Shown here: in pieces, positions 1 to 64,000 of the stretch
How positions within the stretch are numbered: the stretch's first letter is position 1
Layout: each line of letters begins with the position of its first letter
NCBI RefSeq assembly: GCF_900112415.1
Contig: NZ_FOLV01000013.1
Span: forward strand, 1 to 64,000
DNA: 64,000 bases
Direction: 5' to 3'
DNA from: Bacillus sp. 491mf
Lineage (GTDB): Bacteria; Bacillota; Bacilli; Bacillales; Bacillaceae_G
Translations under genes and position numbers: made by a program
The notes under the pieces: model-generated
Database searches by the model: none
What the model saw: only the letters and a program-made list of their open reading frames with translations
Told to the model about the DNA's origin: nothing

Positions 1-166
1 CTATACCAGTATCAATGTCAATAGCTTTTTTTACTTGATCAGCTGAATTACTTTTAGGTGTTTCAGCGAAAGAAATAGATGTATAATTAAAAGTGCATAA
101 ACCAATTGATAAACATGCTAGTAATTTTATTCCCTTAGTATTTTTTCTATTTTTCAAAAAAATCAA
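1..166 (-). CDS. Secreted protein, N-terminal part (runs off the left edge)
   Basis: The visible 55 codons encode a signal peptide: a basic start (KNRKNTKG), a hydrophobic core (IKLLACLSIGLC) and a likely cleavage site after SISFA, followed by the mature start ETPKSNSADQ. Translation probably starts at a TTG at 166, because AGAGG lies six bases upstream; a second in-frame TTG at 157 is possible. The gene lies directly downstream of the 26-residue peptide gene at 230-310 and may share its promoter. The body of the protein is outside the window, so the function cannot be named. Confidence 0.6.
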   Translation of the reverse strand, partial: MIFLKNRKNTKGIKLLACLSIGLCTFNYTSISFAETPKSNSADQVKKAIDIDTGI

Positions 167-229
167 CTTCTTCCTCTTTTGCGTATTTAAGTATGATAGT
201 TATTTATCAATAATTGCTAAATAGTAAAC

Positions 230-310
230 TTACATAAATGCTTTTAAAAGTCCTTGAACTATTGGAAGTGCTCCACCTAGAAATTTTAAAATTGTCATTG
301 CGATTGTCAT
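230..310 (-). CDS. 26-residue hydrophobic peptide (unrecognised)
   Basis: This ORF starts with ATG at 310 behind a good ribosome-binding site (GGGAGAG, eight bases upstream) and ends with TAA at 230. The product is MTIAMTILKFLGGALP followed by IVQGLLKAFM: almost wholly hydrophobic, with two lysines, two glycines and one proline, so it could form a membrane-active or amphipathic helix. Size and composition resemble leaderless bacteriocins, phenol-soluble-modulin-like peptides or small type I toxins, but I do not recognise a family. It is about 60 bases upstream of the secreted-protein gene and 54 bases downstream of a consensus promoter with a cre site. A real gene is likely because promoter, RBS and ORF line up. 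Confidence 0.6.
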   Translation of the reverse strand: MTIAMTILKFLGGALPIVQGLLKAFM

Positions 311-363
311 AGTATTTACTCTCCCTTTGTTGTTGCTAAAATGTGTTTTATCTTTATACCCTT

Positions 364-392
364 ATTATAGTAAGCGCTTTCATTTTTATCAA
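364..392 (-). promoter_or_regulatory. SigA-type promoter of the small peptide gene
   Basis: Read on the minus strand, TTGATA (387-392) and TATAAT (364-369) are separated by exactly 17 bases. The transcript would start near 357, about 47 bases before the peptide ATG at 310. Confidence 0.75.
369..383 (-). promoter_or_regulatory. cre site (CcpA operator) overlapping the promoter
   Basis: The minus strand reads ATGAAAGCGCTTACT, which fits every position of the published consensus WTGNAANCGNWNNCW. It fills the spacer between the -35 and -10 boxes and touches the -10, a position expected to give glucose repression. Confidence 0.75.
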
Positions 393-580
393 TACATTCT
401 TGTATGCAATGTTGCATATGAGAATGTATCAGGTTCCCTTTGTATTGTTAATAAGAGTAGCATTCAACATATTTATTATTCTCAGATAATAGTTTTCCTG
501 GAAAACGTACGTAGGCAATTTGGGTGGCAAGTCCTAATCTAATAAAACCTCAAGAGAATCCACACTCATTTTTTATATTG

Positions 581-646
581 GAAGCATAAGTTGGCCGTAA
601 ACTAAAAGAAGCATAAGTTGGCCAAAACGGCCATCTTATGCTTCTT
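581..646. repeat. Direct and inverted repeat next to tmRNA
   Basis: GAAGCATAAGTTGGCC occurs at 581-596 and again at 608-623. The second copy is also the left arm of a hairpin (606-623 with 629-646, 17 of 18 bases paired, loop AAAAC). No clear U-tract follows on either strand. The rest of 393-660 is AT-rich and I see no gene in it. Confidence 0.6.
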
Positions 647-660
647 GTTACATACAAAAT

Positions 661-688
661 AAAAAAACCACCAAATATGTATTGGTGG
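661..688 (-). terminator. Terminator of ssrA that uses the mature CCACCA end
   Basis: On the minus strand CCACCAAT, a short loop, then ATTTGGTGG and seven T form an intrinsic terminator. The 5' arm of the hairpin is the 3' CCACCA end of the tmRNA itself. Confidence 0.75.
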
Positions 689-1044
689 AGACGGTGGGAG
701 TCGAACCCACGTCCAAAAGTATCGGCACTTAAGCTTCTACGAGTGTAGTCGATATATTAGCATTTCGCAAATTCTTCAGCCTATCGACAGGCTTCCGAAT
801 TGCTAGTCTGGTTGTTCTCTTCCTTTGTCCTCAGACGGTGAACTCCGGCGTAGCCCACTTAGAGTGAGTCCGCTACCCTACCACATGGGCGATGGAGGGA
901 CGAACCGCTAAAAGCTGTTATTAAGCAGCTAAAGCGAAGTTGTTTTGTTGTTTGCCAGTTATAGGCTTTGACGTTTTAACGAGGCCGATCCCCTCGACTC
1001 GCAACCTAAGCTCGAACTACCCCTGTCGAATCCGTAACGTCCCC
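683..1044 (-). ncRNA. ssrA: tmRNA (transfer-messenger RNA)
   Basis: tmRNA rescues ribosomes stalled on broken mRNAs and tags the unfinished protein for proteolysis, together with SmpB. The 5' end reads GGGGACGTTACGGATTCGAC and the 3' end carries the T-arm GGGTTCGACTCCC and an encoded CCA, so the tRNA-like half is complete. The tag reading frame on the minus strand gives GKQQNNFALAA followed by two TAA stops (about 920-955), with ACT as the codon before the GGC; the LAA end is what ClpXP recognises. Length is 362 nucleotides, usual for Bacillus. smpB lies directly upstream on the same strand. Confidence 0.95.
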
Positions 1045-1128
1045 ATATAAGAAATGGAGCATACGAAGTATATTCGTGATAGCTGCTATTGAGCTGTTTT
1101 TCAATGTTCAACTGGCCTTACATTTGTT

Positions 1129-1156
1129 ATTATAGCACACGATCGTCATTTTGCAA
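1129..1156 (-). promoter_or_regulatory. Promoter of ssrA
   Basis: TTGCAA (1151-1156) and TATAAT (1129-1134, preceded by TGTGC, an extended -10) are 16 bases apart on the minus strand, inside the smpB-ssrA gap. This would give a precursor about 80 bases longer than mature tmRNA at the 5' end. Confidence 0.65.
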
Positions 1157-1171
1157 TTGTAAATTTCTGTA

Positions 1172-1639
1172 TTACATTTTTTGACGATCGCGGAATACAC
1201 GTGCAATTTCACGTTTTGCTTCTTTTTCTTTTAAATCATGGCGCTTATCATATTGCTTTTTACCTTTCCCTAAACCAAGTGCCATTTTCGCAAATCCATT
1301 TTTTAAGTAAATTTTAAGCGGTACAAGCGTATAACCTGTTTCTTTCGTATAACCGATTAGCTTTAAAATTTCTTTTTTATGAAGAAGTAACTTTCTTGTA
1401 CGAAGCGGATCATGGTTAAAACGATTTCCTTGTTCATATGGACTAATGTGCATATTATGTACCCATACTTCACCATTTTGCACACGTGCAAAGGCATCTT
1501 TTAAGTTTACACGACCGGCACGAATCGCCTTAATTTCTGTTCCTTGAAGGACAAGACCTGCTTCAAATGTTTCTTCAATAAAATAATCATGGAATGCTTT
1601 TTTATTTTGTGCGATGACTTTCCCTTGACCTTTTGGCAT
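1172..1639 (-). CDS. smpB: SsrA-binding protein SmpB
   Basis: SmpB binds the tRNA-like domain of tmRNA and delivers it to stalled ribosomes. The 155-residue product begins [15 protein letters not shown], shows the family core ([15 protein letters not shown], then [11 protein letters not shown]) and ends in the basic tail RDRQKM that occupies the empty mRNA channel. I start at 1639 because GGGAGG lies eight bases upstream; a longer reading ([10 protein letters not shown]...) would put that ribosome-binding site inside the gene. It sits between rnr and ssrA, as in B. subtilis. Confidence 0.95.
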
Positions 1640-1711
1640 CTCTTTGCTGCCTCCCTTCATTTGTATCATTGTAACAAAATATGAAGAAAGAAGCCATATA
1701 CGGCTTCTTTC

Positions 1712-4063
1712 TTACTTACGTTTTTTCTTTTTCTTCTTAAAGTTCGGTGCATTTTCAAAGAATGGCTTTTTCTTTTTGTTTCCATTTCCATTTTGTTTTC
1801 CGTTGCGACTCGAATCTTTTCCTTGTCCGCCGCGATTGTTATCACGATCACTGCGTTTTCTTCTATTTCCTTTTGGCTGGTCAATTACAACTGGGCGATC
1901 TTTTCGTTGTCGTTTTACACTGCCTTTCATGCCGACAATTTCAAAGTCAATCGCGCGTTCATCTTTGTTTACGTTAATTACGCGAATCGTAATTTCATCA
2001 CCAATGCGGAAGACGTTCCCTGTTCGTTCGCCAATCATCGCAAAATGATGTTCGTCATAACGATAGTAGTCATCTGTTAAATAGCTAACGTGAACAAGAC
2101 CTTCAATTGTATTTGGAAGTTCGACGAATAAACCGAAGTTTGTTACAGAACTAATGATTCCGTCGTATTCTTCACCAACTTTATCAAGCATGTATTCTGC
2201 TTTTTTCAATTCATCTGTTTCACGCTCTGCTTCAACAGCGCGGCGCTCCATATTTGAAGAATGCTCCGCAATATCCGGTAAATCCTCACGCCATCTTGCT
2301 TGTGTTTCATGATCCACTTTTCCGTTAATTATATATGTGCGAATTAATCTATGCACAATTAAATCAGGATAACGGCGAATTGGTGATGTGAAATGTGTAT
2401 AGAACTCTGTCGATAAACCGAAGTGGCCTAAACTATCCGCATCGTAACGTGCTTGCTTCATAGAACGAAGCATAACTGTTGAAATCACAACCTCTTCTGG
2501 TTGACCATGTACCATTTCAAGAATTTGTTGCAGCGCACGCGGATGTACTTCATTTCCGCGTCCTTTTACCGCATACCCAAAGCTCGTAATAAACTCAAAG
2601 AAACGCTCTAGTTTATCTTCTTTCGGGTCTTCGTGAACGCGGTACATAAACGGTAAGTTCATCCAGTGGAAATGCTCTGCAACCGTTTCGTTTGCGACTA
2701 GCATAAATTCTTCAATAAGCTTTTCCGCAACAGAACGTTCACGTAATACAACGTCTGTCGGTTTGCCCTCTTCGTCCACTAATACTTTTGCTTCCTTGAA
2801 GTCAAAGTCAATTGCTCCGCGGCGCATACGCTTTTCACGTAAAATAGCAGCTAGTTTCCCCATCTCTTGGAACATTGGGATTAACGGCTCATAGCGCTCC
2901 ATTAGTTCTTCATCTTCATCGTCCAAAATGCGCTTCACATCAGAATACGTCATACGCTCCGCTGTTTTAATCACACTTTGGAAAATTTCATGCTTTACTA
3001 CTTCCCCTTGCTCATTAATTTCCATTTCACAAGATAAAGTTAAACGGTCTACCTTTGGATTTAATGAACAAATTCCGTTAGATAAACGATGTGGAATCAT
3101 TGGGATTACACGGTCTACAAGATAAATACTCGTTCCGCGCTCCGCGGCTTCGCGATCAATTGCTGAACCTTCTGTCACGTAATGACTTACATCAGCAATA
3201 TGTACACCAAGCTTGTAATTGCCGTTCTCAAGCTTCGTTACTGTAACCGCATCATCTAAGTCTTTCGCATCCGCGCCATCGATTGTAACGATTGTTTGAT
3301 CTCGTAAATCACGACGCCCTTGTAAATCGTTTTCATCAATCGTTTCTGGTACACTGTTCGCATGCTCCATTACGTCTAGCGGAAACGCAAGCGGTAAGTT
3401 ATGCTTATGAATAACAGATAAAATATCAACGCCTGGGTCGTTTTTATGACCAAGAATTTGAATAACTTCTCCTTCTGCACTTAAACGGTCTTGCGGATAG
3501 CTTGTAATTTTCACAACAACTTTATGCCCTTCTACCGCACCCATAGAAGCATTTTTTGGAACGAAAATATCACTCGTCCAGCGCTTATTGTCAGGAAGCA
3601 CAAAGCCAAAGTTTTTCGATTCTGTATATGTACCAACTAATTCTTTCGTTCCGCGCTCTATAATACGAACAATTGTCCCTTCCTTGCGCGAACCACTTGA
3701 CTCTGAACTAATACGCGCCAATACTGTATCACCATGCAGCGCGCCTTTTAATTCTGTTGGCGGTATAAAAATATCATCTGTCCCTTTTTCCTCTGGTACG
3801 ACAAACGCAAAGCCACGAGCATGTCCGATGAGTTTACCGCGCACTAAATTCATTTTCTCTGGAAGACCGTAACGATTACTTCTCGTCCGCACAACAATTC
3901 CTTTTTCCTCCATAATAACAAGTGCTTTCACAAACTCTTTAAAATCCGCCGCATCTTCAATACCAAACGCTTCTTCCAACTCTTGCACAGTAAGCGGCTT
4001 ATATGCTTCCTCTTTCATAAACGATAACAACTTATCGATATTCTCCTGAATCATTTCCTCCAA
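1712..4063 (-). CDS. rnr: Ribonuclease R
   Basis: RNase R is a processive 3'-5' exoribonuclease that degrades structured RNA and works with the tmRNA-SmpB system on defective mRNAs. Domains in order: N-terminal winged helix (about 15-70), two cold-shock/OB domains (about 75-220), the RNB catalytic domain with the metal-binding run [12 protein letters not shown] (about 262-273), an S1 domain (about 625-705) and a Lys/Arg-rich tail ending KKKKKKRK. The start is uncertain: TTG at 4063 has AAGGAGG nine bases upstream and gives 783 residues; a TTG at 4069 is too close to it. It lies between est and smpB. Confidence 0.93.
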
Positions 4064-4139
4064 GTACAAAAACCTCCTTCAAAATCCTCGTATTTAATAT
4101 TGTATCCGAAAAGATAACCATATATAAATGATGTTGCCT

Positions 4140-4392
4140 TATATCAATCCATTTTAACGTTTCAACACATAAGTTGCTCAAAACAGAACCTGCTCTCGTC
4201 CTTCTTGTTTTTATACCGGTTTTTCAACATACAAATCACTGCTATGAAAACAAAACAAGACCCGCTCTCGTCTTCTCCCTGTATTTCAAACCTCGCACGT
4301 GGCAGAACAAGGGCACTGACCGCTCCTACACATGGCCAGTCCCTCTCGCCAATCCTAAAAAAGAGGTTTTTATATTTTTACATATGTAAAAA
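4140..4392. repeat. Dispersed repeat family 1 (bcr-like), two partial copies
   Basis: The rnr-est gap holds family-1 sequence: 'TTTTTCAACATACAAATCACTGC', then a CACGTGGCA segment, then CTGACCGC...ATGGCCAG...CTCTCGCC, ending AAAAAAGAGGTTTTTAT. The start of the unit (CAACAYA...CTCGTC) appears twice, so it is a partial duplication. Related copies are near 5.2, 22.6, 27.3-27.7, 34.5, 53.7 and 57.9 kb. No gene is supported here. Confidence 0.65.
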
Positions 4393-4407
4393 ATACGCAA
4401 CTAGATC

Positions 4408-5148
4408 TTACCAATCTAGTTGCTCTAAGAAGTTATATACATCCTCATGCAGCTCATCACGCTGCTTATCAAGCGTAATTACATGTGTAGAATCCTCATA
4501 CCACTTAATTTCCTTCAAGTTTGATTCTACTCCATGATAAATAATATTTGCGCTATCTGTATTAATCATTTCGTCATGGCGTGCTTGCACAACAAACGTT
4601 GGTGCATAAATCATATCGATGTTATTGCGCACATCGCGAATTAAATCTTGCAGTGCTCTTAATGTGTTCATCGGTGTTTGCTTAAATGCAAACATCTCTT
4701 CTTCGATCTTCTCTGGCGATTTACGCTCACGCTTTTTATATTCGCGTGCGTACGCTAGTATACCTTGGTACATCGTTTCTTCGCTTTTAATGTACATCGG
4801 AGCACACATCGGTACCACTCCGATAATTGGCATTGTATAAGCAAGTTTTAACGAAAAAACGCCGCCAAGCGATAAACCAACTGCTGCAATCTTTTCGTAT
4901 CCTTTATCTTTTAAATGCTGATATGCTCCCATTACATCTTTCCACCAGTCTTCTGGACCTGTGTGTACAAGCTGCTCTGGTGGTACACCATGACCTTTAT
5001 AAATTGGCGCATGGCATGTGTAGCCTTTTGTCTCTAAATAACGTCCGAGCATACGAACATCTGCAGAATTTCCTGTAAAACCATGTAATAGTAAAACTGC
5101 ACGTTCTCCCGCTTCAAATGTAAATGGTTTTGGGGATGCTAGCTTCAT
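4408..5148 (-). CDS. est: Carboxylesterase (Est30 family)
   Basis: This 246-residue alpha/beta hydrolase resembles the Geobacillus Est30 carboxylesterase, which hydrolyses short-chain esters in the cytoplasm. The oxyanion-hole region is LLLHGFTG (about 19-26). The catalytic triad is readable: Ser93 in GLSLG, Asp192 in ARHDEM and His222 in DSTHVIT. No signal peptide is present. AGGAG lies upstream of the ATG at 5148. It lies between secG and rnr, the conserved position of yvaK in B. subtilis. The natural substrate is unknown. Confidence 0.9.
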
Positions 5149-5194
5149 TTCCCAATCTCCTTCTCTTCCTATAATGTAATCTTCATATATATGT

Positions 5195-5335
5195 CCACTT
5201 TAATTTTCCGACATCTTTGTCTAACTCTGCCTCCTAGGCCCTGACCGCCTCCATGCATGGCCAGATGCTCTCGTCCGTCCCTAAAAAAGGCTTTTATGTC
5301 GTTTTTTAAATTTGTATTTATATATTGTCTATTCA
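5195..5335. repeat. Dispersed repeat family 1 copy
   Basis: The est-secG gap holds CTCTGCCTCCTAGGCCCTGA, then CATGGCCAG, CTCTCGTCC and a run CCTAAAAAAGGC, matching the core of the copies at 4.3, 22.6 and 27.5 kb. It ends in the AT-rich motif AATTTGTATTTATATA that also bounds other copies. Confidence 0.6.
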
Positions 5336-5385
5336 TAGTGTAACATAGTTTCTTTTCCATAATCTAATTAGAAATTCTCAGGGCA

Positions 5386-5423
5386 AATAAAAAAAGATTC
5401 AACCCGAAAAGGCGAATCTTTTA
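5386..5423 (-). terminator. Terminator after secG
   Basis: On the minus strand AAAGATTC, a loop and GAATC are followed by seven T. Confidence 0.75.
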
Positions 5424-5426
5424 TAC

Positions 5427-5660
5427 TTAGACTTGTAAATACGTAACTGCAAATGTTAACGCGAAGAATAATACAGCAAGAACAATTGTAATGCGGTTTA
5501 ATACAGCTTCTACTCCGCGTGCTTTTTGCTTGCCAAATAATTGCTCCGCACCGCCAGAAATTGCACCAGATAAACCAGCGCTCTTACTGGATTGCATTAA
5601 TACAAGTACAATTAATAACAACGATACAATAATAAGCAGGACCGATAAAAACGTATGCAC
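5427..5660 (-). CDS. secG: Preprotein translocase subunit SecG
   Basis: SecG is the small membrane subunit of the SecYEG channel, which works with SecA (also in this window). The 77-residue product has two membrane helices (about 3-24 and 55-75) around the conserved cytoplasmic loop [20 protein letters not shown]. The start is GTG at 5660, with GAGGAGG eight bases upstream; the longer frame MKLEEACK would include that RBS. It heads the secG-est-rnr-smpB series. Confidence 0.93.
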
Positions 5661-5752
5661 TTTACACGCCTCCTCAAGTTTCAATTACTTTAAATGTAAC
5701 ATAAAATAATTGGAAAAGCGAGAGCGTCTCATACGCCCAATACTTCACCAAA

Positions 5753-6442
5753 TTAAATAAAAAACGATGCAAATAATGGACCTAGTAAACATGTTAAGAT
5801 TGCTGCTAATGTCATCGTTACTGATCCGATTACGCCTTCGTTCTCATTATTTTTCATCGCACGCATAACACCCATAATATGCGATGCACAACCAAGTCCA
5901 ATTCCTATCCCAACAGAATTTGTCACTCTGCTCCATTTTAATAAAAGAGGACCGGTAATTGCTCCAGATATTCCGGCAACTACTACGAAAGCAGCCGTTA
6001 ACGATGGTACACCGCCAACTTCCTCTGACACACTCATAGCTACTGGCATCGTTACTGACTTCGGTAAGGAAGATAAAATTAAGCTTTTATCCGTTCCAAT
6101 AACGGTTGCAATCATCACATCACTTGCAATGGCAACGATTGTTCCAATCAATACACCGCCAACAATTGGGATAATATACTTTCTTAAAACACTGCGTTGT
6201 TTATAAAGAGGGATCGCAAACGCTACTACCCCAGGACCAAGCAATTTCGAAATCCAGCCCCCGCCGCTTTGCATGTATTGTTGATATGGTATACCAAATA
6301 CAACTAACAATATAATCATTAAAGCTGTTGCGACAAGCATGGGAATCGTAAACGGCGTTGGAAACCACTCATAAATCTTCTTCGATAATTGATATAATAG
6401 CACTGTCAATATAATCCAACCAATTCCAATTACTATACTCAT
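5753..6442 (-). CDS. CidB/LrgB family membrane protein
   Basis: This 229-residue LrgB-family protein (5-7 membrane segments) is the partner of a CidA/LrgA holin-like protein; such pairs affect autolysis and, in several Firmicutes, pyruvate or acetate-linked transport. Family motifs are visible: VVGILIGT-like VGGVLIGTIVA, the LPKSVTMPVA run (about 123-132) and SEEVGG. Its ATG overlaps the stop of the preceding gene by four bases (ATGA), so the two are translationally coupled. Confidence 0.88.
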   Translation of the reverse strand: MSIVIGIGWIILTVLLYQLSKKIYEWFPTPFTIPMLVATALMIILLVVFGIPYQQYMQSGGGWISKLLGPGVVAFAIPLYKQRSVLRKYIIPIVGGVLIGTIVAIASDVMIATVIGTDKSLILSSLPKSVTMPVAMSVSEEVGGVPSLTAAFVVVAGISGAITGPLLLKWSRVTNSVGIGIGLGCASHIMGVMRAMKNNENEGVIGSVTMTLAAILTCLLGPLFASFFI

Positions 6443-6807
6443 TGTATCTCTTTTTCCTTTCTATTCGCAAAGTATTGTCCTGTATGCCCTGCTACAACGA
6501 TAATAATAAACGTACTCAGAACAACAGTAATTAACAACGAAATACCTTTACTCACAAAAAAAGAACCATAATTCATTAAACCAATGATTGAGGGAACTAA
6601 TAAAAATGGCATAAGATCCACCAATGTTTCTGCTCCAAAGTCAAACCACTTTACTGGAAGGACGTTTAAGCTCAGCAATATAAATAACAAAAGCATCCCT
6701 ATTAAACTTCCTGGAATCGGAAGATGAAATGTGCCTCCTATCCACGTTCCAATCATGTAAAATACGTAAAGCGCTGCTACTTGGACAATAATTTTCGTGA
6801 ATTTCAT
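6439..6807 (-). CDS. CidA/LrgA family holin-like protein
   Basis: This 122-residue protein has four predicted membrane helices and the LrgA-family signature around LPIPGSLIGMLLLF (about 29-42), with a charged tail (ANRKEKEIQ). Family members are compared to phage holins and act with LrgB-type proteins. It is the first gene of a two-gene operon, behind the promoter at 6854-6882. I cannot tell from sequence whether it is the cid or the lrg paralogue. Confidence 0.88.
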   Translation of the reverse strand: MKFTKIIVQVAALYVFYMIGTWIGGTFHLPIPGSLIGMLLLFILLSLNVLPVKWFDFGAETLVDLMPFLLVPSIIGLMNYGSFFVSKGISLLITVVLSTFIIIVVAGHTGQYFANRKEKEIQ

Positions 6808-6853
6808 CTATCTATCATCCTTTATTATGCGATTGTTGACATTTCCCTAACTA

Positions 6854-6882
6854 ATCATAGTACAAATTGTAAAGACCTTCAA
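6854..6882 (-). promoter_or_regulatory. Promoter of the cidAB/lrgAB-like pair, with a cre-like site upstream
   Basis: TTGAAG (6877-6882) and TATGAT (6854-6859) are 17 bases apart on the minus strand. About 35 bases further upstream (near 6916-6932) the minus strand reads ATGTAAGCGCCTACC, which matches the cre consensus except at two positions, so carbon control is possible but not certain. Confidence 0.55.
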
Positions 6883-6974
6883 TTTATTTTGTTGACAAAT
6901 TTAGCACAATGTGGTAGGCGCTTACATTCTGATTTTTCTGTATTTATAACAGAATTAGCAATGGTTCCTCATAT

Positions 6975-7019
6975 TAAAAAAACCTCCTATAAACGTGGAT
7001 GTCCACATTTATAGGAGGT
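6975..7019 (-). terminator. Terminator of the glycolytic operon (after eno)
   Basis: The minus strand forms a long stem, ACCTCCTATAAA...TTTATAGGAGGT with an inner GTGGA/CCAC pairing, followed by seven T. Confidence 0.9.
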
Positions 7020-7048
7020 AAAAGCAATACTATTCTACCTTACAGAAA

Positions 7049-10679
<3,631 letters not shown>

Positions 10680-10683
10680 CTAA

Positions 10684-11868
10684 TTATTTGTCGTTAAGAC
10701 AAACTACACCAGGAAGTTCTTTACCTTCCATAAATTCTAATGACGCACCGCCGCCAGTAGAAATGTGGCTCATTTTATCAGCCATACCAAATAGTTCAAC
10801 AGCTGCTGCAGAGTCACCACCGCCGATAACAGAGTATGTACCTTCTGCATCTGCTAATGCTTGTCCTACTGCTTTTGTACCTTCTGCATATGGAGCCATT
10901 TCGAATACGCCCATTGGTCCATTCCATACAACAAGCTTAGAGTTTTTAATTACATCTGCATAAATTGCACTTGTTTTTGGTCCGATATCTAAACTTTGCC
11001 AAGTAGCAGGAATAGAATCGATATCTACAACTTGTCGGTTTGCAGTTTCAGAAAACTCATCTGCAATAACGCAATCAACTGGCATGTAGAAGTTTACACC
11101 TTTTTCTTTTGCAAGTTGGATAAACTCTTTTGCTAGTTCAATTTTGTCATCTTCACATAGAGATTTTCCAATTTCATGACCTAATGCTTTTACAAATGTA
11201 TAAGCAAGTCCGCCGCCAATGATTAAGTTATCAACTTTATCAAGTAGATGACGTATTACACCGATTTTATCTTTTACTTTCGCACCACCGATGATTGCTG
11301 TAAATGGACGTTCCGGATTAGAAAGTGCTTTACCTAATACTTCTAATTCTTTTTCCATTAAGAAACCTGATACTGCTGGTAAGTAATCTGCAATACCTGC
11401 AGTAGAAGCATGAGCACGGTGAGCTGCACCGAATGCATCATTTACAAAGATATCAGCAAGAGCTGCAAATTCTTTCGCAAGTTCTGCATCGTTCTTTTCT
11501 TCACCTGCATAGAAACGCACGTTTTCAAGAACTAATACGTCGCCTTCGTTCATTGCTGCAACCATTTCTTGTACAGCAGGTCCGAATGCTTCGTCCGCTT
11601 TTTTCACGTCTTTACCAAGAAGTTCGCCTAAACGTACTGCTACTGGAGTTAGACGCATTTCTTCTACCACTTGTCCTTTTGGACGACCTAAATGACTTGC
11701 TAAAATCACTTTCGCACCTTGCTCTACTAAATATTGAATTGTAGGAAGAGCTGCACGAATACGAGTCTCGTCTGTAACTTTGCCTTCTTTCATTGGCACG
11801 TTGAAGTCAACGCGGCAAAATACTCGTTTACCCTTTAAATCTACGTCACGAATTGATTTTTTATTCAT
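10684..11868 (-). CDS. pgk: Phosphoglycerate kinase
   Basis: Phosphoglycerate kinase makes ATP from 1,3-bisphosphoglycerate. The 394-residue product has the N-terminal substrate motif RVDFNVPM (about 18-25), the basic SHLGRPKG motif (about 58-65), and the nucleotide loop near the C-terminus ([22 protein letters not shown]). GAGGG precedes the ATG. It follows gap after 134 bases that include a hairpin (11932-11970) and precedes tpiA. Confidence 0.98.
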
Positions 11869-11931
11869 TGGATTTCCCTCCGACTAGTTAGGATTGACAA
11901 AACCCATTCAAAAGCTTATCACATTTGCTTA

Positions 11932-11970
11932 TAAAACGAAAGAAGAGAGAGGGAACAAACCCTCTCCCTC
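11932..11970 (-). terminator. Hairpin between gap and pgk, partial terminator
   Basis: The minus strand reads GAGGGAGAGGG, a short loop, then CCCTCTCTCT followed by an interrupted T-run. It could end some gap transcripts and raise gap mRNA relative to the rest of the operon, as transcript patterns in B. subtilis suggest. Confidence 0.6.
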
Positions 11971-12002
11971 GTTTTGTCATTAATAACTGATAAACTTAAG
12001 AA

Positions 12003-13034
<1,032 letters not shown>

Positions 13035-13041
13035 TTAAGGG

Positions 13042-14067
13042 TTATTTACCCTTTACTAACTCTTTTGCTGCACCTTCGTCTGTAATTAGTAACGAAGTGT
13101 TCCCTTGTTTAATTACTGCTTGAATCGCTTTCGCTTTTGATGAACCTCCAGCAACTGACACGACATGAGATACATGCTGTAAATCTTCAAGCTGCATGCC
13201 AACTGTTTGCACTTTATGAACAACTTCACCTTGTTCATTTAAGTAGTACCCAAAGGCTTCACCGACCGCTTTGTTCTCTTTAATTTTCGTCCAATCTGCT
13301 TCTAAAGTACTTCTTCTACGCGCCATTGTTAGGGCATCACCGATTCCGTGAATGACAATATTGGAAGATCGAATCAACTCAAGAATTTCTTTCACAGAAG
13401 GTTCTGTCACAATGGATGCGTATGCCTCGCTGCTTACGTGGTCAGGAACGTACAATAAGCGATAATTACTCATCGTATTTTGTGCCATTTTCGCACAAAT
13501 CGTGTTTGCTTCTAGCTCCACACTCTCTCCTATTCCACCGCGTGCTGGGACAAATAACATATGTAGATCTTTGCAATCAATTTGCATCATATCAGCTACG
13601 GCAGCTATCGTGGTTCCTCCAGTCACAGCAACGATATTATTCGCTGTTAGACGATCTTTTATACGAGCAACACAAGCACGGCCCATTTCCAGCTTGACCC
13701 AAGGTGATTCATCACTATCACCAGGGACAACGAAAACTTCATCCAAATCTAATGTTTCCTTAAGCTGCTTTTCCAAAACCTTCAAACCAGAAATTTCTTT
13801 CATAAAGTCTTCCAAAGCAAGAACAACAGCTGTTCCTTCTTCTGTTAATGTCATTCCAGAAGAGGCGACGTGAATCAAGTTTTCATCTTTCAAAACCTGT
13901 ACTTCACTTCGTAATACTCGTTCTGTCATACCAAGACTTGCAGATAAGTTTCTTCTACCAATAGGTTGCGTTAACCGGATGTACTGAAGAATTTGCATTC
14001 TCTTTTGCATAACAGGTAGCAGATCAGGTAATAATTTTTTTGTATACTGAATCCATGAGCGCATCAT
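13042..14067 (-). CDS. cggR: Central glycolytic genes regulator CggR
   Basis: CggR is a SorC/DeoR-type repressor of the gap operon, released by fructose 1,6-bisphosphate. The N-terminus has a winged helix (about 30-75, including QPIGRRNLSASLG), and the rest is a sugar-phosphate-binding domain with VTGGTTIAAVAD and the closing VAGGSSKAKAIQ and TDEGAA motifs. I start at 14067 (MMRSWIQ, 341 residues) because GAGGAG is seven bases upstream. A matching operator lies at 14105-14141, so the gene is autoregulated. Confidence 0.95.
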   Translation of the reverse strand: MMRSWIQYTKKLLPDLLPVMQKRMQILQYIRLTQPIGRRNLSASLGMTERVLRSEVQVLKDENLIHVASSGMTLTEEGTAVVLALEDFMKEISGLKVLEKQLKETLDLDEVFVVPGDSDESPWVKLEMGRACVARIKDRLTANNIVAVTGGTTIAAVADMMQIDCKDLHMLFVPARGGIGESVELEANTICAKMAQNTMSNYRLLYVPDHVSSEAYASIVTEPSVKEILELIRSSNIVIHGIGDALTMARRRSTLEADWTKIKENKAVGEAFGYYLNEQGEVVHKVQTVGMQLEDLQHVSHVVSVAGGSSKAKAIQAVIKQGNTSLLITDEGAAKELVKGK

Positions 14068-14104
14068 ATTGCATCTCCTCACCACATTGGTTCATTATCT
14101 ATAT

Positions 14105-14141
14105 GGTCATTATATGTCCCGTAGTGACATATTGTGTCCCG
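14105..14141 (-). promoter_or_regulatory. CggR operator
   Basis: The minus strand carries CGGGACACAATATGTC and then CGGGACATATAATGACC. These are two direct CGGGAC repeats, each followed at the same distance by TGTC/TGAC, the arrangement described for the B. subtilis CggR operator. It lies between the promoter and the cggR start. Confidence 0.85.
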
Positions 14142-14177
14142 CATAGAGTAAAAAAAATAATCCCTGCTACATTTATT

Positions 14178-14206
14178 ATTGTAACAGGAGATAAAAAGTT
14201 ATTCAA
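14178..14206 (-). promoter_or_regulatory. Promoter of the cggR-gap-pgk-tpiA-gpmI-eno operon
   Basis: TTGAAT (14201-14206) and TACAAT (14178-14183) are 17 bases apart on the minus strand, just upstream of the CggR operator. The -35 falls inside the 3' end of the glutaredoxin-like gene. Confidence 0.75.
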
Positions 14207-14447
14207 CTCTTATTATACGAATTATACTGTCCATTATGACATCTTTGTGAATAATTCCATATTCTACCTCTATCCCTTCAATTTCAACAACAGGGATCAT
14301 AAGATGATACTTTTCTAACAGCTGTTCATCCTCATATATATTTATTTCCTTCAAATCAAATACGTATTCATCTTGCAATTCTTGCAGAAGTTTTTTTGCC
14401 TTTTGGCAAAGGCCACATTCCGCTTTTGTATATAGAATAACCTCCAT
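14199..14447 (-). CDS. Glutaredoxin-like thiol protein
   Basis: This 82-residue protein has a thioredoxin fold with a CxxC redox motif (CGLC in YTKAECGLCQKAKK, residues 11-14) and the conserved cis-proline in MIPVVEIEG. It matches the small glutaredoxin-like (DUF836) family, whose targets are unknown. The ATG at 14447 follows AGGTG; GTG and ATG codons just upstream are alternatives. It starts within 10 bases of the sigL stop, so the two are probably cotranscribed. Confidence 0.85.
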   Translation of the reverse strand: MEVILYTKAECGLCQKAKKLLQELQDEYVFDLKEINIYEDEQLLEKYHLMIPVVEIEGIEVEYGIIHKDVIMDSIIRIIRVE

Positions 14448-14456
14448 GTTCATCAC

Positions 14457-15752
14457 CTATACAATCGTTTTTCGCAGAGAAGAAGCTGGAATATTTAACT
14501 GCTCACGATATTTCGCTACTGTTCTGCGCGACACAACAATTTCGTATTCTTCTTCTAACATTTTTGAAATCTTTTGATCTGAAAGTGGTTTTTTCTTATT
14601 TTCTTTCTCTACAAACTCTCCGATAAGCTGCTTTACTCTCTTCGTTGAAACCGCCTCGTCTTCTGTAGTTGTTACCGCATTGCTAAAGAACGACTTCATT
14701 TCAAATAAACCATACGGCGTTTGCACATATTTATTGCGCGTCGCTCGGCTAATCGTTGACTCATGAACACCTAATATCTCGGCCACTTCTTTTAGTGCAA
14801 GTGGCTTTAAATATTGCGGCCCATTCATAAAAAAGTCACGTTGCTTTTCAATAATTACTTCCATTACATTTAAAAGCGTTTGCTTCCTTTGTTTTAAACT
14901 ACGCATAATCCATTGTACATGCTGATATTTTTCCGAAACATAAGAAGCAACGTCACTTTCACTATTATGAAGAAGCTCACTATATTCTGAATGAATTTCA
15001 ATTCTCGGCATATTACGTTCATTCATCTGAATCACTAGGCGATTCTCTTCTTTTTTCACCGCCATATCTGGAACAATGTACATCGGCTTCTCCGAAGAAA
15101 ACGCCAAACCCGGTTTCGGTTGCAGCGATGTAATCACATGAACAGCTTCTTGTAACTCTTCCGTACTACACTTCAATACATTTGCTAATTTGCGCCAATC
15201 TTTCTTTACAAAATATGCAAAATATTCATCTACAATCATCTCCGCTAAAGCGCTCCTTTTATGTAAGCGCTTTAATTGAATGGATAAACACTCTTGAATA
15301 TTTCTCGCTCCTATCCCTGCTGGCTCTAACGATTGAACGAGCTCCATACAGCTATTCACGTCTTCTATACGCACTGATAATAACGACGCTAATTCCTCAT
15401 TCGTTTCTTGTAAATATCCATTCTCATCCATATTTAAAATAATGAATGAGGCAATTCTTCTTTGCTTTTCATCTATTTTATAATACTGCAATTGGTTTAC
15501 TAAATGCTGTTGAATCGTTGTTGAATCAACACTATAAATTTCCATTTGATTCTCAGTTTGTTTCCCCGTTGTTTTACTTTTTTTCTTCTCCCTGTCAAAG
15601 CCCCCCAGCTCGATAAGGGGATTTTCCAGCGATTGCTCATACAAAAACTCCGTTAATTCCTGCACATTGTACTGGAGCATTGTAATTGCTTGTCTTAACT
15701 CTTGCGTCATTGCCAAACGTAAACTTTGTTCTTGTAAAAGACTTGCTTTCAA
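14457..15752 (-). CDS. rpoN: RNA polymerase factor sigma-54
   Basis: Sigma-54 (SigL in Bacillus) directs transcription from -12/-24 promoters with enhancer-binding activators. Region I is the Gln/Leu-rich start (QEQSLRLAMTQELRQAITML). The core-binding region and the HTH (ESTISRATRNKYVQTP) follow, and the RpoN box is present near the C-terminus as SRRTVAKYRE. The start is a TTG at 15752 (431 residues) preceded by GGGGGAG; the frame remains open upstream to 15782. It sits next to the glycolytic operon as in B. subtilis (sigL-yvfN-cggR area). Confidence 0.95.
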   Translation of the reverse strand: MKASLLQEQSLRLAMTQELRQAITMLQYNVQELTEFLYEQSLENPLIELGGFDREKKKSKTTGKQTENQMEIYSVDSTTIQQHLVNQLQYYKIDEKQRRIASFIILNMDENGYLQETNEELASLLSVRIEDVNSCMELVQSLEPAGIGARNIQECLSIQLKRLHKRSALAEMIVDEYFAYFVKKDWRKLANVLKCSTEELQEAVHVITSLQPKPGLAFSSEKPMYIVPDMAVKKEENRLVIQMNERNMPRIEIHSEYSELLHNSESDVASYVSEKYQHVQWIMRSLKQRKQTLLNVMEVIIEKQRDFFMNGPQYLKPLALKEVAEILGVHESTISRATRNKYVQTPYGLFEMKSFFSNAVTTTEDEAVSTKRVKQLIGEFVEKENKKKPLSDQKISKMLEEEYEIVVSRRTVAKYREQLNIPASSLRKTIV

Positions 15753-15897
15753 CCTAATCTCCCCCTCACTTCTATTGTACAATAAGTTTATAAAAAGGAG
15801 AATCCTGGACTAACACCCATATCCACATATTATTACTCTATATGTATTATTCAAGTTTATATATTACAACTAAAAAAACGAATAATATTTAGGAGGA

Positions 15898-15978
15898 ATG
15901 AATGCCAACCTTTTAAAAACACTCAAAACTTTATACCACGTACTAATAGTAACTCCCATTTCTAGAAATAACAATTAA
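15898..15978 (+). CDS. Possible 26-residue peptide (doubtful)
   Basis: An ORF MNANLLKTLKTLYHVLIVTP plus ISRNNN follows AGGAGG, but the ATG is only one base from the RBS. The next ATG (15902) is better spaced but opens a four-codon ORF (MPTF). A strong hairpin (15976-16031) follows directly. It could be a small peptide gene or a leader; I recognise no family. Confidence 0.25.
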   Translation: MNANLLKTLKTLYHVLIVTPISRNNN

Positions 15979-16031
15979 AAAGAGTAGTTTAAATATAACG
16001 AAACCTCATTATACTTAGACTACTCTTTTAT
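15976..16031. terminator. Bidirectional hairpin terminator
   Basis: AAAAGAGTAGTTTAAATATA pairs with TATACTTAGACTACTCTTTT across a 12-base loop; A and T runs on both sides let it act in both directions. Confidence 0.6.
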
Positions 16032-16033
16032 AT

Positions 16034-16070
16034 TAATAAAACCCTAACTTTACTATAAGTTAGGGTTTTT
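16034..16070 (-). terminator. Terminator after tRNA-Arg
   Basis: The minus strand reads AAACCCTAACTT, a short loop, then AAGTTAGGGTTTTATT. Confidence 0.75.
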
Positions 16071-16072
16071 GA

Positions 16073-16148
16073 CGCGCCCAGAGGGATTCGAACCCCCGGC
16101 AGACGTGGTACCGGAAACCACCGCTCTATCCGACTGAGCTATGGGCGC
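16073..16148 (-). tRNA. tRNA-Arg (anticodon CCG)
   Basis: The minus strand gives a complete cloverleaf: acceptor GCGCCCA paired with TGGGCGC, D-arm AGCTCAGTCGGATAGAGC, anticodon arm GTGGT-TTCCGGT-ACCAC with anticodon CCG (reads CGG), and T-arm GGGGGTTCGAATCCC. The discriminator is G; CCA is not encoded. Confidence 0.95.
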
Positions 16149-16258
16149 ATGATTATAAATTCTACGGCAAACGGATACCTGTTTATCCTATCGCGTAATG
16201 TTTATTATACGATATCTTCGTTTTGGAAGCAATTACTTCTTATGTCATAATTACTGAA

Positions 16259-16293
16259 TAACAGCCCACATCACGTAACGATGTGGGCTGCCA
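16259..16293 (-). terminator. Hairpin after the KimA-like gene
   Basis: CAGCCCACATC and GATGTGGGCTG form a perfect 11-base stem with a short loop; the following T-run is weak (TTATT), so termination efficiency is uncertain. Confidence 0.5.
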
Positions 16294-16307
16294 ATCATGA
16301 AACGATA

Positions 16308-18221
16308 TTATTTCTGCAAATGATATGGAACCGTTGTAATTACAATATCTTTATTGCGCATAAACCACATGCGTAATAGAAGCGCACTTTGGTTATGCAA
16401 CGCATGATGCCACCATTTGTGCGGAATAAACTGCGGAATAATAATATGAATGTGTCCCCCACCCTTTTGTTTCGCTTCTATCGTTTTAATAAGGCGATTC
16501 AGCGGTTCAAGTATAGACCGATATTTACTGCGAAGAACTACCAGTCTACAAGGAGTTCCCCATTCTTTCCACTTTGTCTCCATTTTATTTATAGATGCAG
16601 CATCGAAACCAACATATACAGCAATCGGATCCACATCTACACTTTTCGCAAAGGATATCGTGTTGTTCACAACACGATGAACGCCTGACACTAAAACGAG
16701 TGTGACTATATCGCTTGCTTCTGGACGTATCGTTTGCATATCGATGCGCAGTTCTTTCGCAACATCTTCATAATGCTTGTGAATGGACATTGAGATGAAA
16801 ATAAAAATCGGCAAGACAACTAATACAACCCAGGCGCCGCCCGTAAATTTTGTAACAGCAAAAATAACGGCAACGATTGATGTAATCACAGCACCAACTG
16901 TATTAATTGTAAACTTAACTTTCCAGTTTGATCCTTTCACTCGCTTCCAGCGGCGCATCAAACCAATTTGCGCTACTGTAAACGAAAGGAACACACCGAT
17001 CGCATAAAGCGGAATTAACGCATTCGTATGCGCATGAAACGCTATAATCAAAATACATGCTAGTGATGCTAACGCAATAATTCCATTCGAATATCCTAAG
17101 CGGTCTCCGCGATTTGTTAAGCTTCGAGGCAAAAATCCGTCTGCTGCTACAATCGCAGCAAGCTGAGAAAATCCTGTAAATGTAGAGTTTGCTGCTAAAA
17201 TTAACACAATGAACGTAAACCATATAATGACTTGATATAAAATTCCATGTCCAAAATACATGCCAGCTAACTGTGACAACATCGTGTTATGTGGGTCTGG
17301 CGTAATACCTTTCGCATACAGATGAAACGAAAATCCTAACAGTGTCACAGCTGTGATCGAACCTAAAGCAATATACGTTCTAATTGCGTTTTTTTGCTGT
17401 GGTTCTCTAAAAATAGGAACTGCATTTGAAATCGTCTCAATTCCTGTAAGGGCTGAACAAGCTGAACTGAACGCTTTCAAAACTAGTAAAGTTGTTAAGC
17501 CCTCTGGAACTGTTCCAAAGCTCGGTGTACTTGGTTGAATAAACCCGTGACGAAGTTCATCAAAAAAGCCCGTAAAAATTAAAGTTAACATACAAATCAT
17601 AAACCCGAATGTCGGCCAAGCAAATACGCGAGCTGATTCTGCTACTCCGCGTAAGTTTACAAGCACTAAAAGAACGACGCATAAAATAGCCAAAATCGTT
17701 TCATAAGGAGCGACTACAGGATACGCTGAAGAAACAGCTTCCATCGCCGCAGATACGGATACAGCTACGGTCAACACATAATCAACAAGCAAAGAACTAG
17801 AGGCAACAAGAGAAACCCAGCGTGGCTTGAAGTTATCCTTCGCAATAGCATACGCTCCCCCGCCGTTTGGATATGCCAAAATCCCCATAATATACGAGAC
17901 AATCAATATTGCCAAAAGAACGATAGTAGAAATGGTAATCGGTAAAATTAACCATTTCGCATCAGGGCCAAGTCCTACAAGCTCTGTCATTCCTGATTCA
18001 GGTCCATATGCAACAGATGAATACAAATCCGCTGAAAGGATCGGCAGCGCGATTAACCAAAATAACTTGTTATGTTGCGCATGAAGCTCTGACGTTGACA
18101 TAGGACGACCAATTAAAAAGCGCTTCACACTACTGAAATTACTTGCAGAAAACCAAATTGCAATTAATGCGAAAATAATTAACATCGCTTCCAACCATCT
18201 AATTAAAGTATGATGATCCAT
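16308..18221 (-). CDS. KimA-like potassium transporter / APC superfamily permease
   Basis: The 637-residue protein has about 12 membrane helices (30-480) and a soluble C-terminal domain of about 150 residues. Long stretches look like B. subtilis KimA (formerly YdaO), a proton-coupled potassium importer: KRFLIGRPM near the N-terminus, SADLYSSVAYGPE, YPNGGGAYAIAKDN, LLVDYVLTVAVSVSA and AFSSACSALTGIETISNA. The C-terminal part (TLVLVSGVHRVVNNTISFAK) resembles a universal-stress-protein fold, as in KimA. The match is from memory, so KimA family is likely, and the exact substrate is inference. AAGGAG precedes the ATG. The gene stands alone. Confidence 0.75.
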   Translation of the reverse strand: MDHHTLIRWLEAMLIIFALIAIWFSASNFSSVKRFLIGRPMSTSELHAQHNKLFWLIALPILSADLYSSVAYGPESGMTELVGLGPDAKWLILPITISTIVLLAILIVSYIMGILAYPNGGGAYAIAKDNFKPRWVSLVASSSLLVDYVLTVAVSVSAAMEAVSSAYPVVAPYETILAILCVVLLVLVNLRGVAESARVFAWPTFGFMICMLTLIFTGFFDELRHGFIQPSTPSFGTVPEGLTTLLVLKAFSSACSALTGIETISNAVPIFREPQQKNAIRTYIALGSITAVTLLGFSFHLYAKGITPDPHNTMLSQLAGMYFGHGILYQVIIWFTFIVLILAANSTFTGFSQLAAIVAADGFLPRSLTNRGDRLGYSNGIIALASLACILIIAFHAHTNALIPLYAIGVFLSFTVAQIGLMRRWKRVKGSNWKVKFTINTVGAVITSIVAVIFAVTKFTGGAWVVLVVLPIFIFISMSIHKHYEDVAKELRIDMQTIRPEASDIVTLVLVSGVHRVVNNTISFAKSVDVDPIAVYVGFDAASINKMETKWKEWGTPCRLVVLRSKYRSILEPLNRLIKTIEAKQKGGGHIHIIIPQFIPHKWWHHALHNQSALLLRMWFMRNKDIVITTVPYHLQK

Positions 18222-18591
18222 AACTTTTTCTCCTTTTTATCGTCGTTTGCTAATTTTTATTCTCCATATTTCAATTGATACATGATATTTTGAACTACGA
18301 AATATAAAATATGTACTCTCCATCAAAAGCCTACAAATTTACACATAATCGTTATTTTCTAATAACCATAACTATTGATATTTTAATTTCCCTACATACA
18401 ATTCATTGCTATGCAGAATACAACATGCTTGCTACTCGCTTATATAGAAAACCTGCTAATCCCTTACATTTTCAAATTACATGATAAAAATTTACATTTC
18501 GAACAAAACCTAAAATTGGTAATTATATTTCAACGCACATTCACAAATTCTAATCATTGAAATTCAATTCAAACAGAGGAGGAATTACGTT
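18222..18591. other. 370-base gap between divergent genes, no riboswitch seen
   Basis: This AT-rich stretch holds the start signals of the KimA-like gene (minus) and the spoVA-type operon (plus). I looked for the c-di-AMP (ydaO) riboswitch that precedes kimA in B. subtilis and saw no conserved core. I could not identify a confident SigG promoter for the operon by eye. Confidence 0.5.
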
Positions 18592-18798
18592 ATGACTGTA
18601 ATTACGAAACTTAAACAAACTGTTTCAGGATTAAAAAGTGCACAAGCGAGCTTAGAAGGGTTCGCTCTTGATACTGATAACCAACAAGCAAAGCAATTAT
18701 TCCAAAGTGCAGCGCAGCAAACGCAAACGATTATTGATTCTTTATCTCCACGCGTTGAAGAGGTTCAACAAGAAGAACCTCAATATACACAACAGTAA
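18592..18798 (+). CDS. DUF1657 domain protein, first gene of a spoVA-type operon
   Basis: This 68-residue acidic, Gln-rich helical protein belongs to DUF1657 (TVSGLKSAQASLEGFALDT). It is found almost only in spore formers next to extra spoVAC-spoVAD-spoVAE operons. A paralogue with the same motifs and the same EEPQY ending lies at 21397-21603, at the other end of the operon. GAGGAGG is a strong RBS. Its function is unknown; an effect on spore germination or heat resistance is inferred from the neighbours. Confidence 0.85.
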   Translation: MTVITKLKQTVSGLKSAQASLEGFALDTDNQQAKQLFQSAAQQTQTIIDSLSPRVEEVQQEEPQYTQQ

Positions 18799-18900
18799 AG
18801 GGCATTGATGCCTACTTTACACTGAACCGAAAAAAGGGTGATACCATATCATCCTTTTTTCACCTCAAATTACATAGAGCTATAGAAACGGAATGATACA

Positions 18901-19395
18901 ATGCGAAAATTTAGGATTATTACTTTGTTATTCCTTCTCTCCCTCAATTTCCTAAGCGGCTGTAACAGCCCACTAGATAAAAAAGTAAAAAAAGAAGCAA
19001 ATGAGAAAGAAGAACACAAAGCAACTAAAGAAGATACGAAATTAAAACAAGTCAGTATGGAGTCTGTTGATCAATCCATAGCAAATCAAGCGAAAGATAA
19101 GATTTTTAATATGGAAGAAATAATTGATGTAAAGGCGGTTAATTTAGATAACGAACTGTATGTAGCCGCGAAACCAGAGCACCACGAACGCTTTCAGCTA
19201 AAGAAATTAAAAAAGAAAATGAAACAAACATTAGAAAAAAAGTATCCAAATTCAAAAATTCATGTCAGTACAGATAAAAAAATTTTTATGCTGCTAGATA
19301 AATTAGAAACGAAGATTAAAAACAAAAAAGCGGATAAGAAAGAGATTAAGAAACAACTAAAAGTAGTGAAAGAAGAAATGCATTCTGATACGTAA
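18901..19395 (+). CDS. YhcN/YlaJ-type sporulation lipoprotein
   Basis: The 164-residue product has a lipoprotein signal peptide with lipobox LSGC (Cys21), followed by a very Lys/Glu-rich linker and a domain with YhcN/YlaJ features (IANQAKDKIFNMEEIIDVKAVNLDNELYV split over 80-108). Such lipoproteins occur in the spore inner membrane region and are regular members of spoVA2-type operons. The stop at 19393-19395 is followed directly by a family-2 repeat. Confidence 0.82.
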   Translation: MRKFRIITLLFLLSLNFLSGCNSPLDKKVKKEANEKEEHKATKEDTKLKQVSMESVDQSIANQAKDKIFNMEEIIDVKAVNLDNELYVAAKPEHHERFQLKKLKKKMKQTLEKKYPNSKIHVSTDKKIFMLLDKLETKIKNKKADKKEIKKQLKVVKEEMHSDT

Positions 19396-19509
19396 TAAAG
19401 TGAAACTTCCATCAGTGATGCTTTTCTTACTGAGGGAAAGCCCGCCCAATCGGGCTTTTACGGGTAGTTCCCCCGTTCTTCTTCAATTTACTGCCCACGA
19501 ATAGCGGGA
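19396..19509 (+). repeat. Dispersed repeat family 2 copy inside the spoVA-type operon
   Basis: The element begins TAAAGTGAAACTTCCATCAG directly after the lipoprotein stop, contains AAAGCCCG...CGGGCTTTTACGGG and ends AATAGCGGGAT. It splits the operon between the lipoprotein and spoVAC genes. The inner stem (AAGCCCGCCCAATCGGGCTTTT) could act as a partial terminator. Confidence 0.75.
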
Positions 19510-19543
19510 TAATACTTTTCACCATAGAAAAGGATGGATTCAT

Positions 19544-20020
19544 ATGTCGAGCCAAAACAAAGACTTAACACCAGTGCAACAAGAATATAAAAAGTTTGAA
19601 CAGCAGCGTGAGCCGAAGCGTCCTGTTCTAAAAAATTGTATAAAAGCATTTTTTGTTGGCGGATTCATTTGTTTAATCGGTCAACTTATCTCCACATTTT
19701 ATATTACTTATTTCGATTTTACTGAACAATCTGCGGGGAACCCAACTGTAGCAACAATGATCTTTATTTCTATGCTCCTAACAGGTTTTGGTGTATACGA
19801 TCGATTAGCTCAGTTTGGCGGGGCAGGTACAGCCGTTCCAGTGACCGGATTTGGAAATTCTGTCATATCCGCTTGTATCGAGCACCGTACGGAAGGTTTT
19901 GTTCTTGGAGTGGGCGGAAATATGTTTAAACTAGCCGGATCCGTTATTTTATTTGGTGTATTTTCCGCTTTTGTAATTGCACTGATTCGCACAATTTTAA
20001 TTCAATGGGGAGGATTTTAA
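19544..20020 (+). CDS. spoVAC: Stage V sporulation protein AC
   Basis: SpoVAC is a membrane protein of the channel that moves dipicolinic acid into the forespore and out during germination; it behaves as a mechanosensitive channel in B. subtilis. The 158-residue product has a charged N-terminus and about four membrane segments, with the family glycine-rich stretch FGGAGTAVPVTGFGNSV (about 90-106). It ends one base before spoVAD. This is the divergent, second spoVA type. Confidence 0.92.
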   Translation: MSSQNKDLTPVQQEYKKFEQQREPKRPVLKNCIKAFFVGGFICLIGQLISTFYITYFDFTEQSAGNPTVATMIFISMLLTGFGVYDRLAQFGGAGTAVPVTGFGNSVISACIEHRTEGFVLGVGGNMFKLAGSVILFGVFSAFVIALIRTILIQWGGF

Positions 20021-21031
20021 ATGTTACAAGGTCACCGAACATGGGTATTTGAAAACAAACCCGTGATTATCTCAACTGGTGTCATTGGCGGACCATTTGA
20101 AGCAAACGGCAACATCCCTGACGATTTCGATACATTGCATGATAATTTATGGCTAGGACAAGACTCTTATGAAAAGGCACATCGCGTTTTATTCGAAGAG
20201 GCTTGCAGCAGAGCAACCGAAAAAGCAAAACTACGGAAGGAAGATGTTCAATTTATCTTGGCGGGAGATTTAATTAATCAAATTACACCTTCAAGCTTTG
20301 CTTGCCGGACACTCGGCACTCCCTATCTCGGATTATTCGGCGCTTGTTCTACTTCAATGGAAGGACTTGCGTTAGGGGCAAGCATCGTAAATGCAAAAGG
20401 AGCGAAATATTTATTAACAGGAGCATCAAGCCATAATACCGCTATAGAAAAACAGTTTAGATATCCAACTGAATACGGAGGACAAAAACCCCCTACCGCG
20501 CAGTGGACAGTAACAGGAGCCGGTGTTGCCTTATTAAGTGATCAAGGAGATGGACCTTGCGTAACATCAGCAACAATCGGAAGAGTGATCGATATGGGAT
20601 TAACCGATCCGTTTAATATGGGAGGGGCTATGGCTCCCGCTGCTGTCGACACGATAGAAGCACATTTAAGAGAACGACAAATCGACGTATCCTACTACGA
20701 CTTAATTGTAACGGGCGATCTCGGTCATGTCGGACGAGAAATTGCCTATGACTTACTACGAAAGCAAGGAACATCTATACGAAGCGAACAATTTCAAGAT
20801 TGCGGATTGCTCATTTATAGAGACGACCAACCTATTTTAGCAGGAGCAAGTGGCCCAGGCTGCTCAGCAACTGTTGTGTATGGACATTTACTAAACCGAA
20901 TGAAAAAAGGAGAGTTTCGCAAAATACTTGTAGTTGCTACCGGGGCCCTACTTTCCCCATTAACTTTCCAGCAACAAGAAACAATTCCTTGTATCGCCCA
21001 TGCAGTATCCATTGAAGTTGGAGGTGTATAA
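20021..21031 (+). CDS. spoVAD: Stage V sporulation protein AD
   Basis: SpoVAD is the soluble subunit of the SpoVA complex; it binds dipicolinic acid and has a thiolase-like (ketosynthase) fold without known catalysis. The 336-residue product shows this fold: the nucleophile-elbow region LFGACSTSMEGLALG (about 110), GASSHN, the TGDLGHVGRE motif and the C-terminal GPGCSATVVYGHLL. GGAGG in the spoVAC 3' end serves as RBS. Start and stop abut neighbours closely, consistent with one operon. Confidence 0.94.
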   Translation: MLQGHRTWVFENKPVIISTGVIGGPFEANGNIPDDFDTLHDNLWLGQDSYEKAHRVLFEEACSRATEKAKLRKEDVQFILAGDLINQITPSSFACRTLGTPYLGLFGACSTSMEGLALGASIVNAKGAKYLLTGASSHNTAIEKQFRYPTEYGGQKPPTAQWTVTGAGVALLSDQGDGPCVTSATIGRVIDMGLTDPFNMGGAMAPAAVDTIEAHLRERQIDVSYYDLIVTGDLGHVGREIAYDLLRKQGTSIRSEQFQDCGLLIYRDDQPILAGASGPGCSATVVYGHLLNRMKKGEFRKILVVATGALLSPLTFQQQETIPCIAHAVSIEVGGV

Positions 21032-21034
21032 TAC

Positions 21035-21385
21035 ATGATCTTTTTCTGGGCTTTTGTAATCGGCGGCATCATTTGTGTCATTGGACAAATTATGTTCGAC
21101 GTCTTCAAACTCACCCCCGCTCATACAATGGCGACACTTGTTGTCATTGGCGCTATATTAGACGGATTTAATTTGTATGAACCATTAATTGATTTTGCCG
21201 GAGCGGGTGCAACGGTTCCTATTACAAGCTTTGGGAACGCTCTCGTTCACGGCGCAATGGCCGAAGCTGCTGAACATGGAATCATTGGCGTTATAACAGG
21301 AATGTTTAAAGTAACAAGCGCTGGTGTATCCGCCGCAATTATCTTCGGATTTATTGGAGCTTTATTATTTAAACCAAAAGGATAA
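21035..21385 (+). CDS. spoVAE: Stage V sporulation protein AE (SpoVAEb type)
   Basis: The 116-residue protein has three to four membrane segments and a glycine-rich loop [21 protein letters not shown] (split over 50-70) that resembles the SpoVAC loop, as is known for these related channel subunits. It starts three bases after the spoVAD stop, with GGAGG upstream. It is part of the dipicolinic acid channel. Confidence 0.92.
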
Positions 21386-21396
21386 GAGGTGCTCTC

Positions 21397-21603
21397 ATGA
21401 CCGTTGTTGCAAGCGTCAAAACATGCCTTGCTAGTTTGAAAGGTGCACAAGCAAGTTTAAGCGCCCTTTCTCAAAACTCTGCTGATCAAGAAACAAAGCG
21501 CGTTTTTCATGAATGTATGTTAGAGATGGATAGTATTATCGCTGATATACAAGGGCGCGTTTCAACATTAGAGCGAGAAGAACCACAATATAAAGGATTT
21601 TAG
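21397..21603 (+). CDS. DUF1657 domain protein, second copy
   Basis: This 68-residue paralogue of the first gene in the operon shares KGAQASLSAL and the ending EEPQY with it (KSAQASLEGF and EEPQY in the first). Two DUF1657 genes flanking spoVAC-AD-AE is the order reported for spoVA2-type operons. Function is unknown. Confidence 0.85.
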   Translation: MTVVASVKTCLASLKGAQASLSALSQNSADQETKRVFHECMLEMDSIIADIQGRVSTLEREEPQYKGF

Positions 21604-21623
21604 GAAGACTGGAGAGGATATAC

Positions 21624-22499
21624 ATGCCTAACATTCACATACCAGAATGGCCACTTGTCATTATACGTTCTTTATGTGTCTTAATTGTTTTATTCGCCAT
21701 TACGAAATGGCTTGGCAAAAGACAAATCGCTCAACTTTCCTTTTTTGAATACATAGCAGGTATGACAATCGGTGATATCGCTGCGGAAGTGTCAACAGGA
21801 CTGGAACAAAACTTCTTCCACGGTATTTCTAGTATGCTGGTTTTTGCCGTCATTCCCTTTTTCGCAGGACTAATTTCCTTAAAAAATAAAACAGTACGAG
21901 ATTTTGTAGAAGGTAAATCCACTATTTTTATAAAAGACGGCAAAGTACTCGAAGATAATTTAAAAAAGGAAAAATATACAAGCGACGAACTATTAGAACT
22001 TCTGCGAAAAAAAGATGTATTCAACATAACCGATGTTGAATTCGCTATATTAGAACCGAGCGGTGAACTAAACGTATTATTGAAGAAGGACAAGCAACCA
22101 TTAACTGCAAAAGATATCGGATTAAAACTACCAAACGAAAAAGAAACACACACAATCATTATGGATGGAAACATAATAGATGAACCTCTTGCAGCAAGCG
22201 GTCATAACCGCGCTTGGGTTCGCACCGAACTCGAAAAAATGGGGGTTGCAATCGACAACGTATTCATTGGACAAGTCGACTCCTACGGCCAACTAACAGT
22301 CGACATATACAACGATAAAATCCAAATGCCTTCTCCTCAAGACAAACCATTATTATTCGCTTCCTTAAAGAAGTGTCATGCTGACCTTGAACTCTTTTCT
22401 TTAGAGACGAAATCAAGCATTGCCGCGAACATGTATGCAAACAACGCCAAGAAGCTAGAAGAAATTTTAAATAAAGTTACGTATTTACTAAAGGAATAG
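21624..22499 (+). CDS. DUF421 domain membrane protein (YetF-like)
   Basis: The 291-residue protein has two or three N-terminal membrane helices (about 10-90, with the family motif KWLGKRQIAQLSFFEYI), then the soluble DUF421/YetF domain (EGKSTIFIKDGKVLED, AILEPSGELNVLLK) and an added C-terminal helical part rich in charged residues (from about 230) that looks like a DUF1657-related tail (FASLKKCHADLELFS). YetF-type proteins are linked to spore germination. It closes the operon, 20 bases after the DUF1657 gene, and a terminator follows. Confidence 0.85.
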   Translation: MPNIHIPEWPLVIIRSLCVLIVLFAITKWLGKRQIAQLSFFEYIAGMTIGDIAAEVSTGLEQNFFHGISSMLVFAVIPFFAGLISLKNKTVRDFVEGKSTIFIKDGKVLEDNLKKEKYTSDELLELLRKKDVFNITDVEFAILEPSGELNVLLKKDKQPLTAKDIGLKLPNEKETHTIIMDGNIIDEPLAASGHNRAWVRTELEKMGVAIDNVFIGQVDSYGQLTVDIYNDKIQMPSPQDKPLLFASLKKCHADLELFSLETKSSIAANMYANNAKKLEEILNKVTYLLKE

Positions 22500-22505
22500 T
22501 ACGGA

Positions 22506-22543
22506 AAAGAACGCTTATATATGTAATAGCGTTCTTTTTTGGT
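22506..22543 (+). terminator. Terminator of the spoVA-type operon
   Basis: AAAAGAACGCTAT-type arm (AAAGAACGCTTA) pairs with TAGCGTTCTTTTTT, followed by six T. Confidence 0.85.
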
Positions 22544-22544
22544 T

Positions 22545-22640
22545 TTCACTTCGCATGTGGCAAAAACAGGCCCTGACCGCTTCTATGCATGGCCGGATGC
22601 ACTCGCCTACCTAAAAAAAGAGAGGTTTTCTATAAGTATG
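22545..22640. repeat. Dispersed repeat family 1 copy
   Basis: CGCATGTGGCAAAAACAGGC, CTGACCGC, CATGGCCGG, CTCGCC and CCTAAAAAAAGAGAGG match the family-1 core. The remainder of 22641-22750 shows no convincing gene. Confidence 0.65.
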
Positions 22641-22753
22641 TTTAAATTCACCCAATTCGGTTATGATGAGGAAGGTACAGAAGAAGGGAATTCCTTATTT
22701 ATAGCGAATTAACATGGTAAACCTACATATTTTTTTAAACTGAAGTGGTTTCG

Positions 22754-22770
22754 TTTGACCTTTATTGACC
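22754..22770 (-). promoter_or_regulatory. CtsR operator of clpP
   Basis: On the minus strand the site reads GGTCAATAAAGGTCAAA, a direct heptad repeat fitting the CtsR consensus RGTCAAANANRGTCAAA with one deviation. It covers the -35 of the clpP promoter. Confidence 0.85.
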
Positions 22771-22783
22771 ATAATTGTATTAT
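22755..22783 (+). promoter_or_regulatory. SigA promoter of clpP
   Basis: TTGACC (22755-22760) and TATTAT (22778-22783) are 17 bases apart; the CtsR box overlaps the -35. Confidence 0.7.
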
Positions 22784-22818
22784 AAAATTAACAAATGTGT
22801 TAAAGGAGGAAGTTACAC

Positions 22819-23400
22819 ATGAATTTAATTCCTACAGTTATTGAACAAACAAATCGCGGGGAACGTGCTTACGATATTTACTCTCGTCTATTAAAGGACC
22901 GCATCATCATGCTAGGTAGCGCAATTGATGACAACGTAGCAAACTCAATCGTTTCTCAGCTTTTATTCTTAGAATCACAAGACCCAGAAAAGGATATTCA
23001 TATATACATCAACAGTCCTGGTGGATCTATTACAGCTGGTATGGCAATTTACGATACAATGCAATTCATTAAACCAAACGTATCTACAATTTGTATCGGT
23101 ATGGCTGCATCTATGGGTGCTTTCTTACTTGCAGCTGGTGAAAAAGGAAAACGTTTCGCTCTTCCAAACAGTGAAGTTATGATTCACCAACCACTTGGCG
23201 GCGCACAAGGACAAGCGACAGAAATCGAAATCGCTGCAAAACGTATCCTATTCTTACGTGATAAACTAAACAAAATTCTTGCTGAGCGTACAGGTCAAGA
23301 CTTAGAAGTAATCGAGCGCGACACAGAACGCGACAACTTCATGACAGCAGAAAAAGCGCTAGAATACGGCTTAATCGATAAAATCTTTACAAATCGCTAA
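22819..23400 (+). CDS. clpP: ATP-dependent Clp protease proteolytic subunit
   Basis: ClpP forms the tetradecameric peptidase chamber used by ClpX, ClpC and ClpE for protein quality control, competence and sporulation. The 193-residue product has the full triad: Ser98 in GMAASMGAF, His123 in MIHQPLGG and Asp172 in [17 protein letters not shown] precedes the ATG. It is monocistronic, with a CtsR-controlled promoter and its own terminator, and stands convergent to crh. Confidence 0.98.
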
Positions 23401-23405
23401 TCGCT

Positions 23406-23442
23406 TATAGAAAAGAGCTATCATTCCTGATAGCTCTTTTTC
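23406..23442 (+). terminator. Terminator of clpP
   Basis: AAAAGAGCTATCA, loop, TGATAGCTCTTTTT. Confidence 0.9.
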
Positions 23443-23445
23443 ATT

Positions 23446-23500
23446 TATCAGCGACTCGGCACAATTTATCGGCGACTCGACACGATTTAAAGACCCCTCG
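23446..23500. repeat. Short imperfect tandem repeat
   Basis: ATCAGCGACTCGGCACAATT is followed at once by ATCGGCGACTCGACACGATT, two roughly 21-base units; a weaker third copy (CCCTCGACCACATTCGACAC) follows. It is between the two convergent terminators. Confidence 0.5.
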
Positions 23501-23535
23501 ACCACATTCGACACGCGGCGAGTAGCCCAGCCACA

Positions 23536-23574
23536 ATAAAAAGCTATCGCACATTCGCGATAGCTTTTTATTGT
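23536..23574 (-). terminator. Terminator after crh
   Basis: AAAAAGCTATCGC and GCGATAGCTTTTT form a perfect stem with A and T runs on both sides, so it can work in both directions. Confidence 0.9.
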
Positions 23575-23825
23575 TCTTTTTGTACATAAGCAACAAGTGC
23601 TGCTAATGCTTCTGTCTCATCTGATCCTTCTGTCGTAATTGTAACTTCACATCCAGATCCAACAGCTAAGCTCATAATCCCCATAATACTTTTAGCATTG
23701 ACCGTTTTCCCGTCTTTTTCCATAAAAATATCAGCTTGAAAACGATTTGCCTCTTGTACAAACAACGCCGCCGGACGTGCTTGTAATCCAGTCTTCAACC
23801 GTACCTCTACCAGTTTTTGAACCAC
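23568..23825 (-). CDS. crh: Catabolite repression HPr-like protein Crh
   Basis: Crh is an HPr paralogue that, once phosphorylated by HprK on Ser46, acts as a CcpA corepressor; it cannot take part in sugar uptake. The 85-residue product has Gln15 in place of the HPr catalytic His (GLQARPAA) and keeps Ser46 (NAKSIMG), which defines Crh. Its partner kinase gene hprK is at 32926-33855. It is the last gene of the yvcI-rapZ-yvcK-whiA-crh series. Confidence 0.95.
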   Translation of the reverse strand: MVQKLVEVRLKTGLQARPAALFVQEANRFQADIFMEKDGKTVNAKSIMGIMSLAVGSGCEVTITTEGSDETEALAALVAYVQKEQ

Positions 23826-23846
23826 TGTTCCATTCCCCTTTGCCCT

Positions 23847-24797
23847 TTATTTTTTTATAACCGCTTCACCGGCGCGTAATTTCTCTGCAATGTCATCAAT
23901 TTTACGCAAACGATGATTGATCCCCGATTTACTAATGTTTCCCCCAGATACCATTTCTCCTAATTCTTTCAATGTAACATCTTGATAATTGATACGTAGT
24001 TCTGCGATTTCACGTAATTTATCTGGTAAAAAGTCAAGTCCAACAGTCTCTTCAATATAACGAATGTTTTCAATCTGTCTTAAAGCTGCACCAATCGTTT
24101 TATTTAAGTTTGCTGTTTCACAATTCACAAGACGATTTACAGAATTACGCATATCACGCACAATCCGAATATCTTCAAACTTTAAAAGAGCACTATGAGC
24201 ACCAATAATATTTAAGAATTCGGTAATCTTTTCCGCTTCCTTTAAATACGTAATGTACCCTTTTCGTCTTTCTAACGTTTTACTATTTAACATAAACTCA
24301 TTCATAAGTTCACATATCGCATCATTGTGCTCCTGGTATAACGAGAAAACTTCTAAATGATACGACGATGTTTCTGGATTATTTACAGAACCACCCGCTA
24401 AAAATGCACCGCGTAAGTACGAACGTTTACAACACTTTTTCTCAATTAATTCTTGTGAAATATCGCGAATAAACGAAAAGTCTTCTCGCACAATGTGTAA
24501 ATCGGATAAAATTTCACGCGCTCTTTCAACTAAACGAACGATGTACACATTATTTTTCTTTAAGCGCATTTTCTTACGCACAAGTAGTTCAACTGTCACG
24601 TTATATCCTTTTTTCAATAATGTATAGATTCTCCGCGCAATCGCTGCATTTTCCGTTTGAATGTCAATGATTACACGGCGGTTTGAAAAGGAGAGTGAAC
24701 CGTTCATACGAAGCAATGCTGACAACTCTGCCTTCTCACAGCATTCCTTCATCGTAAGCTTTGTTAGCTCCTTCTTTGTTTCTGATGCAAAGGACAA
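23847..24797 (-). CDS. whiA: DNA-binding protein WhiA
   Basis: WhiA has a degenerate LAGLIDADG homing-endonuclease fold (about 20-200, with [15 protein letters not shown]) and a C-terminal HTH (about 230-310, with [22 protein letters not shown]-like sequence and [15 protein letters not shown]). In B. subtilis it influences cell division and chromosome segregation. I start at the TTG at 24797 ([11 protein letters not shown], 316 residues) because AGGAGG is eight bases upstream; the upstream GTG overlaps that RBS. Confidence 0.94.
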
Positions 24798-24883
24798 CCG
24801 TTTCACCTCCTATTAATGATCATTACTACCCTAAATGAATTTGTAGCGTTACCTCAAAGAAGTAACGCTTTATAGCTTACAAG

Positions 24884-25837
24884 TTATATTAATGAATATA
24901 AAATCGAAGCTAGCTTTATCGTATCATGACGCACAACTTTATCATCATACTTTGCCAAACAACCTTTAATCAACTTAATATTATGCGCAGCAAAACGTTC
25001 TTCATCGATCTCAACTGGCTCCGACATTTCTTTTGCATAGCGTCCTAATAATTGAGATGGGATTGATTCATCGTTAACGATTGCTGTATCGATAAACGCT
25101 TCTCCAAGATGATCATGCAATGCTTTCACATGGTCAAACGCTGTATATCCCATTGTTTCACCAGCTTGAGTCATAACATTACAAACATATGCTTTCTTCG
25201 CTTTTGCCTGAAGTACTGCCTCACCGATTTTTTTCACCATTAAATTCGGCAAAATGCTCGTATACAAACTTCCTGGTCCAAATAAAAGTAAATCAGCTCT
25301 TTGAATTTCCATTAACGTTTCATGAAGCGGCTCTACTTCCCCCGGTGTTAAAAAGACACGGTTAATTTTTTTCCCGTAATACGGAATTTTCGATTCCCCG
25401 CTTACAATTTGACCATCTTCCAATTCCGCATGCAAAACAACACTTTGATTTGCAGCTGGAAGTACACGTCCTCTCACATTTAACACTTTACTCGTTTCCG
25501 TAATCGCATGAAAGAAATCACCTGTAATAGCTGTCATTCCAGCTAACAATAAATTTCCAAGCGCATGTCCTGTTAATCCTTCTCCTGATGTAAAGCGATG
25601 CTGAAATAACAACTCCACCAAAGGCTCTACATCAGACAACGCAACCAGCACGTTACGAATATCTCCAGGAGGCGGGATTTTTAACTCATCACGGAGCCTT
25701 CCAGAACTTCCCCCATCATCAGCGACCGTTACAATCGCTGTAATATCAACAGGATACGTTTTTAAACCGCGAAGCAAAACGGATAGACCCGTTCCACCTC
25801 CCATAATAACGATTTTTGGTTTCCCCTCTTTTCCCAT
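24884..25837 (-). CDS. yvcK: YvcK/GlmR family protein
   Basis: YvcK (GlmR, 'gluconeogenesis factor') binds UDP-GlcNAc and stimulates GlmS, so it is needed for cell-wall synthesis on gluconeogenic carbon sources. The 317-residue product has the Rossmann-type start IVIMGGGTGLSVLLRGLK, the TVADDGGSSGRLR motif (about 37-49) and LFGPGSLYTSILPNL (about 185). It lies three bases from rapZ and belongs to the RapZ-YvcK-WhiA-Crh operon. Confidence 0.95.
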   Translation of the reverse strand: MGKEGKPKIVIMGGGTGLSVLLRGLKTYPVDITAIVTVADDGGSSGRLRDELKIPPPGDIRNVLVALSDVEPLVELLFQHRFTSGEGLTGHALGNLLLAGMTAITGDFFHAITETSKVLNVRGRVLPAANQSVVLHAELEDGQIVSGESKIPYYGKKINRVFLTPGEVEPLHETLMEIQRADLLLFGPGSLYTSILPNLMVKKIGEAVLQAKAKKAYVCNVMTQAGETMGYTAFDHVKALHDHLGEAFIDTAIVNDESIPSQLLGRYAKEMSEPVEIDEERFAAHNIKLIKGCLAKYDDKVVRHDTIKLASILYSLI

Positions 25838-25840
25838 CTC

Positions 25841-26722
25841 TTAATGTCCCTTTCTCTTCTCCACATCACGATGAGATACATGCGTTGTATACTCTTGCTT
25901 TAAATGTTTCGTTAAATATTCTGCAAGTGTAACGGATCGATGTTGCCCACCTGTACATCCAATCGCAATAACAAGCTGACTTTTCCCTTCGCGTTTATAA
26001 TGCGGAAGCATAAAGGAAATAAGGTCAGTTAACTTCTCTAAAAACTTGTGCGTTTCATTAAATTTAAGCACATATGACGATACTTCCTCATCAAGACCTG
26101 TTAATGGCTTCATATGTGGAATATAGTATGGATTTGGTAAAAAACGAACATCAAATACTAAATCAGCATCAATTGGAATACCATATTTGAATCCAAATGA
26201 CATCACATTTACACGAAATGCTTGTTCACCCTCAGTTGAGAATAATTGAATAATCTTTTCTCTTAACTCTTTCGGCTTTAATTCTGATGTATCAAGTACA
26301 ATATTCGCACGCGCCTTCATATCTGTTAATAATGAACGCTCTGCTTCTATTCCTTTTAACGGAAGACCCGTTGGAGCAAGTGGATGTGAACGCCTTGTTT
26401 CTTTATAACGAGTCACAAGTGTACTATCTTTTGCATCTAAGAATAAAATATGCGGTATAATCCATGTACGTTCTGTTAAATCATCAAGCGCTCCCCATAA
26501 GTGATCAAAGAACTCTCGTCCACGTAAATCAATACCGAGCGCTACTTTATTCATTTTACCTTTCGAGTCTGCCATTAATTCAACAAACTTTGGCAACAAC
26601 ATCGGCGGTAAATTATCCACACAAAAATATCCTAGATCTTCGAAACTTTGTAAGGCAACTGTTTTCCCGGCTCCAGACATTCCTGTAATAATAACCATTT
26701 TAATATCATTATGCGCGTCCAT
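25841..26722 (-). CDS. rapZ: RNase adapter / nucleotide-binding protein RapZ (YvcJ)
   Basis: The 293-residue P-loop protein has Walker A GMSGAGKT near residue 15 and the C-terminal family motif [18 protein letters not shown] (about 262). In E. coli RapZ senses GlcN6P and steers RNase E to GlmZ; in Bacillus YvcJ binds ATP/GTP and affects competence. The ATG at 26722 follows GGGGTGAT; longer starts would swallow the RBS. It is coupled to yvcK and follows yvcI closely. Confidence 0.94.
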
Positions 26723-26740
26723 CATATCACCCCTCATGGT

Positions 26741-27199
26741 TTAACTCGGATCTAATCGATACGAAAGCAATTCAAAATCTGGTGTATATACAAATGTACC
26801 GTAAATAATACCATTTCCTTTAATTAAATAATCAATAATATGATAATCTCCCGGTGCCATTGGCAACTCATCAATCTTATCAAATGTATGCCAGCCTATT
26901 ATCCCTTCTTCGCTTTGCAGTTTATTTTCTCCTGCAAAGTCTGTCGCTAAGAAAGAAAACATCATCCATTCAGAAACAACCTTGTCTCCTTCTTGGATTA
27001 CGAAAGTGAAGACACCTTTTAATGCTGGGTTTTTCAAATAAATACCCGTTTCTTCGCGATATTCGCGAACAACCGATTCTCTTACTGTCTCCCCGCGCTC
27101 CATTTTTCCCCCTGGAGCAACCCACCAATTTCGACGAGGCTTTTGTAATAGAAGAACTTCATTATCCTTAATTAACACACAGTTCGTCACTCTTTGCAA
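26741..27199 (-). CDS. yvcI: NUDIX hydrolase (YvcI)
   Basis: The 152-residue product has an intact Nudix box, GGKMERGETVRESVVREYRE followed by ETGI (about 31-54), the metal-binding helix of nucleoside-diphosphate-linked hydrolases. In other Bacillus it precedes rapZ, and an RNA pyrophosphohydrolase or nucleotide-cleaning role has been suggested for relatives. The start is TTG at 27199 behind GAGGTGA. Confidence 0.88.
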   Translation of the reverse strand: MQRVTNCVLIKDNEVLLLQKPRRNWWVAPGGKMERGETVRESVVREYREETGIYLKNPALKGVFTFVIQEGDKVVSEWMMFSFLATDFAGENKLQSEEGIIGWHTFDKIDELPMAPGDYHIIDYLIKGNGIIYGTFVYTPDFELLSYRLDPS

Positions 27200-27308
27200 A
27201 CTTCTTCACCTCAGCTACTAACGGAGAAATCCCCATTATATACTTCCTTCATTATACTATCAAATACAGTTTGTCACAACGAAGGAACCCCAGTCGTTTC
27301 CTCCCTTT

Positions 27309-27692
27309 GTTTCAAGCCCTGAACGTGGCAAAAATAAGCCCTGAACGCTTCTTTACACGGCTAGTCACTCTCGCCCATCTAAAAGTTTTCTCAACCTACA
27401 AGTCACTGCCACGCTAAACAAAACATAACCTCCAACTTGCATCGTCTTTTTGTTTCAAACTCCGCACGTGGCACAAAAAGGCCCTGAACCCATCTTTACA
27501 CAACCAGTCACTCTCGCCCATCTAAAAGTTTTCTCAACCTACAAGTCACTGCCACGCTAAACAAAACATAGCCTCCACTTGCATCGTCTTTTTGTTTCAA
27601 ACTCCGCATGTGGCACAAAAAGGCCCTGAACGCTACTATGCACGACCAGTCGCTCTCGCCCCCCCCTTAAAAAAAGTAGGTTTTAACCTTTT
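27309..27692. repeat. Family 1 repeat as a 142-bp tandem triplication
   Basis: The motif TGTTTCAA starts at 27309, 27451 and 27593, exactly 142 bases apart. Each unit carries GTGGCA...GGCCCTGAAC...CAGTC(A/G)CTCTCGCCC; units one and two share CATCTAAAAGTTTTCTCAAC and CTACAAGTCACTGCCACGC. The last unit ends with a run of eight C and AAAAAAAGTAGG. The gap 27200-27872 holds this array, a short A/T-rich stretch and the trxB terminator; I see no complete gene in it. Confidence 0.8.
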
Positions 27693-27825
27693 ACAAACAA
27701 AAAAATAAGTGACTAAGGACTACCCCTCAATCACTTATTTCTTACTAAAATATGATACAATCGCAAATCCAAAATTAAATGTAATAATAGAAACTACAGC
27801 CGATATATCGAAAAAAGCGCCGATA

Positions 27826-27866
27826 AATGAAAAAGAAGTTACCTCAGTAAGGTAACTTCTCTTCTT
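27826..27866 (-). terminator. Terminator of trxB
   Basis: GAGAAGTTACCT and AGGTAACTTCTTTTT form the stem and T-run on the minus strand, right after the trxB stop. Confidence 0.85.
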
Positions 27867-27872
27867 GAATTA

Positions 27873-28853
<981 letters not shown>

Positions 28854-28911
28854 TCATACCCTCATTATACTGCCGGCAATGTTTTTTTCCCAATGATTTG
28901 CTCGCTCTTAC

Positions 28912-29057
28912 CCCGCTATTCGCGGGCAGTAACCTTCCACCTCAAGATTCAGAGGAAAAGCGAAGCAGAGAAGCGGGAGAATAACTGCCCGTAAAAGCCC
29001 GATTGGTGAGGGCTAACCATCAGTGAGAAAGGCGTCACTGATGGAAGTTTCACTTTA
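28912..29057 (-). repeat. Dispersed repeat family 2 copy, beginning at the yvcD stop codon
   Basis: On the minus strand the element starts TAAAGTGAAACTTCCATCAG, and its first TAA is the stop codon of the TPR gene. It ends ACTGCCCGCGAATAGCGGG. The inner part includes CGGGCAGT/ACTGCCCG arms that form a long hairpin. Confidence 0.8.
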
Positions 29058-30566
29058 CGCATGCACACTTCTTACCGCTTGCACATACTTTCGTACAGTT
29101 GCTACTGATACATTATATATATTCCCTAGTTCTACCTGCGTCAACTTATCGTGACATTCACCTCTTACAATATATTCAACCGCCGCTGACCAACCATATA
29201 CATTTGTAAACACCGTTCCGCTCGTGTATAAGCGTATAAATGTACAAAACCAAAGGTATAGACACTCTTCAATCAGCTCATCATCTTTTTTTGTATAGTT
29301 GTATAAAGCATCAGCAATATGAATACATTGTTCAAACGGCTGAAGCTCTTGTGGAATACTTTTATGACTATTTATTAAAAAGAAATAGTGCGCGAGCTGT
29401 GATACGATTGGAACACGCTTAGGAGATTGCATCACATCAAAGAAAAAGCCGATTTTCTCTGGTGTCGTCAGCTCATTCATTAAATATAAAGCCAGCATTT
29501 GTTCTTCTAACGTTTCACTTTGCTGAAATGATTGCTGCAGTTCTTGAAATAAAATATTTTGGCCTTCATCTGCTAAATTAATAGCATTCCAAGGCTCTTT
29601 TCCTTTTTTATCAGGATGTAATTCCACCACGTGTGCCCACATTTTCTCTGCTGTTTGTTCATCGTTTACCATGTAAGCAGAATATGCAAACCAATAATAA
29701 AAACTAACATCACCTTCATAGCCTTGACGTTTTAAAACTTTTAACCATTTATATGCACTTTCAAAACGACCAATTGTCGCAAATGTTGTCCCTAGTTTTA
29801 CACGATGTTCAAACGACATCGGATACACCGTCTCCAGTTGCTCTGCTAACTTTTCTACTTGCTTATATTCTCCAATAGAATATAGAAAAATAAGCGTATT
29901 ACATAACGCATGAATATTCCCTGGATTCTTCTCTAAAATGAGCTCAGTCATTTTCAATGCTTGATCAACATTACCAAGCTGAAAATGAGCAATCGCTAAA
30001 TTATTATGTGCCGACCAAAATTCCGGATATTCCGTTATAACTCCTTCAAGCGTAGCAATTGCCTCTTCTAATTGACCATTCCGAATATAATGATTTGCTT
30101 GCTCTTGCATCACAATTAGTCCGTCTTCATCTTCTAATTCCGGTGCATCTATTTCTTCTTCTTCGATAATCTCTAAAAGTTCCATCGTCTCTGCAATAAA
30201 TTCTTTATCCGTCGCAATTTCTAAATAACGCTCTGCATACTTTTTCGCTTGTTGGAATAGACCAAGATACGCATAATTATTTGCCATAAAATAATAGCAT
30301 TCTTCTATTCGTTCACCCGTACGAACGATTTGCAATAAAATTTGATTCGATTCGTGATACTCTCCCGCTTCTGATAATGCCGTTGCTAATTGACATAAAA
30401 TAAACGGCTCTTTCTGACTTTGTGCCGCTCTTTTGAAATATTTAATTGCATCATCTAAATGATGATTGCGATAAGCCTTCATTCCTTTATCATAAAAGAA
30501 ATCGGCTAATTGATTAAAAGCAATTACTTGTCCGTTATCTTTATGAACTTCTTGATTTTTCCCCAT
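29055..30566 (-). CDS. Tetratricopeptide repeat protein (YvcD-like)
   Basis: The 503-residue cytoplasmic protein is built of TPR helices (for example YHLDDAIKYFKRAAQSQKEP, about 40-60; WSAHNNLAIAHFQLGNVDQA, about 190-210) with an acidic linker EEEEIDAPELEDEDG (about 135). The C-terminus has a helix-turn-helix-like run, LTQVELGNIYNVSVATVRKY, so it may bind nucleic acid. It lies upstream of trxB as yvcD does in B. subtilis. Its role is unknown; TPRs suggest protein partners. Confidence 0.82.
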   Translation of the reverse strand: MGKNQEVHKDNGQVIAFNQLADFFYDKGMKAYRNHHLDDAIKYFKRAAQSQKEPFILCQLATALSEAGEYHESNQILLQIVRTGERIEECYYFMANNYAYLGLFQQAKKYAERYLEIATDKEFIAETMELLEIIEEEEIDAPELEDEDGLIVMQEQANHYIRNGQLEEAIATLEGVITEYPEFWSAHNNLAIAHFQLGNVDQALKMTELILEKNPGNIHALCNTLIFLYSIGEYKQVEKLAEQLETVYPMSFEHRVKLGTTFATIGRFESAYKWLKVLKRQGYEGDVSFYYWFAYSAYMVNDEQTAEKMWAHVVELHPDKKGKEPWNAINLADEGQNILFQELQQSFQQSETLEEQMLALYLMNELTTPEKIGFFFDVMQSPKRVPIVSQLAHYFFLINSHKSIPQELQPFEQCIHIADALYNYTKKDDELIEECLYLWFCTFIRLYTSGTVFTNVYGWSAAVEYIVRGECHDKLTQVELGNIYNVSVATVRKYVQAVRSVHA

Positions 30567-30644
30567 AGAGCCTCCATTATTTCATTCTTCTATCTATAAG
30601 TATAAACGATTCTTCTAAAAACAAAACAGTATATTATACGCAAT

Positions 30645-30685
30645 TATTTCCTTTTCATTCTCGAAAAGAAAAGGAAATGTTACAT
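30645..30685 (-). terminator. Hairpin after the acyltransferase gene
   Basis: On the minus strand ATTTCCTTTTC and GAAAAGGAAAT form an 11-base stem, with a weak T-run after it. Confidence 0.5.
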
Positions 30686-30687
30686 TT

Positions 30688-31203
30688 CTAACATTTCCCT
30701 TCTCTCGCTGCCATTTCCTCTTTCGTATAAATAACACGCATCGGATTTCCACCAACGAAAGCACCGCTCGGTACATCACGATGAACAAGTGTACCCGCGG
30801 AAACAATCGCTCCGTCTCCAATGACAACACCCGGTAAAATCGTCGAATTTGCTCCAATCATGACTTCGTCTCCAATTCTGATTTCACCAAGGCGATATTC
30901 TGTAATTAAATATTCATGAGCTAATAATGTTGTATTATAACCAATTATCGAATTACGCCCAACCGTAATTTTCTCTGGAAACATAATATCAGGCATAGCC
31001 ATCAAAGCAAAAGAAGTTTGCTCACCAACTTGCATGCGCAAAAATGTGCGATATAACCAATTTTTCATCCGTAAAAACGGAGTGTAACGCGCAATTTGAA
31101 TGACAATGAAGTTTTTCATCACTTTCCAAAATGAAACGGTCTTATATACGTTCCATAATGAATTTGCTCCTGACACAGGGTAGCGTGTTGTCCGTCGCAC
31201 CAT
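30688..31203 (-). CDS. Hexapeptide-repeat acyltransferase (YvoF-like)
   Basis: The 171-residue product has left-handed beta-helix hexapeptide repeats (IGDEVMIGANSTILPGVVIG, about 110-130; then DGAIVSAGTLV) and the closing GGNPMRVI typical of CoA-dependent O-acetyltransferases. The acceptor is unknown. It is 12 bases downstream of ppaX, the position of yvoF in B. subtilis, so it is likely in the hprK-lgt-ppaX transcription unit. Confidence 0.88.
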   Translation of the reverse strand: MVRRTTRYPVSGANSLWNVYKTVSFWKVMKNFIVIQIARYTPFLRMKNWLYRTFLRMQVGEQTSFALMAMPDIMFPEKITVGRNSIIGYNTTLLAHEYLITEYRLGEIRIGDEVMIGANSTILPGVVIGDGAIVSAGTLVHRDVPSGAFVGGNPMRVIYTKEEMAAREGKC

Positions 31204-31215
31204 GCTCTCTCCTTG

Positions 31216-31851
31216 TCAGCCTAAGATCGTTAACAAATCACTCATTTTTTCTAACACATAATCCGGTTTATAAGACTCTAAATATTCGCGTCCTTTAACT
31301 GTCCATGCAACCGCTGCTGTCTTCACGCCAGCATTTTGCCCACCAACAATATCGTGATGATTATCCCCTACCATTAACGCTTCTTCCGGCTTTGCTTCTA
31401 ATAATTGCAGCGCTTTTTGAATCGGTTCCGGATGTGGCTTCACATGCTCTACATCATCAATTGTCACCACAACATCAAAAAACTGTTTTAATTTCGATAG
31501 TTTTAATCCCATTTCAACAGTTTTGCGCGCCTTCGTTGTTACAATTCCAACTTTATAACCTTTCTTTCGTAAATCCTGCACCGTCTCATACACTGTTTCA
31601 TACTCTTCTACTAGCTCATCATGATGTTCATGATTAAAATCACGATAACATTGGATGAGTTCTTCCACTCGGTTTTCGTCAATCTTACTGAATGTATCGT
31701 GCAATGATGGACCAATAAACGGCAGTACATCCTCACGCTTATACTGATTTGGATAGTACTTTTCTAAAGTATATAAAAATGAAGAAATAATAAGTTCATT
31801 CGTATTAATCAACGTTCCATCCAAATCAAATAACACTGTATTGATGTTCAT
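31216..31851 (-). CDS. ppaX: Pyrophosphatase PpaX
   Basis: PpaX hydrolyses the pyrophosphate that HprK releases when it dephosphorylates HPr and Crh with phosphate. The 211-residue HAD-family product has motif I FDLDGTL (Asp9, Asp11), motif II/III residues in VTTKARK and VKPHPEP, and motif IV in MVGDNHHDI. The true start is the ATG at 31851; the frame stays open upstream only because it runs through a repeat. The gene ends DLLTILG. Confidence 0.93.
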
Positions 31852-31880
31852 CTTTTCCACGTCCTTAGTTGTTTGTATGA

Positions 31881-32002
31881 TAAAGTGAAACTTCCATTCG
31901 AAGTCGCATTTCCTTCTGCGCTTACTGCTTGTTAGAGCGGGGTCAAGTAAAACTTCCATCAGCGCTTTTTTCCGCTGATGGAAAGCCCGCAAATAGCGGG
32001 AT
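31881..32002 (+). repeat. Dispersed repeat family 2, composite copy
   Basis: A truncated unit (TAAAGTGAAACTTCCATTCG to TTAGAGCGGGG) is followed by a second (AAGTAAAACTTCCATCAGCG, a GCTGATGGAAAGCCCGC part, and AATAGCGGGAT). It lies between lgt and ppaX, on the opposite strand to both. It creates a false N-terminal extension of ppaX. Confidence 0.7.
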
Positions 32003-32066
32003 ATGAAAAGAAGCAGCGCCGTATATATGACGCTACTTTTTCTGAATTATCTCTGAAGTTCTATCA

Positions 32067-32879
32067 TTATTTTTCTGCATATCGTTTATCCGCATACCCC
32101 ATTTTTCGTCTCACAACAACAAAAATGATAGAGACGAGAATTAAGACAATGGAGACAACCTGCGCAATGCGAAGCGGACCAAGCATTAAGCTATCTGTGC
32201 GCAATCCTTCTACAAAGAAACGACCGATGGAGTACCAAGTTAAATAGATAAAGAATAGTTCTCCGCGGCGCAAATTTGCTCTCCGCAAAAATAGGAGTAA
32301 AATAACCCCAGCAAAATTCCACAGTGATTCATATAAAAATGTTGGATGGTAATATACGCCATCAATATACATTTGATTTATAATAAACTGCGGTAAATGC
32401 AAACTTTCAAGAAATTGACGCGTTACCTCACCGCCGTGAGCTTCTTGGTTCATAAAGTTGCCCCAGCGGCCAATCGCTTGTCCAAGCAAAATACTTGGTG
32501 CTGCAATATCTGCTAGCTTCCAAAAAGATAGCCCGCGTATTTTTGTAAATACCATTCCGGTAAGAACCGCACCAATTAATCCGCCATGAATCGCTAAACC
32601 ACCTTGACGAATGTTAATAATTTGGCTTGGATTTTGGGAATAATAGTTCCATTCGAAAATAACATAGTATGCACGTGCACAAATGATTGCAATCGGCACT
32701 GCAATTAGGACCAAATCAATAAACGTATCTTTCGGAACACCGAGACGCTCTCCTTCGCGGGTTGCAAGCAATAATCCAAGCAACACAGCCGTACCAATAA
32801 TGACACCGTACCAATAGATTGGAAACGGCCCAAGCTGAACTGCTACGCGATCAAGCTGCGGTACAGACCCTAACAGCAT
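32067..32879 (-). CDS. lgt: Prolipoprotein diacylglyceryl transferase
   Basis: Lgt transfers diacylglycerol to the lipobox cysteine of prelipoproteins in the membrane; substrates in this window include the lipoprotein at 18901 and CccB. The 270-residue protein has about seven membrane helices, the conserved [11 protein letters not shown] motif (about 91-101) and the signature [14 protein letters not shown] (about 136-149). It lies between hprK and ppaX. Confidence 0.96.
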
Positions 32880-32902
32880 ATTCTCTACTCCCCTTCTATT
32901 CC

Positions 32903-32925
32903 ATTAATGGAAGTTTCACTTATAT
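32903..32925 (-). repeat. Remnant end of a family 2 repeat
   Basis: TAAGTGAAACTTCCATTAAT on the minus strand, three bases after the hprK stop, is the left end of a family-2 element without the rest. Confidence 0.6.
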
Positions 32926-33855
32926 TTAATTTTGATCTCCTTGTTCAATCGCGCTCATAAGACGATCTGAAAATTGTTGCGCTGCATTGACGCCCATACG
33001 TTTTAAACGGTAGTTCATCGCTGCTACTTCAATAATGACAGCTAAGTTTCGACCTGGTCGTACTGGAAGAGTAATCTTTGTAATCTCTGTATCAATAATT
33101 TTCATTTTTTCTTCATCTAAGCCAAGGCGGTCGTAATTTTTCTTTTGATCCCAAATCTCAAGATTAATCACAAGTGTAATACGTTTATGATTACGCACTG
33201 CACCTGCACCAAATAACGTCATTACGTTAATAATGCCAAGTCCACGAATTTCAAGTAAATGCTCAATTAACTCCGGTGAACTCCCGACTAGTGTATCGTC
33301 ATCTTCTTGGCGAATTTCTACACTATCATCAGCGACAAGACGATGTCCGCGCTTCACAAGCTCAAGTGCTGTTTCGCTTTTCCCGACACCACTTTGTCCT
33401 GTAATCATTACACCGACGCCGTAAATATCAACTAATACACCATGAATAGCTGTTGTTGGCGCCAATTTACTTTCTAAATAATTCGTCAAACGACTCGATA
33501 AACGTGTTGTTTTTAACGGTGAACATAATATCGGCACACCCGTCTGACGAGATGCTTGCATTAACTCCTCTGGCACATCTTCACCGCGCGTTACGATAAT
33601 GCACGGTGTTTCTTCTGTACAAAGCGCTTGCATGCGCATTTTCTTCTGTTCTTCTGTTAATGTATCAAAAAACGTAAGCTCCGTTTTCCCAAGAAGCTGC
33701 ACACGATCAGCTGGATAATATGTGAAAAATCCTGCTATTTCAATTCCAGGTCGTGATAAATCACTCGTATCAATTGGACGGTGAATTCCTTCCTCACCAC
33801 TTACTAATTCTAAATGAAAATGTTCAATTAAATCTTTCGTTCGAACTTTTGGCAT
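32926..33855 (-). CDS. hprK: HPr kinase/phosphorylase
   Basis: HprK phosphorylates HPr and Crh on Ser46 when fructose bisphosphate is high and reverses this with phosphate, the central switch of carbon catabolite control. The 309-residue product has His139 (AIHGVLVD), Walker A GQSGVGKS (153-160), the signature [15 protein letters not shown] (about 202-216) and the C-terminal [11 protein letters not shown]. Its targets and partners (Crh, PpaX) are encoded in this window. Confidence 0.97.
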
Positions 33856-33954
33856 ATGTAAACCTCCACGTTGCGGAATGTATCTAGGCAGCGGACTACC
33901 ATTCTACCCGCTATTGTACCATTTTTTTCTTAAAACAAGAAATACGGTTTCTTT

Positions 33955-34002
33955 TGAAAAAGAAAAAACATTTCACGCTGTGCGCAAAATGTTTTACGTT
34001 TT
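33955..34002 (-). terminator. Terminator after the YvlD-like gene
   Basis: AAACATTTTGCGC, a short loop and GTGAAATGTTTTTTC follow on the minus strand. Confidence 0.65.
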
Positions 34003-34025
34003 GTCGGATACTTTCTACCATCCGA

Positions 34026-34400
34026 TTATTTTTTCTCATATAACGGTTCAATAATCACTTTTTCAATTAACATATTTAAAATCGAAATAAAGATCGCTGC
34101 CATAATCGCTGCGCCAAATCCAGATAAATTAAATGCATCACCAAGTAACGAATCCGTAATTTTTAGCGTAATCGCATTAATAACGATTAAGAAGAAACCA
34201 AATGTTAACACAGTAATTGGCAAGGTAATTAAAATTAAGAACGGTTTAACAAATACATTTAAAAGAGACAAAATAACGCTCGCAATTACTGCTGTTTGTA
34301 TATTTGCTATTTCAAACGCACCTGGTGCAAATATTTTGAGAAGACCTGATACAACGATTAGCACAATACTATTTACAATAAGTGATATAACCCATCTCAT
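34026..34400 (-). CDS. Four-helix membrane protein, phage-holin-like superfamily (YvlD-like)
   Basis: The 124-residue protein has four membrane helices (about 3-22, 33-51, 55-80, 95-115) and the PFLILITLPITVLTFGFFLI signature of the DUF360/'4-TM phage holin' superfamily. B. subtilis YvlD, encoded next to hprK, belongs to it and is part of an envelope-stress set. Its precise function is unknown. Confidence 0.85.
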   Translation of the reverse strand: MRWVISLIVNSIVLIVVSGLLKIFAPGAFEIANIQTAVIASVILSLLNVFVKPFLILITLPITVLTFGFFLIVINAITLKITDSLLGDAFNLSGFGAAIMAAIFISILNMLIEKVIIEPLYEKK

Positions 34401-34439
34401 GTTCTTTACACTTCCTTTTCACTAGGGACACTGAATATC

Positions 34440-34618
34440 TAAACTACATATATAAATACAAATTGAAAAAACGATATAAAACTCCTCTTTTTAAGGAGGA
34501 CCTTTTCCTGCCACATGCCAAGTTTGAAACAAAAAGAACAAGCTAGTACCTGGCATAGTATATTCTGCATAGTAGCGATTTGTGTGTTACAAAATCAAAG
34601 TGGATTTATATATACTAA
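34440..34618. repeat. Dispersed repeat family 1 copy
   Basis: TATATAAATACAAATTGAAA starts the copy; then CCTCTTTTTAAGGAGG, TGCCACATGCCAAGTTTGAA and the end motif TTTGTGTGTTACAAAATC...GGATTTATATA follow. The orientation is opposite to the 27.3-kb array. Confidence 0.65.
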
Positions 34619-34699
34619 CAATAATACGTTAACTACGCCAAAAATACCAAGAACAAATACAATGAAGCCACCTATCAGATTCTTCTTCCGGAAAATCAT
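34595..34699 (-). CDS. Possible 34-residue membrane peptide downstream of the DUF4870 gene
   Basis: An ATG follows the stop of the DUF4870 gene directly. The ORF gives a basic start (MIFRKKN), one strong membrane helix (LIGGFIVFVLGIFGVVNVLL) and ends LVYINPL. The last codons lie in a family-1 repeat, so the gene may have been shortened by it. The RBS is weak. Confidence 0.4.
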   Translation of the reverse strand: MIFRKKNLIGGFIVFVLGIFGVVNVLLLVYINPL

Positions 34700-35011
34700 T
34701 TACTCATTCACAAGCAATTGTACACCCTTCACAATATTCCAGATGAAAATAACAAGGTTTACTAATCCGAATAACAACAATGCAATAAGTACCATTACAC
34801 CAATTTGTTCTGGTGTGTTCATCACAAATCCAAGTAGAAAAACGAAAAATATACAAAAGAACGGTAGTAAATGGGAAATGAAAGCTTTCTTTGCATGAAA
34901 TTTCACTTCTTCATGAGGAACAACAAAATACACAATGATCGGAAATAATAACGGAGACACAAAAATACTGAAATAACAACAAGAGGCTAACACTTTTTCA
35001 GTAGAATCCAC
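34700..35011 (-). CDS. DUF4870 domain membrane protein (YvlA-like)
   Basis: The 103-residue protein has three membrane helices (about 10-30, 42-62, 68-95) and the family pattern CYFSIFVSPLLFPIIVY with HEEVKFHAKKAF. Family members are of unknown function; some are linked to cell-envelope regulation. It lies between uvrA and the YvlD-like gene. Confidence 0.82.
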   Translation of the reverse strand: MDSTEKVLASCCYFSIFVSPLLFPIIVYFVVPHEEVKFHAKKAFISHLLPFFCIFFVFLLGFVMNTPEQIGVMVLIALLLFGLVNLVIFIWNIVKGVQLLVNE

Positions 35012-35085
35012 ATCCTCATCCCCCTTGGATGTATATAACAGAAAACATGTAACAGAAAGGCACCGCCCCTCTGTTACATGTTCCT

Positions 35086-37956
35086 TTACTTTGTTAATTC
35101 TACTTCTTTCACTTTTTCTTTCATACGCGCTGTATCACGTTCTAAAACACCTTTTAAATACTTACCTGTGTAAGAACGCTCTTCTTTCACAACTTGCTCC
35201 GGCGTACCTGTGGCAACAATTTGCCCGCCTTTATCTCCGCCTTCAGGACCAAGGTCAATCAAATAATCTGCCGTTTTAATAACATCTAAGTTATGTTCAA
35301 TAACGAGTACCGTTTCACCATTTTCAACAAGGCGCTGCAGTACTTTTAATAGACGAGCAATATCATGTGCATGAAGCCCTGTTGTCGGTTCATCTAAAAT
35401 GTACAACGTGCGGCCTGTTGAACGGCGGTGCAGCTCAGATGCTAACTTCACGCGCTGTGCTTCTCCGCCTGATAACGTTGTTGCCGGTTGACCGAGCTTC
35501 ATATAACCAAGCCCTACATCCACAAGCGTTTGGAGCTTACGTTTAATTTTCGGGATATTCGCAAAGAACTCTACCCCATCTTCAATTGTCATCTCTAACA
35601 CTTCAGAAATGTTTTTATCTTTATATTTTACTTCCAATGTTTCACGATTATAACGTTTTCCATGACAAACTTCACATGGAACGTACACATCTGGTAAGAA
35701 ATGCATTTCAATTTTAATAATTCCATCACCGCGGCACGCTTCGCAGCGACCACCTTTCACGTTAAAACTAAAGCGTCCTTTTTGATAACCGCGCACCTTT
35801 GCTTCATTCGTTTGCGCAAACACATCACGAATATCATCAAATACACCTGTATATGTCGCCGGGTTAGATCGCGGTGTGCGTCCAATTGGTGATTGATCAA
35901 TATCAATTACCTTATCTAAATGATCAAGGCCTTTAATTTCCTTATGCATACCAGGCTTACTTTTCGATTTATATAATTTTTGAGCCACTGCTTTATATAG
36001 CACTTCATTAATTAATGTACTTTTCCCTGAACCAGATACACCCGTTACCGCAACAAATGTACCAAGCGGGAATGACATCTTCGCATTTTTTAAGTTATTT
36101 TCCTTCGCTCCAATAACCTCAATCTTACGACCATCACCTTTGCGGCGCTCTAGCGGAACTGGAATAAACTTCTTACCAGATAAATATTGTCCTGTTAACG
36201 AATTATCATCTTGCATCACTTCTTGCGGTGTCCCAGCTGCAACAACCTGTCCGCCGTGAATTCCTGCACCAGGGCCAATATCTAATAAATAATCCGCCGC
36301 CATCATCGTATCATCATCATGCTCTACAACGATAAGCGTATTTCCTAAATCACGCATATTTTTCAATGTTTGAATTAAGCGCTCGTTATCACGCTGATGC
36401 AAACCGATTGAAGGTTCATCAAGAATATATAATACCCCTGTTAAGCTCGAACCAATTTGCGTTGCTAAGCGAATACGCTGCGCTTCTCCGCCTGATAACG
36501 TTCCAGCTGCACGGCTGAGCGTTAAATAATCAAGCCCCACGTTAATTAAGAAGCTAAGACGCTCTTTAATTTCACGCAAAACCAGCTTCGCAATACTTTG
36601 TTGCTTTTCCGTTAACTCGATATTTGTAAAGAATTCGTGTGCGTCTTGCACAGAAAACTGCGTCACTTCCGCAATCGTTTTCCCGCCTACAAAAACAGCT
36701 AAAGTTTCCGGTTTCAAACGAGCGCCTTTACATTTTGGGCAAGCTTGCTCCGCCATATATTTTTCCATTTGCTCACGAATATAATCAGAGCTCGTTTCTC
36801 GGTAACGGCGCTCAACATTAGGAATGACACCTTCAAAAATAATCTCGCCTTCCTTTACTTGACCAAAGTCGTTCACATAACGGAAATATACTTTTTCTTC
36901 TCCGCTTCCGTACAACACCTTTTCAAGCAATTGCTTCGGAATATCTTTTACTGGTACATCCATATCAACGCCATAATGATTACAAACAGACTTTAGCAAT
37001 TGCGGATAATATTGCGAGCTCGTCGATTCCCAAGGTGCAATTGCATGATCGTTTAATGATAAATCCCAGTTTGGAATAACCAAATCAAGATCTACTTCTA
37101 ATTTTGAACCGAGACCATCACAAGACGGACACGCACCGAACGGACTGTTGAAAGAAAACATGCGCGGCTCAAGTTCACCAATAGAAAATCCGCAATACGG
37201 ACAAGCGTGATGCTCGCTAAACAGCAACTCTTCTTCTCCAATTACATCAATTAAAACGCGGCCTTCGCCAAGCCTCAAAGCCGCTTCTAATGAATCGGCA
37301 AGGCGAGGAGCAATGCCTTCTTTCACCACAATCCGGTCAATGACAACTTCAATGGAATGTTTTTTATTTTTATCTAACGTAATTTCTTCGGATACATCAA
37401 GCATTTCTCCATCAACGCGAACGCGGACATACCCTTGTTTTTTAATATCTTCTAATAGCTTCACATGCGCACCTTTACGACCTGACACAATCGGCGCGAG
37501 AACTTGTAGCTTTGTACGCTCTGGATACTCTAAAATACGATCCACCATTTGTTCAACTGTTTGCGATGTAATTTCAATGCCATGATTTGGACAAATCGGA
37601 GTCCCGATACGCGCAAATAATAAGCGTAAATAATCGTAAATCTCCGTCACTGTTCCAACTGTTGAACGCGGGTTACGGCTCGTCGTTTTTTGGTCAATTG
37701 AAATGGCCGGTGATAATCCTTCGATTGCATCGACATCCGGTTTATCCATTTGCCCTAAAAATTGCCGTGCATACGCCGATAGTGATTCTACGTACCGGCG
37801 CTGCCCTTCTGCATAAATCGTATCAAAAGCTAACGATGATTTCCCTGAACCGGATAGCCCCGTTACAACAACAAGCTGATTTCTTGGAATGGTGACATCT
37901 ATATTTTTTAAGTTGTGAGCTCTCGCACCCTTTACAACGATAAAATCTTTACCCAT
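35086..37956 (-). CDS. uvrA: UvrABC excinuclease subunit A
   Basis: UvrA is the damage-recognition ATPase of nucleotide excision repair. The 956-residue product has two ABC ATPase halves: Walker A GLSGSGKS near 30 and GVSGSGKS near 640, each with an LSGGEAQR signature. Zinc-binding cysteines appear as CPYC/CPSC (about 250-280) and CEAC/CEVC (about 735-765). I start at the ATG at 37956 behind AAGGGTGA. It follows uvrB by a few bases. Confidence 0.97.
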
Positions 37957-37961
37957 TACCT

Positions 37962-39944
37962 TCACCCTTCTGCTTTTAATTCTAATAATAGATCGCGAAG
38001 CTCAGCTGCCCGCTCAAAATCAAGCGCTTTTGCAGCTTCTTTCATTTCCGCTTCCATTTTTGCAATTACATTTTCTCGTTCTTTTTTCGTCATTTTCTTA
38101 GAAGCTAGTGACGGCACTTCATATGTTTCTGTATCCTCCGCAGCCATCGTTGCCCGAATTACATCGCGCACCTCTTTTTGAATCGTTTTCGGTATAATGC
38201 CGTGCTTTTCATTATATGCTTCTTGAATTTGACGACGACGCTTCGTTTCTTCCATTGCAATTTCCATCGATTTTGTAATTCGGTCGGCATACATTACAAC
38301 ATGACCGTTTGCGTTACGAGCTGCACGGCCAATCGTCTGAATAAGAGAGCGCTCTGAACGAAGAAATCCTTCTTTATCTGCATCTAATATCGCTACGAGC
38401 GATACTTCAGGAATATCAAGCCCTTCACGAAGTAAGTTAATACCGACAAGTACATCGAACTTACCAAGGCGAAGATCACGAATAATTTCAATCCGCTCTA
38501 ACGTTTTAATTTCAGAATGAAGATAGTTTACTTTAATCCCAACATCTTTCAAATAATCTGTTAAATCCTCTGACATCTTCTTCGTTAATGTCGTAATTAA
38601 TACACGCTCATTTTTCGCGATCCGATCTTGGATTTCTCCTAGTAAATCATCAATTTGTCCTTCAATTGGCCTTACGTCAATTTTCGGATCTACTAGCCCT
38701 GTCGGACGAATAATCTGTTCCACCACTTCTGGTGAATGTTCAATTTCATATGGCCCCGGTGTCGCTGATACATAGACAACTTGATTCGTTTTCTCTTCAA
38801 ACTCTTCAAACTTAAGCGGTCTGTTATCTAGCGCTGATGGCAGACGGAATCCATGATCAACAAGCACTTGTTTCCGCGCTTTATCACCGTTGTACATTGC
38901 TCTTACTTGTGGCACTGATACATGCGACTCATCCATTACGATGAGAAAATCTTTAGGGAAATAATCTAACAATGTATATGGCGTTGAACCAGCCGGACGG
39001 AGCGTCAAATGACGGGAGTAGTTTTCAATCCCTGAACAAAAGCCCATCTCACGCATCATTTCTAAATCGTAACGTGTCCGCTGCTCGATCCGCTGCGCCT
39101 CTAACAATTTACCATTATCATTTAATTCTTTTAAGCGTTCTTCTAACTCTTTTTCAATATTTTCAATAGCAACTTTCATTTTTTCTTCGCGTGTAACGAA
39201 GTGAGATGCCGGAAAGATTGCCACATGCTCACGTTCTGCTAATACTTCACCTGTTAATGCATTTACTTCCCTAATGCGATCAATTTCATCACCGAAAAAT
39301 TCAATTCGGATACAATGCTCATCAAGAGATGCTGGAAAAATCTCAACTACATCACCGCGCACGCGAAACGTCCCGCGCTGGAAGTCAATATCATTACGGC
39401 CGTACTGCACATCAACAAGTTCACGAAGCAATTGATTGCGATCTTTCTCCATACCAACACGTAAAGAGACAACGAGCTCACTATACTCTTCTGGAGAACC
39501 TAAACCGTAAATACAAGACACACTCGCTACAATAATCACATCATCTCGTTCAAATAAAGCCGACGTCGCTGAGTGACGCAATTTATCAATTTCATCATTA
39601 ATTTTTGCGTCTTTTTCAATAAATGTATCGGTTTGTGGTACATACGCTTCCGGTTGATAATAATCGTAGTAACTAACAAAATATTCAACTGCATTGTTTG
39701 GAAAGAAATCTTTCAGCTCACTGTATAGCTGTCCTGCTAACGTTTTATTATGAGCCATTACAAGTGTTGGCTTTTTCACTTCTTTAATAACATTTGAAAT
39801 CGTAAATGTTTTACCCGTTCCTGTCGCGCCAAGCAACACTTGATGTTTCTTACCGTTTTTAATCCCCGCTACCAGCTTCTCTATCGCTTTTGGCTGATCA
39901 CCTTGCGGGGAATATTCTGAGACAATTTCAAATTGATGTTCCAA
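37962..39944 (-). CDS. uvrB: UvrABC excinuclease subunit B
   Basis: UvrB is the helicase-like damage-verification subunit. The 660-residue product has Walker A GATGTGKT (39-46), the beta-hairpin [12 protein letters not shown] (about 92-103), helicase motifs (VVMDESHVS region, [11 protein letters not shown]) and a C-terminal UVR domain ([16 protein letters not shown]) that contacts UvrC. The start is TTG at 39944 behind GAGGGCGG. A LexA-like box lies upstream at 40017-40030. Confidence 0.97.
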
Positions 39945-40016
39945 ATAAATCCGCCCTCCTCGTAAAAAATCTGTATTTTCATTTTACCACGAACTCCCAT
40001 GAAAAAACCAAAAAAA

Positions 40017-40030
40017 CGAACAAGTATTCG
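40017..40030 (-). promoter_or_regulatory. LexA (DinR) box upstream of uvrBA
   Basis: The plus strand reads CGAACAAGTATTCG, one base from the Bacillus SOS consensus CGAAC-N4-GTTCG. It lies about 75 bases upstream of the uvrB start, in the uvrB promoter region. Confidence 0.7.
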
Positions 40031-40200
40031 ATAAACAATTCGACAAGAAACTAATTTTTTATATAGGTATAATTTTCTAAAAATTTTGTATTTACAACAC
40101 CCATTTTTCATATTACAATACGTTTAAAGATTCGACATTATACGACAAATCGGAATTAAAGTTCAGAATATTTTAACAACTAGAGGGTGAGGGAGCTTAT

Positions 40201-41610
40201 ATGAATCTATTTCGAAAAAAATCAATTTCCGCACTGCTAGCGCAATCGCAGCAGAAAGGCGCTTCTTTAAAAAAGGAGCTAGGCGCATTTGATTTAACAA
40301 TGTTAGGAGTCGGCGCCATTATCGGAACAGGGATCTTCGTTCTTACCGGCGTTGCAGCAGCAAAGCATGCCGGACCAGCACTTATTTTATCGTTCATTTT
40401 ATCCGGCTTAGCCTGTGTATTTGCGGCATTATGTTATTCTGAATTTGCTTCAACTGTACCGGTATCAGGTAGTGCCTACACTTACAGCTATGCAACATTT
40501 GGAGAAATTATTGCATGGATTTTAGGGTGGGACTTAATTCTAGAATACGGATTAGCATCTTCAGCCGTTGCATCTGGCTGGTCGGGATACTTCCAAGGAT
40601 TATTATCTGGATTTGGGTTTAAATTGCCTCACGCCTTAACAAGCGCTTATAACCCAGCGGCTGGCACATACGTAGACGTACCAGCAATTTGTATTATTTT
40701 CATCATGACATTTTTATTAACAAGAGGCGCAAAAAAATCAGCTCGCTTCAATGCCATTATGGTAGCTATCAAAATATTTGTTGTTCTTCTATTCATCGGC
40801 GTTGGTGCTTTCTATGTAAAACCTGAGAACTGGACGCCATTCATGCCATTTGGCTTCTCTGGTGTAACAACTGGAGCAGCAACTGTATTCTTTGCTTATA
40901 TCGGATTTGACGCTGTATCAACAGCTGCTGAAGAAGTTAAAAATCCACAGCGCAATATGCCAATTGGTATTATCGCTTCCTTAGCAATCTGTACAATCTT
41001 ATATATTGTTGTTTCATTAGTATTAACAGGAATCGTTCCCTACAACCAATTAAATGTAAAGAACCCTGTTGCATATGCTTTGCAATATATTCATCAAGAT
41101 TGGGTTGCCGGACTTATCTCTTTAGGAGCAATTGCTGGGATTACAACAGTATTACTCGTTATGCTATATGGACAAACTCGTTTATTTTACGCAATGAGCC
41201 GTGATGGCTTACTGCCAAAAGCGTTTTCTCGCGTAAACAAAAAAACACAAACGCCAGTTATGAACAGCTGGATTACAGCAGCTATGGTTGCTTTCTTTTC
41301 TGGATTTGTTCCACTAGACAAGCTAGCAGAATTAACAAACATCGGTACATTATTTGCATTCATCGTTGTATCAATCGGTGTTATCATCTTACGCAAAAAA
41401 CAACCAGACCTGCCTCGTGCCTTTAAAGTACCATTCGTACCATTGGTTCCGATATTAGCAGTTCTCTTCTGCGGATATTTAACATTACAACTTCCAGCAA
41501 CAACATGGATCGGCTTTGTCGTTTGGTTAATTATCGGATTAGTTGTATATTTCAGCTATGGTTATAAAAATAGTACGTTGAGAGATGGTCAAAAAGAAGA
41601 CGTTGCTTAA
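40201..41610 (+). CDS. APC-family amino acid permease
   Basis: The 469-residue protein has about 12 membrane helices and the cationic-amino-acid-transporter pattern: GVGAIIGTGIFVLTG (about 36-50), CYSEFASTVPVSGSAYTYSY (about 80-99) and FFAYIGFDAVSTAAEEVKNP (about 240-259). Substrates of close relatives differ, so I do not assign one. GAGGGAG precedes the ATG. The stop codon TAA is at the same time the first three bases of a family-2 repeat. Confidence 0.9.
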   Translation: MNLFRKKSISALLAQSQQKGASLKKELGAFDLTMLGVGAIIGTGIFVLTGVAAAKHAGPALILSFILSGLACVFAALCYSEFASTVPVSGSAYTYSYATFGEIIAWILGWDLILEYGLASSAVASGWSGYFQGLLSGFGFKLPHALTSAYNPAAGTYVDVPAICIIFIMTFLLTRGAKKSARFNAIMVAIKIFVVLLFIGVGAFYVKPENWTPFMPFGFSGVTTGAATVFFAYIGFDAVSTAAEEVKNPQRNMPIGIIASLAICTILYIVVSLVLTGIVPYNQLNVKNPVAYALQYIHQDWVAGLISLGAIAGITTVLLVMLYGQTRLFYAMSRDGLLPKAFSRVNKKTQTPVMNSWITAAMVAFFSGFVPLDKLAELTNIGTLFAFIVVSIGVIILRKKQPDLPRAFKVPFVPLVPILAVLFCGYLTLQLPATTWIGFVVWLIIGLVVYFSYGYKNSTLRDGQKEDVA

Positions 41611-41771
41611 AGTGAAACTTCCATTCAGAAATGCTTTTCCTCTGAATGGTTAGTTGAACCAATCGGGCCCTTACAGACGGTTTGTCTCTCTTCCTTGCCT
41701 AACTTCTTACCGGCTATTTGGGCAGGATAAAGTGAAACTTCCATTTTTATTTACCGCTTATTAGAGCGGGA
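41608..41771 (+). repeat. Dispersed repeat family 2, one full and one truncated copy in tandem
   Basis: The first copy starts TAAAGTGAAACTTCCATTCA at the permease stop and runs to GGCAGGA near 41727; a second starts TAAAGTGAAACTTCCATTTT at 41728 and ends AGAGCGGGAT near 41771. Confidence 0.75.
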
Positions 41772-41775
41772 TAGC

Positions 41776-41817
41776 AAAGAAGCTGTTGTCCATTAAGGAC
41801 AGCAGCTTCTTTTTATA
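41776..41817 (+). terminator. Terminator of the permease gene
   Basis: AAAGAAGCTGTTGTCC, loop, GGACAGCAGCTTCTTTTT. Confidence 0.85.
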
Positions 41818-41951
41818 TTGACATACGTCAAATCCACATAGCTCAATCTTCAACTTAAACGAACAACTAGCTCGTCACGCATTGTCCACACGTGTTTTCT
41901 ATTTAAGGAATACAATGTATCAAAAATAAAGAAAAGAGGTTTAATCCCAAT

Positions 41952-42359
41952 ATGCTTGATCATCATGACAAATTTAATGAAGAATCTCTTAAAGATGAAT
42001 CAAATACTCCTAACTGTTTTGTTGAAAATCACATAATTGGATCAACAAACTCACCAGTACTAGTTCTCGTACCAGGAGACACTAGCCATCAACCTGTTTT
42101 GCAAGATTTTACTAGTAATCACAATAAAACATTACTTCAGTTGACTTCTGCCTCATTACAAGGTGAAGACCCTTTACCTTTAGCGGTGACCATTATAACC
42201 AAAAGCCCCCATAACCCTATTACTGCTATAATTACAGAAAGTACAAGAATATTTCATGTGGAAAACTTTAAAAGCTTAAGTGTCTCAAATACAAATTCTG
42301 CTCAAGCTGGATTGAATATATTTATCCAAGAAACGTTCTGTATCTGCCGTGAAGAATGA
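41952..42359 (+). CDS. Unrecognised 135-residue protein, possibly a spore-surface or appendage-like protein
   Basis: The protein has no signal peptide or membrane helix. It has an N-terminal extension with one Cys (TPNCFVEN, about residue 22), a central part rich in beta-forming residues and Thr/Ser, and an end with two Cys (IQETFCICREE). One-domain beta proteins with an N-terminal Cys connector and C-terminal Cys are the pattern of DUF3992 endospore-appendage (Ena) subunits in this group, but I cannot show homology. AGAGG lies 11 bases upstream of the ATG, and a weak SigK-like pair (ACAC and AATACAAT) lies further upstream. A terminator follows. Confidence 0.6.
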   Translation: MLDHHDKFNEESLKDESNTPNCFVENHIIGSTNSPVLVLVPGDTSHQPVLQDFTSNHNKTLLQLTSASLQGEDPLPLAVTIITKSPHNPITAIITESTRIFHVENFKSLSVSNTNSAQAGLNIFIQETFCICREE

Positions 42360-42361
42360 AG

Positions 42362-42416
42362 AAAAAACGAGATGTTACCTTAGCGCGAAAACATCTCGTT
42401 CTTTTTCTTTTTTGGA
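42362..42416. terminator. Bidirectional terminator between convergent genes
   Basis: AAAACGAGATGTT pairs with AACATCTCGTTCTTTTT; it serves the 41952 gene and perhaps the membrane-protein gene on the other strand. Confidence 0.75.
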
Positions 42417-42994
42417 AAAATAACATAAGAGAGAGTAATAAGCGTATCTACACCGAAAACGAGTCTCCACACTTTACTTACACGATTCGCAGTTTCATTT
42501 AAAAATATATCGGCATCCCAGCTTGATATGTTTTCAAGAGGTACTAATCCATACAGAAAGAAAAACACAATGTGCACACCTGCAAATACAATAAAATGAG
42601 GTCCCCAATGCAATAATTCCTGCTTCGTATGTGCCCAGCCCGTTAATTCTACCGGTTCCTCTATCACTGGTAATGCTTCTCCCCGCCACTTTGCAATCAT
42701 TCGTTGTATACGTAAATCTAACTTCCTTAAATCTTTCTTTCCGTAAAAAACAGCATACAATAAGATGATGACGATAATAATTTGAAATTGAGAAAACTCG
42801 CCTGTTTCATAATAATCAATGACACCTAACGTTAAAATAAATAATTCATTCAGCAATAATACAATCCCTACAATGAAACTTGCTTTACGCAGCTGAAAAG
42901 CATATCGTAACAGAAAGAAACTAATTGCTGCGCTCCAAAACACAATTTCAGCACCAATTAAAAATGCCCAGCGATATTCGGTTAGTAGATTCAT
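42380..42994 (-). CDS. Five- to six-helix membrane protein of unknown function
   Basis: The 204-residue protein has membrane helices near 10-28, 38-58, 70-88, 132-152 and 175-192, with a cytoplasmic segment around 90-125 and a basic C-terminus (FPKKKKNEMFSR). Its start overlaps the stop of the MerR-type regulator by four bases (ATGA), so regulator and membrane protein are one operon. I do not recognise the family. Confidence 0.75.
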   Translation of the reverse strand: MNLLTEYRWAFLIGAEIVFWSAAISFFLLRYAFQLRKASFIVGIVLLLNELFILTLGVIDYYETGEFSQFQIIIVIILLYAVFYGKKDLRKLDLRIQRMIAKWRGEALPVIEEPVELTGWAHTKQELLHWGPHFIVFAGVHIVFFFLYGLVPLENISSWDADIFLNETANRVSKVWRLVFGVDTLITLSYVIFPKKKKNEMFSR

Positions 42995-43746
42995 TTTTTC
43001 TCCTCTCCCTCTATATACAACTCAAAAGCCTCATCCATATACTGCAGAAGCTCTTCTTCAATCGGATACATATTCATTCTTTTCGACTCTTCTTTTGACT
43101 TACGCACTTCCCACAATTTATCTAAAAATGATTCATCACCGTTGGCCATCTCCCGGCATTTCTCTAAAATGATTCCAGTAATTCCTTGTACTTCAGCATC
43201 ACTTGGTGCTCTCTTCCTTTGCATAAACTGACGCATTCGTTTTAGTAAAAGAATCCACTCTTGTACTTCTTCATTTTGTTCACTCATGTTTGGCAAATTT
43301 TTAAGCAGGTGTTCTTCTTCCTGTGAAAATACGTGTTGCTGAAATTGCTGCCGCATGCGCGGGGACTGCTGTGAAAGCTGCATGAGCTCAAACATAATCC
43401 CCCAATTCAAGTCCCCTTCTAACTCTGTAGAATACAAAACAGCTTGCAGCATTTTCTCCATATGTGAAAACTTCTGCTGCTCTTCTCGCACGAACAACAA
43501 CTGATTTTGCAAAACCTCTTTGAAATTTACACGCTCTGTTTCTAACATATTCGTAATTTCTTTTAATGCGAAGCCCATTTCTTTTAAAAACAAAATCTGC
43601 TGCAACTTCAATACATCACCTTCACTATATAATCGGTGTCCACCTTCCGTCTTTCCGCTTGGCTCTAACAAACCAATCTGATCATAATACCGAAGTGTCC
43701 TTACTGTAATACTTGTCTCCTTCGTTAATTGCTGAATAGAAATCAT
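42991..43746 (-). CDS. MerR-family transcriptional regulator with long C-terminal domain
   Basis: The N-terminus is a MerR winged helix (ISIQQLTKETSITVRTLRYY, then DQIGLLEPSGKTEGGHRLY; residues 2-42), followed by the dimerisation coiled coil and about 150 charged residues similar in plan to TipA/YfmP-type effector regions but not recognised. The start at 43746 follows AGAGGG. It is cotranscribed with the membrane-protein gene 42380, which it probably regulates. Confidence 0.85.
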   Translation of the reverse strand: MISIQQLTKETSITVRTLRYYDQIGLLEPSGKTEGGHRLYSEGDVLKLQQILFLKEMGFALKEITNMLETERVNFKEVLQNQLLFVREEQQKFSHMEKMLQAVLYSTELEGDLNWGIMFELMQLSQQSPRMRQQFQQHVFSQEEEHLLKNLPNMSEQNEEVQEWILLLKRMRQFMQRKRAPSDAEVQGITGIILEKCREMANGDESFLDKLWEVRKSKEESKRMNMYPIEEELLQYMDEAFELYIEGEEKK

Positions 43747-43807
43747 TTCCATCACCCTCTCATTTTTATTATAAAAGGTGACGTAACGTTAGTTTCAAGA
43801 GGTTTTA

Positions 43808-43857
43808 TAAAAAAAGAACTGTCTACATCCAAGTTTGTGTAAACAGCTCTTATCGAA
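43808..43857 (-). terminator. Terminator after the 74-residue membrane protein gene
   Basis: AAGAGCTGTTTACAC, loop, GTAGACAGTTCTTTTTTT on the minus strand. Confidence 0.75.
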
Positions 43858-43864
43858 ATTATTC

Positions 43865-44089
43865 TCATTCATCATCTTCAAGATTTTTCAGCTTTCGCTT
43901 CTCCCATGCACAAATGGCGAAAAAAATCGCACTACCAGTCACCATAATTGGAAACTCCCAGCCTGTTTTCCCCTTTGTTATCATGTCGTAAAATGTCCAA
44001 ATTAACAGGCATGTTGCGTAAAACATAAAGGTGTATCTAGAGGCTTTTCCTGTTATGTGCCATTCGTATTCATCGACCCGTCTTTTCAT
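43865..44089 (-). CDS. Small two-helix membrane protein
   Basis: The 74-residue product has two membrane helices (about 20-38 and 48-64) and a charged C-terminus (EKRKLKNLEDDE). The ATG at 44089 follows GAGGGAG by nine bases; an earlier in-frame ATG lacks an RBS. I recognise no family. Confidence 0.65.
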   Translation of the reverse strand: MKRRVDEYEWHITGKASRYTFMFYATCLLIWTFYDMITKGKTGWEFPIMVTGSAIFFAICAWEKRKLKNLEDDE

Positions 44090-44202
44090 GATCCATTTCT
44101 CCCTCAAAGTCATTATTCATTCTCTTAGATGCTATTAAATTCATTACATACATTACACATCATAATTTTTCAACATGTAACTCGCTACACTCGATCTCTT
44201 CT

Positions 44203-44595
44203 TTACGCTCGTTTTCCAAATGCCGTTGCAACAATAAAACTCCCAGCCATCAAAGCGCAGCAAATAAGAAACATTTCTTGTATCGGTAACGTTTCTCTAC
44301 CGACCACTTTGCTTATACCAATGTAAAAAATGAGAATCATAAATGACATGATAAAAGAAATATTTAAGTATCTCTTTATATTGTCTTGTACCCGTTCATC
44401 AATCTCAGGAATTTCTTCACGTTCAAACTTTTTCTTTTTGTAATAAGCGTATAAAATCACAAATATCATCGCTAAAACATTACTCAGTAATACCGGTATC
44501 TTCGGTATAGAAGAATCCATCATAAATAATAAAATATCTCCTATAAGTAACCCTAAAAAAGTCCCTATGTATAATGATTTATAACTCCCCATCAC
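44203..44595 (-). CDS. Four-helix membrane protein paired with an XRE regulator
   Basis: The 130-residue protein has four membrane helices (about 8-26, 33-50, 76-93, 103-122) and a charged cytoplasmic loop KKKKFEREEIPEIDERVQDN. It lies eight bases after the small XRE-type regulator gene. Such regulator-membrane pairs are common in Bacillus; the membrane part has no known function. Confidence 0.75.
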   Translation of the reverse strand: MMGSYKSLYIGTFLGLLIGDILLFMMDSSIPKIPVLLSNVLAMIFVILYAYYKKKKFEREEIPEIDERVQDNIKRYLNISFIMSFMILIFYIGISKVVGRETLPIQEMFLICCALMAGSFIVATAFGKRA

Positions 44596-44603
44596 AACCC
44601 CCC

Positions 44604-44801
44604 CTATTCCAACGTAAAAATCTCCTCCACACTCACCTTAAAATACTTCGCAATCTTAAGTGACAACTCCAAGCTCGGATTGTAATGATGGTTTTCAATC
44701 GCAACAATAGTTTGGCGCGTCACTTGCATTGCTTTTGCCATCTCAACTTGCGTAATATGATTTTGTTTTCTTAATTCTTTAATTCTGTTTTGTACGCTCA
44801 T
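44604..44801 (-). CDS. Small XRE-family transcriptional regulator
   Basis: The 65-residue protein is a single HTH domain (NRIKELRKQNHITQVEMAKA, then MQVTRQTIVAIENH) ending FKVSVEEIFTLE, the YozG/SinR-like short type. The start at 44801 follows AAGGTG. Two perfect palindromes flank its promoter (44816-44839 and 44863-44878), so it almost certainly represses itself and the membrane-protein gene. Confidence 0.9.
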   Translation of the reverse strand: MSVQNRIKELRKQNHITQVEMAKAMQVTRQTIVAIENHHYNPSLELSLKIAKYFKVSVEEIFTLE

Positions 44802-44815
44802 AGAATTCACCTTCA

Positions 44816-44878
44816 AAAAGTAAAGATATCTTTACTTTTATTATAAATTTTTTCCAAAATAAGTAAAGATATCTTTAC
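44816..44878 (-). promoter_or_regulatory. Promoter between two identical 16-bp palindromic operators
   Basis: GTAAAGATATCTTTAC occurs at 44820-44835 (extended to a 24-bp perfect palindrome at 44816-44839) and at 44863-44878. On the minus strand TTTACT (in the upstream copy) and TATAAT (44840-44845) form a promoter with a 16-base spacer; the downstream copy covers the transcription start. Confidence 0.85.
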
Positions 44879-44888
44879 AAAATTTCCA

Positions 44889-44916
44889 ATAAAAAAAGAA
44901 CTTGCTCAGCAAGTCC
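44889..44916 (-). terminator. Terminator of the sulfate-exporter-like gene
   Basis: GACTTGCTGAGCAAGTTC followed by seven T on the minus strand. Confidence 0.85.
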
Positions 44917-44917
44917 T

Positions 44918-45940
44918 CTACACAAAATGCAGCACATACAAAAGCGTATACCCAAGAACAGAAAGCAATACCGATCCAATTAATCCTGCAACAAATGCTT
45001 TCGTTCCGAGCTTACGGAATGTCTTAAACTCTACATTTAAACCAAGTCCAGCCATGGCCATTGCCATAAGCATATAGGCAACAACCACAATATCGCTTGC
45101 GATTTTTTCAGGTACAATTCCTAACGAGTGAAACGCACTCACTGCTAAGAAACCGAAAATAAACCACGGAATCGGAATGTCACGCCAAGATTTTTTTTGC
45201 CCCGTTTCTTCTCCGCGCTGAAACCATATGCCAATTAAAAGTGCCACAGGTACTAAAAAGGCAACGCGCGTTAACTTCATAATTACCGCAATATCAACCG
45301 ACTGACTGCCACCAGGTGCTGCCGCTGCAATAACATGAGCAATTTCATGCAATGTTGCCCCAGAAAAAACACCATATCCATACGGAGACAAGTTAAGCAC
45401 AGGATACAGCAGTGTATATGCTAATGTGAAAATTGTCCCTAAAATCGCAACGATCGCTGCACTAACTGCAACCTCTTCATCCTTTGCTTTTACTTGTGGA
45501 CCAATCGCTATAACAGCTGCTGCCCCGCAAATCGCCGTTCCGCATGCAGTTAAAATACCAAGCTTCTTCTCTACTTTACAAAAACGTGTTAACGCATATA
45601 CAACAGTAAGCGTAAATGTAATGACAATTGCAGCCATGACCAATACCTTTGGGCCAGCCTTCGCAATATCAACTAAATTTAATCGCATACCGAGTAAAAT
45701 AATCCCGAGACGCAGTAGTTTTTTACTTGCAAAATTCGTTCCAGCAATTGCTTGATGCGGTACGCCAACTGCCGCTCTCCATATCATTCCGATTAGAATA
45801 GCAATAACCAATTGGCCCATAATACTTAAAAACGGAAGCTGAGCCAAATATTTTGCAACAATCGCGATCAGTAACGTAATCCCAATGCCCTGTGCGAATC
45901 CGAAACCCCTCTCCTTTTTTAACGCTATCATTTGATTCAC
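44918..45940 (-). CDS. YeiH-family putative sulfate exporter
   Basis: The 340-residue membrane protein has about ten helices and UPF0324/PSE-family motifs: KKLLRLGIILLGMRL (about 72-86), ACGTAICGAAAVIAI (about 131-145) and FSGATLHEIAHVIAA (about 192-206). The start is GTG at 45940 behind GGAGTGG. A LysR regulator is divergent at 46109, the usual arrangement for YeiH genes and their YeiE/CysL-like regulators. Confidence 0.88.
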   Translation of the reverse strand: MNQMIALKKERGFGFAQGIGITLLIAIVAKYLAQLPFLSIMGQLVIAILIGMIWRAAVGVPHQAIAGTNFASKKLLRLGIILLGMRLNLVDIAKAGPKVLVMAAIVITFTLTVVYALTRFCKVEKKLGILTACGTAICGAAAVIAIGPQVKAKDEEVAVSAAIVAILGTIFTLAYTLLYPVLNLSPYGYGVFSGATLHEIAHVIAAAAPGGSQSVDIAVIMKLTRVAFLVPVALLIGIWFQRGEETGQKKSWRDIPIPWFIFGFLAVSAFHSLGIVPEKIASDIVVVAYMLMAMAMAGLGLNVEFKTFRKLGTKAFVAGLIGSVLLSVLGYTLLYVLHFV

Positions 45941-46108
45941 TTTTCACCACTCCAATAACTATCTTGTAATATGCATGTTCGCTCTACCTTCATTATAAGA
46001 GCATTTTAATCATAAGTTTAATATCAATATACTATCTCAATCATCAAGAAAACTTATGATAAAATGAAAAGAAAAGCGGAGGCGGAGCTGGACAAAAAAA
46101 CGAAAGGA

Positions 46109-47011
46109 ATGATTCTCATCAACACCGACATTTTAAAAATTTTTGTAACAGTCGTAGAACAAAAACATTTTTCAAGAGCTGCTGAAATGTTGAACCTTTC
46201 CCAGCCAGGTGTAAGTATGCACATTCGCAATTTAGAAAATGAATTTGGTACAACGCTCATTCAGCGCTCACCAAAACACGTCCAAGTCACAGAAGCGGGA
46301 AACATTTTATACATACATGCAAAACAAATGCTGACACTGTACGAAGAAGCAAAACAAGAAATTAATGAACTTCATAATATCGTTACGGGAACACTGCGCA
46401 TTGGCGCTAGTTTTACAATCGGAGAATACCTTCTTCCGAAAATATTAGCAAACTATGCAAAGGAACATCCACGCGTTGAAGTTCATACCTTTATCTCGAA
46501 TACAGAAGAGGTATTACAGGGTGTTCGCTCGAATCAGCTAGATATTGGCTTAGTAGAAGGACAAGTCATCTACACAGATGTAGACGTAGAATCATTTATG
46601 GAGGATGAAATGAAGCTTGTCGTTCCGCCAAATCATCCTCTGACGATGACAAACCCGATTCAGACAAACATGCTACAAGATCAAGTATGGGTGCTCCGCG
46701 AAACCGGTTCAGGAACGAGAGCTTACAGCGACCGTTTTATTCACGACCATCATTTAAAAATGAAGCGTTACTTCACATTTAGCAGCATTCAAAGTGTAAA
46801 AGAAGCCGTTGCTGCCGGACTTGGCATTGCCATTCTATCAGACTGGACAGTGCGTAAAGAGTTGCAAGCTGGCGAAGTATGTCACATCCCTGTGCCAAAC
46901 GAAAAGCTCATGCGCCCTTTCTCCATTGTACGGGGAAAATATTTTATTCCTTCTAAAGCGATTCAAGTCTTTTTAGATCATGTGCAAAACTTTGCGAATC
47001 AACATCGTTGA
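46109..47011 (+). CDS. LysR-family transcriptional regulator
   Basis: The N-terminal HTH (FVTVVEQKHFSRAAEMLNLS, then QPGVSMHIRNLENEFG) is followed by an LTTR effector domain (about 90-295, with TGTLRIGASFTIGEYLLP). It resembles CysL/YeiE-type regulators and probably controls the divergent sulfate-exporter-like gene. The start is uncertain: ATG at 46109 has AAAGGA directly before it; an ATG at 46064 gives 315 residues without a good RBS. Confidence 0.85.
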   Translation: MILINTDILKIFVTVVEQKHFSRAAEMLNLSQPGVSMHIRNLENEFGTTLIQRSPKHVQVTEAGNILYIHAKQMLTLYEEAKQEINELHNIVTGTLRIGASFTIGEYLLPKILANYAKEHPRVEVHTFISNTEEVLQGVRSNQLDIGLVEGQVIYTDVDVESFMEDEMKLVVPPNHPLTMTNPIQTNMLQDQVWVLRETGSGTRAYSDRFIHDHHLKMKRYFTFSSIQSVKEAVAAGLGIAILSDWTVRKELQAGEVCHIPVPNEKLMRPFSIVRGKYFIPSKAIQVFLDHVQNFANQHR

Positions 47012-47061
47012 CCTTTACACTAGTGTCAGGGTTTAAAATGTGAGATGAAGGAGTGATAGAT

Positions 47062-47421
47062 TTGCGCATCGGAGAATTATCGAAACATACAGGCGTAAGC
47101 GAACGGTCACTACGGCATTACGAAGATAAAGGCTTACTGACTTCAAAACGACTTGCAAATGGCTATCGTGATTTTGATGAAACGACCATTGAGCAAGTAA
47201 AGCTTATTCAAATGTATTTACAACTTGGGCTAAATTTAGAAGAAACCGCTAGAATGCTGCGCTGTTTAGAAGTAGAGCCACACTTATACGATAACCCGTG
47301 CAGCAGTATCATCACACTTTACGAGGATAAGCTTGCGGAAGTAAAAAAGCAGATTTCGTTACTTTCTCATATCGAAGCGAATTTACAAAAACACATTACG
47401 TTGCTAAAAGAAAGGAATTGA
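47062..47421 (+). CDS. MerR-family transcriptional regulator
   Basis: The 119-residue protein is a MerR winged helix (RIGELSKHTGVSERSLRHYE, DKGLLTSKRLANGYRDF) plus a coiled coil with Cys residues (MLRCLEVE, DNPCSSI) that could sense metals or redox. The start is TTG at 47062 behind AAGGAG. The reductase gene begins six bases later, so it is the likely target and operon partner. Confidence 0.88.
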   Translation: MRIGELSKHTGVSERSLRHYEDKGLLTSKRLANGYRDFDETTIEQVKLIQMYLQLGLNLEETARMLRCLEVEPHLYDNPCSSIITLYEDKLAEVKKQISLLSHIEANLQKHITLLKERN

Positions 47422-47427
47422 TATACG

Positions 47428-47964
47428 ATGTTCGTTTTACACGGCAGTTCACGTCCAAATGGGAATACAGAACAATTAACGCATATGTTGTTAGAAGGCG
47501 TCCAAACTGAAGAAGTATATTTACGTAATCATACTATCAAGCCCATTACAGATCAGCGTCACGATGCAGAGGGCTTTCAACCAATTGATGATGATTACGA
47601 AGGTATCATTAAGCGGATGCTTGAACATGATACCATTGTCTTTGCAACGCCGCTTTATTGGTACGGTATGAGCGGATATATGAAAAATGTTGTCGATCGC
47701 TGGTCGCAAAGCTTACGAGATGCTTCCCTTCACTTTAAAGAGCGGATGCAAGATAAAAAAGTATATGTTGTCATTGTCGGCGGCGACAATCCGAAATTAA
47801 AAGCACTTCCACTCATCGCACAGTTTCAATACATTTTTGACTTTGTCGGCGCTTCTTTTGATGGTTATATAATTGGATCTGCCAATGCGCCAGGAGAGAT
47901 TGTGAATGATAAAGAAGCAATTGAAAAGGCTAAACTGTATAATCAAATTTTCAAGGAAAATTAA
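47428..47964 (+). CDS. NADPH-dependent FMN reductase-family oxidoreductase
   Basis: The 178-residue flavodoxin-like protein has the FMN phosphate loop LHGSSRPNGNTEQL (4-17) and the second loop FATPLYWYGMSGYMKNVVDR (about 72-91) of NAD(P)H-dependent flavin or quinone reductases. The substrate is unknown. It follows the MerR regulator in a two-gene operon. Confidence 0.88.
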   Translation: MFVLHGSSRPNGNTEQLTHMLLEGVQTEEVYLRNHTIKPITDQRHDAEGFQPIDDDYEGIIKRMLEHDTIVFATPLYWYGMSGYMKNVVDRWSQSLRDASLHFKERMQDKKVYVVIVGGDNPKLKALPLIAQFQYIFDFVGASFDGYIIGSANAPGEIVNDKEAIEKAKLYNQIFKEN

Positions 47965-47973
47965 TAGAATGAT

Positions 47974-48003
47974 TTGACAAATATACACCCAAATGCATAC
48001 AAT
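47974..48003 (+). promoter_or_regulatory. Promoter of the ABC-F gene leader
   Basis: TTGACA (47974-47979) and TACAAT (47998-48003) with an 18-base spacer; the transcript would start near 48010 and have a leader of about 230 bases. Confidence 0.75.
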
Positions 48004-48015
48004 AAAGGTGAAATT

Positions 48016-48042
48016 ATGAAAGGAAGGTACATCGGCCAATGA
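48016..48042 (+). CDS. Leader peptide 1 (MKGRYIGQ) of the ABC-F attenuator
   Basis: An eight-codon ORF follows AAGGTG at five bases. Its TGA overlaps the ATG of a second tiny ORF, MKF (48039-48050), which has its own GGAAGG upstream. Short leader ORFs at the head of an antibiotic-inducible attenuator are the sensors in known cases: drug-stalled ribosomes change the RNA fold. Confidence 0.6.
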   Translation: MKGRYIGQ

Positions 48043-48046
48043 AGTT

Positions 48047-48242
48047 CTAATTCTCTTTTTATTCATCCATCACAAATAGTGAAACAAAATGATGAAAACT
48101 AGAAGAGGATTAGTATGCCCTTTTGTCGATAACTTTCTTTTGACAGGAACATGTAAAAATACATGTACAGTTTTTTGTGCATCTCTTTTTACATATTACG
48201 GGTGAAATATGTCCTCTCTAGTGAAACTAGGGAGGTTTTTTT
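48047..48242 (+). promoter_or_regulatory. Transcription attenuator of the ABC-F gene
   Basis: The segments are: A 48047-48057 (CTAATTCTCTT), B 48099-48113 (CTAGAAGAGGATTAG), C 48213-48221 (CCTCTCTAG), D 48227-48235 (CTAGGGAGG). A pairs with the right part of B; the left part of B pairs with C (nine pairs, one bulge); C pairs with D to form a terminator stem with seven T after it. D also contains the RBS of the ABC-F gene. A small hairpin (48149-48166, ACATGTA/TACATGT, then T6) lies in between. Confidence 0.75.
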
Positions 48243-49880
48243 ATGACTATTTTAACAGCACGAAACATTGAAAAAAGCTTTGGTGACCGCACTTTATTTA
48301 CGTTACAAGCGCTTGATATCCATGCGCACGATCGCATTGGAATCGTCGGTGTAAACGGCGCCGGGAAATCAACGCTATTACAAATATTAAGTAAAGAAAT
48401 CGAACCTGATGAAGGAACGATTACTCATTACGGTTCGATCGCCATCATTCCACAGTTCCATGAGGAGACATTAGAAACAGCCTCTTCTCTTGCAAAAGGA
48501 CAATGGGGAATTTCTCACATCACAACGAATATGAGCGGTGGCGAACGCGGGCGTTTAAAAATTGCTCACGCCCTTGAACAAGAAGCAGCTATCTTATTTG
48601 CTGATGAACCGACAAGTCATATCGATATGCATGGCACAGAACAACTAGAACGGGCATTACAATCTTATAGAGGAGCGATTATTTTAATTTCTCATGACCG
48701 CGCCTTATTAGATGCCATTTGCACAAAGATAATCGAAATTGAAGACGGTACCGTTCGGGAGTATAAAGGAAATTACACAAACTATCGGGAGCAAAAGAAG
48801 CTGCAAAGACAGCACCAGCAAGCGGAATATGAAAAATATACGAAAGAAAAACAGCGCTTAGAAACGGCAATCGCCAGTAGACAACAGCGGGCTTCTGGTA
48901 TGACAAAAATCCCAACGCGCTTTTCTTCTTATGAATCTTGTCTATACAAATCCGGAGCAGCTTATAGCCAAGGTAACGTTCAAAAAGCCGCAAAAGCACT
49001 AGAAACAAGATTAGAGCAATTAGAAAAGAAAGAAAAACCAAAAGAAATTGCGCATACAAAATTTGATATACAATACCATGCACCCATTCATAGTAAAACG
49101 GCCCTGCAATTAAATAAAGTTACGAAAAAAATTGGCAGCCGCACCCTCTTTCACAACATAAATGGAAGTATAACTCCAGGTGCAAAACTTGCGATTCTCG
49201 GAAAAAACGGAAGTGGAAAAACAACGCTATTTCATCTGATTCAAGCAAAGGAACGAGGAATTCAGCTTTCAAAAAGCTGTAAAATTGGTTACTTTGAACA
49301 AACATTAGCCATTTTACAAAACGACAAAACCATTTTACAAAACGTAACGGAAAAAACACGTTATGACGAATCTTTCGTACGAACAATTCTTGCGCGCCTC
49401 TTATTTCGAAGAGAAGATGTTTATAAACGAGTAAACGTATTAAGCGGCGGCGAACGTGTAAAGGTCGCACTAGCGAAAATATTCTTAGGAGACTACAATC
49501 TGCTTCTTCTTGATGAACCGACAAACTATTTAGACCTTGCTACGCAAGAAGAACTAGAGCACATGCTGAAAGATTATCCTGGTACTGTGTTGTTCATTAG
49601 TCATGACCGCACCTTCATTCATAAAATTGCTGATCATATTTTACACCTAGATGAGAACGAACCGCGGATCTTTCAAGGAAATTACGAGCAGTATACGAAA
49701 CGAACTGAACAATCTTCTATCAATCCAGCAGAGCAAGAACTACTGCGTCTGCAAACAAAATTAACAGAAGTAATTGGACGCATTTCGATGCCAGGGCGTC
49801 ACGATGATGTGATTGTTCTGGAAAGTGAATACGAGCAATTACTGCGTGAAATTAAAGAATGCAAAAAAGCTGTCCTCTGA
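48243..49880 (+). CDS. ABC-F family ribosomal protection protein
   Basis: The 545-residue protein has two ABC ATPase domains without membrane parts: Walker A GVNGAGKS (36-43) with MSGGERGRLK and ADEPTSHID, then GKNGSGKT (about 320) with LSGGERVKVAL and LDEPTNYLD. Between them is a charged linker (about 185-275) that reaches the ribosome in antibiotic-resistance ABC-Fs such as VmlR, MsrA and LsaA, which remove lincosamides, streptogramins, macrolides or pleuromutilins. The drug spectrum cannot be read from sequence. The attenuator upstream supports an antibiotic-inducible role rather than housekeeping. Confidence 0.9.
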   Translation: MTILTARNIEKSFGDRTLFTLQALDIHAHDRIGIVGVNGAGKSTLLQILSKEIEPDEGTITHYGSIAIIPQFHEETLETASSLAKGQWGISHITTNMSGGERGRLKIAHALEQEAAILFADEPTSHIDMHGTEQLERALQSYRGAIILISHDRALLDAICTKIIEIEDGTVREYKGNYTNYREQKKLQRQHQQAEYEKYTKEKQRLETAIASRQQRASGMTKIPTRFSSYESCLYKSGAAYSQGNVQKAAKALETRLEQLEKKEKPKEIAHTKFDIQYHAPIHSKTALQLNKVTKKIGSRTLFHNINGSITPGAKLAILGKNGSGKTTLFHLIQAKERGIQLSKSCKIGYFEQTLAILQNDKTILQNVTEKTRYDESFVRTILARLLFRREDVYKRVNVLSGGERVKVALAKIFLGDYNLLLLDEPTNYLDLATQEELEHMLKDYPGTVLFISHDRTFIHKIADHILHLDENEPRIFQGNYEQYTKRTEQSSINPAEQELLRLQTKLTEVIGRISMPGRHDDVIVLESEYEQLLREIKECKKAVL

Positions 49881-49913
49881 TATATCGGCGCTTCGACAAT
49901 ATTAGACACACTA

Positions 49914-49946
49914 AAGAGGGCTGACCCAAGTCAGCCCCGTTTTTTC
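49914..49946 (+). terminator. Terminator of the ABC-F gene
   Basis: GGGCTGACCCAAGTCAGCCC followed by GTTTTTT. Confidence 0.9.
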
Positions 49947-49948
49947 GA

Positions 49949-50656
49949 TTAAAATTTATTCCAAGTTAACACATCATCAAGTGGAAGACGAACTTTTTCA
50001 AATCCAGCCTGCACTGCTTTCCCTACACAAATTAACATAACAGGTTCAAGATTTTCCGGAACACGGAAAGCTTCTACAAATTTCTGCGGATGGAAGCCAC
50101 CGATTGGTACAGTATCAAAACCTTTTGCTTTTGCCGCTAACATAAGCTGCATCGCTACTAAACCACCATCAATCATCGCCACGCGAGTAGCTTGTTCATT
50201 AGAGAATTTCCCGTAGTTTTCAACAATCGAATTAACATAGAAACTCTTCGTTTCCTCTGTCATTCTTCCTTTTTTCACTACTTCTCCGTAAATTTTCTCC
50301 GCATTTTTATAGGCCTGTTTATCTCCTAAAACAGCAATGACAATAGATGCATCGACAATTTGTTTTTGATTGTTTGCGATTGGCAATAACTCTTCTTTCG
50401 CTGCTTCATCTTGCACAACAAGAAATCTCCATGATTGCAAGTTTGACGATGACGGAGCTAAAGTTGCGAGCTCTAAAATTTCACGAATATCTTTTTCATC
50501 CATTTTAAAATGCGGATCATAATGACGTACAGATTGGCGCTCCTTAGCAATAGTAAAGAAATCTGTGTCCTTAATTTCTTTTGGAGCTTCCGTATGAGTA
50601 TTAAGCTCATGGATTTTATTCAAATACTCTTCTGCTGCAGACTTTTTTGCTGACAT
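49949..50656 (-). CDS. Nitroreductase-family protein
   Basis: The 235-residue flavoprotein has the nitroreductase start ERQSVRHYDPHFKMDEKDI (about 34-52), the FMN contacts LAPSSSNLQSWRFLVV (about 66-81) and the end PVMLICVGKA. Relatives reduce nitro compounds or quinones with NAD(P)H. The gene is behind a promoter with two inverted-repeat operators (50674-50732), so it is tightly regulated, likely by an electrophile- or oxidant-sensing repressor. The regulator is not obvious. Confidence 0.88.
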   Translation of the reverse strand: MSAKKSAAEEYLNKIHELNTHTEAPKEIKDTDFFTIAKERQSVRHYDPHFKMDEKDIREILELATLAPSSSNLQSWRFLVVQDEAAKEELLPIANNQKQIVDASIVIAVLGDKQAYKNAEKIYGEVVKKGRMTEETKSFYVNSIVENYGKFSNEQATRVAMIDGGLVAMQLMLAAKAKGFDTVPIGGFHPQKFVEAFRVPENLEPVMLICVGKAVQAGFEKVRLPLDDVLTWNKF

Positions 50657-50673
50657 GGTTTTTCTCCCCTTTA

Positions 50674-50732
50674 ACTGTTCTAAATTTAAGAACAGTATAT
50701 CCCCCTAACTGTTCTTTTGTCAAGAACAGTTA
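50674..50732 (-). promoter_or_regulatory. Promoter and twin operators of the nitroreductase gene
   Basis: Two inverted repeats share the arm AACTGTTCT: 50706-50716 with 50722-50732 (11 of 11 pairs, TAACTGTTCTT/AAGAACAGTTA, loop of five) and 50674-50681 with 50689-50696 (eight pairs). On the minus strand TTGACA is in the loop and right arm of the first, and TATACT is at the edge of the second, 18 bases apart. Confidence 0.8.
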
Positions 50733-50771
50733 ATCGTAAAAAATAAAACGAAAACTACAGTTCCGTTTTAT

Positions 50772-50922
50772 CCCGCTACTTTAGGGCAGTAAAGCTCCCA
50801 CCTCGAGATTATGAAAAAACAAAGAAGATAGGTGGGAGATAACTGCCCGTAAGAGCCCGATTGGGTGGGCTTTCCATCAGTGGGGATAAAGAAAAACCCC
50901 CACTGATGGAAGTTTCACTTTA
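50772..50922 (-). repeat. Dispersed repeat family 2 copy
   Basis: On the minus strand it begins TAAAGTGAAACTTCCATCAG, one base after the Rrf2 gene stop, and ends in CCCTAAAGTAGCGGG. Inner arms CTCCCACCT and AGGTGGGAG pair at the top of the hairpin. Confidence 0.8.
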
Positions 50923-50923
50923 T

Positions 50924-51340
50924 TTATTCTTTAGGAAGTAAATCAGCTAGCTTTTTCTTTGCCAGCCCCTCTACAAGCCATCTTTCCATTTCATCTCTTA
51001 ATTCATATAACGCTGAACATGTTGAAGGAGAAAAACACTCTTTCCCATCTACATCAAGGAATCCTTTTGAATACGGATCTGCTCTTATCGCATCATACAC
51101 TTCTACTAATGTAATTTCATTTGCTGCTCTAGCTAAATAATAACCGCCATCTCGTCCTTCTTTCGCTACAATGAGTTCTGCTTTCACTAAATGAGTAAGG
51201 ATTTTTCTTAAAAAGAGCGGCTTTGTCCCTAACTTTTCAGCCATAATTGCACTAGGACAAATACCCTCATAATCCGCTAGTACCAATAAAGATTGCACAG
51301 CAAGTCCGAACCATTTCGTACTTGAAACCTTCTCTTTCAT
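50924..51340 (-). CDS. Rrf2-family transcriptional regulator
   Basis: The 138-residue protein has the Rrf2 winged helix (AVQSLLVLADYEGICPSAIM, then AEKLGTKPLFLRKILTHL; about 14-52) and the wing GRDGGYYLAR. Two Cys in GKECFSPSTCSAL (about 100-110) may sense redox or bind a cofactor; the three-Cys FeS pattern of IscR/NsrR is not complete. It resembles YwnA/SaiR-type regulators. Its targets are not evident. Confidence 0.88.
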   Translation of the reverse strand: MKEKVSSTKWFGLAVQSLLVLADYEGICPSAIMAEKLGTKPLFLRKILTHLVKAELIVAKEGRDGGYYLARAANEITLVEVYDAIRADPYSKGFLDVDGKECFSPSTCSALYELRDEMERWLVEGLAKKKLADLLPKE

Positions 51341-51402
51341 TCGTTCTCACCCCTCTATTAGTCTAAACGATTTCGCTGAAAAGACAACTTAAAGTCCATA
51401 TA

Positions 51403-51437
51403 AAAAGAACCCTTCCTCCAGTTGAGAAAGGGTTCAC
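51403..51437 (-). terminator. Terminator of the UPF0145 gene
   Basis: GAACCCTTTCTC, loop, GGAAGGGTTCTTTTT on the minus strand. Confidence 0.85.
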
Positions 51438-51449
51438 AAAATCATTCTC

Positions 51450-51764
51450 TTATCGAACTTTAACTGCCGTTCCGCTTACAGCTACCATCAGCATTCCTTC
51501 GCGAACGACTTCATAATCAACATCGATACCAACAATTGCGTTTGCGCCTTTTTGCGCTGCAAGACTTTTCATTTCTTCCATCGCAATATCACGTGCTTCT
51601 TTTAATTTACTTTCATAAGCACCAGAACGACCGCCGACAATGTCACGAACAGACGCAAATAAATCACGAACGATATTTGCTCCCATAATCGCTTCACCGT
51701 TTACAATATCAATATACTCTTCAATTTCTTTTCCTTGAATAACAGAAGTTGTTGTAACGATCAT
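51450..51764 (-). CDS. UPF0145 (YbjQ) family protein
   Basis: The 104-residue protein matches the YbjQ family in length and pattern: [18 protein letters not shown], the [19 protein letters not shown] run and [14 protein letters not shown]. Family members form pentameric rings and were called heavy-metal-binding; function is unclear. AGGAGG precedes the ATG. It is monocistronic. Confidence 0.92.
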
Positions 51765-51798
51765 AATCTATTCCTCCTATGTATATAAACTTATAACC

Positions 51799-52131
51799 TT
51801 AGCTTGCGCAATGTTTTCCGTTAATATAATAAGCTGATTCTGTGAAAACCGTAAACACAACCTCTACTTCAGGAAGTCCAAAATCCATCAAATATGTAGT
51901 AATGGCCTTAGCAAATCGATCACGAGTTTCCTGTCCACGTTCAAACCATTTTACTTCAATAAGAGGAAACACCTCTATTTCTTCTCCGTTGAATATAGAT
52001 GTAGAATTCGGTAGTTCCAACGTAAAATTATCCGTACCACACTCACAAATCTCTGCGAGCTCTTCTACTAATGGTTTGCTTATACTCTTCAATTGTTCAG
52101 TGGTAACTCCACGAAATACAACATGTGGCAT
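51799..52131 (-). CDS. DUF1904 family protein
   Basis: The 110-residue protein starts MPHVVFRGVTTEQ, the family hallmark, with a 4-oxalocrotonate tautomerase-like fold expected from the N-terminal Pro2. GGAGGG precedes the ATG at 52131; the open frame upstream is not supported. Function unknown; tautomerase-like activity is only an analogy. Confidence 0.85.
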   Translation of the reverse strand: MPHVVFRGVTTEQLKSISKPLVEELAEICECGTDNFTLELPNSTSIFNGEEIEVFPLIEVKWFERGQETRDRFAKAITTYLMDFGLPEVEVVFTVFTESAYYINGKHCAS

Positions 52132-52267
52132 ATGAATCCCTCCGTTAGATAGCTTTATGCTTTGTTTGTCCACATCATAGCATAATTTATTTTGCTGTAC
52201 CAGAATGTATAAGTACATTTCAATAAACGATCATATGTTACTAAATAACGACTTCCATAAAAATCAC

Positions 52268-52306
52268 AAAAAAAACGCATCTAACTTTAGATGCATTTTT
52301 ATATGC
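52268..52306 (-). terminator. Terminator of minJ
   Basis: AATGCATCTAAAGTTAGATGCG followed by eight T on the minus strand. Confidence 0.9.
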
Positions 52307-52322
52307 TATTCTTTTAACAACA

Positions 52323-53507
52323 TCATACAACTTCCGTATCCCACTGATGTTCTTGTTCTACAAAAACAATCCCAAGTTCATGATGCTCTCCTTCATAAAT
52401 TGCATGTTGTACAAGGCGAAGCTCGCCGTTCGTATCAACGACTTCCATTTTACAAAAAGCACCTGTTGATCTTAATTGCAGTGCATTGTAGAACTCGTCT
52501 ACATTTGTCGGAACAATTCCGTTCACTTTCACAATGATTTCCCCTGGTTTCAATTCCAGTTCCTCTCCGGCTGTACCTGGAATTGTGCCTAGTACAACTA
52601 GACCATTATCACGAGAAGAAAAGTACGCAGGGCGTCGGTCATCTTCCAAACGCTCTTGCACAGCAATTGTCAGTCTTCCAAGCATCGCTACTCCCATAGC
52701 TACAATCGCTAATGTATGCAACCAATAACTCGCTATTCCTAATAAAAGGACAACTGCAGCTAGTCCAAATACGCGGCGTCCTGTAAATAACAACGCTGAT
52801 TTTGGCTCAAAGCTTTTAATCGTTCTCGTAAATCCAACTAAGAACGGGATTAAAAATAAAGAAAACTTTTGTGATCCAACAGAGACCACCGGCCACCAAG
52901 ATATAAATTGCGTTAAAGCATCGCCTGGTATAAGAACGAATAATGGCACTAACCATAATCTATTTGATTCATGGAGTCCAATATTTAAACTGCGTTTTCC
53001 TTTTCGCAATTTCGGCGTCGAATAATTCGCCGCATTCTTTGAAATAAGTAAACCTTCTACAACTAACATAAGCCCAAGTAAAATCGCTAATGATACAACG
53101 CTACTCTCTTCTCCTTCTTGAAGCTGTAAGAAAGAGAATGGAAGTTTCGAAGATAATATCGCTGCTACAATGGAAACTCCTAACGTATATGCAGGTGATA
53201 AGTATCTATACTGAGCAATAATAGCAAACGATATCGTCCAAATCGCCATTATAATCACGCTTGCTTGTGAGAAAACAAGCCCTGCTAAAACTGTAATCAA
53301 TGATAAAATGAGTCCTAAACCAATTCCTGCAAATCCAGATGTGCGTAGTTCATACCAAACATCATACACCTTAAAAGAAAAATCTTTCCGTTCTCGTAAT
53401 ACTCGTAAATATCCAACAAAAAAACTACTTATAAAGAAAACATACAAAGCAGGATGCGCTAAACAACGCACAATTGCCTTCATAATTTCTAATAACCAAC
53501 TCTCCAC
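52323..53507 (-). CDS. minJ: Division-site topology protein MinJ
   Basis: MinJ bridges DivIVA and MinCD and so keeps division away from poles and recent septa. The 394-residue protein has about seven or eight membrane segments (20-290) and a C-terminal PDZ domain (about 300-385, with DNGLVVLGTIPGTAGEELEL and GEIIVKVNGIVPTNVDEFY). The N-terminal CLAHPALYVFF and YLRVLRERKDF runs fit B. subtilis MinJ. I start at GTG 53507; GTG and ATG codons upstream are possible. It precedes ctpB, without swrA in between. Confidence 0.9.
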   Translation of the reverse strand: MESWLLEIMKAIVRCLAHPALYVFFISSFFVGYLRVLRERKDFSFKVYDVWYELRTSGFAGIGLGLILSLITVLAGLVFSQASVIIMAIWTISFAIIAQYRYLSPAYTLGVSIVAAILSSKLPFSFLQLQEGEESSVVSLAILLGLMLVVEGLLISKNAANYSTPKLRKGKRSLNIGLHESNRLWLVPLFVLIPGDALTQFISWWPVVSVGSQKFSLFLIPFLVGFTRTIKSFEPKSALLFTGRRVFGLAAVVLLLGIASYWLHTLAIVAMGVAMLGRLTIAVQERLEDDRRPAYFSSRDNGLVVLGTIPGTAGEELELKPGEIIVKVNGIVPTNVDEFYNALQLRSTGAFCKMEVVDTNGELRLVQHAIYEGEHHELGIVFVEQEHQWDTEVV

Positions 53508-53784
53508 GAGACGATTCACCACCATTTATAAGATATTTTATTTCTTCCCGTACATATTGCTTTATGTAAGATTTAATCCGTTTCATTTTATCTTATCACA
53601 ATTAATCAAACGTTTGTTTAACACATTACAGAACATTGAAAGTATATATAAATACAAATTGAAACAATGGCATTAAAAAAACCTTTTTTTAGATGGACAA
53701 GAGCGTTTGGCCGCACATAGAATCGAGCATGTTGTATTCTGCATAGCAGCAATTTGTATGTTAGTAAATCGAAATGGATTTATA
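53508..53784. repeat. minJ-ctpB gap with a family 1 repeat
   Basis: From about 53642 the gap holds a family-1 copy (ATATAAATACAAATTGAAAC, AAAAAAACCTTTTTTTAGAT, GAGCATGTTGTATTCTGCAT, GTAGTAAATCG-like end and GGATTTATATT). The GTGGC core is shortened. The stretch 53508-53640 is AT-rich and holds the minJ start signals; no gene is seen, in particular no swrA. Confidence 0.6.
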
Positions 53785-53822
53785 TTAGAAAAGCTGCCGG
53801 GGTTTCCCGGCAGCTTTTCTTA
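53785..53822 (-). terminator. Terminator of ctpB
   Basis: AAAAGCTGCCGGG, loop, CCCGGCAGCTTTTCT on the minus strand. Confidence 0.9.
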
Positions 53823-55250
53823 TTTCGTCATTAATTTCAGTGCTGTTTGAAGCTGTAGATCGTTTTCACCAGAACGAATTTTTTCAACAACCTTATTTTG
53901 GATTGTCTCTGCTGTCTTTTTATCAAGCTTACCCGTTGCATCCATACTGTTTGCATTTTGGAATGCTTTCACAGCTGCTTCTGTTTCTTTGCTAAAATAG
54001 CCATCTCCACGACCCGGCTCATATCCAAGACTCTTTAACATCTCTTGTGCATGTTTCACTTGCTCATCGTTATCATTGTAAGACAACGTTTTTTCAACTT
54101 GAATTGGCGTTGCATGGTAGTAATCAGGCTGTTTCACTTCAACCGTCGGCTCAATTCCTTTTTTATGAATCCAATTGCCTTCAGGCGTTAACCATTTAAA
54201 CATTGTCAGCTTAATATTGCTGCCATCTGTAAATGGTACAGCTTGCTGAACAGTACCTTTTCCAAATGTTTTCTCACCAATAAGAGGATAGCCTTCTCCT
54301 TCTTTTAACGCTCCTGCTAAAATTTCAGAAGCAGAGGCGCTACCTTTATCAACTAATACAGAGATTGGATACATTTTTCTCTCTTTTAATGACGTGTAGA
54401 ACTTTTGCTTCTCGCCATTACGCTGTTCTATTTGAAGCATTGGTTTTTTGTCTGTCATAAGCTCTTTTAAAATATCTTCAACACTTTTTAAATAGCCGCC
54501 TGGATTTCCGCGCACATCAATGACAAGACCTTGTATATTTTTCTTTTCAAGCTCTTTCAACTGATTTTGAAATTCTTTCGCTGTTTTGTCAGAGAATGAT
54601 GTAATTTGTATATATCCAATATCCTTTCCATTCTCTTTCTTCACAGAACTAAATACAGTGAAAATCGGAATTTTATCACGCTTAATTTTAAATGTTAACG
54701 GATCAGTAACTCCTGCACGCTTCACTTCAAGCGTAACTGTCGTCCCTTTTTTCCCGCGAATTTTCATGACTGCTTCCTCGCGTGTTAAGTCTTTCACACC
54801 ATTTCCATCAACTGTTAAAATTTGATCGTTCGGTTTCAGACCTGCCTTTTCTGCTGGAGAATCTTTGATTGGTGACACAATAATCAATTTCTCATCCGTT
54901 TTATTTACTTCAGCACCAATTCCTTCTAGCTCTGGATCAAGCGATTGCTCAAATTGCTTCGCTGTGGTCTTATCCATGTATGTAGAGTATGGATCTTTCA
55001 GCGTTGCAAGCATCCCTTGAATAGCTCCTTCCACTAGCTTGTCATCCTTCACATCCTCAACATAACGTGAATCAATTAGTGTATACGCTTCGCGAATTTT
55101 ATCCAAATCCGCTTGTTTTACATTGGCCTCTTTCCCTGTAATAGATTGCGCGATGTTAGAGCCACCAAACCAATACATCCCCGCAAACATTCCGCCAGCA
55201 CCAATGAAAAACGCTACAACCATGCCTATAATCGCAACTCTACGTTTCAA
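53820..55250 (-). CDS. ctpB: C-terminal processing protease CtpB (S41 family)
   Basis: CtpB is secreted and membrane-anchored; in B. subtilis it cleaves SpoIVFA in the intermembrane space and so helps switch on SigK. The 476-residue product has an N-terminal membrane anchor (about 4-28), a PDZ domain (about 90-170), the S41 core with Ser in GSASASEILAGAL (about 307) and Lys in GEKTFGKG (about 332), and a C-terminal peptidoglycan-binding domain (about 390-455). I start at TTG 55250 behind AAGGGG; GTG 55274 is an alternative. Confidence 0.93.
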   Translation of the reverse strand: MKRRVAIIGMVVAFFIGAGGMFAGMYWFGGSNIAQSITGKEANVKQADLDKIREAYTLIDSRYVEDVKDDKLVEGAIQGMLATLKDPYSTYMDKTTAKQFEQSLDPELEGIGAEVNKTDEKLIIVSPIKDSPAEKAGLKPNDQILTVDGNGVKDLTREEAVMKIRGKKGTTVTLEVKRAGVTDPLTFKIKRDKIPIFTVFSSVKKENGKDIGYIQITSFSDKTAKEFQNQLKELEKKNIQGLVIDVRGNPGGYLKSVEDILKELMTDKKPMLQIEQRNGEKQKFYTSLKERKMYPISVLVDKGSASASEILAGALKEGEGYPLIGEKTFGKGTVQQAVPFTDGSNIKLTMFKWLTPEGNWIHKKGIEPTVEVKQPDYYHATPIQVEKTLSYNDNDEQVKHAQEMLKSLGYEPGRGDGYFSKETEAAVKAFQNANSMDATGKLDKKTAETIQNKVVEKIRSGENDLQLQTALKLMTK

Positions 55251-55373
55251 TGCGGAATTCCCCTTTCCGAACACACAATGGTGTATGAAAAGGCATCACA
55301 CACTGTGCGATGCCTTTAACTATTTCTACTATATGATAAGCTTGTACGAAATATGTTTGCAACTTTTTACACT

Positions 55374-56267
55374 TTAAATTTTTAGGAAACGACGGATTGA
55401 CATAACGCTTCCCCACATACCGATTAATGCACCGATTAGCATTAACAAGCCAGATAGCTCGAAAACGAACGGGCTATATGGAAGTAATTCAAAGATTGTT
55501 CCTGCAAATTTCTCATTAAACACAGATTGAAGCGAATTATATGAAATCAAAATCATAATAATTGGAATGATTGAACCTAGTACACCTAGGAATAATCCTT
55601 CTAACAAGAATGGCCAACGAATAAACCAGTTTGTTGCCCCAACAAGTTTCATAATTTCAATTTCAGTGCTTCGTGCATAGATTGTAATTTTAATTGTATT
55701 AGAGATTAAGAACATCGCTGTGAATAATAGACCAGCAATTAAGATAATCCCAATATTACGGCCAGTTTTTACTGTATCAAATAATTTTTCTACTTCACCT
55801 TGTCCGTATTGTACTTTATTTACAAATTGCATTTTTGCAATTTTCTTTGCAATAACAGCTGTATCAGTTGGTTCTGTCGCCTTTACAACATATACATCTT
55901 TTAACGGGTTATCTTGCTCAAATAGCTCAAATGATTTCCCGCTATCGCCTAAACTCTTAATCAATTTTTTTAGTTCTGCGTCTTTAGAAGAATATTTAAC
56001 AGAATCGACTTTCGAAATCTTAGAAATATCCTCTTTTAATTTCTTTTGATCTTCTTTCTTAGCTGCTGGATCAATATGCACACGAATTTCTACATCTTGC
56101 TCTACTTTCGTCGCAACATGGTTCATATTCATAATCGCTGTTAAAAAGACACCTACAAGTAATAATGTAACTGTTACTGCACTTACAGAGGCAAATGTCA
56201 TCCATCCGTTACGGGATAAATTTTTGATACCTTCTCGTAAATGGCGACTAAGGGTTTTAGTCTTCAT
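55374..56267 (-). CDS. ftsX: Cell division ABC transporter subunit FtsX
   Basis: FtsX is the membrane half of FtsEX, which activates peptidoglycan hydrolase CwlO and also helps start sporulation in Bacillus. The 297-residue product has four membrane helices (about 22-46, 170-195, 217-242, 265-288) and a large external loop (about 50-165). I start at the ATG 56267 (MKTKTLSRHLREG) behind GGGAGG. It overlaps the end of ftsE by 11 bases. Confidence 0.95.
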   Translation of the reverse strand: MKTKTLSRHLREGIKNLSRNGWMTFASVSAVTVTLLLVGVFLTAIMNMNHVATKVEQDVEIRVHIDPAAKKEDQKKLKEDISKISKVDSVKYSSKDAELKKLIKSLGDSGKSFELFEQDNPLKDVYVVKATEPTDTAVIAKKIAKMQFVNKVQYGQGEVEKLFDTVKTGRNIGIILIAGLLFTAMFLISNTIKITIYARSTEIEIMKLVGATNWFIRWPFLLEGLFLGVLGSIIPIIMILISYNSLQSVFNEKFAGTIFELLPYSPFVFELSGLLMLIGALIGMWGSVMSIRRFLKI

Positions 56268-56943
56268 ATCCGTATCCTCCCTCAATCTCGTCTCGAACAA
56301 TTTTTCCACCTTCAATTGCAATTACACGATGACGAATTGTATTTACAATATCCGCATTATGCGTCGCCATAACAATCGTTGTACCGCGATCATTAATGCG
56401 CTTAAAAATACCCATAATATCCATCGCTGTATCCTTATCAAGGTTACCAGTTGGTTCATCGGCAATTACAACTTTCGGACGATTCACGATTGCTCTTGCA
56501 ATTGCAATACGTTGTTGTTCCCCACCAGAAAGCTCACTTGGCAATGCATCAGCACGATCTTCAAGACCTACAAGCTTTAATACTTCCATAACGCGCTCAC
56601 GAATCACGTCTCGATCTTCTTCGATAACTTCTAAAGCAAACGCAACATTCTCATATACATTTAACTTCGGAAGTAACTTGAAATCTTGGAAAATTACGCC
56701 TAGCTGACGACGGAAATATGGTACGTCACGCTCTGGTAAAGATTCAATTACTAAACCATTCACATTAATAGATCCTGTAGTTGGTTTTTCTTCACGATAC
56801 ATCATTTTAATAAATGTAGATTTCCCGGCTCCACTCGGTCCTACTACATAAACGAATTCGCCTTGCTTAATTTTTACTGTGAGTCCATCCACGGCTTTCA
56901 TGCCATTTGGATACTCCTTATAAACATTCGTCATTGTTATCAT
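56257..56943 (-). CDS. ftsE: Cell division ATP-binding protein FtsE
   Basis: FtsE is the ATPase partner of FtsX. The 228-residue product has Walker A GPSGAGKS (35-42), the signature LSGGEQQR (about 138), Walker B VVIADEPTGNLD and the H-loop MATHNA. Its 3' end (GAGGGAGG) holds the RBS of ftsX, so the two are coupled. Confidence 0.97.
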   Translation of the reverse strand: MITMTNVYKEYPNGMKAVDGLTVKIKQGEFVYVVGPSGAGKSTFIKMMYREEKPTTGSINVNGLVIESLPERDVPYFRRQLGVIFQDFKLLPKLNVYENVAFALEVIEEDRDVIRERVMEVLKLVGLEDRADALPSELSGGEQQRIAIARAIVNRPKVVIADEPTGNLDKDTAMDIMGIFKRINDRGTTIVMATHNADIVNTIRHRVIAIEGGKIVRDEIEGGYGYED

Positions 56944-57183
56944 TATTTATCACCCAATACTAATGATTTTTTCGACACTTTTTATTCTTCGATGTTTAAC
57001 TATAATTGCTAAAATCTTCGGTCGTTTTCACATTTTTCATTATTTTATCTTCTAAATTATGTAAAACTTTTTCACCAAAATTCTACAAAAAGGCACTTCG
57101 TCCTACATTGTACCATTATTCGGTTTTAAATTTGGATACAAGTTTGTTACAGTTATGTTACACGGTACGAAATATATAACATA
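56944..57183. other. Upstream region of ftsE, no gene seen
   Basis: This AT-rich stretch probably holds the ftsE promoter. No ORF or conserved structure stands out. Confidence 0.4.
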
Positions 57184-57236
57184 ACACAAGCAAATAAGAC
57201 CTTCTGCTGTCGTACAAAGAGGTCTTATTTGTTGGC
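57184..57236. terminator. Bidirectional terminator between cccB and ftsE
   Basis: AAATAAGACCT and AGGTCTTATTT pair across a 19-base loop. Confidence 0.7.
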
Positions 57237-57260
57237 ATTTCATGAAGAGATTCTAAGTTA

Positions 57261-57383
57261 GTCGGCTCCCGCGGCTAGAATGCTCGGTGGCTTCGCGCCT
57301 TCCTCCGAGGCACAATACGCCTCTCTGTCAGGAGCTCCATCCCCCTCCCATTCTGAACGAGCCGCTTCCGCTTTTCTTTTTTA
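57261..57383. repeat. Dispersed repeat family 3 copy, abutting the cccB stop
   Basis: GTCGGCTCCCGCGGCTAGAA to AACGAGCCGCTTCCGCTTTT. The element is GC-rich compared with its surroundings. Read on the minus strand it starts with the cccB stop codon (TAAAAAAGAAAAGCGG). Confidence 0.75.
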
Positions 57384-57710
57384 CTTCTTCTCAGCTAGCC
57401 ATTCTGATACTTTTTTCACATCTTCGCCTTGGATTACACCACCTGGCATACTACCGCGACCTTTCGCGATGATTTTTTCAATTTCTTCTTGGCTATACTT
57501 TCCGCCCACTTTTTTTAGCTCTGGCCCTGATAATCCTTGTAGGTCATTACCGTGGCAACCTGCACAACTTTTTTGAAATACTTTTTCAGCGCTATCACCA
57601 CTAGCTGCTTGACCAGGGCTAGAAGGTTTGCTTTCTTCTTTTTTTCCACATGCTCCTACCGTAAGGGCTAACGATGCGCCTAATACTATCGTCAATAATT
57701 TCTTCTTCAT
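57381..57710 (-). CDS. cccB: Cytochrome c-551 lipoprotein
   Basis: CccB is a membrane-tethered c-type cytochrome that carries electrons to terminal oxidases. The 109-residue product has a lipoprotein signal peptide (lipobox TVGAC, Cys21), the heme site CAGCH (49-53) and the axial Met in RGSMPGG (about 88). It needs Lgt (in this window) for anchoring. It lies between ftsE and prfB as in B. subtilis. Confidence 0.94.
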   Translation of the reverse strand: MKKKLLTIVLGASLALTVGACGKKEESKPSSPGQAASGDSAEKVFQKSCAGCHGNDLQGLSGPELKKVGGKYSQEEIEKIIAKGRGSMPGGVIQGEDVKKVSEWLAEKK

Positions 57711-57894
57711 CTATATCGCTCCCCACTATTAATTAATCCCTCAATAGCCATTATAATGATTTCCCTGCGATTTCAAAACTTACCTGCATACCCAATATTA
57801 TCCTAAACGAGGGTCATCTCTTGCGGGCTCAAGGCCTATAGCAATTGTTTCAATTTCGTGAACAAATGATAGGATGCAATAAAATTAATGTTTT

Positions 57895-58010
57895 CTATAT
57901 AATTTCATTACGATTTTTCAACATATAAATCGTCGCTATGCAGGAAAAGGTCCTGACCGCTTCATCCATTTAAATTTTTATGTCGTTCTTTCAATTTGCA
58001 TTTATATAGT
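57895..58010. repeat. Dispersed repeat family 1 copy, shortened
   Basis: CGATTTTTCAACATATAAAT, CGCTATGCAGG, GGTCCTGACCGCTTC and ATGTCGTTCTTTCAATTTGC are family-1 ends and core with the middle missing. Confidence 0.6.
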
Positions 58011-58077
58011 ATAAAGAATCCAAAATGCACTCTATTTTTTGTACTATCACATGCATCATTTTATTATTTTCTACTTT

Positions 58078-58227
58078 TTACAAAAGAATATACAACTTGT
58101 ATGCTACAACTACACCCACCAAAAAGAGAAGTTGTGATGCAACTTCTCTCCTCTTTCTCACCCTCTAAATAGAAGGTATGCTTCGCATTTTCTCACGCAT
58201 GTGCCAACGCCTGTTGGCATTTTTTTG
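58078..58227 (+). ncRNA. Candidate small RNA opposite the prfB 3' end
   Basis: On the plus strand TTTACA (58078-58083) and TATGCT (about 58101-58106) are 17 bases apart, and a hairpin GCCAACGCCTGTTGGC with ATTTTTTTG ends at 58227. No ORF is obvious between them. The terminator has its T-run on the plus strand only, while no plus-strand gene is near, which is why I list it. Low confidence. Confidence 0.3.
58121..58152 (-). terminator. Probable terminator of prfB
   Basis: GAGAAGTTGCATCACAACTT and CTCTTTTTGG on the minus strand. Confidence 0.7.
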
Positions 58228-58231
58228 TTAT

Positions 58232-59333
58232 TTATGAAATACGGGAACGTAAATATGCATCAATAAACGCATCAATTTCTCCGTCCATAACGGCTTGCAC
58301 ATTCCCAACCTCTGTATTTGTGCGATGATCTTTTACAAGAGAATATGGATGGAATACGTATGAACGAATTTGACTTCCCCAGCCAATTTCTTTTTGCTCA
58401 CCACGAATTTCATCAAGCTCTGCTTGTTGTTCTTCTAACTTTTGTTGGTACAGTTTCGCTTTCAACATTTTCATTGCATGCTCACGGTTTTTAATTTGGG
58501 AACGCTCAGATTGACATGTTACGACAACATTTGTTGGAGTATGTGTAATACGAACAGCCGAGTCCGTCGTATTAATATGCTGTCCACCCGCACCACTTGC
58601 ACGGTACGTATCTATTTTTAAATCCTCTGTACGTATTTCAATTTCAATATCATCGTTAAACTCTGGTACCACTTCACAAGATACGAAAGATGTATGACGA
58701 CGGCCAGATGAATCGAATGGTGAAATACGTACAAGACGATGTACGCCTTTTTCTGCTTTTAAATAACCGTAAGCATTATGCCCTTTAATTAATAACGTAA
58801 CACTTTTAATCCCCGCTTCGTCACCAGGAAGATAATCTAACGTTTCTACTTTAAAACCGCGTTTTTCCGCCCAGCGCGTATACATACGAAGCAGCATAGA
58901 ACCCCAGTCTTGTGATTCTGTTCCACCTGCACCTGGATGCAACTCTAAAATAGCATTATTCTTGTCGTGTTCTTCATTTAGTAATAATTGAAGTTCGTAT
59001 TCGTTCATATCGGCAGATAAAGTTTTCACTTCAGCTTCAAGCTCCGCATGTAATTCTTCATCGTATTCTTCTTTTACAAGTTCATGTGTTACTTCTAGAT
59101 TTTCAAACGTTTCATTAAGCGTGTTAAACTTACCAACCATATCTTTTAAAGCATTCGCTTCATTAATAACTGTTTGTGCACTCTTTTGATCATCCCAAAA
59201 GCTTGCACCCATCATAATTTCTTCTAGTTCTGCGATTCGCTTTTCTTTTCCAGCGAGGTCAAAGAGACCCCCTAAACGCCGCTAATCTCTTAGCCATTTT
59301 CTCTAGTTCTTGCCTAATTTCTACTAATTCCAT
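58232..59333 (-). CDS. prfB: Peptide chain release factor 2, with programmed +1 frameshift
   Basis: RF2 ends translation at UGA and UAA. The first frame (59333-59259) encodes 24 residues and stops at an in-frame TGA in CTTTGAC; an internal Shine-Dalgarno-like AGGGGG lies just upstream. A +1 shift at CTT-T continues as DLAGKEKR and reads to 58232, giving 366 residues. The SPF anticodon-like motif (RISPFDSSG) and the catalytic GGQ ([10 protein letters not shown]) are intact. ATG 59333 follows GAGGTG. Low RF2 increases shifting, so the gene controls itself. Confidence 0.97.
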
Positions 59334-59501
59334 TTTTGTCACCTCTATGTAATTACTTCTCTCATACGAAAGAATAATAAAACCTTCACTACTTTATCCT
59401 AGCAACAAGGCAAACTCTCTCTGCTTTTGCGAGAGAGAGTTCATCTCTTGTTATTATATGAATGTTTATTAAAAATTTCCATTCATGAGAAAAACATTTT
59501 A
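59334..59501. other. prfB upstream region, no gene seen
   Basis: Contains an AACTCTCTC/GAGAGAGTT inverted repeat near 59410-59442 that may be the secA-side terminator or part of the prfB leader. Confidence 0.4.
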
Positions 59502-59651
59502 AACGAGCCGCATACGCTTTTCTTTATTGTCTAGCTCCTGCGGCTAGAATCTCCGGTCGTTTCGCCCCCTCGGACGAGGCAAAAAGCGCCTCTCTGCCTT
59601 TGGCTCCAACGTCCTGCGATTCTGAACGAGCCGCATACGCTTTTCTTTATT
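59502..59651. repeat. Dispersed repeat family 3 with 27-bp direct repeats at both ends
   Basis: The 27-base run starting AACGAGCCGCATACGCTTTT is identical at 59502-59528 and 59625-59651. Between them is one unit (GTCTAGCTCCTGCGGCTAGA ... GTCCTGCGATTCTG). So one full 123-base unit is preceded by the end of another. It abuts the secA stop codon. Confidence 0.8.
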
Positions 59652-62160
59652 ACTTCCCGATTCCACAGCAGTTTTTGTGTTTTTTCCCGCTGCCGCATGA
59701 GCATAAGTCGTTACGGCCTGTTTGGTCAGCTTTTACGACTGGTTTTTTCTTTGCAAGTTCGTCGCCATCTTTTGGATGAACTGCTTCTCCTTGCGCTACT
59801 TCTTGACGTTCTAAGTTTTGTTCGATTTCCGCCTTCATGATGTAACGAGAAATTTCTTCTTCAATAGAAGCAATCATCGCTTCAAACATCGCAAAGCCTT
59901 CCATTTGATATTCACGAAGTGGATCAATTTGACCGTATGCACGTAAATGAATACCTTCACGTAAGTGATCCATTGCATCGATGTGATCCATCCATTTCGA
60001 ATCTACAACGCGGAATACAACTACCTTTTCAAATTCACGTATTTGTGCTTCTGGCATTTGTACTTCCTTCTCATCGTAGCGTGCTTTCACTTTCGCAAAG
60101 ACGCTATCGATCATTTCTTCTGGCGCTAAGCGGCGTAATTCTTCTTCTTTCACATCACCGTCTTGTAGAAGAGTTGCATTTAAGTACTCAACAAGACCAG
60201 CAATGTTCCACTCTTCTTCTAATTCCTCTTGCGTATGAAGAGCTACCGTACGCTCTACTGTAGAATGCATCATTCCTTCAATAATGCCGCGCAGATTTTC
60301 TGATTCCATTACGTCTTGACGCTGTTTGTAAATCACTTCACGCTGCTGACGAAGTACATCGTCGTATTGAAGAAGCTGCTTACGCGCATCGTAGTTATTA
60401 CCTTCTACTCGTTTTTGTGCAGATTCAACAGCGCGAGATACCATTTTACTTTCGATCGGTTGTGTATCATCCATACCTAAACGATCCATCATCGCTTTCA
60501 TATTATCAGCACCGAAACGACGCATCAGTTCATCTTCCATTGATAGGTAGAACTGTGTCACACCCGGATCTCCTTGACGTCCAGAACGACCGCGCAGCTG
60601 ATTATCGATGCGTCGGCTTTCATGACGCTCTGTACCGATAACTGCTAAACCGCCGACTTCACGTACACCTTCTGCAAGTTTAATATCCGTACCACGACCA
60701 GCCATGTTTGTCGCGATCGTCACCGAACCTTGATAACCTGCTTCAGCAACAATTTCTGCCTCGCGTGCATGGTTTTTCGCGTTTAAGACATTATGACGTA
60801 CACCTTTTCTCGTTAACATCTTCGAAATTAACTCAGATGTTTCAATTGCCACTGTACCAACTAGAACAGGTTGTCCTTTTTTATGACGCTCAACAATATC
60901 GTTTACAACAGCATTAAATTTTCCTTCCATCGTTTTAAAAATTAAATCCGCACGGTCGTCACGAATAATCGGCTTATTCGTCGGAATCACAACAACCTGC
61001 ATATTATAGATGTTACGGAATTCTTCTTCTTCTGTTTTCGCTGTACCTGTCATTCCAGAAAGCTTCTCATACATACGGAAATAGTTTTGGAATGTGATTG
61101 TCGCAAGTGTCATACTTTCATTTTGAATTTCTACGCCTTCTTTTGCCTCAATCGCTTGATGCAATCCTTCGCTGTAGCGGCGACCTTTCATAAGACGACC
61201 TGTAAATTGGTCAACGATTACGATTTCGCCTTCTTGTACAACATAATCTGTATCACGGTGCATAACAACGTGAGCACGAAGCGCTTGATTAATATGGTGA
61301 AGAAGCGCTACATGTTTTAAATCAAATAAGTTTTCAATGTGGAACGATTTCTCTGCTTTGTTGATCCCTTCTTCTGTCAACATAACATTTTTCGTTTTCA
61401 CATCAAATGTGTATTCTTTTTCATTTGTTAACGTACGCACAAATGCATTCGCAAAAATATATAATTCTGCAGATTTTTGCGCTTGTCCAGAAATAATTAA
61501 CGGTGTACGTGCTTCATCGACTAAAATGGAGTCTACCTCATCGATGATGGCATAGTGCAGTGAACGCTGTACACACTGTTCTTTATAAAGCACCATGTTG
61601 TCACGTAAGTAGTCGAATCCAAGCTCATTATTCGTGCTGTACGTAATATCAGCAGCATACGCAACTTGCTTCTCTTCTCGTGACATATGATTTAAATTGA
61701 TACCAACTGTTAAACCAAGGAACTCATGGAGTTGTCCCATTTCACTCGCATCACGCTGTGCTAAATATTCATTGACAGTAACAACGTGAACACCTTTTCC
61801 TGTAAGAGCATTTAAGTATACTGGTAAAGTAGAAGTTAACGTTTTACCTTCCCCTGTCTTCATCTCAGAGATATTCCCTTCATGCAAGGCAATACCACCC
61901 ATTAACTGAACAGGATATGGACGCATACCTAGTACACGTGTTGCCGCTTCACGCACAACAGCAAAAGCTTCTGGTAACAAATCATCTACTGTTTCACCTT
62001 TTGTTAATCGCTCTTTAAACTCTACTGTCTTTCCTTTTAACTGTTCATCTGTCAGTGGTGACATTTGATCTGCTAATGCTTCTATTTTATCCACGGTTTT
62101 TTGCATACGTTTTACTTGACGTTCATTTGTATCAAACACCTTTTTTAAAATACCGATCAT
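59650..62160 (-). CDS. secA: Preprotein translocase ATPase SecA
   Basis: SecA is the motor that pushes preproteins through SecYEG. The 836-residue product has NBD1 with MKTGEGKT (100-107) and [14 protein letters not shown] (about 208-221), the NBD2 motif [10 protein letters not shown], the preprotein-binding and helical scaffold domains and a C-terminal zinc motif [14 protein letters not shown] that binds SecB or lipids. It lies between hpf and prfB. Confidence 0.98.
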
Positions 62161-62186
62161 GAGAATACGCTCCTCTTTTATTAAAA

Positions 62187-62228
62187 TAAAACTTCCATCA
62201 GTGTCGTGATTCTTTTCACTGGTTGGTC
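62187..62228 (+). repeat. Partial family 2 repeat in the secA leader
   Basis: AAAACTTCCATCAGTGTCGT followed by a matching TTTTCACTGG arm is a family-2 left end, between the secA promoter and its start codon. Confidence 0.5.
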
Positions 62229-62302
62229 GTTATAACACTCAATTTCATTTTGTATAAACATCGAATTCTTTCGCCTACTAAAAAAGTATAAACATACTAA
62301 CA

Positions 62303-62332
62303 ATTGTAACACTTGTTTTATATGTATGACAA
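62303..62332 (-). promoter_or_regulatory. Promoter of secA
   Basis: TTGTCA (62327-62332) and TACAAT (62303-62308) are 18 bases apart on the minus strand. Confidence 0.65.
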
Positions 62333-62395
62333 CAATCTGCCAAACACGGCTGCAGGAAAGTAAGGAAGAGGTCTGTTCATATGTATATAGAATCT

Positions 62396-62430
62396 AAAAA
62401 AACGCAGCCATGACAGCTGCGTTTTCCATT
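62396..62430 (-). terminator. Terminator of hpf
   Basis: AAAACGCAGCTGTCATGGCT, then GCGTTTTTTT on the minus strand. Confidence 0.9.
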
Positions 62431-62433
62431 ATA

Positions 62434-62976
62434 TTATTTAGTTTCGATTAAACCATATTTTCCATCTTTACGACCATACACAACATTTGTTTCATTTGTT
62501 TCTGAATTTGTAAAGACGAAGAAATTATGACCTAACATATCCATTTGTAAAATCGCTTCTTCTACATCCATTGGTTTTAAGTCAAATCGTTTTGTACGAA
62601 CAAGCTCTAATTCATCTTCAGCAACCTCTTCTTGCGCAGTTGGTTGATCTGGAAGAATCAACATTGCTTTTACAGAGCCTTTCTCACGTAACTTACGATT
62701 TACTTTTGTTTTATGTTTACGAATTTGTCTTTCCAGTTTATCTACTACTAAATCAATAGCAGCGTACATATCGCTATTTGTTTCTTCAGCACGAAGTAAT
62801 AAATCTGGAAACGGGATTGTTACTTCCACCCTTTGCTTGTCAGAGTATACTTTTAAGTTTACCTTAATTTCTGGAAAAGTATCGAAATAGCGTTCTAATT
62901 TACTTAACTTTTTCTCTACATATTCCTTTAATGCTGGAGTTACTTCAATATTTTCACCGCGAATGTTGAATTTCAT
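62434..62976 (-). CDS. hpf: Ribosome hibernation promoting factor, long form
   Basis: Long HPF dimerises 70S ribosomes into inactive 100S particles in stationary phase. The 180-residue product has the N-terminal S30AE domain (MKFNIRGENIEVTPALKEYV, 1-95), a linker and the C-terminal dimerisation domain (about 120-180, KRFDLKPMDVEEAILQMDML). GAAAGGAGG precedes the ATG. In B. subtilis (yvyD) it is controlled by SigB and SigH; I could not identify such promoters with confidence. Confidence 0.96.
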   Translation of the reverse strand: MKFNIRGENIEVTPALKEYVEKKLSKLERYFDTFPEIKVNLKVYSDKQRVEVTIPFPDLLLRAEETNSDMYAAIDLVVDKLERQIRKHKTKVNRKLREKGSVKAMLILPDQPTAQEEVAEDELELVRTKRFDLKPMDVEEAILQMDMLGHNFFVFTNSETNETNVVYGRKDGKYGLIETK

Positions 62977-63204
62977 AGATGAACTCCTCCTTTCAAGCCT
63001 ATGTATAAGGTTTTCGACAAAGGAATCAAAAACCCTTCCTACATTTTAAAAATTTTTGATAAAATTCGATATTTTTTATCGATTTTTGTAGAAAAGAAAA
63101 TGTATTATCTTTCCTACTTTTATTTTATCCTATTCACATCTTGTTTACTGTATGTACGTGTGAAGAATCCGTTACAAAATTGCAACAACTTTTTGACAAC
63201 TTCT

Positions 63205-63428
63205 CCCGCTATTCGCGGGCAGTAAATACTTCCACCTCAAAATTCGGCGAAAACATTGTCCAGCTCCAGCGGCTAGAATCTCCGGTCGTTTCGCCCTGCG
63301 ATTCTGAGCGAGCTGCTTCCGCTTTTCTTAAGAAGTTAGGTGGGAGATAAACTGCCCGTAAAAGCCCGATTGGTTCAACTAATAATCAGTGGGGATGAAG
63401 AACCCCCACTGATTAAAGTTTCACTTTA
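63205..63428 (-). repeat. Dispersed repeat family 2 copy carrying a nested family 3 copy
   Basis: Family-2 ends (CCCGCTATTCGCGGGCAGTA on the left and CACTGATTAAAGTTTCACTT on the right) enclose a family-3 segment at 63258-63329 (GTCCAGCTCCAGCGGCTAGA to TGCTTCCGCTTTTCTT). Compared with the copy at 50.8 kb, the family-3 piece sits at the hairpin tip. The gap 62977-63204 holds the hpf leader and no gene. Confidence 0.8.
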
Positions 63429-63430
63429 TG

Positions 63431-63470
63431 ATAAAACCTCCGTTAGCTATGCAACGGAGGTTCTCTTATG
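63431..63470 (-). terminator. Terminator of the cold-shock gene
   Basis: AACCTCCGTTGCATAGCTAA, CGGAGGTTTTATC on the minus strand. Confidence 0.85.
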
Positions 63471-63516
63471 TGAAACGCTGGTCCTTAAAGCACACCATGT
63501 TTCTCAAATAAAATGA

Positions 63517-63714
63517 TTATAACTTTACAACGTTTGCCGCTTGCGGACCACGCGCGCCGTCTACAATCTCAAATTCTACTTTTTCTCCTTCTTCTAACGA
63601 TTTGTATCCATCGTGCTGAATCGCAGAAAAATGAACGAAAACATCATCTCCACCATCGCGCTCGATAAACCCAAAACCTTTTTCTGAATTAAACCATTTT
63701 ACTTTTCCTTGCAT
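63517..63714 (-). CDS. Cold shock protein (CspA family)
   Basis: This 65-residue single-strand nucleic-acid-binding protein acts as an RNA chaperone. Both RNA-binding motifs are present: RNP1 KGFGFIE (about 12-18) and RNP2 VFVHFSAI (about 25-32). B. cereus group genomes carry several csp genes and I cannot say which paralogue this is. GAAGGGAATGG precedes the ATG, and a leader of about 45 bases follows the promoter at 63768-63796. Confidence 0.95.
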
Positions 63715-63767
63715 ACTCGTTCCATTCCCTTCAATCTTAAAATAAAGGCATATGCCCCATACTTTGA

Positions 63768-63796
63768 CTATAACGAATTAGAAAACAGAAAGTCAA
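63768..63796 (-). promoter_or_regulatory. Promoter of the cold-shock gene
   Basis: TTGACT (63791-63796) and TTATAG (63768-63773) are 17 bases apart on the minus strand. Confidence 0.65.
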
Positions 63797-63840
63797 AGAA
63801 GAGTTGTCGTCTTTTTATTGTACCTTTCGACATACTTTTT

Positions 63841-63912
63841 CCCGCTATTCGCGGGCAGATTTAAGATTGACAAAGAATCAAAGAAGATAAGTAGGGGATG
63901 CAAGTTTCACTC
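63841..63912 (-). repeat. Dispersed repeat family 2, short copy
   Basis: It begins AGTGAAACTTGCATCC after the TAG stop of the next gene and ends CTGCCCGCGAATAGCGGG; the middle is mostly missing. Confidence 0.7.
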
Positions 63913-64000
63913 TATTTCTCAATATACACCGAACGTACAATGGTACGTGTATATGCTTTTCCTTCTTTATTCTTCCCTTTAATATCGATCGTTACATTAT
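63912..64000 (-). CDS. 3' end of an unidentified gene (runs off the right edge)
   Basis: The last 28 codons read NVTIDIKGKNKEGKAYTRTI plus VRSVYIEK and stop at TAG (63912-63914). The alternating beta-type pattern suggests an extracellular or beta-rich domain, but this is too short to identify. The stop codon is at the edge of a family-2 repeat. Confidence 0.6.
   Translation of the reverse strand, partial: NVTIDIKGKNKEGKAYTRTIVRSVYIEK

What the first reader, a model, noticed from the sequence alone, without database searches (positions are those of the whole stretch)
48010..48242. Antibiotic-sensing attenuator with two overlapping mini leader ORFs before an ABC-F gene
Seen: promoter, leader ORF MKGRYIGQ whose TGA overlaps the ATG of MKF, and four segments with mutually exclusive pairing: A:B (48047-48057 with 48103-48113), B:C (48099-48108 with 48213-48221) and C:D (terminator stem, 48213-48221 with 48227-48235, then T7). 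Unusually, the RBS of the ABC-F gene (AGGGAGG) is the 3' arm of the terminator, so the same fold blocks both transcription and translation. Known: vmlR- and msr-type genes are induced by drug-stalled ribosomes on leader ORFs. Inference: a ribosome stalled on MKGRYIGQ or MKF masks A, frees B to pair with C and opens the gene. The overlap of two tiny ORFs could let two drug classes stall at different places.
Basis: partly seen in the sequence, partly recalled or inferred. Interest (0 to 1): 0.75.

Follow-up and report, generated by a model that had tools for sequence, protein, structure and literature searches.

The report
Drug-sensing RNA switch, known type
The stretch before this antibiotic-protection gene looks like an RNA switch that lets the gene be made only when a drug jams a ribosome on a three-residue mini-gene; switches of this kind are already known in relatives.

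Summary
The anatomy is real: promoter-like site, two overlapping mini-ORFs, segments A-D with mutually exclusive pairing, and a terminator whose 3' arm is the gene's Shine-Dalgarno (SD) sequence. The three-way pairing was matched by 0 of 1500 full shuffles, but by 14 of 1500 with the terminator kept. Main correction: the sensor is most likely the tripeptide MKF alone. MKGRYIGQ starts about 6 nt from the predicted transcript start, its SD falls in the promoter, and its codons 2-4 are the SD of MKF. In an equilibrium sliding-ribosome test, footprints on MKF and on the last codon of MKGRYIGQ opened the terminator; those on its codons 1-6 did not. Five vga-type plasmid leaders (four distinct) carry MIN, MIN, MKY, MKY and MRN before the same CUAAU arm. 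SD-in-terminator is not unusual: it is published for C. difficile cplR; tripeptide uORFs are published for vmlR, cplR and Rli53/lmo0919. So: a new member of a known kind. Drug induction, termination and uORF translation were not tested. No close relative was available, so conservation of this leader is untested; the Rfam model nearest to it matches only weakly.

The parts
47974..48003 (+). Promoter-like site TTGACA-18-TACAAT; transcript start predicted near 48010
   Evidence: 11 of 12 consensus bases; 5 sites of at least 11/12 in 64 kb, both strands. Start site inferred from spacing, not measured
48019..48027 (+). SD-like AAAGGAAGG for the tripeptide uORF
   Evidence: duplex energy -10.4 kcal/mol in the 20 nt before MKF; AAAGGG or GAGAGGG stands before the tripeptide in the vga-type leaders
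48016..48042 (+). ORF MKGRYIGQ, probably not a functional sensor
   Evidence: starts about 6 nt from the predicted transcript start; transcribed SD part -1.6 kcal/mol
48039..48050 (+). Tripeptide uORF MKF, the likely drug sensor
   Evidence: equivalents MIN, MIN, MKY, MKY, MRN in five vga-type leaders; best opening position in the sliding-ribosome test
48047..48058 (+). Segment A: 5' arm of anti-antiterminator, starts at the last base of codon 3 of MKF and includes its stop codon
   Evidence: 12 of 12 pairs with B
48098..48116 (+). Segment B: 3' arm of anti-antiterminator (48102-48113) and 5' arm of antiterminator (48098-48116)
48115..48132 (+). Mini-ORF MPFCR whose SD is segment B; function doubtful
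   Evidence: SD duplex -6.6 kcal/mol; its AUG is not in the RF02452 consensus
48135..48140 (+). TTCTTT, a match to the NusG pause motif TTNTTT described for vmlR; untested
   Evidence: sequence; motif from PMC9226507 passages
48207..48222 (+). Segment C: 5' arm of terminator (48213-48221) and 3' arm of antiterminator (48207-48222)
48227..48235 (+). Segment D: 3' arm of terminator, contains the ABC-F SD AGGGAGG (48229-48235)
   Evidence: SD duplex -12.0 kcal/mol
48236..48242 (+). T7 tract of the intrinsic terminator
48243..49880 (+). ABC-F ribosome-protection gene, 545 aa; by score and identity nearest to the Vga proteins, by tree between Vga and Msr
   Evidence: NCBIfam ribo_prot_ABC_F 528.7 bits (cut-off 380), Vga_all 594.6 (cut-off 725, not reached); best solved relative 7nhl, a lincosamide-streptogramin A resistance protein; tree

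Best explanation
The 233-nt leader is a ribosome-mediated attenuator of the vga/vmlR/cplR/Rli53 kind. Without drug, ribosomes finish the tripeptide MKF quickly, A pairs with B, C is left to pair with D, and most transcripts end in the T7 tract; any that pass have their SD locked in the same stem. A drug that blocks the ribosome at or just after the start codon of MKF (pleuromutilin, lincosamide or streptogramin A by analogy) parks it over A. B then pairs with C, D is released, RNA polymerase reads through, and the ABC-F SD is free. Shown here: the sequence parts, the mutually exclusive pairings, the dependence of the modelled switch on a footprint at MKF, and the same layout in relatives. Inferred: translation of MKF, drug identity, termination, induction.
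For: Folding: free RNA to 48242 gives expected pairs A:B 11.9, C:D 9.8; with a ribosome on MKF (48010-48054 masked) B:C 10.5, C:D 0.4. Sliding footprint, transcript to 48235: B:C exceeds C:D with the P site at 48036-48048, most strongly at the AUG of MKF (B:C 10.3, C:D 1.7), which fits drugs that stop initiating ribosomes. Relatives: five vga-type leaders with tripeptides MIN, MIN, MKY, MKY, MRN, CUAAUCCU beginning at the last base of codon 3. The best promoter-like site ends 35 nt before the tripeptide here and 37-40 nt before it in those five, but scores only 8-10 of 12 there. A:B over the window, four distinct vga-type leaders and the RF02452 consensus: 1 of 12 pairs changed on both sides (C-G here, A-U in the rest), 5 on one side, 6 with a single standard pair type. 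Gene: best solved relative is a lincosamide-streptogramin A protein; 42-46% identity to five Vga proteins, 37-40% to three Msr. Published precedents: vmlR (PMC9226507), cplR (PMC10201436), Rli53 (PMC8079631).
Against: At transcript length 48225, before D is made, equilibrium folding without any ribosome already gives A:B 6.3 and B:C 5.2, and every footprint tested up to P site 48080 gives B:C, so the off state depends on A:B forming first. At 48235 a footprint at 48068, where no mini-ORF codon lies, also gives a slight edge to B:C (5.7 against 5.3). The same equilibrium test flips only 1 of 4 vga-type relatives. An automatic three-way search recovered the anchored B arm in 3 of 7 leaders. In A:B 6 of 60 cells of the five leaders are not standard pairs, two each in vga(C), Jeotgalibaca and vga(A). 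The RF02452 match is weak (26.8 bits, gathering 60, E 0.04 on 261 nt, with unrelated models at similar E), absent from the whole-window list at E up to 10, and RF02452 matches none of nine fetched plasmid loci at E up to 1. In the tree the window protein is not inside the Vga group. No close relative and no expression data were available.
Confidence: 0.87

Rival explanations
1. One reading: both MKGRYIGQ and MKF are translated and sense two drug classes, a longer peptide allowing macrolide-type stalling (it contains K-G-R).
For: The ORF and overlap exist. A. noterae has an ATG at -24 (MKGKVNIAMK, in frame with its MK uORF), and the RF02452 consensus has a weakly conserved aug before AAgg. Frames that overlap the tripeptide also occur in vga(A) and S. 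saprophyticus with GTG starts. Transcripts reading in from the upstream gene (stop at 47964, 9 nt before the -35) would carry the genomic SD (-8.5 kcal/mol). A footprint on codon 8 partly opens the switch (B:C 8.0, C:D 3.8), and at 48225 footprints on codons 1-6 favour B:C (12.1-12.5), so an early stall might act kinetically.
Against: The SD is not in transcripts from the predicted start (-1.6 kcal/mol). At 48235 footprints on codons 1-6, including K-G-R, leave C:D at 9.8. No ATG frame ends in the tripeptide's AUGA in the five vga-type leaders. The AUGA overlap follows from any codon 2 that begins with A.
Confidence: 0.06
2. The third mini-ORF MPFCR acts as a brake: its SD is segment B, so a ribosome starting there blocks B:C and restores termination, limiting induction.
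For: Well-placed SD 5-6 nt from the AUG (-6.6 kcal/mol). A footprint on its AUG gives B:C 0 and C:D 9.8.
Against: B must resemble D, which is the SD, so B is SD-like by design. The AUG is not in the RF02452 consensus; among the vga-type leaders only S. saprophyticus has an ATG at useful spacing after B, vga(A) having one with no spacing. B is paired in both end states.
Confidence: 0.07
3. A macrolide-sensing leader of the Msr/Erm type controls an Msr-like protein.
For: 5zlu ('macrolide efflux protein'; MsrE, recalled) is the second-best solved relative (351 bits); 37-40% identity to three Msr proteins, and the tree puts the window and A. noterae on the Msr side of the Vga proteins.
Against: No RLR-type or MYLIFM-like (motifs recalled) peptide in the leader. 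Msr-type loci examined differ: MQFLLFF before msr(G), and MTHFMRLRFPTLNQ upstream of the RNA methyltransferase gene that precedes msr(I). The protein lacks the 4-residue insertion seen in the linkers of the three Msr proteins, as the Vga proteins do.
Confidence: 0.05
4. A constitutive terminator or 5' UTR with chance alternative pairings, not regulated by ribosomes.
For: With the terminator kept, 14 of 1500 shuffles reach the three-way score; other windows of the 64 kb come close.
Against: The combination with promoter, tripeptide uORF, A arm beginning at its stop codon, the same layout in vga-type leaders and a compensatory pair is not explained.
Confidence: 0.04

Closest known systems
vga-type leaders (vga(A), vga(C) and Vga-family genes on plasmids of Staphylococcus and Jeotgalibaca)
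   Same: Tripeptide uORF 35-40 nt from the best -10-like site, A arm starting at its last codon and stop (CUAAU), B arm with AGGAU, C, terminator, ABC-F gene
   Different: There the terminator ends roughly 26-33 nt before the gene and does not contain its SD (ends set by eye); different third codon and loops
C. difficile cplR leader, uORF(MRI) (PMC10201436, section 20 read and passages seen)
   Same: 212-nt leader, tripeptide uORF, terminator ending at the start codon and hiding the SD, combined transcription and translation attenuation
   Different: Clostridial; sequence not fetched or compared here
B. subtilis vmlR leader, uORF(MIN) (PMC9226507, abstract and passages seen), and Rfam RF02452 ncr1575
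   Same: Anti-antiterminator, antiterminator and terminator with a tripeptide uORF; RF02452 aligns end to end with 48011-48242
   Different: RF02452 score below its gathering score; vmlR SD is partly held in a separate hairpin SL-4; the proteins are less alike (6ha8, VmlR by recall, 246 bits against 429 for 7nhl)
L. monocytogenes Rli53 / lmo0919 (PMC8079631, passages seen)
   Same: 207-nt leader transcript, three-residue ORF, lincomycin-dependent read-through into the resistance gene
   Different: Sequence not fetched here; the protein is less similar (7nhn, 314 bits)

Membership tests
Tripeptide-uORF attenuators of ABC-F genes (vga, vmlR, cplR, Rli53) | Tripeptide uORF with an SD near the 5' end of the leader | tested here: met
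   MKF 48039-48050, SD duplex -10.4 kcal/mol; translation itself not tested
Tripeptide-uORF attenuators of ABC-F genes (vga, vmlR, cplR, Rli53) | Anti-antiterminator, antiterminator and terminator that exclude each other, the first overlapping the uORF | tested here: met
   0 of 1500 full shuffles but 14 of 1500 with the terminator kept
Tripeptide-uORF attenuators of ABC-F genes (vga, vmlR, cplR, Rli53) | Covariation of the A:B helix across relatives | tested here: inconclusive
   Window, 4 vga-type leaders and one consensus: 1 of 12 pairs changed on both sides (one event, window against the rest), 5 on one side, 6 of a single type; 6 of 60 cells in the five leaders not standard; B:C and C:D not counted; too few for statistics
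Tripeptide-uORF attenuators of ABC-F genes (vga, vmlR, cplR, Rli53) | Downstream ARE ABC-F gene | tested here: met
   resistance itself not tested
Tripeptide-uORF attenuators of ABC-F genes (vga, vmlR, cplR, Rli53) | Drug-dependent stalling and read-through | not testable with these tools
   needs wet-lab or expression data
Tripeptide-uORF attenuators of ABC-F genes (vga, vmlR, cplR, Rli53) | Conservation of the leader in close relatives | tested here: inconclusive
   no close relative reached: own genome not held; genome-contig scan gave 3 distant loci; viral scan none; plasmids and phages none at DNA level
Rfam RF02452 ncr1575 | Score at or above gathering (60 bits) | tested here: not met
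   26.8 bits, full length 1-212
NCBIfam Vga family (NF000170) | Score at or above cut-off (725 bits) | tested here: not met
   594.6 bits, best-scoring model of the list
Macrolide-type (Msr/Erm) leader peptides | Longer leader peptide with a macrolide-stalling motif | tested here: not met
   no such peptide with an SD in the predicted transcript; only K-G-R in the doubtful MKGRYIGQ, where a stall does not open the switch at 48235 in the model

The most novel reading that the evidence does not exclude
The leader reads three mini-ORFs in turn: a near-leaderless MKGRYIGQ that modulates access to the MKF start, MKF as the opener, and MPFCR, whose SD is the switch strand B itself, as a built-in brake that re-closes the switch when initiation recovers. 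This would be a dose-limiting attenuator in which opener and brake compete for one RNA strand.
Probability: 0.05. Interest if true: 0.5.

Novelty: new member of a known kind. Interest (0 to 1): 0.2.

Why it matters
It gives a plausible inducible control for an ABC-F ribosome-protection gene that the protein models used here place nearest to Vga. It combines the vga-type uORF/anti-antiterminator half with the cplR-type terminator-SD half; that such leaders are assembled from exchangeable halves is a speculation worth testing. It also suggests that the Rfam 'sRNA' RF02452 is a leader of this kind.

Tried and rejected
Close relatives could not be reached: own genome not held; the genome-contig scan gave 3 distant ABC proteins; the viral scan gave none; leader DNA had no match in plasmids or phages, and 46000-52000 none in plasmids. 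Conservation was judged only on plasmid Vga loci at 42-46% protein identity. Ten loci were fetched, picked from the 40 listed rows of at least 5000 matching plasmid records and the 60 listed of 879.

This covers only the held open-access library.

Considered and set aside: a known riboswitch or T-box (no Rfam match at gathering in the leader; PyrR 26.5 bits against 54); a macrolide leader; a chance terminator; ORF 48209-48271 (SD -8.4 kcal/mol), which would start too close to the polymerase to steer termination (inference) and was not followed.

Rows dropped before counts: L036 (vga(C) plasmid cut by the record start, replaced by L042); L043 (near copy of vga(A)) left out (relatives); L037 (A. 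noterae, arms not assigned) left out; Msr loci L039-L041 not scored for the switch.

Full report
What is there. The stretch 47974-48243 holds a promoter-like site TTGACA-18-TACAAT (11 of 12 consensus bases; five sites this good in 64 kb on both strands), a leader of about 233 nt, and an ABC-F gene at 48243-49880.

Is it more than chance? 48010-48260 folds with z = -4.6, 1 of 200 shuffles folding as well. A score that asks for A:B, B:C and C:D together was reached by 0 of 300 and 0 of 1500 full shuffles. Two stricter controls are less kind: keeping the terminator and shuffling the rest, 14 of 1500 reach it; and of 2126 overlapping real windows of the 64 kb this one is first, but only just (11.0, then 10.6 and 10.2). 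The pairing alone does not settle the matter; the combination with the uORF and the relatives does more.

Which mini-ORF is the sensor? The predicted transcript start is near 48010 (spacing from the -10, inferred). MKGRYIGQ then has a 5' UTR of about 6 nt and its genomic SD lies in the promoter; the transcribed part pairs with the anti-SD at -1.6 kcal/mol, against -10.4 for the 20 nt before MKF, whose AAAGGAAGG is codons 2-4 of MKGRYIGQ. A 31-nt ribosome footprint was slid along the leader with the transcript ending at 48235. The antiterminator exceeds the terminator with the P site at 48036-48048, best at the start codon of MKF (B:C 10.3, C:D 1.7); codons 2, 3 and stop of MKF give B:C 7.8-9.2. 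Codons 1-6 of MKGRYIGQ leave the terminator at 9.8 pairs, codon 7 at 9.2, and codon 8 opens it partly (B:C 8.0, C:D 3.8). One place without a mini-ORF codon, 48068, gives a near tie (5.7 against 5.3). At 48225, before D exists, every footprint tested up to 48080 gives B:C, so the test separates the ORFs only once D is made. Retapamulin and lincomycin are reported to stall initiating ribosomes in the vmlR study (PMC9226507, passages).

Relatives. On plasmids, vga(A), a vga(A) near copy from S. pettenkoferi, vga(C), and Vga-family genes of S. saprophyticus and Jeotgalibaca porci have tripeptides MIN, MIN, MKY, MRN and MKY; in each CUAAUCCU begins at the last base of codon 3, with a B arm and a terminator downstream. 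The best promoter-like site ends 35 nt before the tripeptide here and 37-40 nt before it there, with scores of 8-10 of 12 there. No ATG frame within 60 nt ends in the tripeptide's AUGA in these five; S. saprophyticus has an ATG at -54 in frame with MRN, above its predicted start, and GTG frames overlap the tripeptide in vga(A) and S. saprophyticus. In A:B, over the window, four distinct vga-type leaders and the RF02452 consensus, 6 of 12 pairs keep a single standard type, 5 change on one side and 1 on both (C-G here, A-U in the others); 6 of 60 cells in the five leaders are not standard pairs, two each in vga(C), Jeotgalibaca and vga(A). Acetoanaerobium noterae has MK*, an in-frame ATG at -24, and, like the window, a terminator whose 3' arm is the SD. 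The three Msr-type loci look different: MQFLLFF before msr(G), and MTHFMRLRFPTLNQ upstream of an RNA methyltransferase gene that precedes msr(I) in P. megaterium; no leader peptide was assigned for the P. filamentosa locus.

Rfam. RF02452 (ncr1575, 'Bacillus sRNA') aligns from 48011 to 48242 over its full 212 positions but at 26.8 bits against a gathering score of 60 (E 0.04 on 261 nt, with PyrR at 0.07 and a microRNA model at 0.06). It is not listed in the whole window at E up to 10, and it matches none of the nine fetched plasmid loci at E up to 1. Its consensus carries AUGAUUAACUAA, i.e. MIN. It also carries GCUAUUU and UUAUUU, the two motifs mutated in the vmlR leader study, so RF02452 is probably the vmlR leader. 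That is inference: of 14 control genomes it rings only in B. subtilis, and its position there was not checked.

Protein. NCBIfam ribo_prot_ABC_F passes its cut-off (528.7 against 380 bits); Vga_all is the best-scoring model but below its cut-off (594.6 against 725). Solved relatives rank 7nhl (lincosamide-streptogramin A protein) 429 bits, 5zlu ('macrolide efflux protein') 351, 7nhn (Lmo0919) 314, 6ha8 (ExpZ; VmlR by recall) 246. Identity is 42-46% to the five Vga proteins, 41% to A. noterae and 37-40% to three Msr proteins; in an unrooted ten-protein tree the window groups with A. noterae (support 0.96), on the branch between Vga and Msr. A pleuromutilin-lincosamide-streptogramin A spectrum is therefore likely, not shown.

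Weak points. Equilibrium folding at 48225 without a ribosome has A:B and B:C nearly level (6.3 against 5.2), so the off state relies on A:B forming first. The equilibrium ribosome test flips only 1 of 4 vga-type relatives, S. saprophyticus, and an automatic search found the anchored B arm in 3 of 7 leaders.

What it is called. It works like the published tripeptide-uORF attenuators: vmlR (PMC9226507: abstract and passages), cplR (PMC10201436: section 20 and passages), Rli53/lmo0919 (PMC8079631: passages). I call it a new member of a known kind.

Noticed in passing
Rfam RF02452 against window 48011-48242: The Rfam 'Bacillus sRNA ncr1575' consensus encodes a tripeptide MIN with similar hairpins and holds the two motifs mutated in the vmlR leader study; it is probably the vmlR leader rather than a free sRNA.
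   Followed up: partly
L044 1375-1419 and following (P. megaterium plasmid NZ_CP120607.1): Leader peptide MTHFMRLRFPTLNQ upstream of an RNA methyltransferase gene followed by an msr(I)-like gene; the stretch after it shares GGAUUAGUCUG with the RF02452 B arm and matches that model at 30.6 bits, below its cut-off.
   Followed up: partly
L040 569-592: MQFLLFF mini-ORF with an SD-like stretch before msr(G) of Exiguobacterium, resembling the MsrD leader peptide (recalled).
   Followed up: no
L037 420-700: A. noterae ABC-F leader: MK* uORF, an in-frame ATG at -24, and a terminator whose 3' arm is the SD, as in the window.
   Followed up: partly
window 16181-16480 (-), 23341-23580 (+), 23381-23620 (-): Other places with three mutually exclusive helices before a terminator-like stem, nearly as strong as the finding.
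   Followed up: no
window 63467-63859 (-): Sub-threshold match to the cspA thermoregulator (51.3 bits, gathering 78, E 4e-10), perhaps a cold-shock gene leader.
   Followed up: no
window 48209-48271: A 20-codon ORF (MSSLVKLGRFF...) with an SD runs through the terminator and overlaps the ABC-F start in another frame.
   Followed up: no
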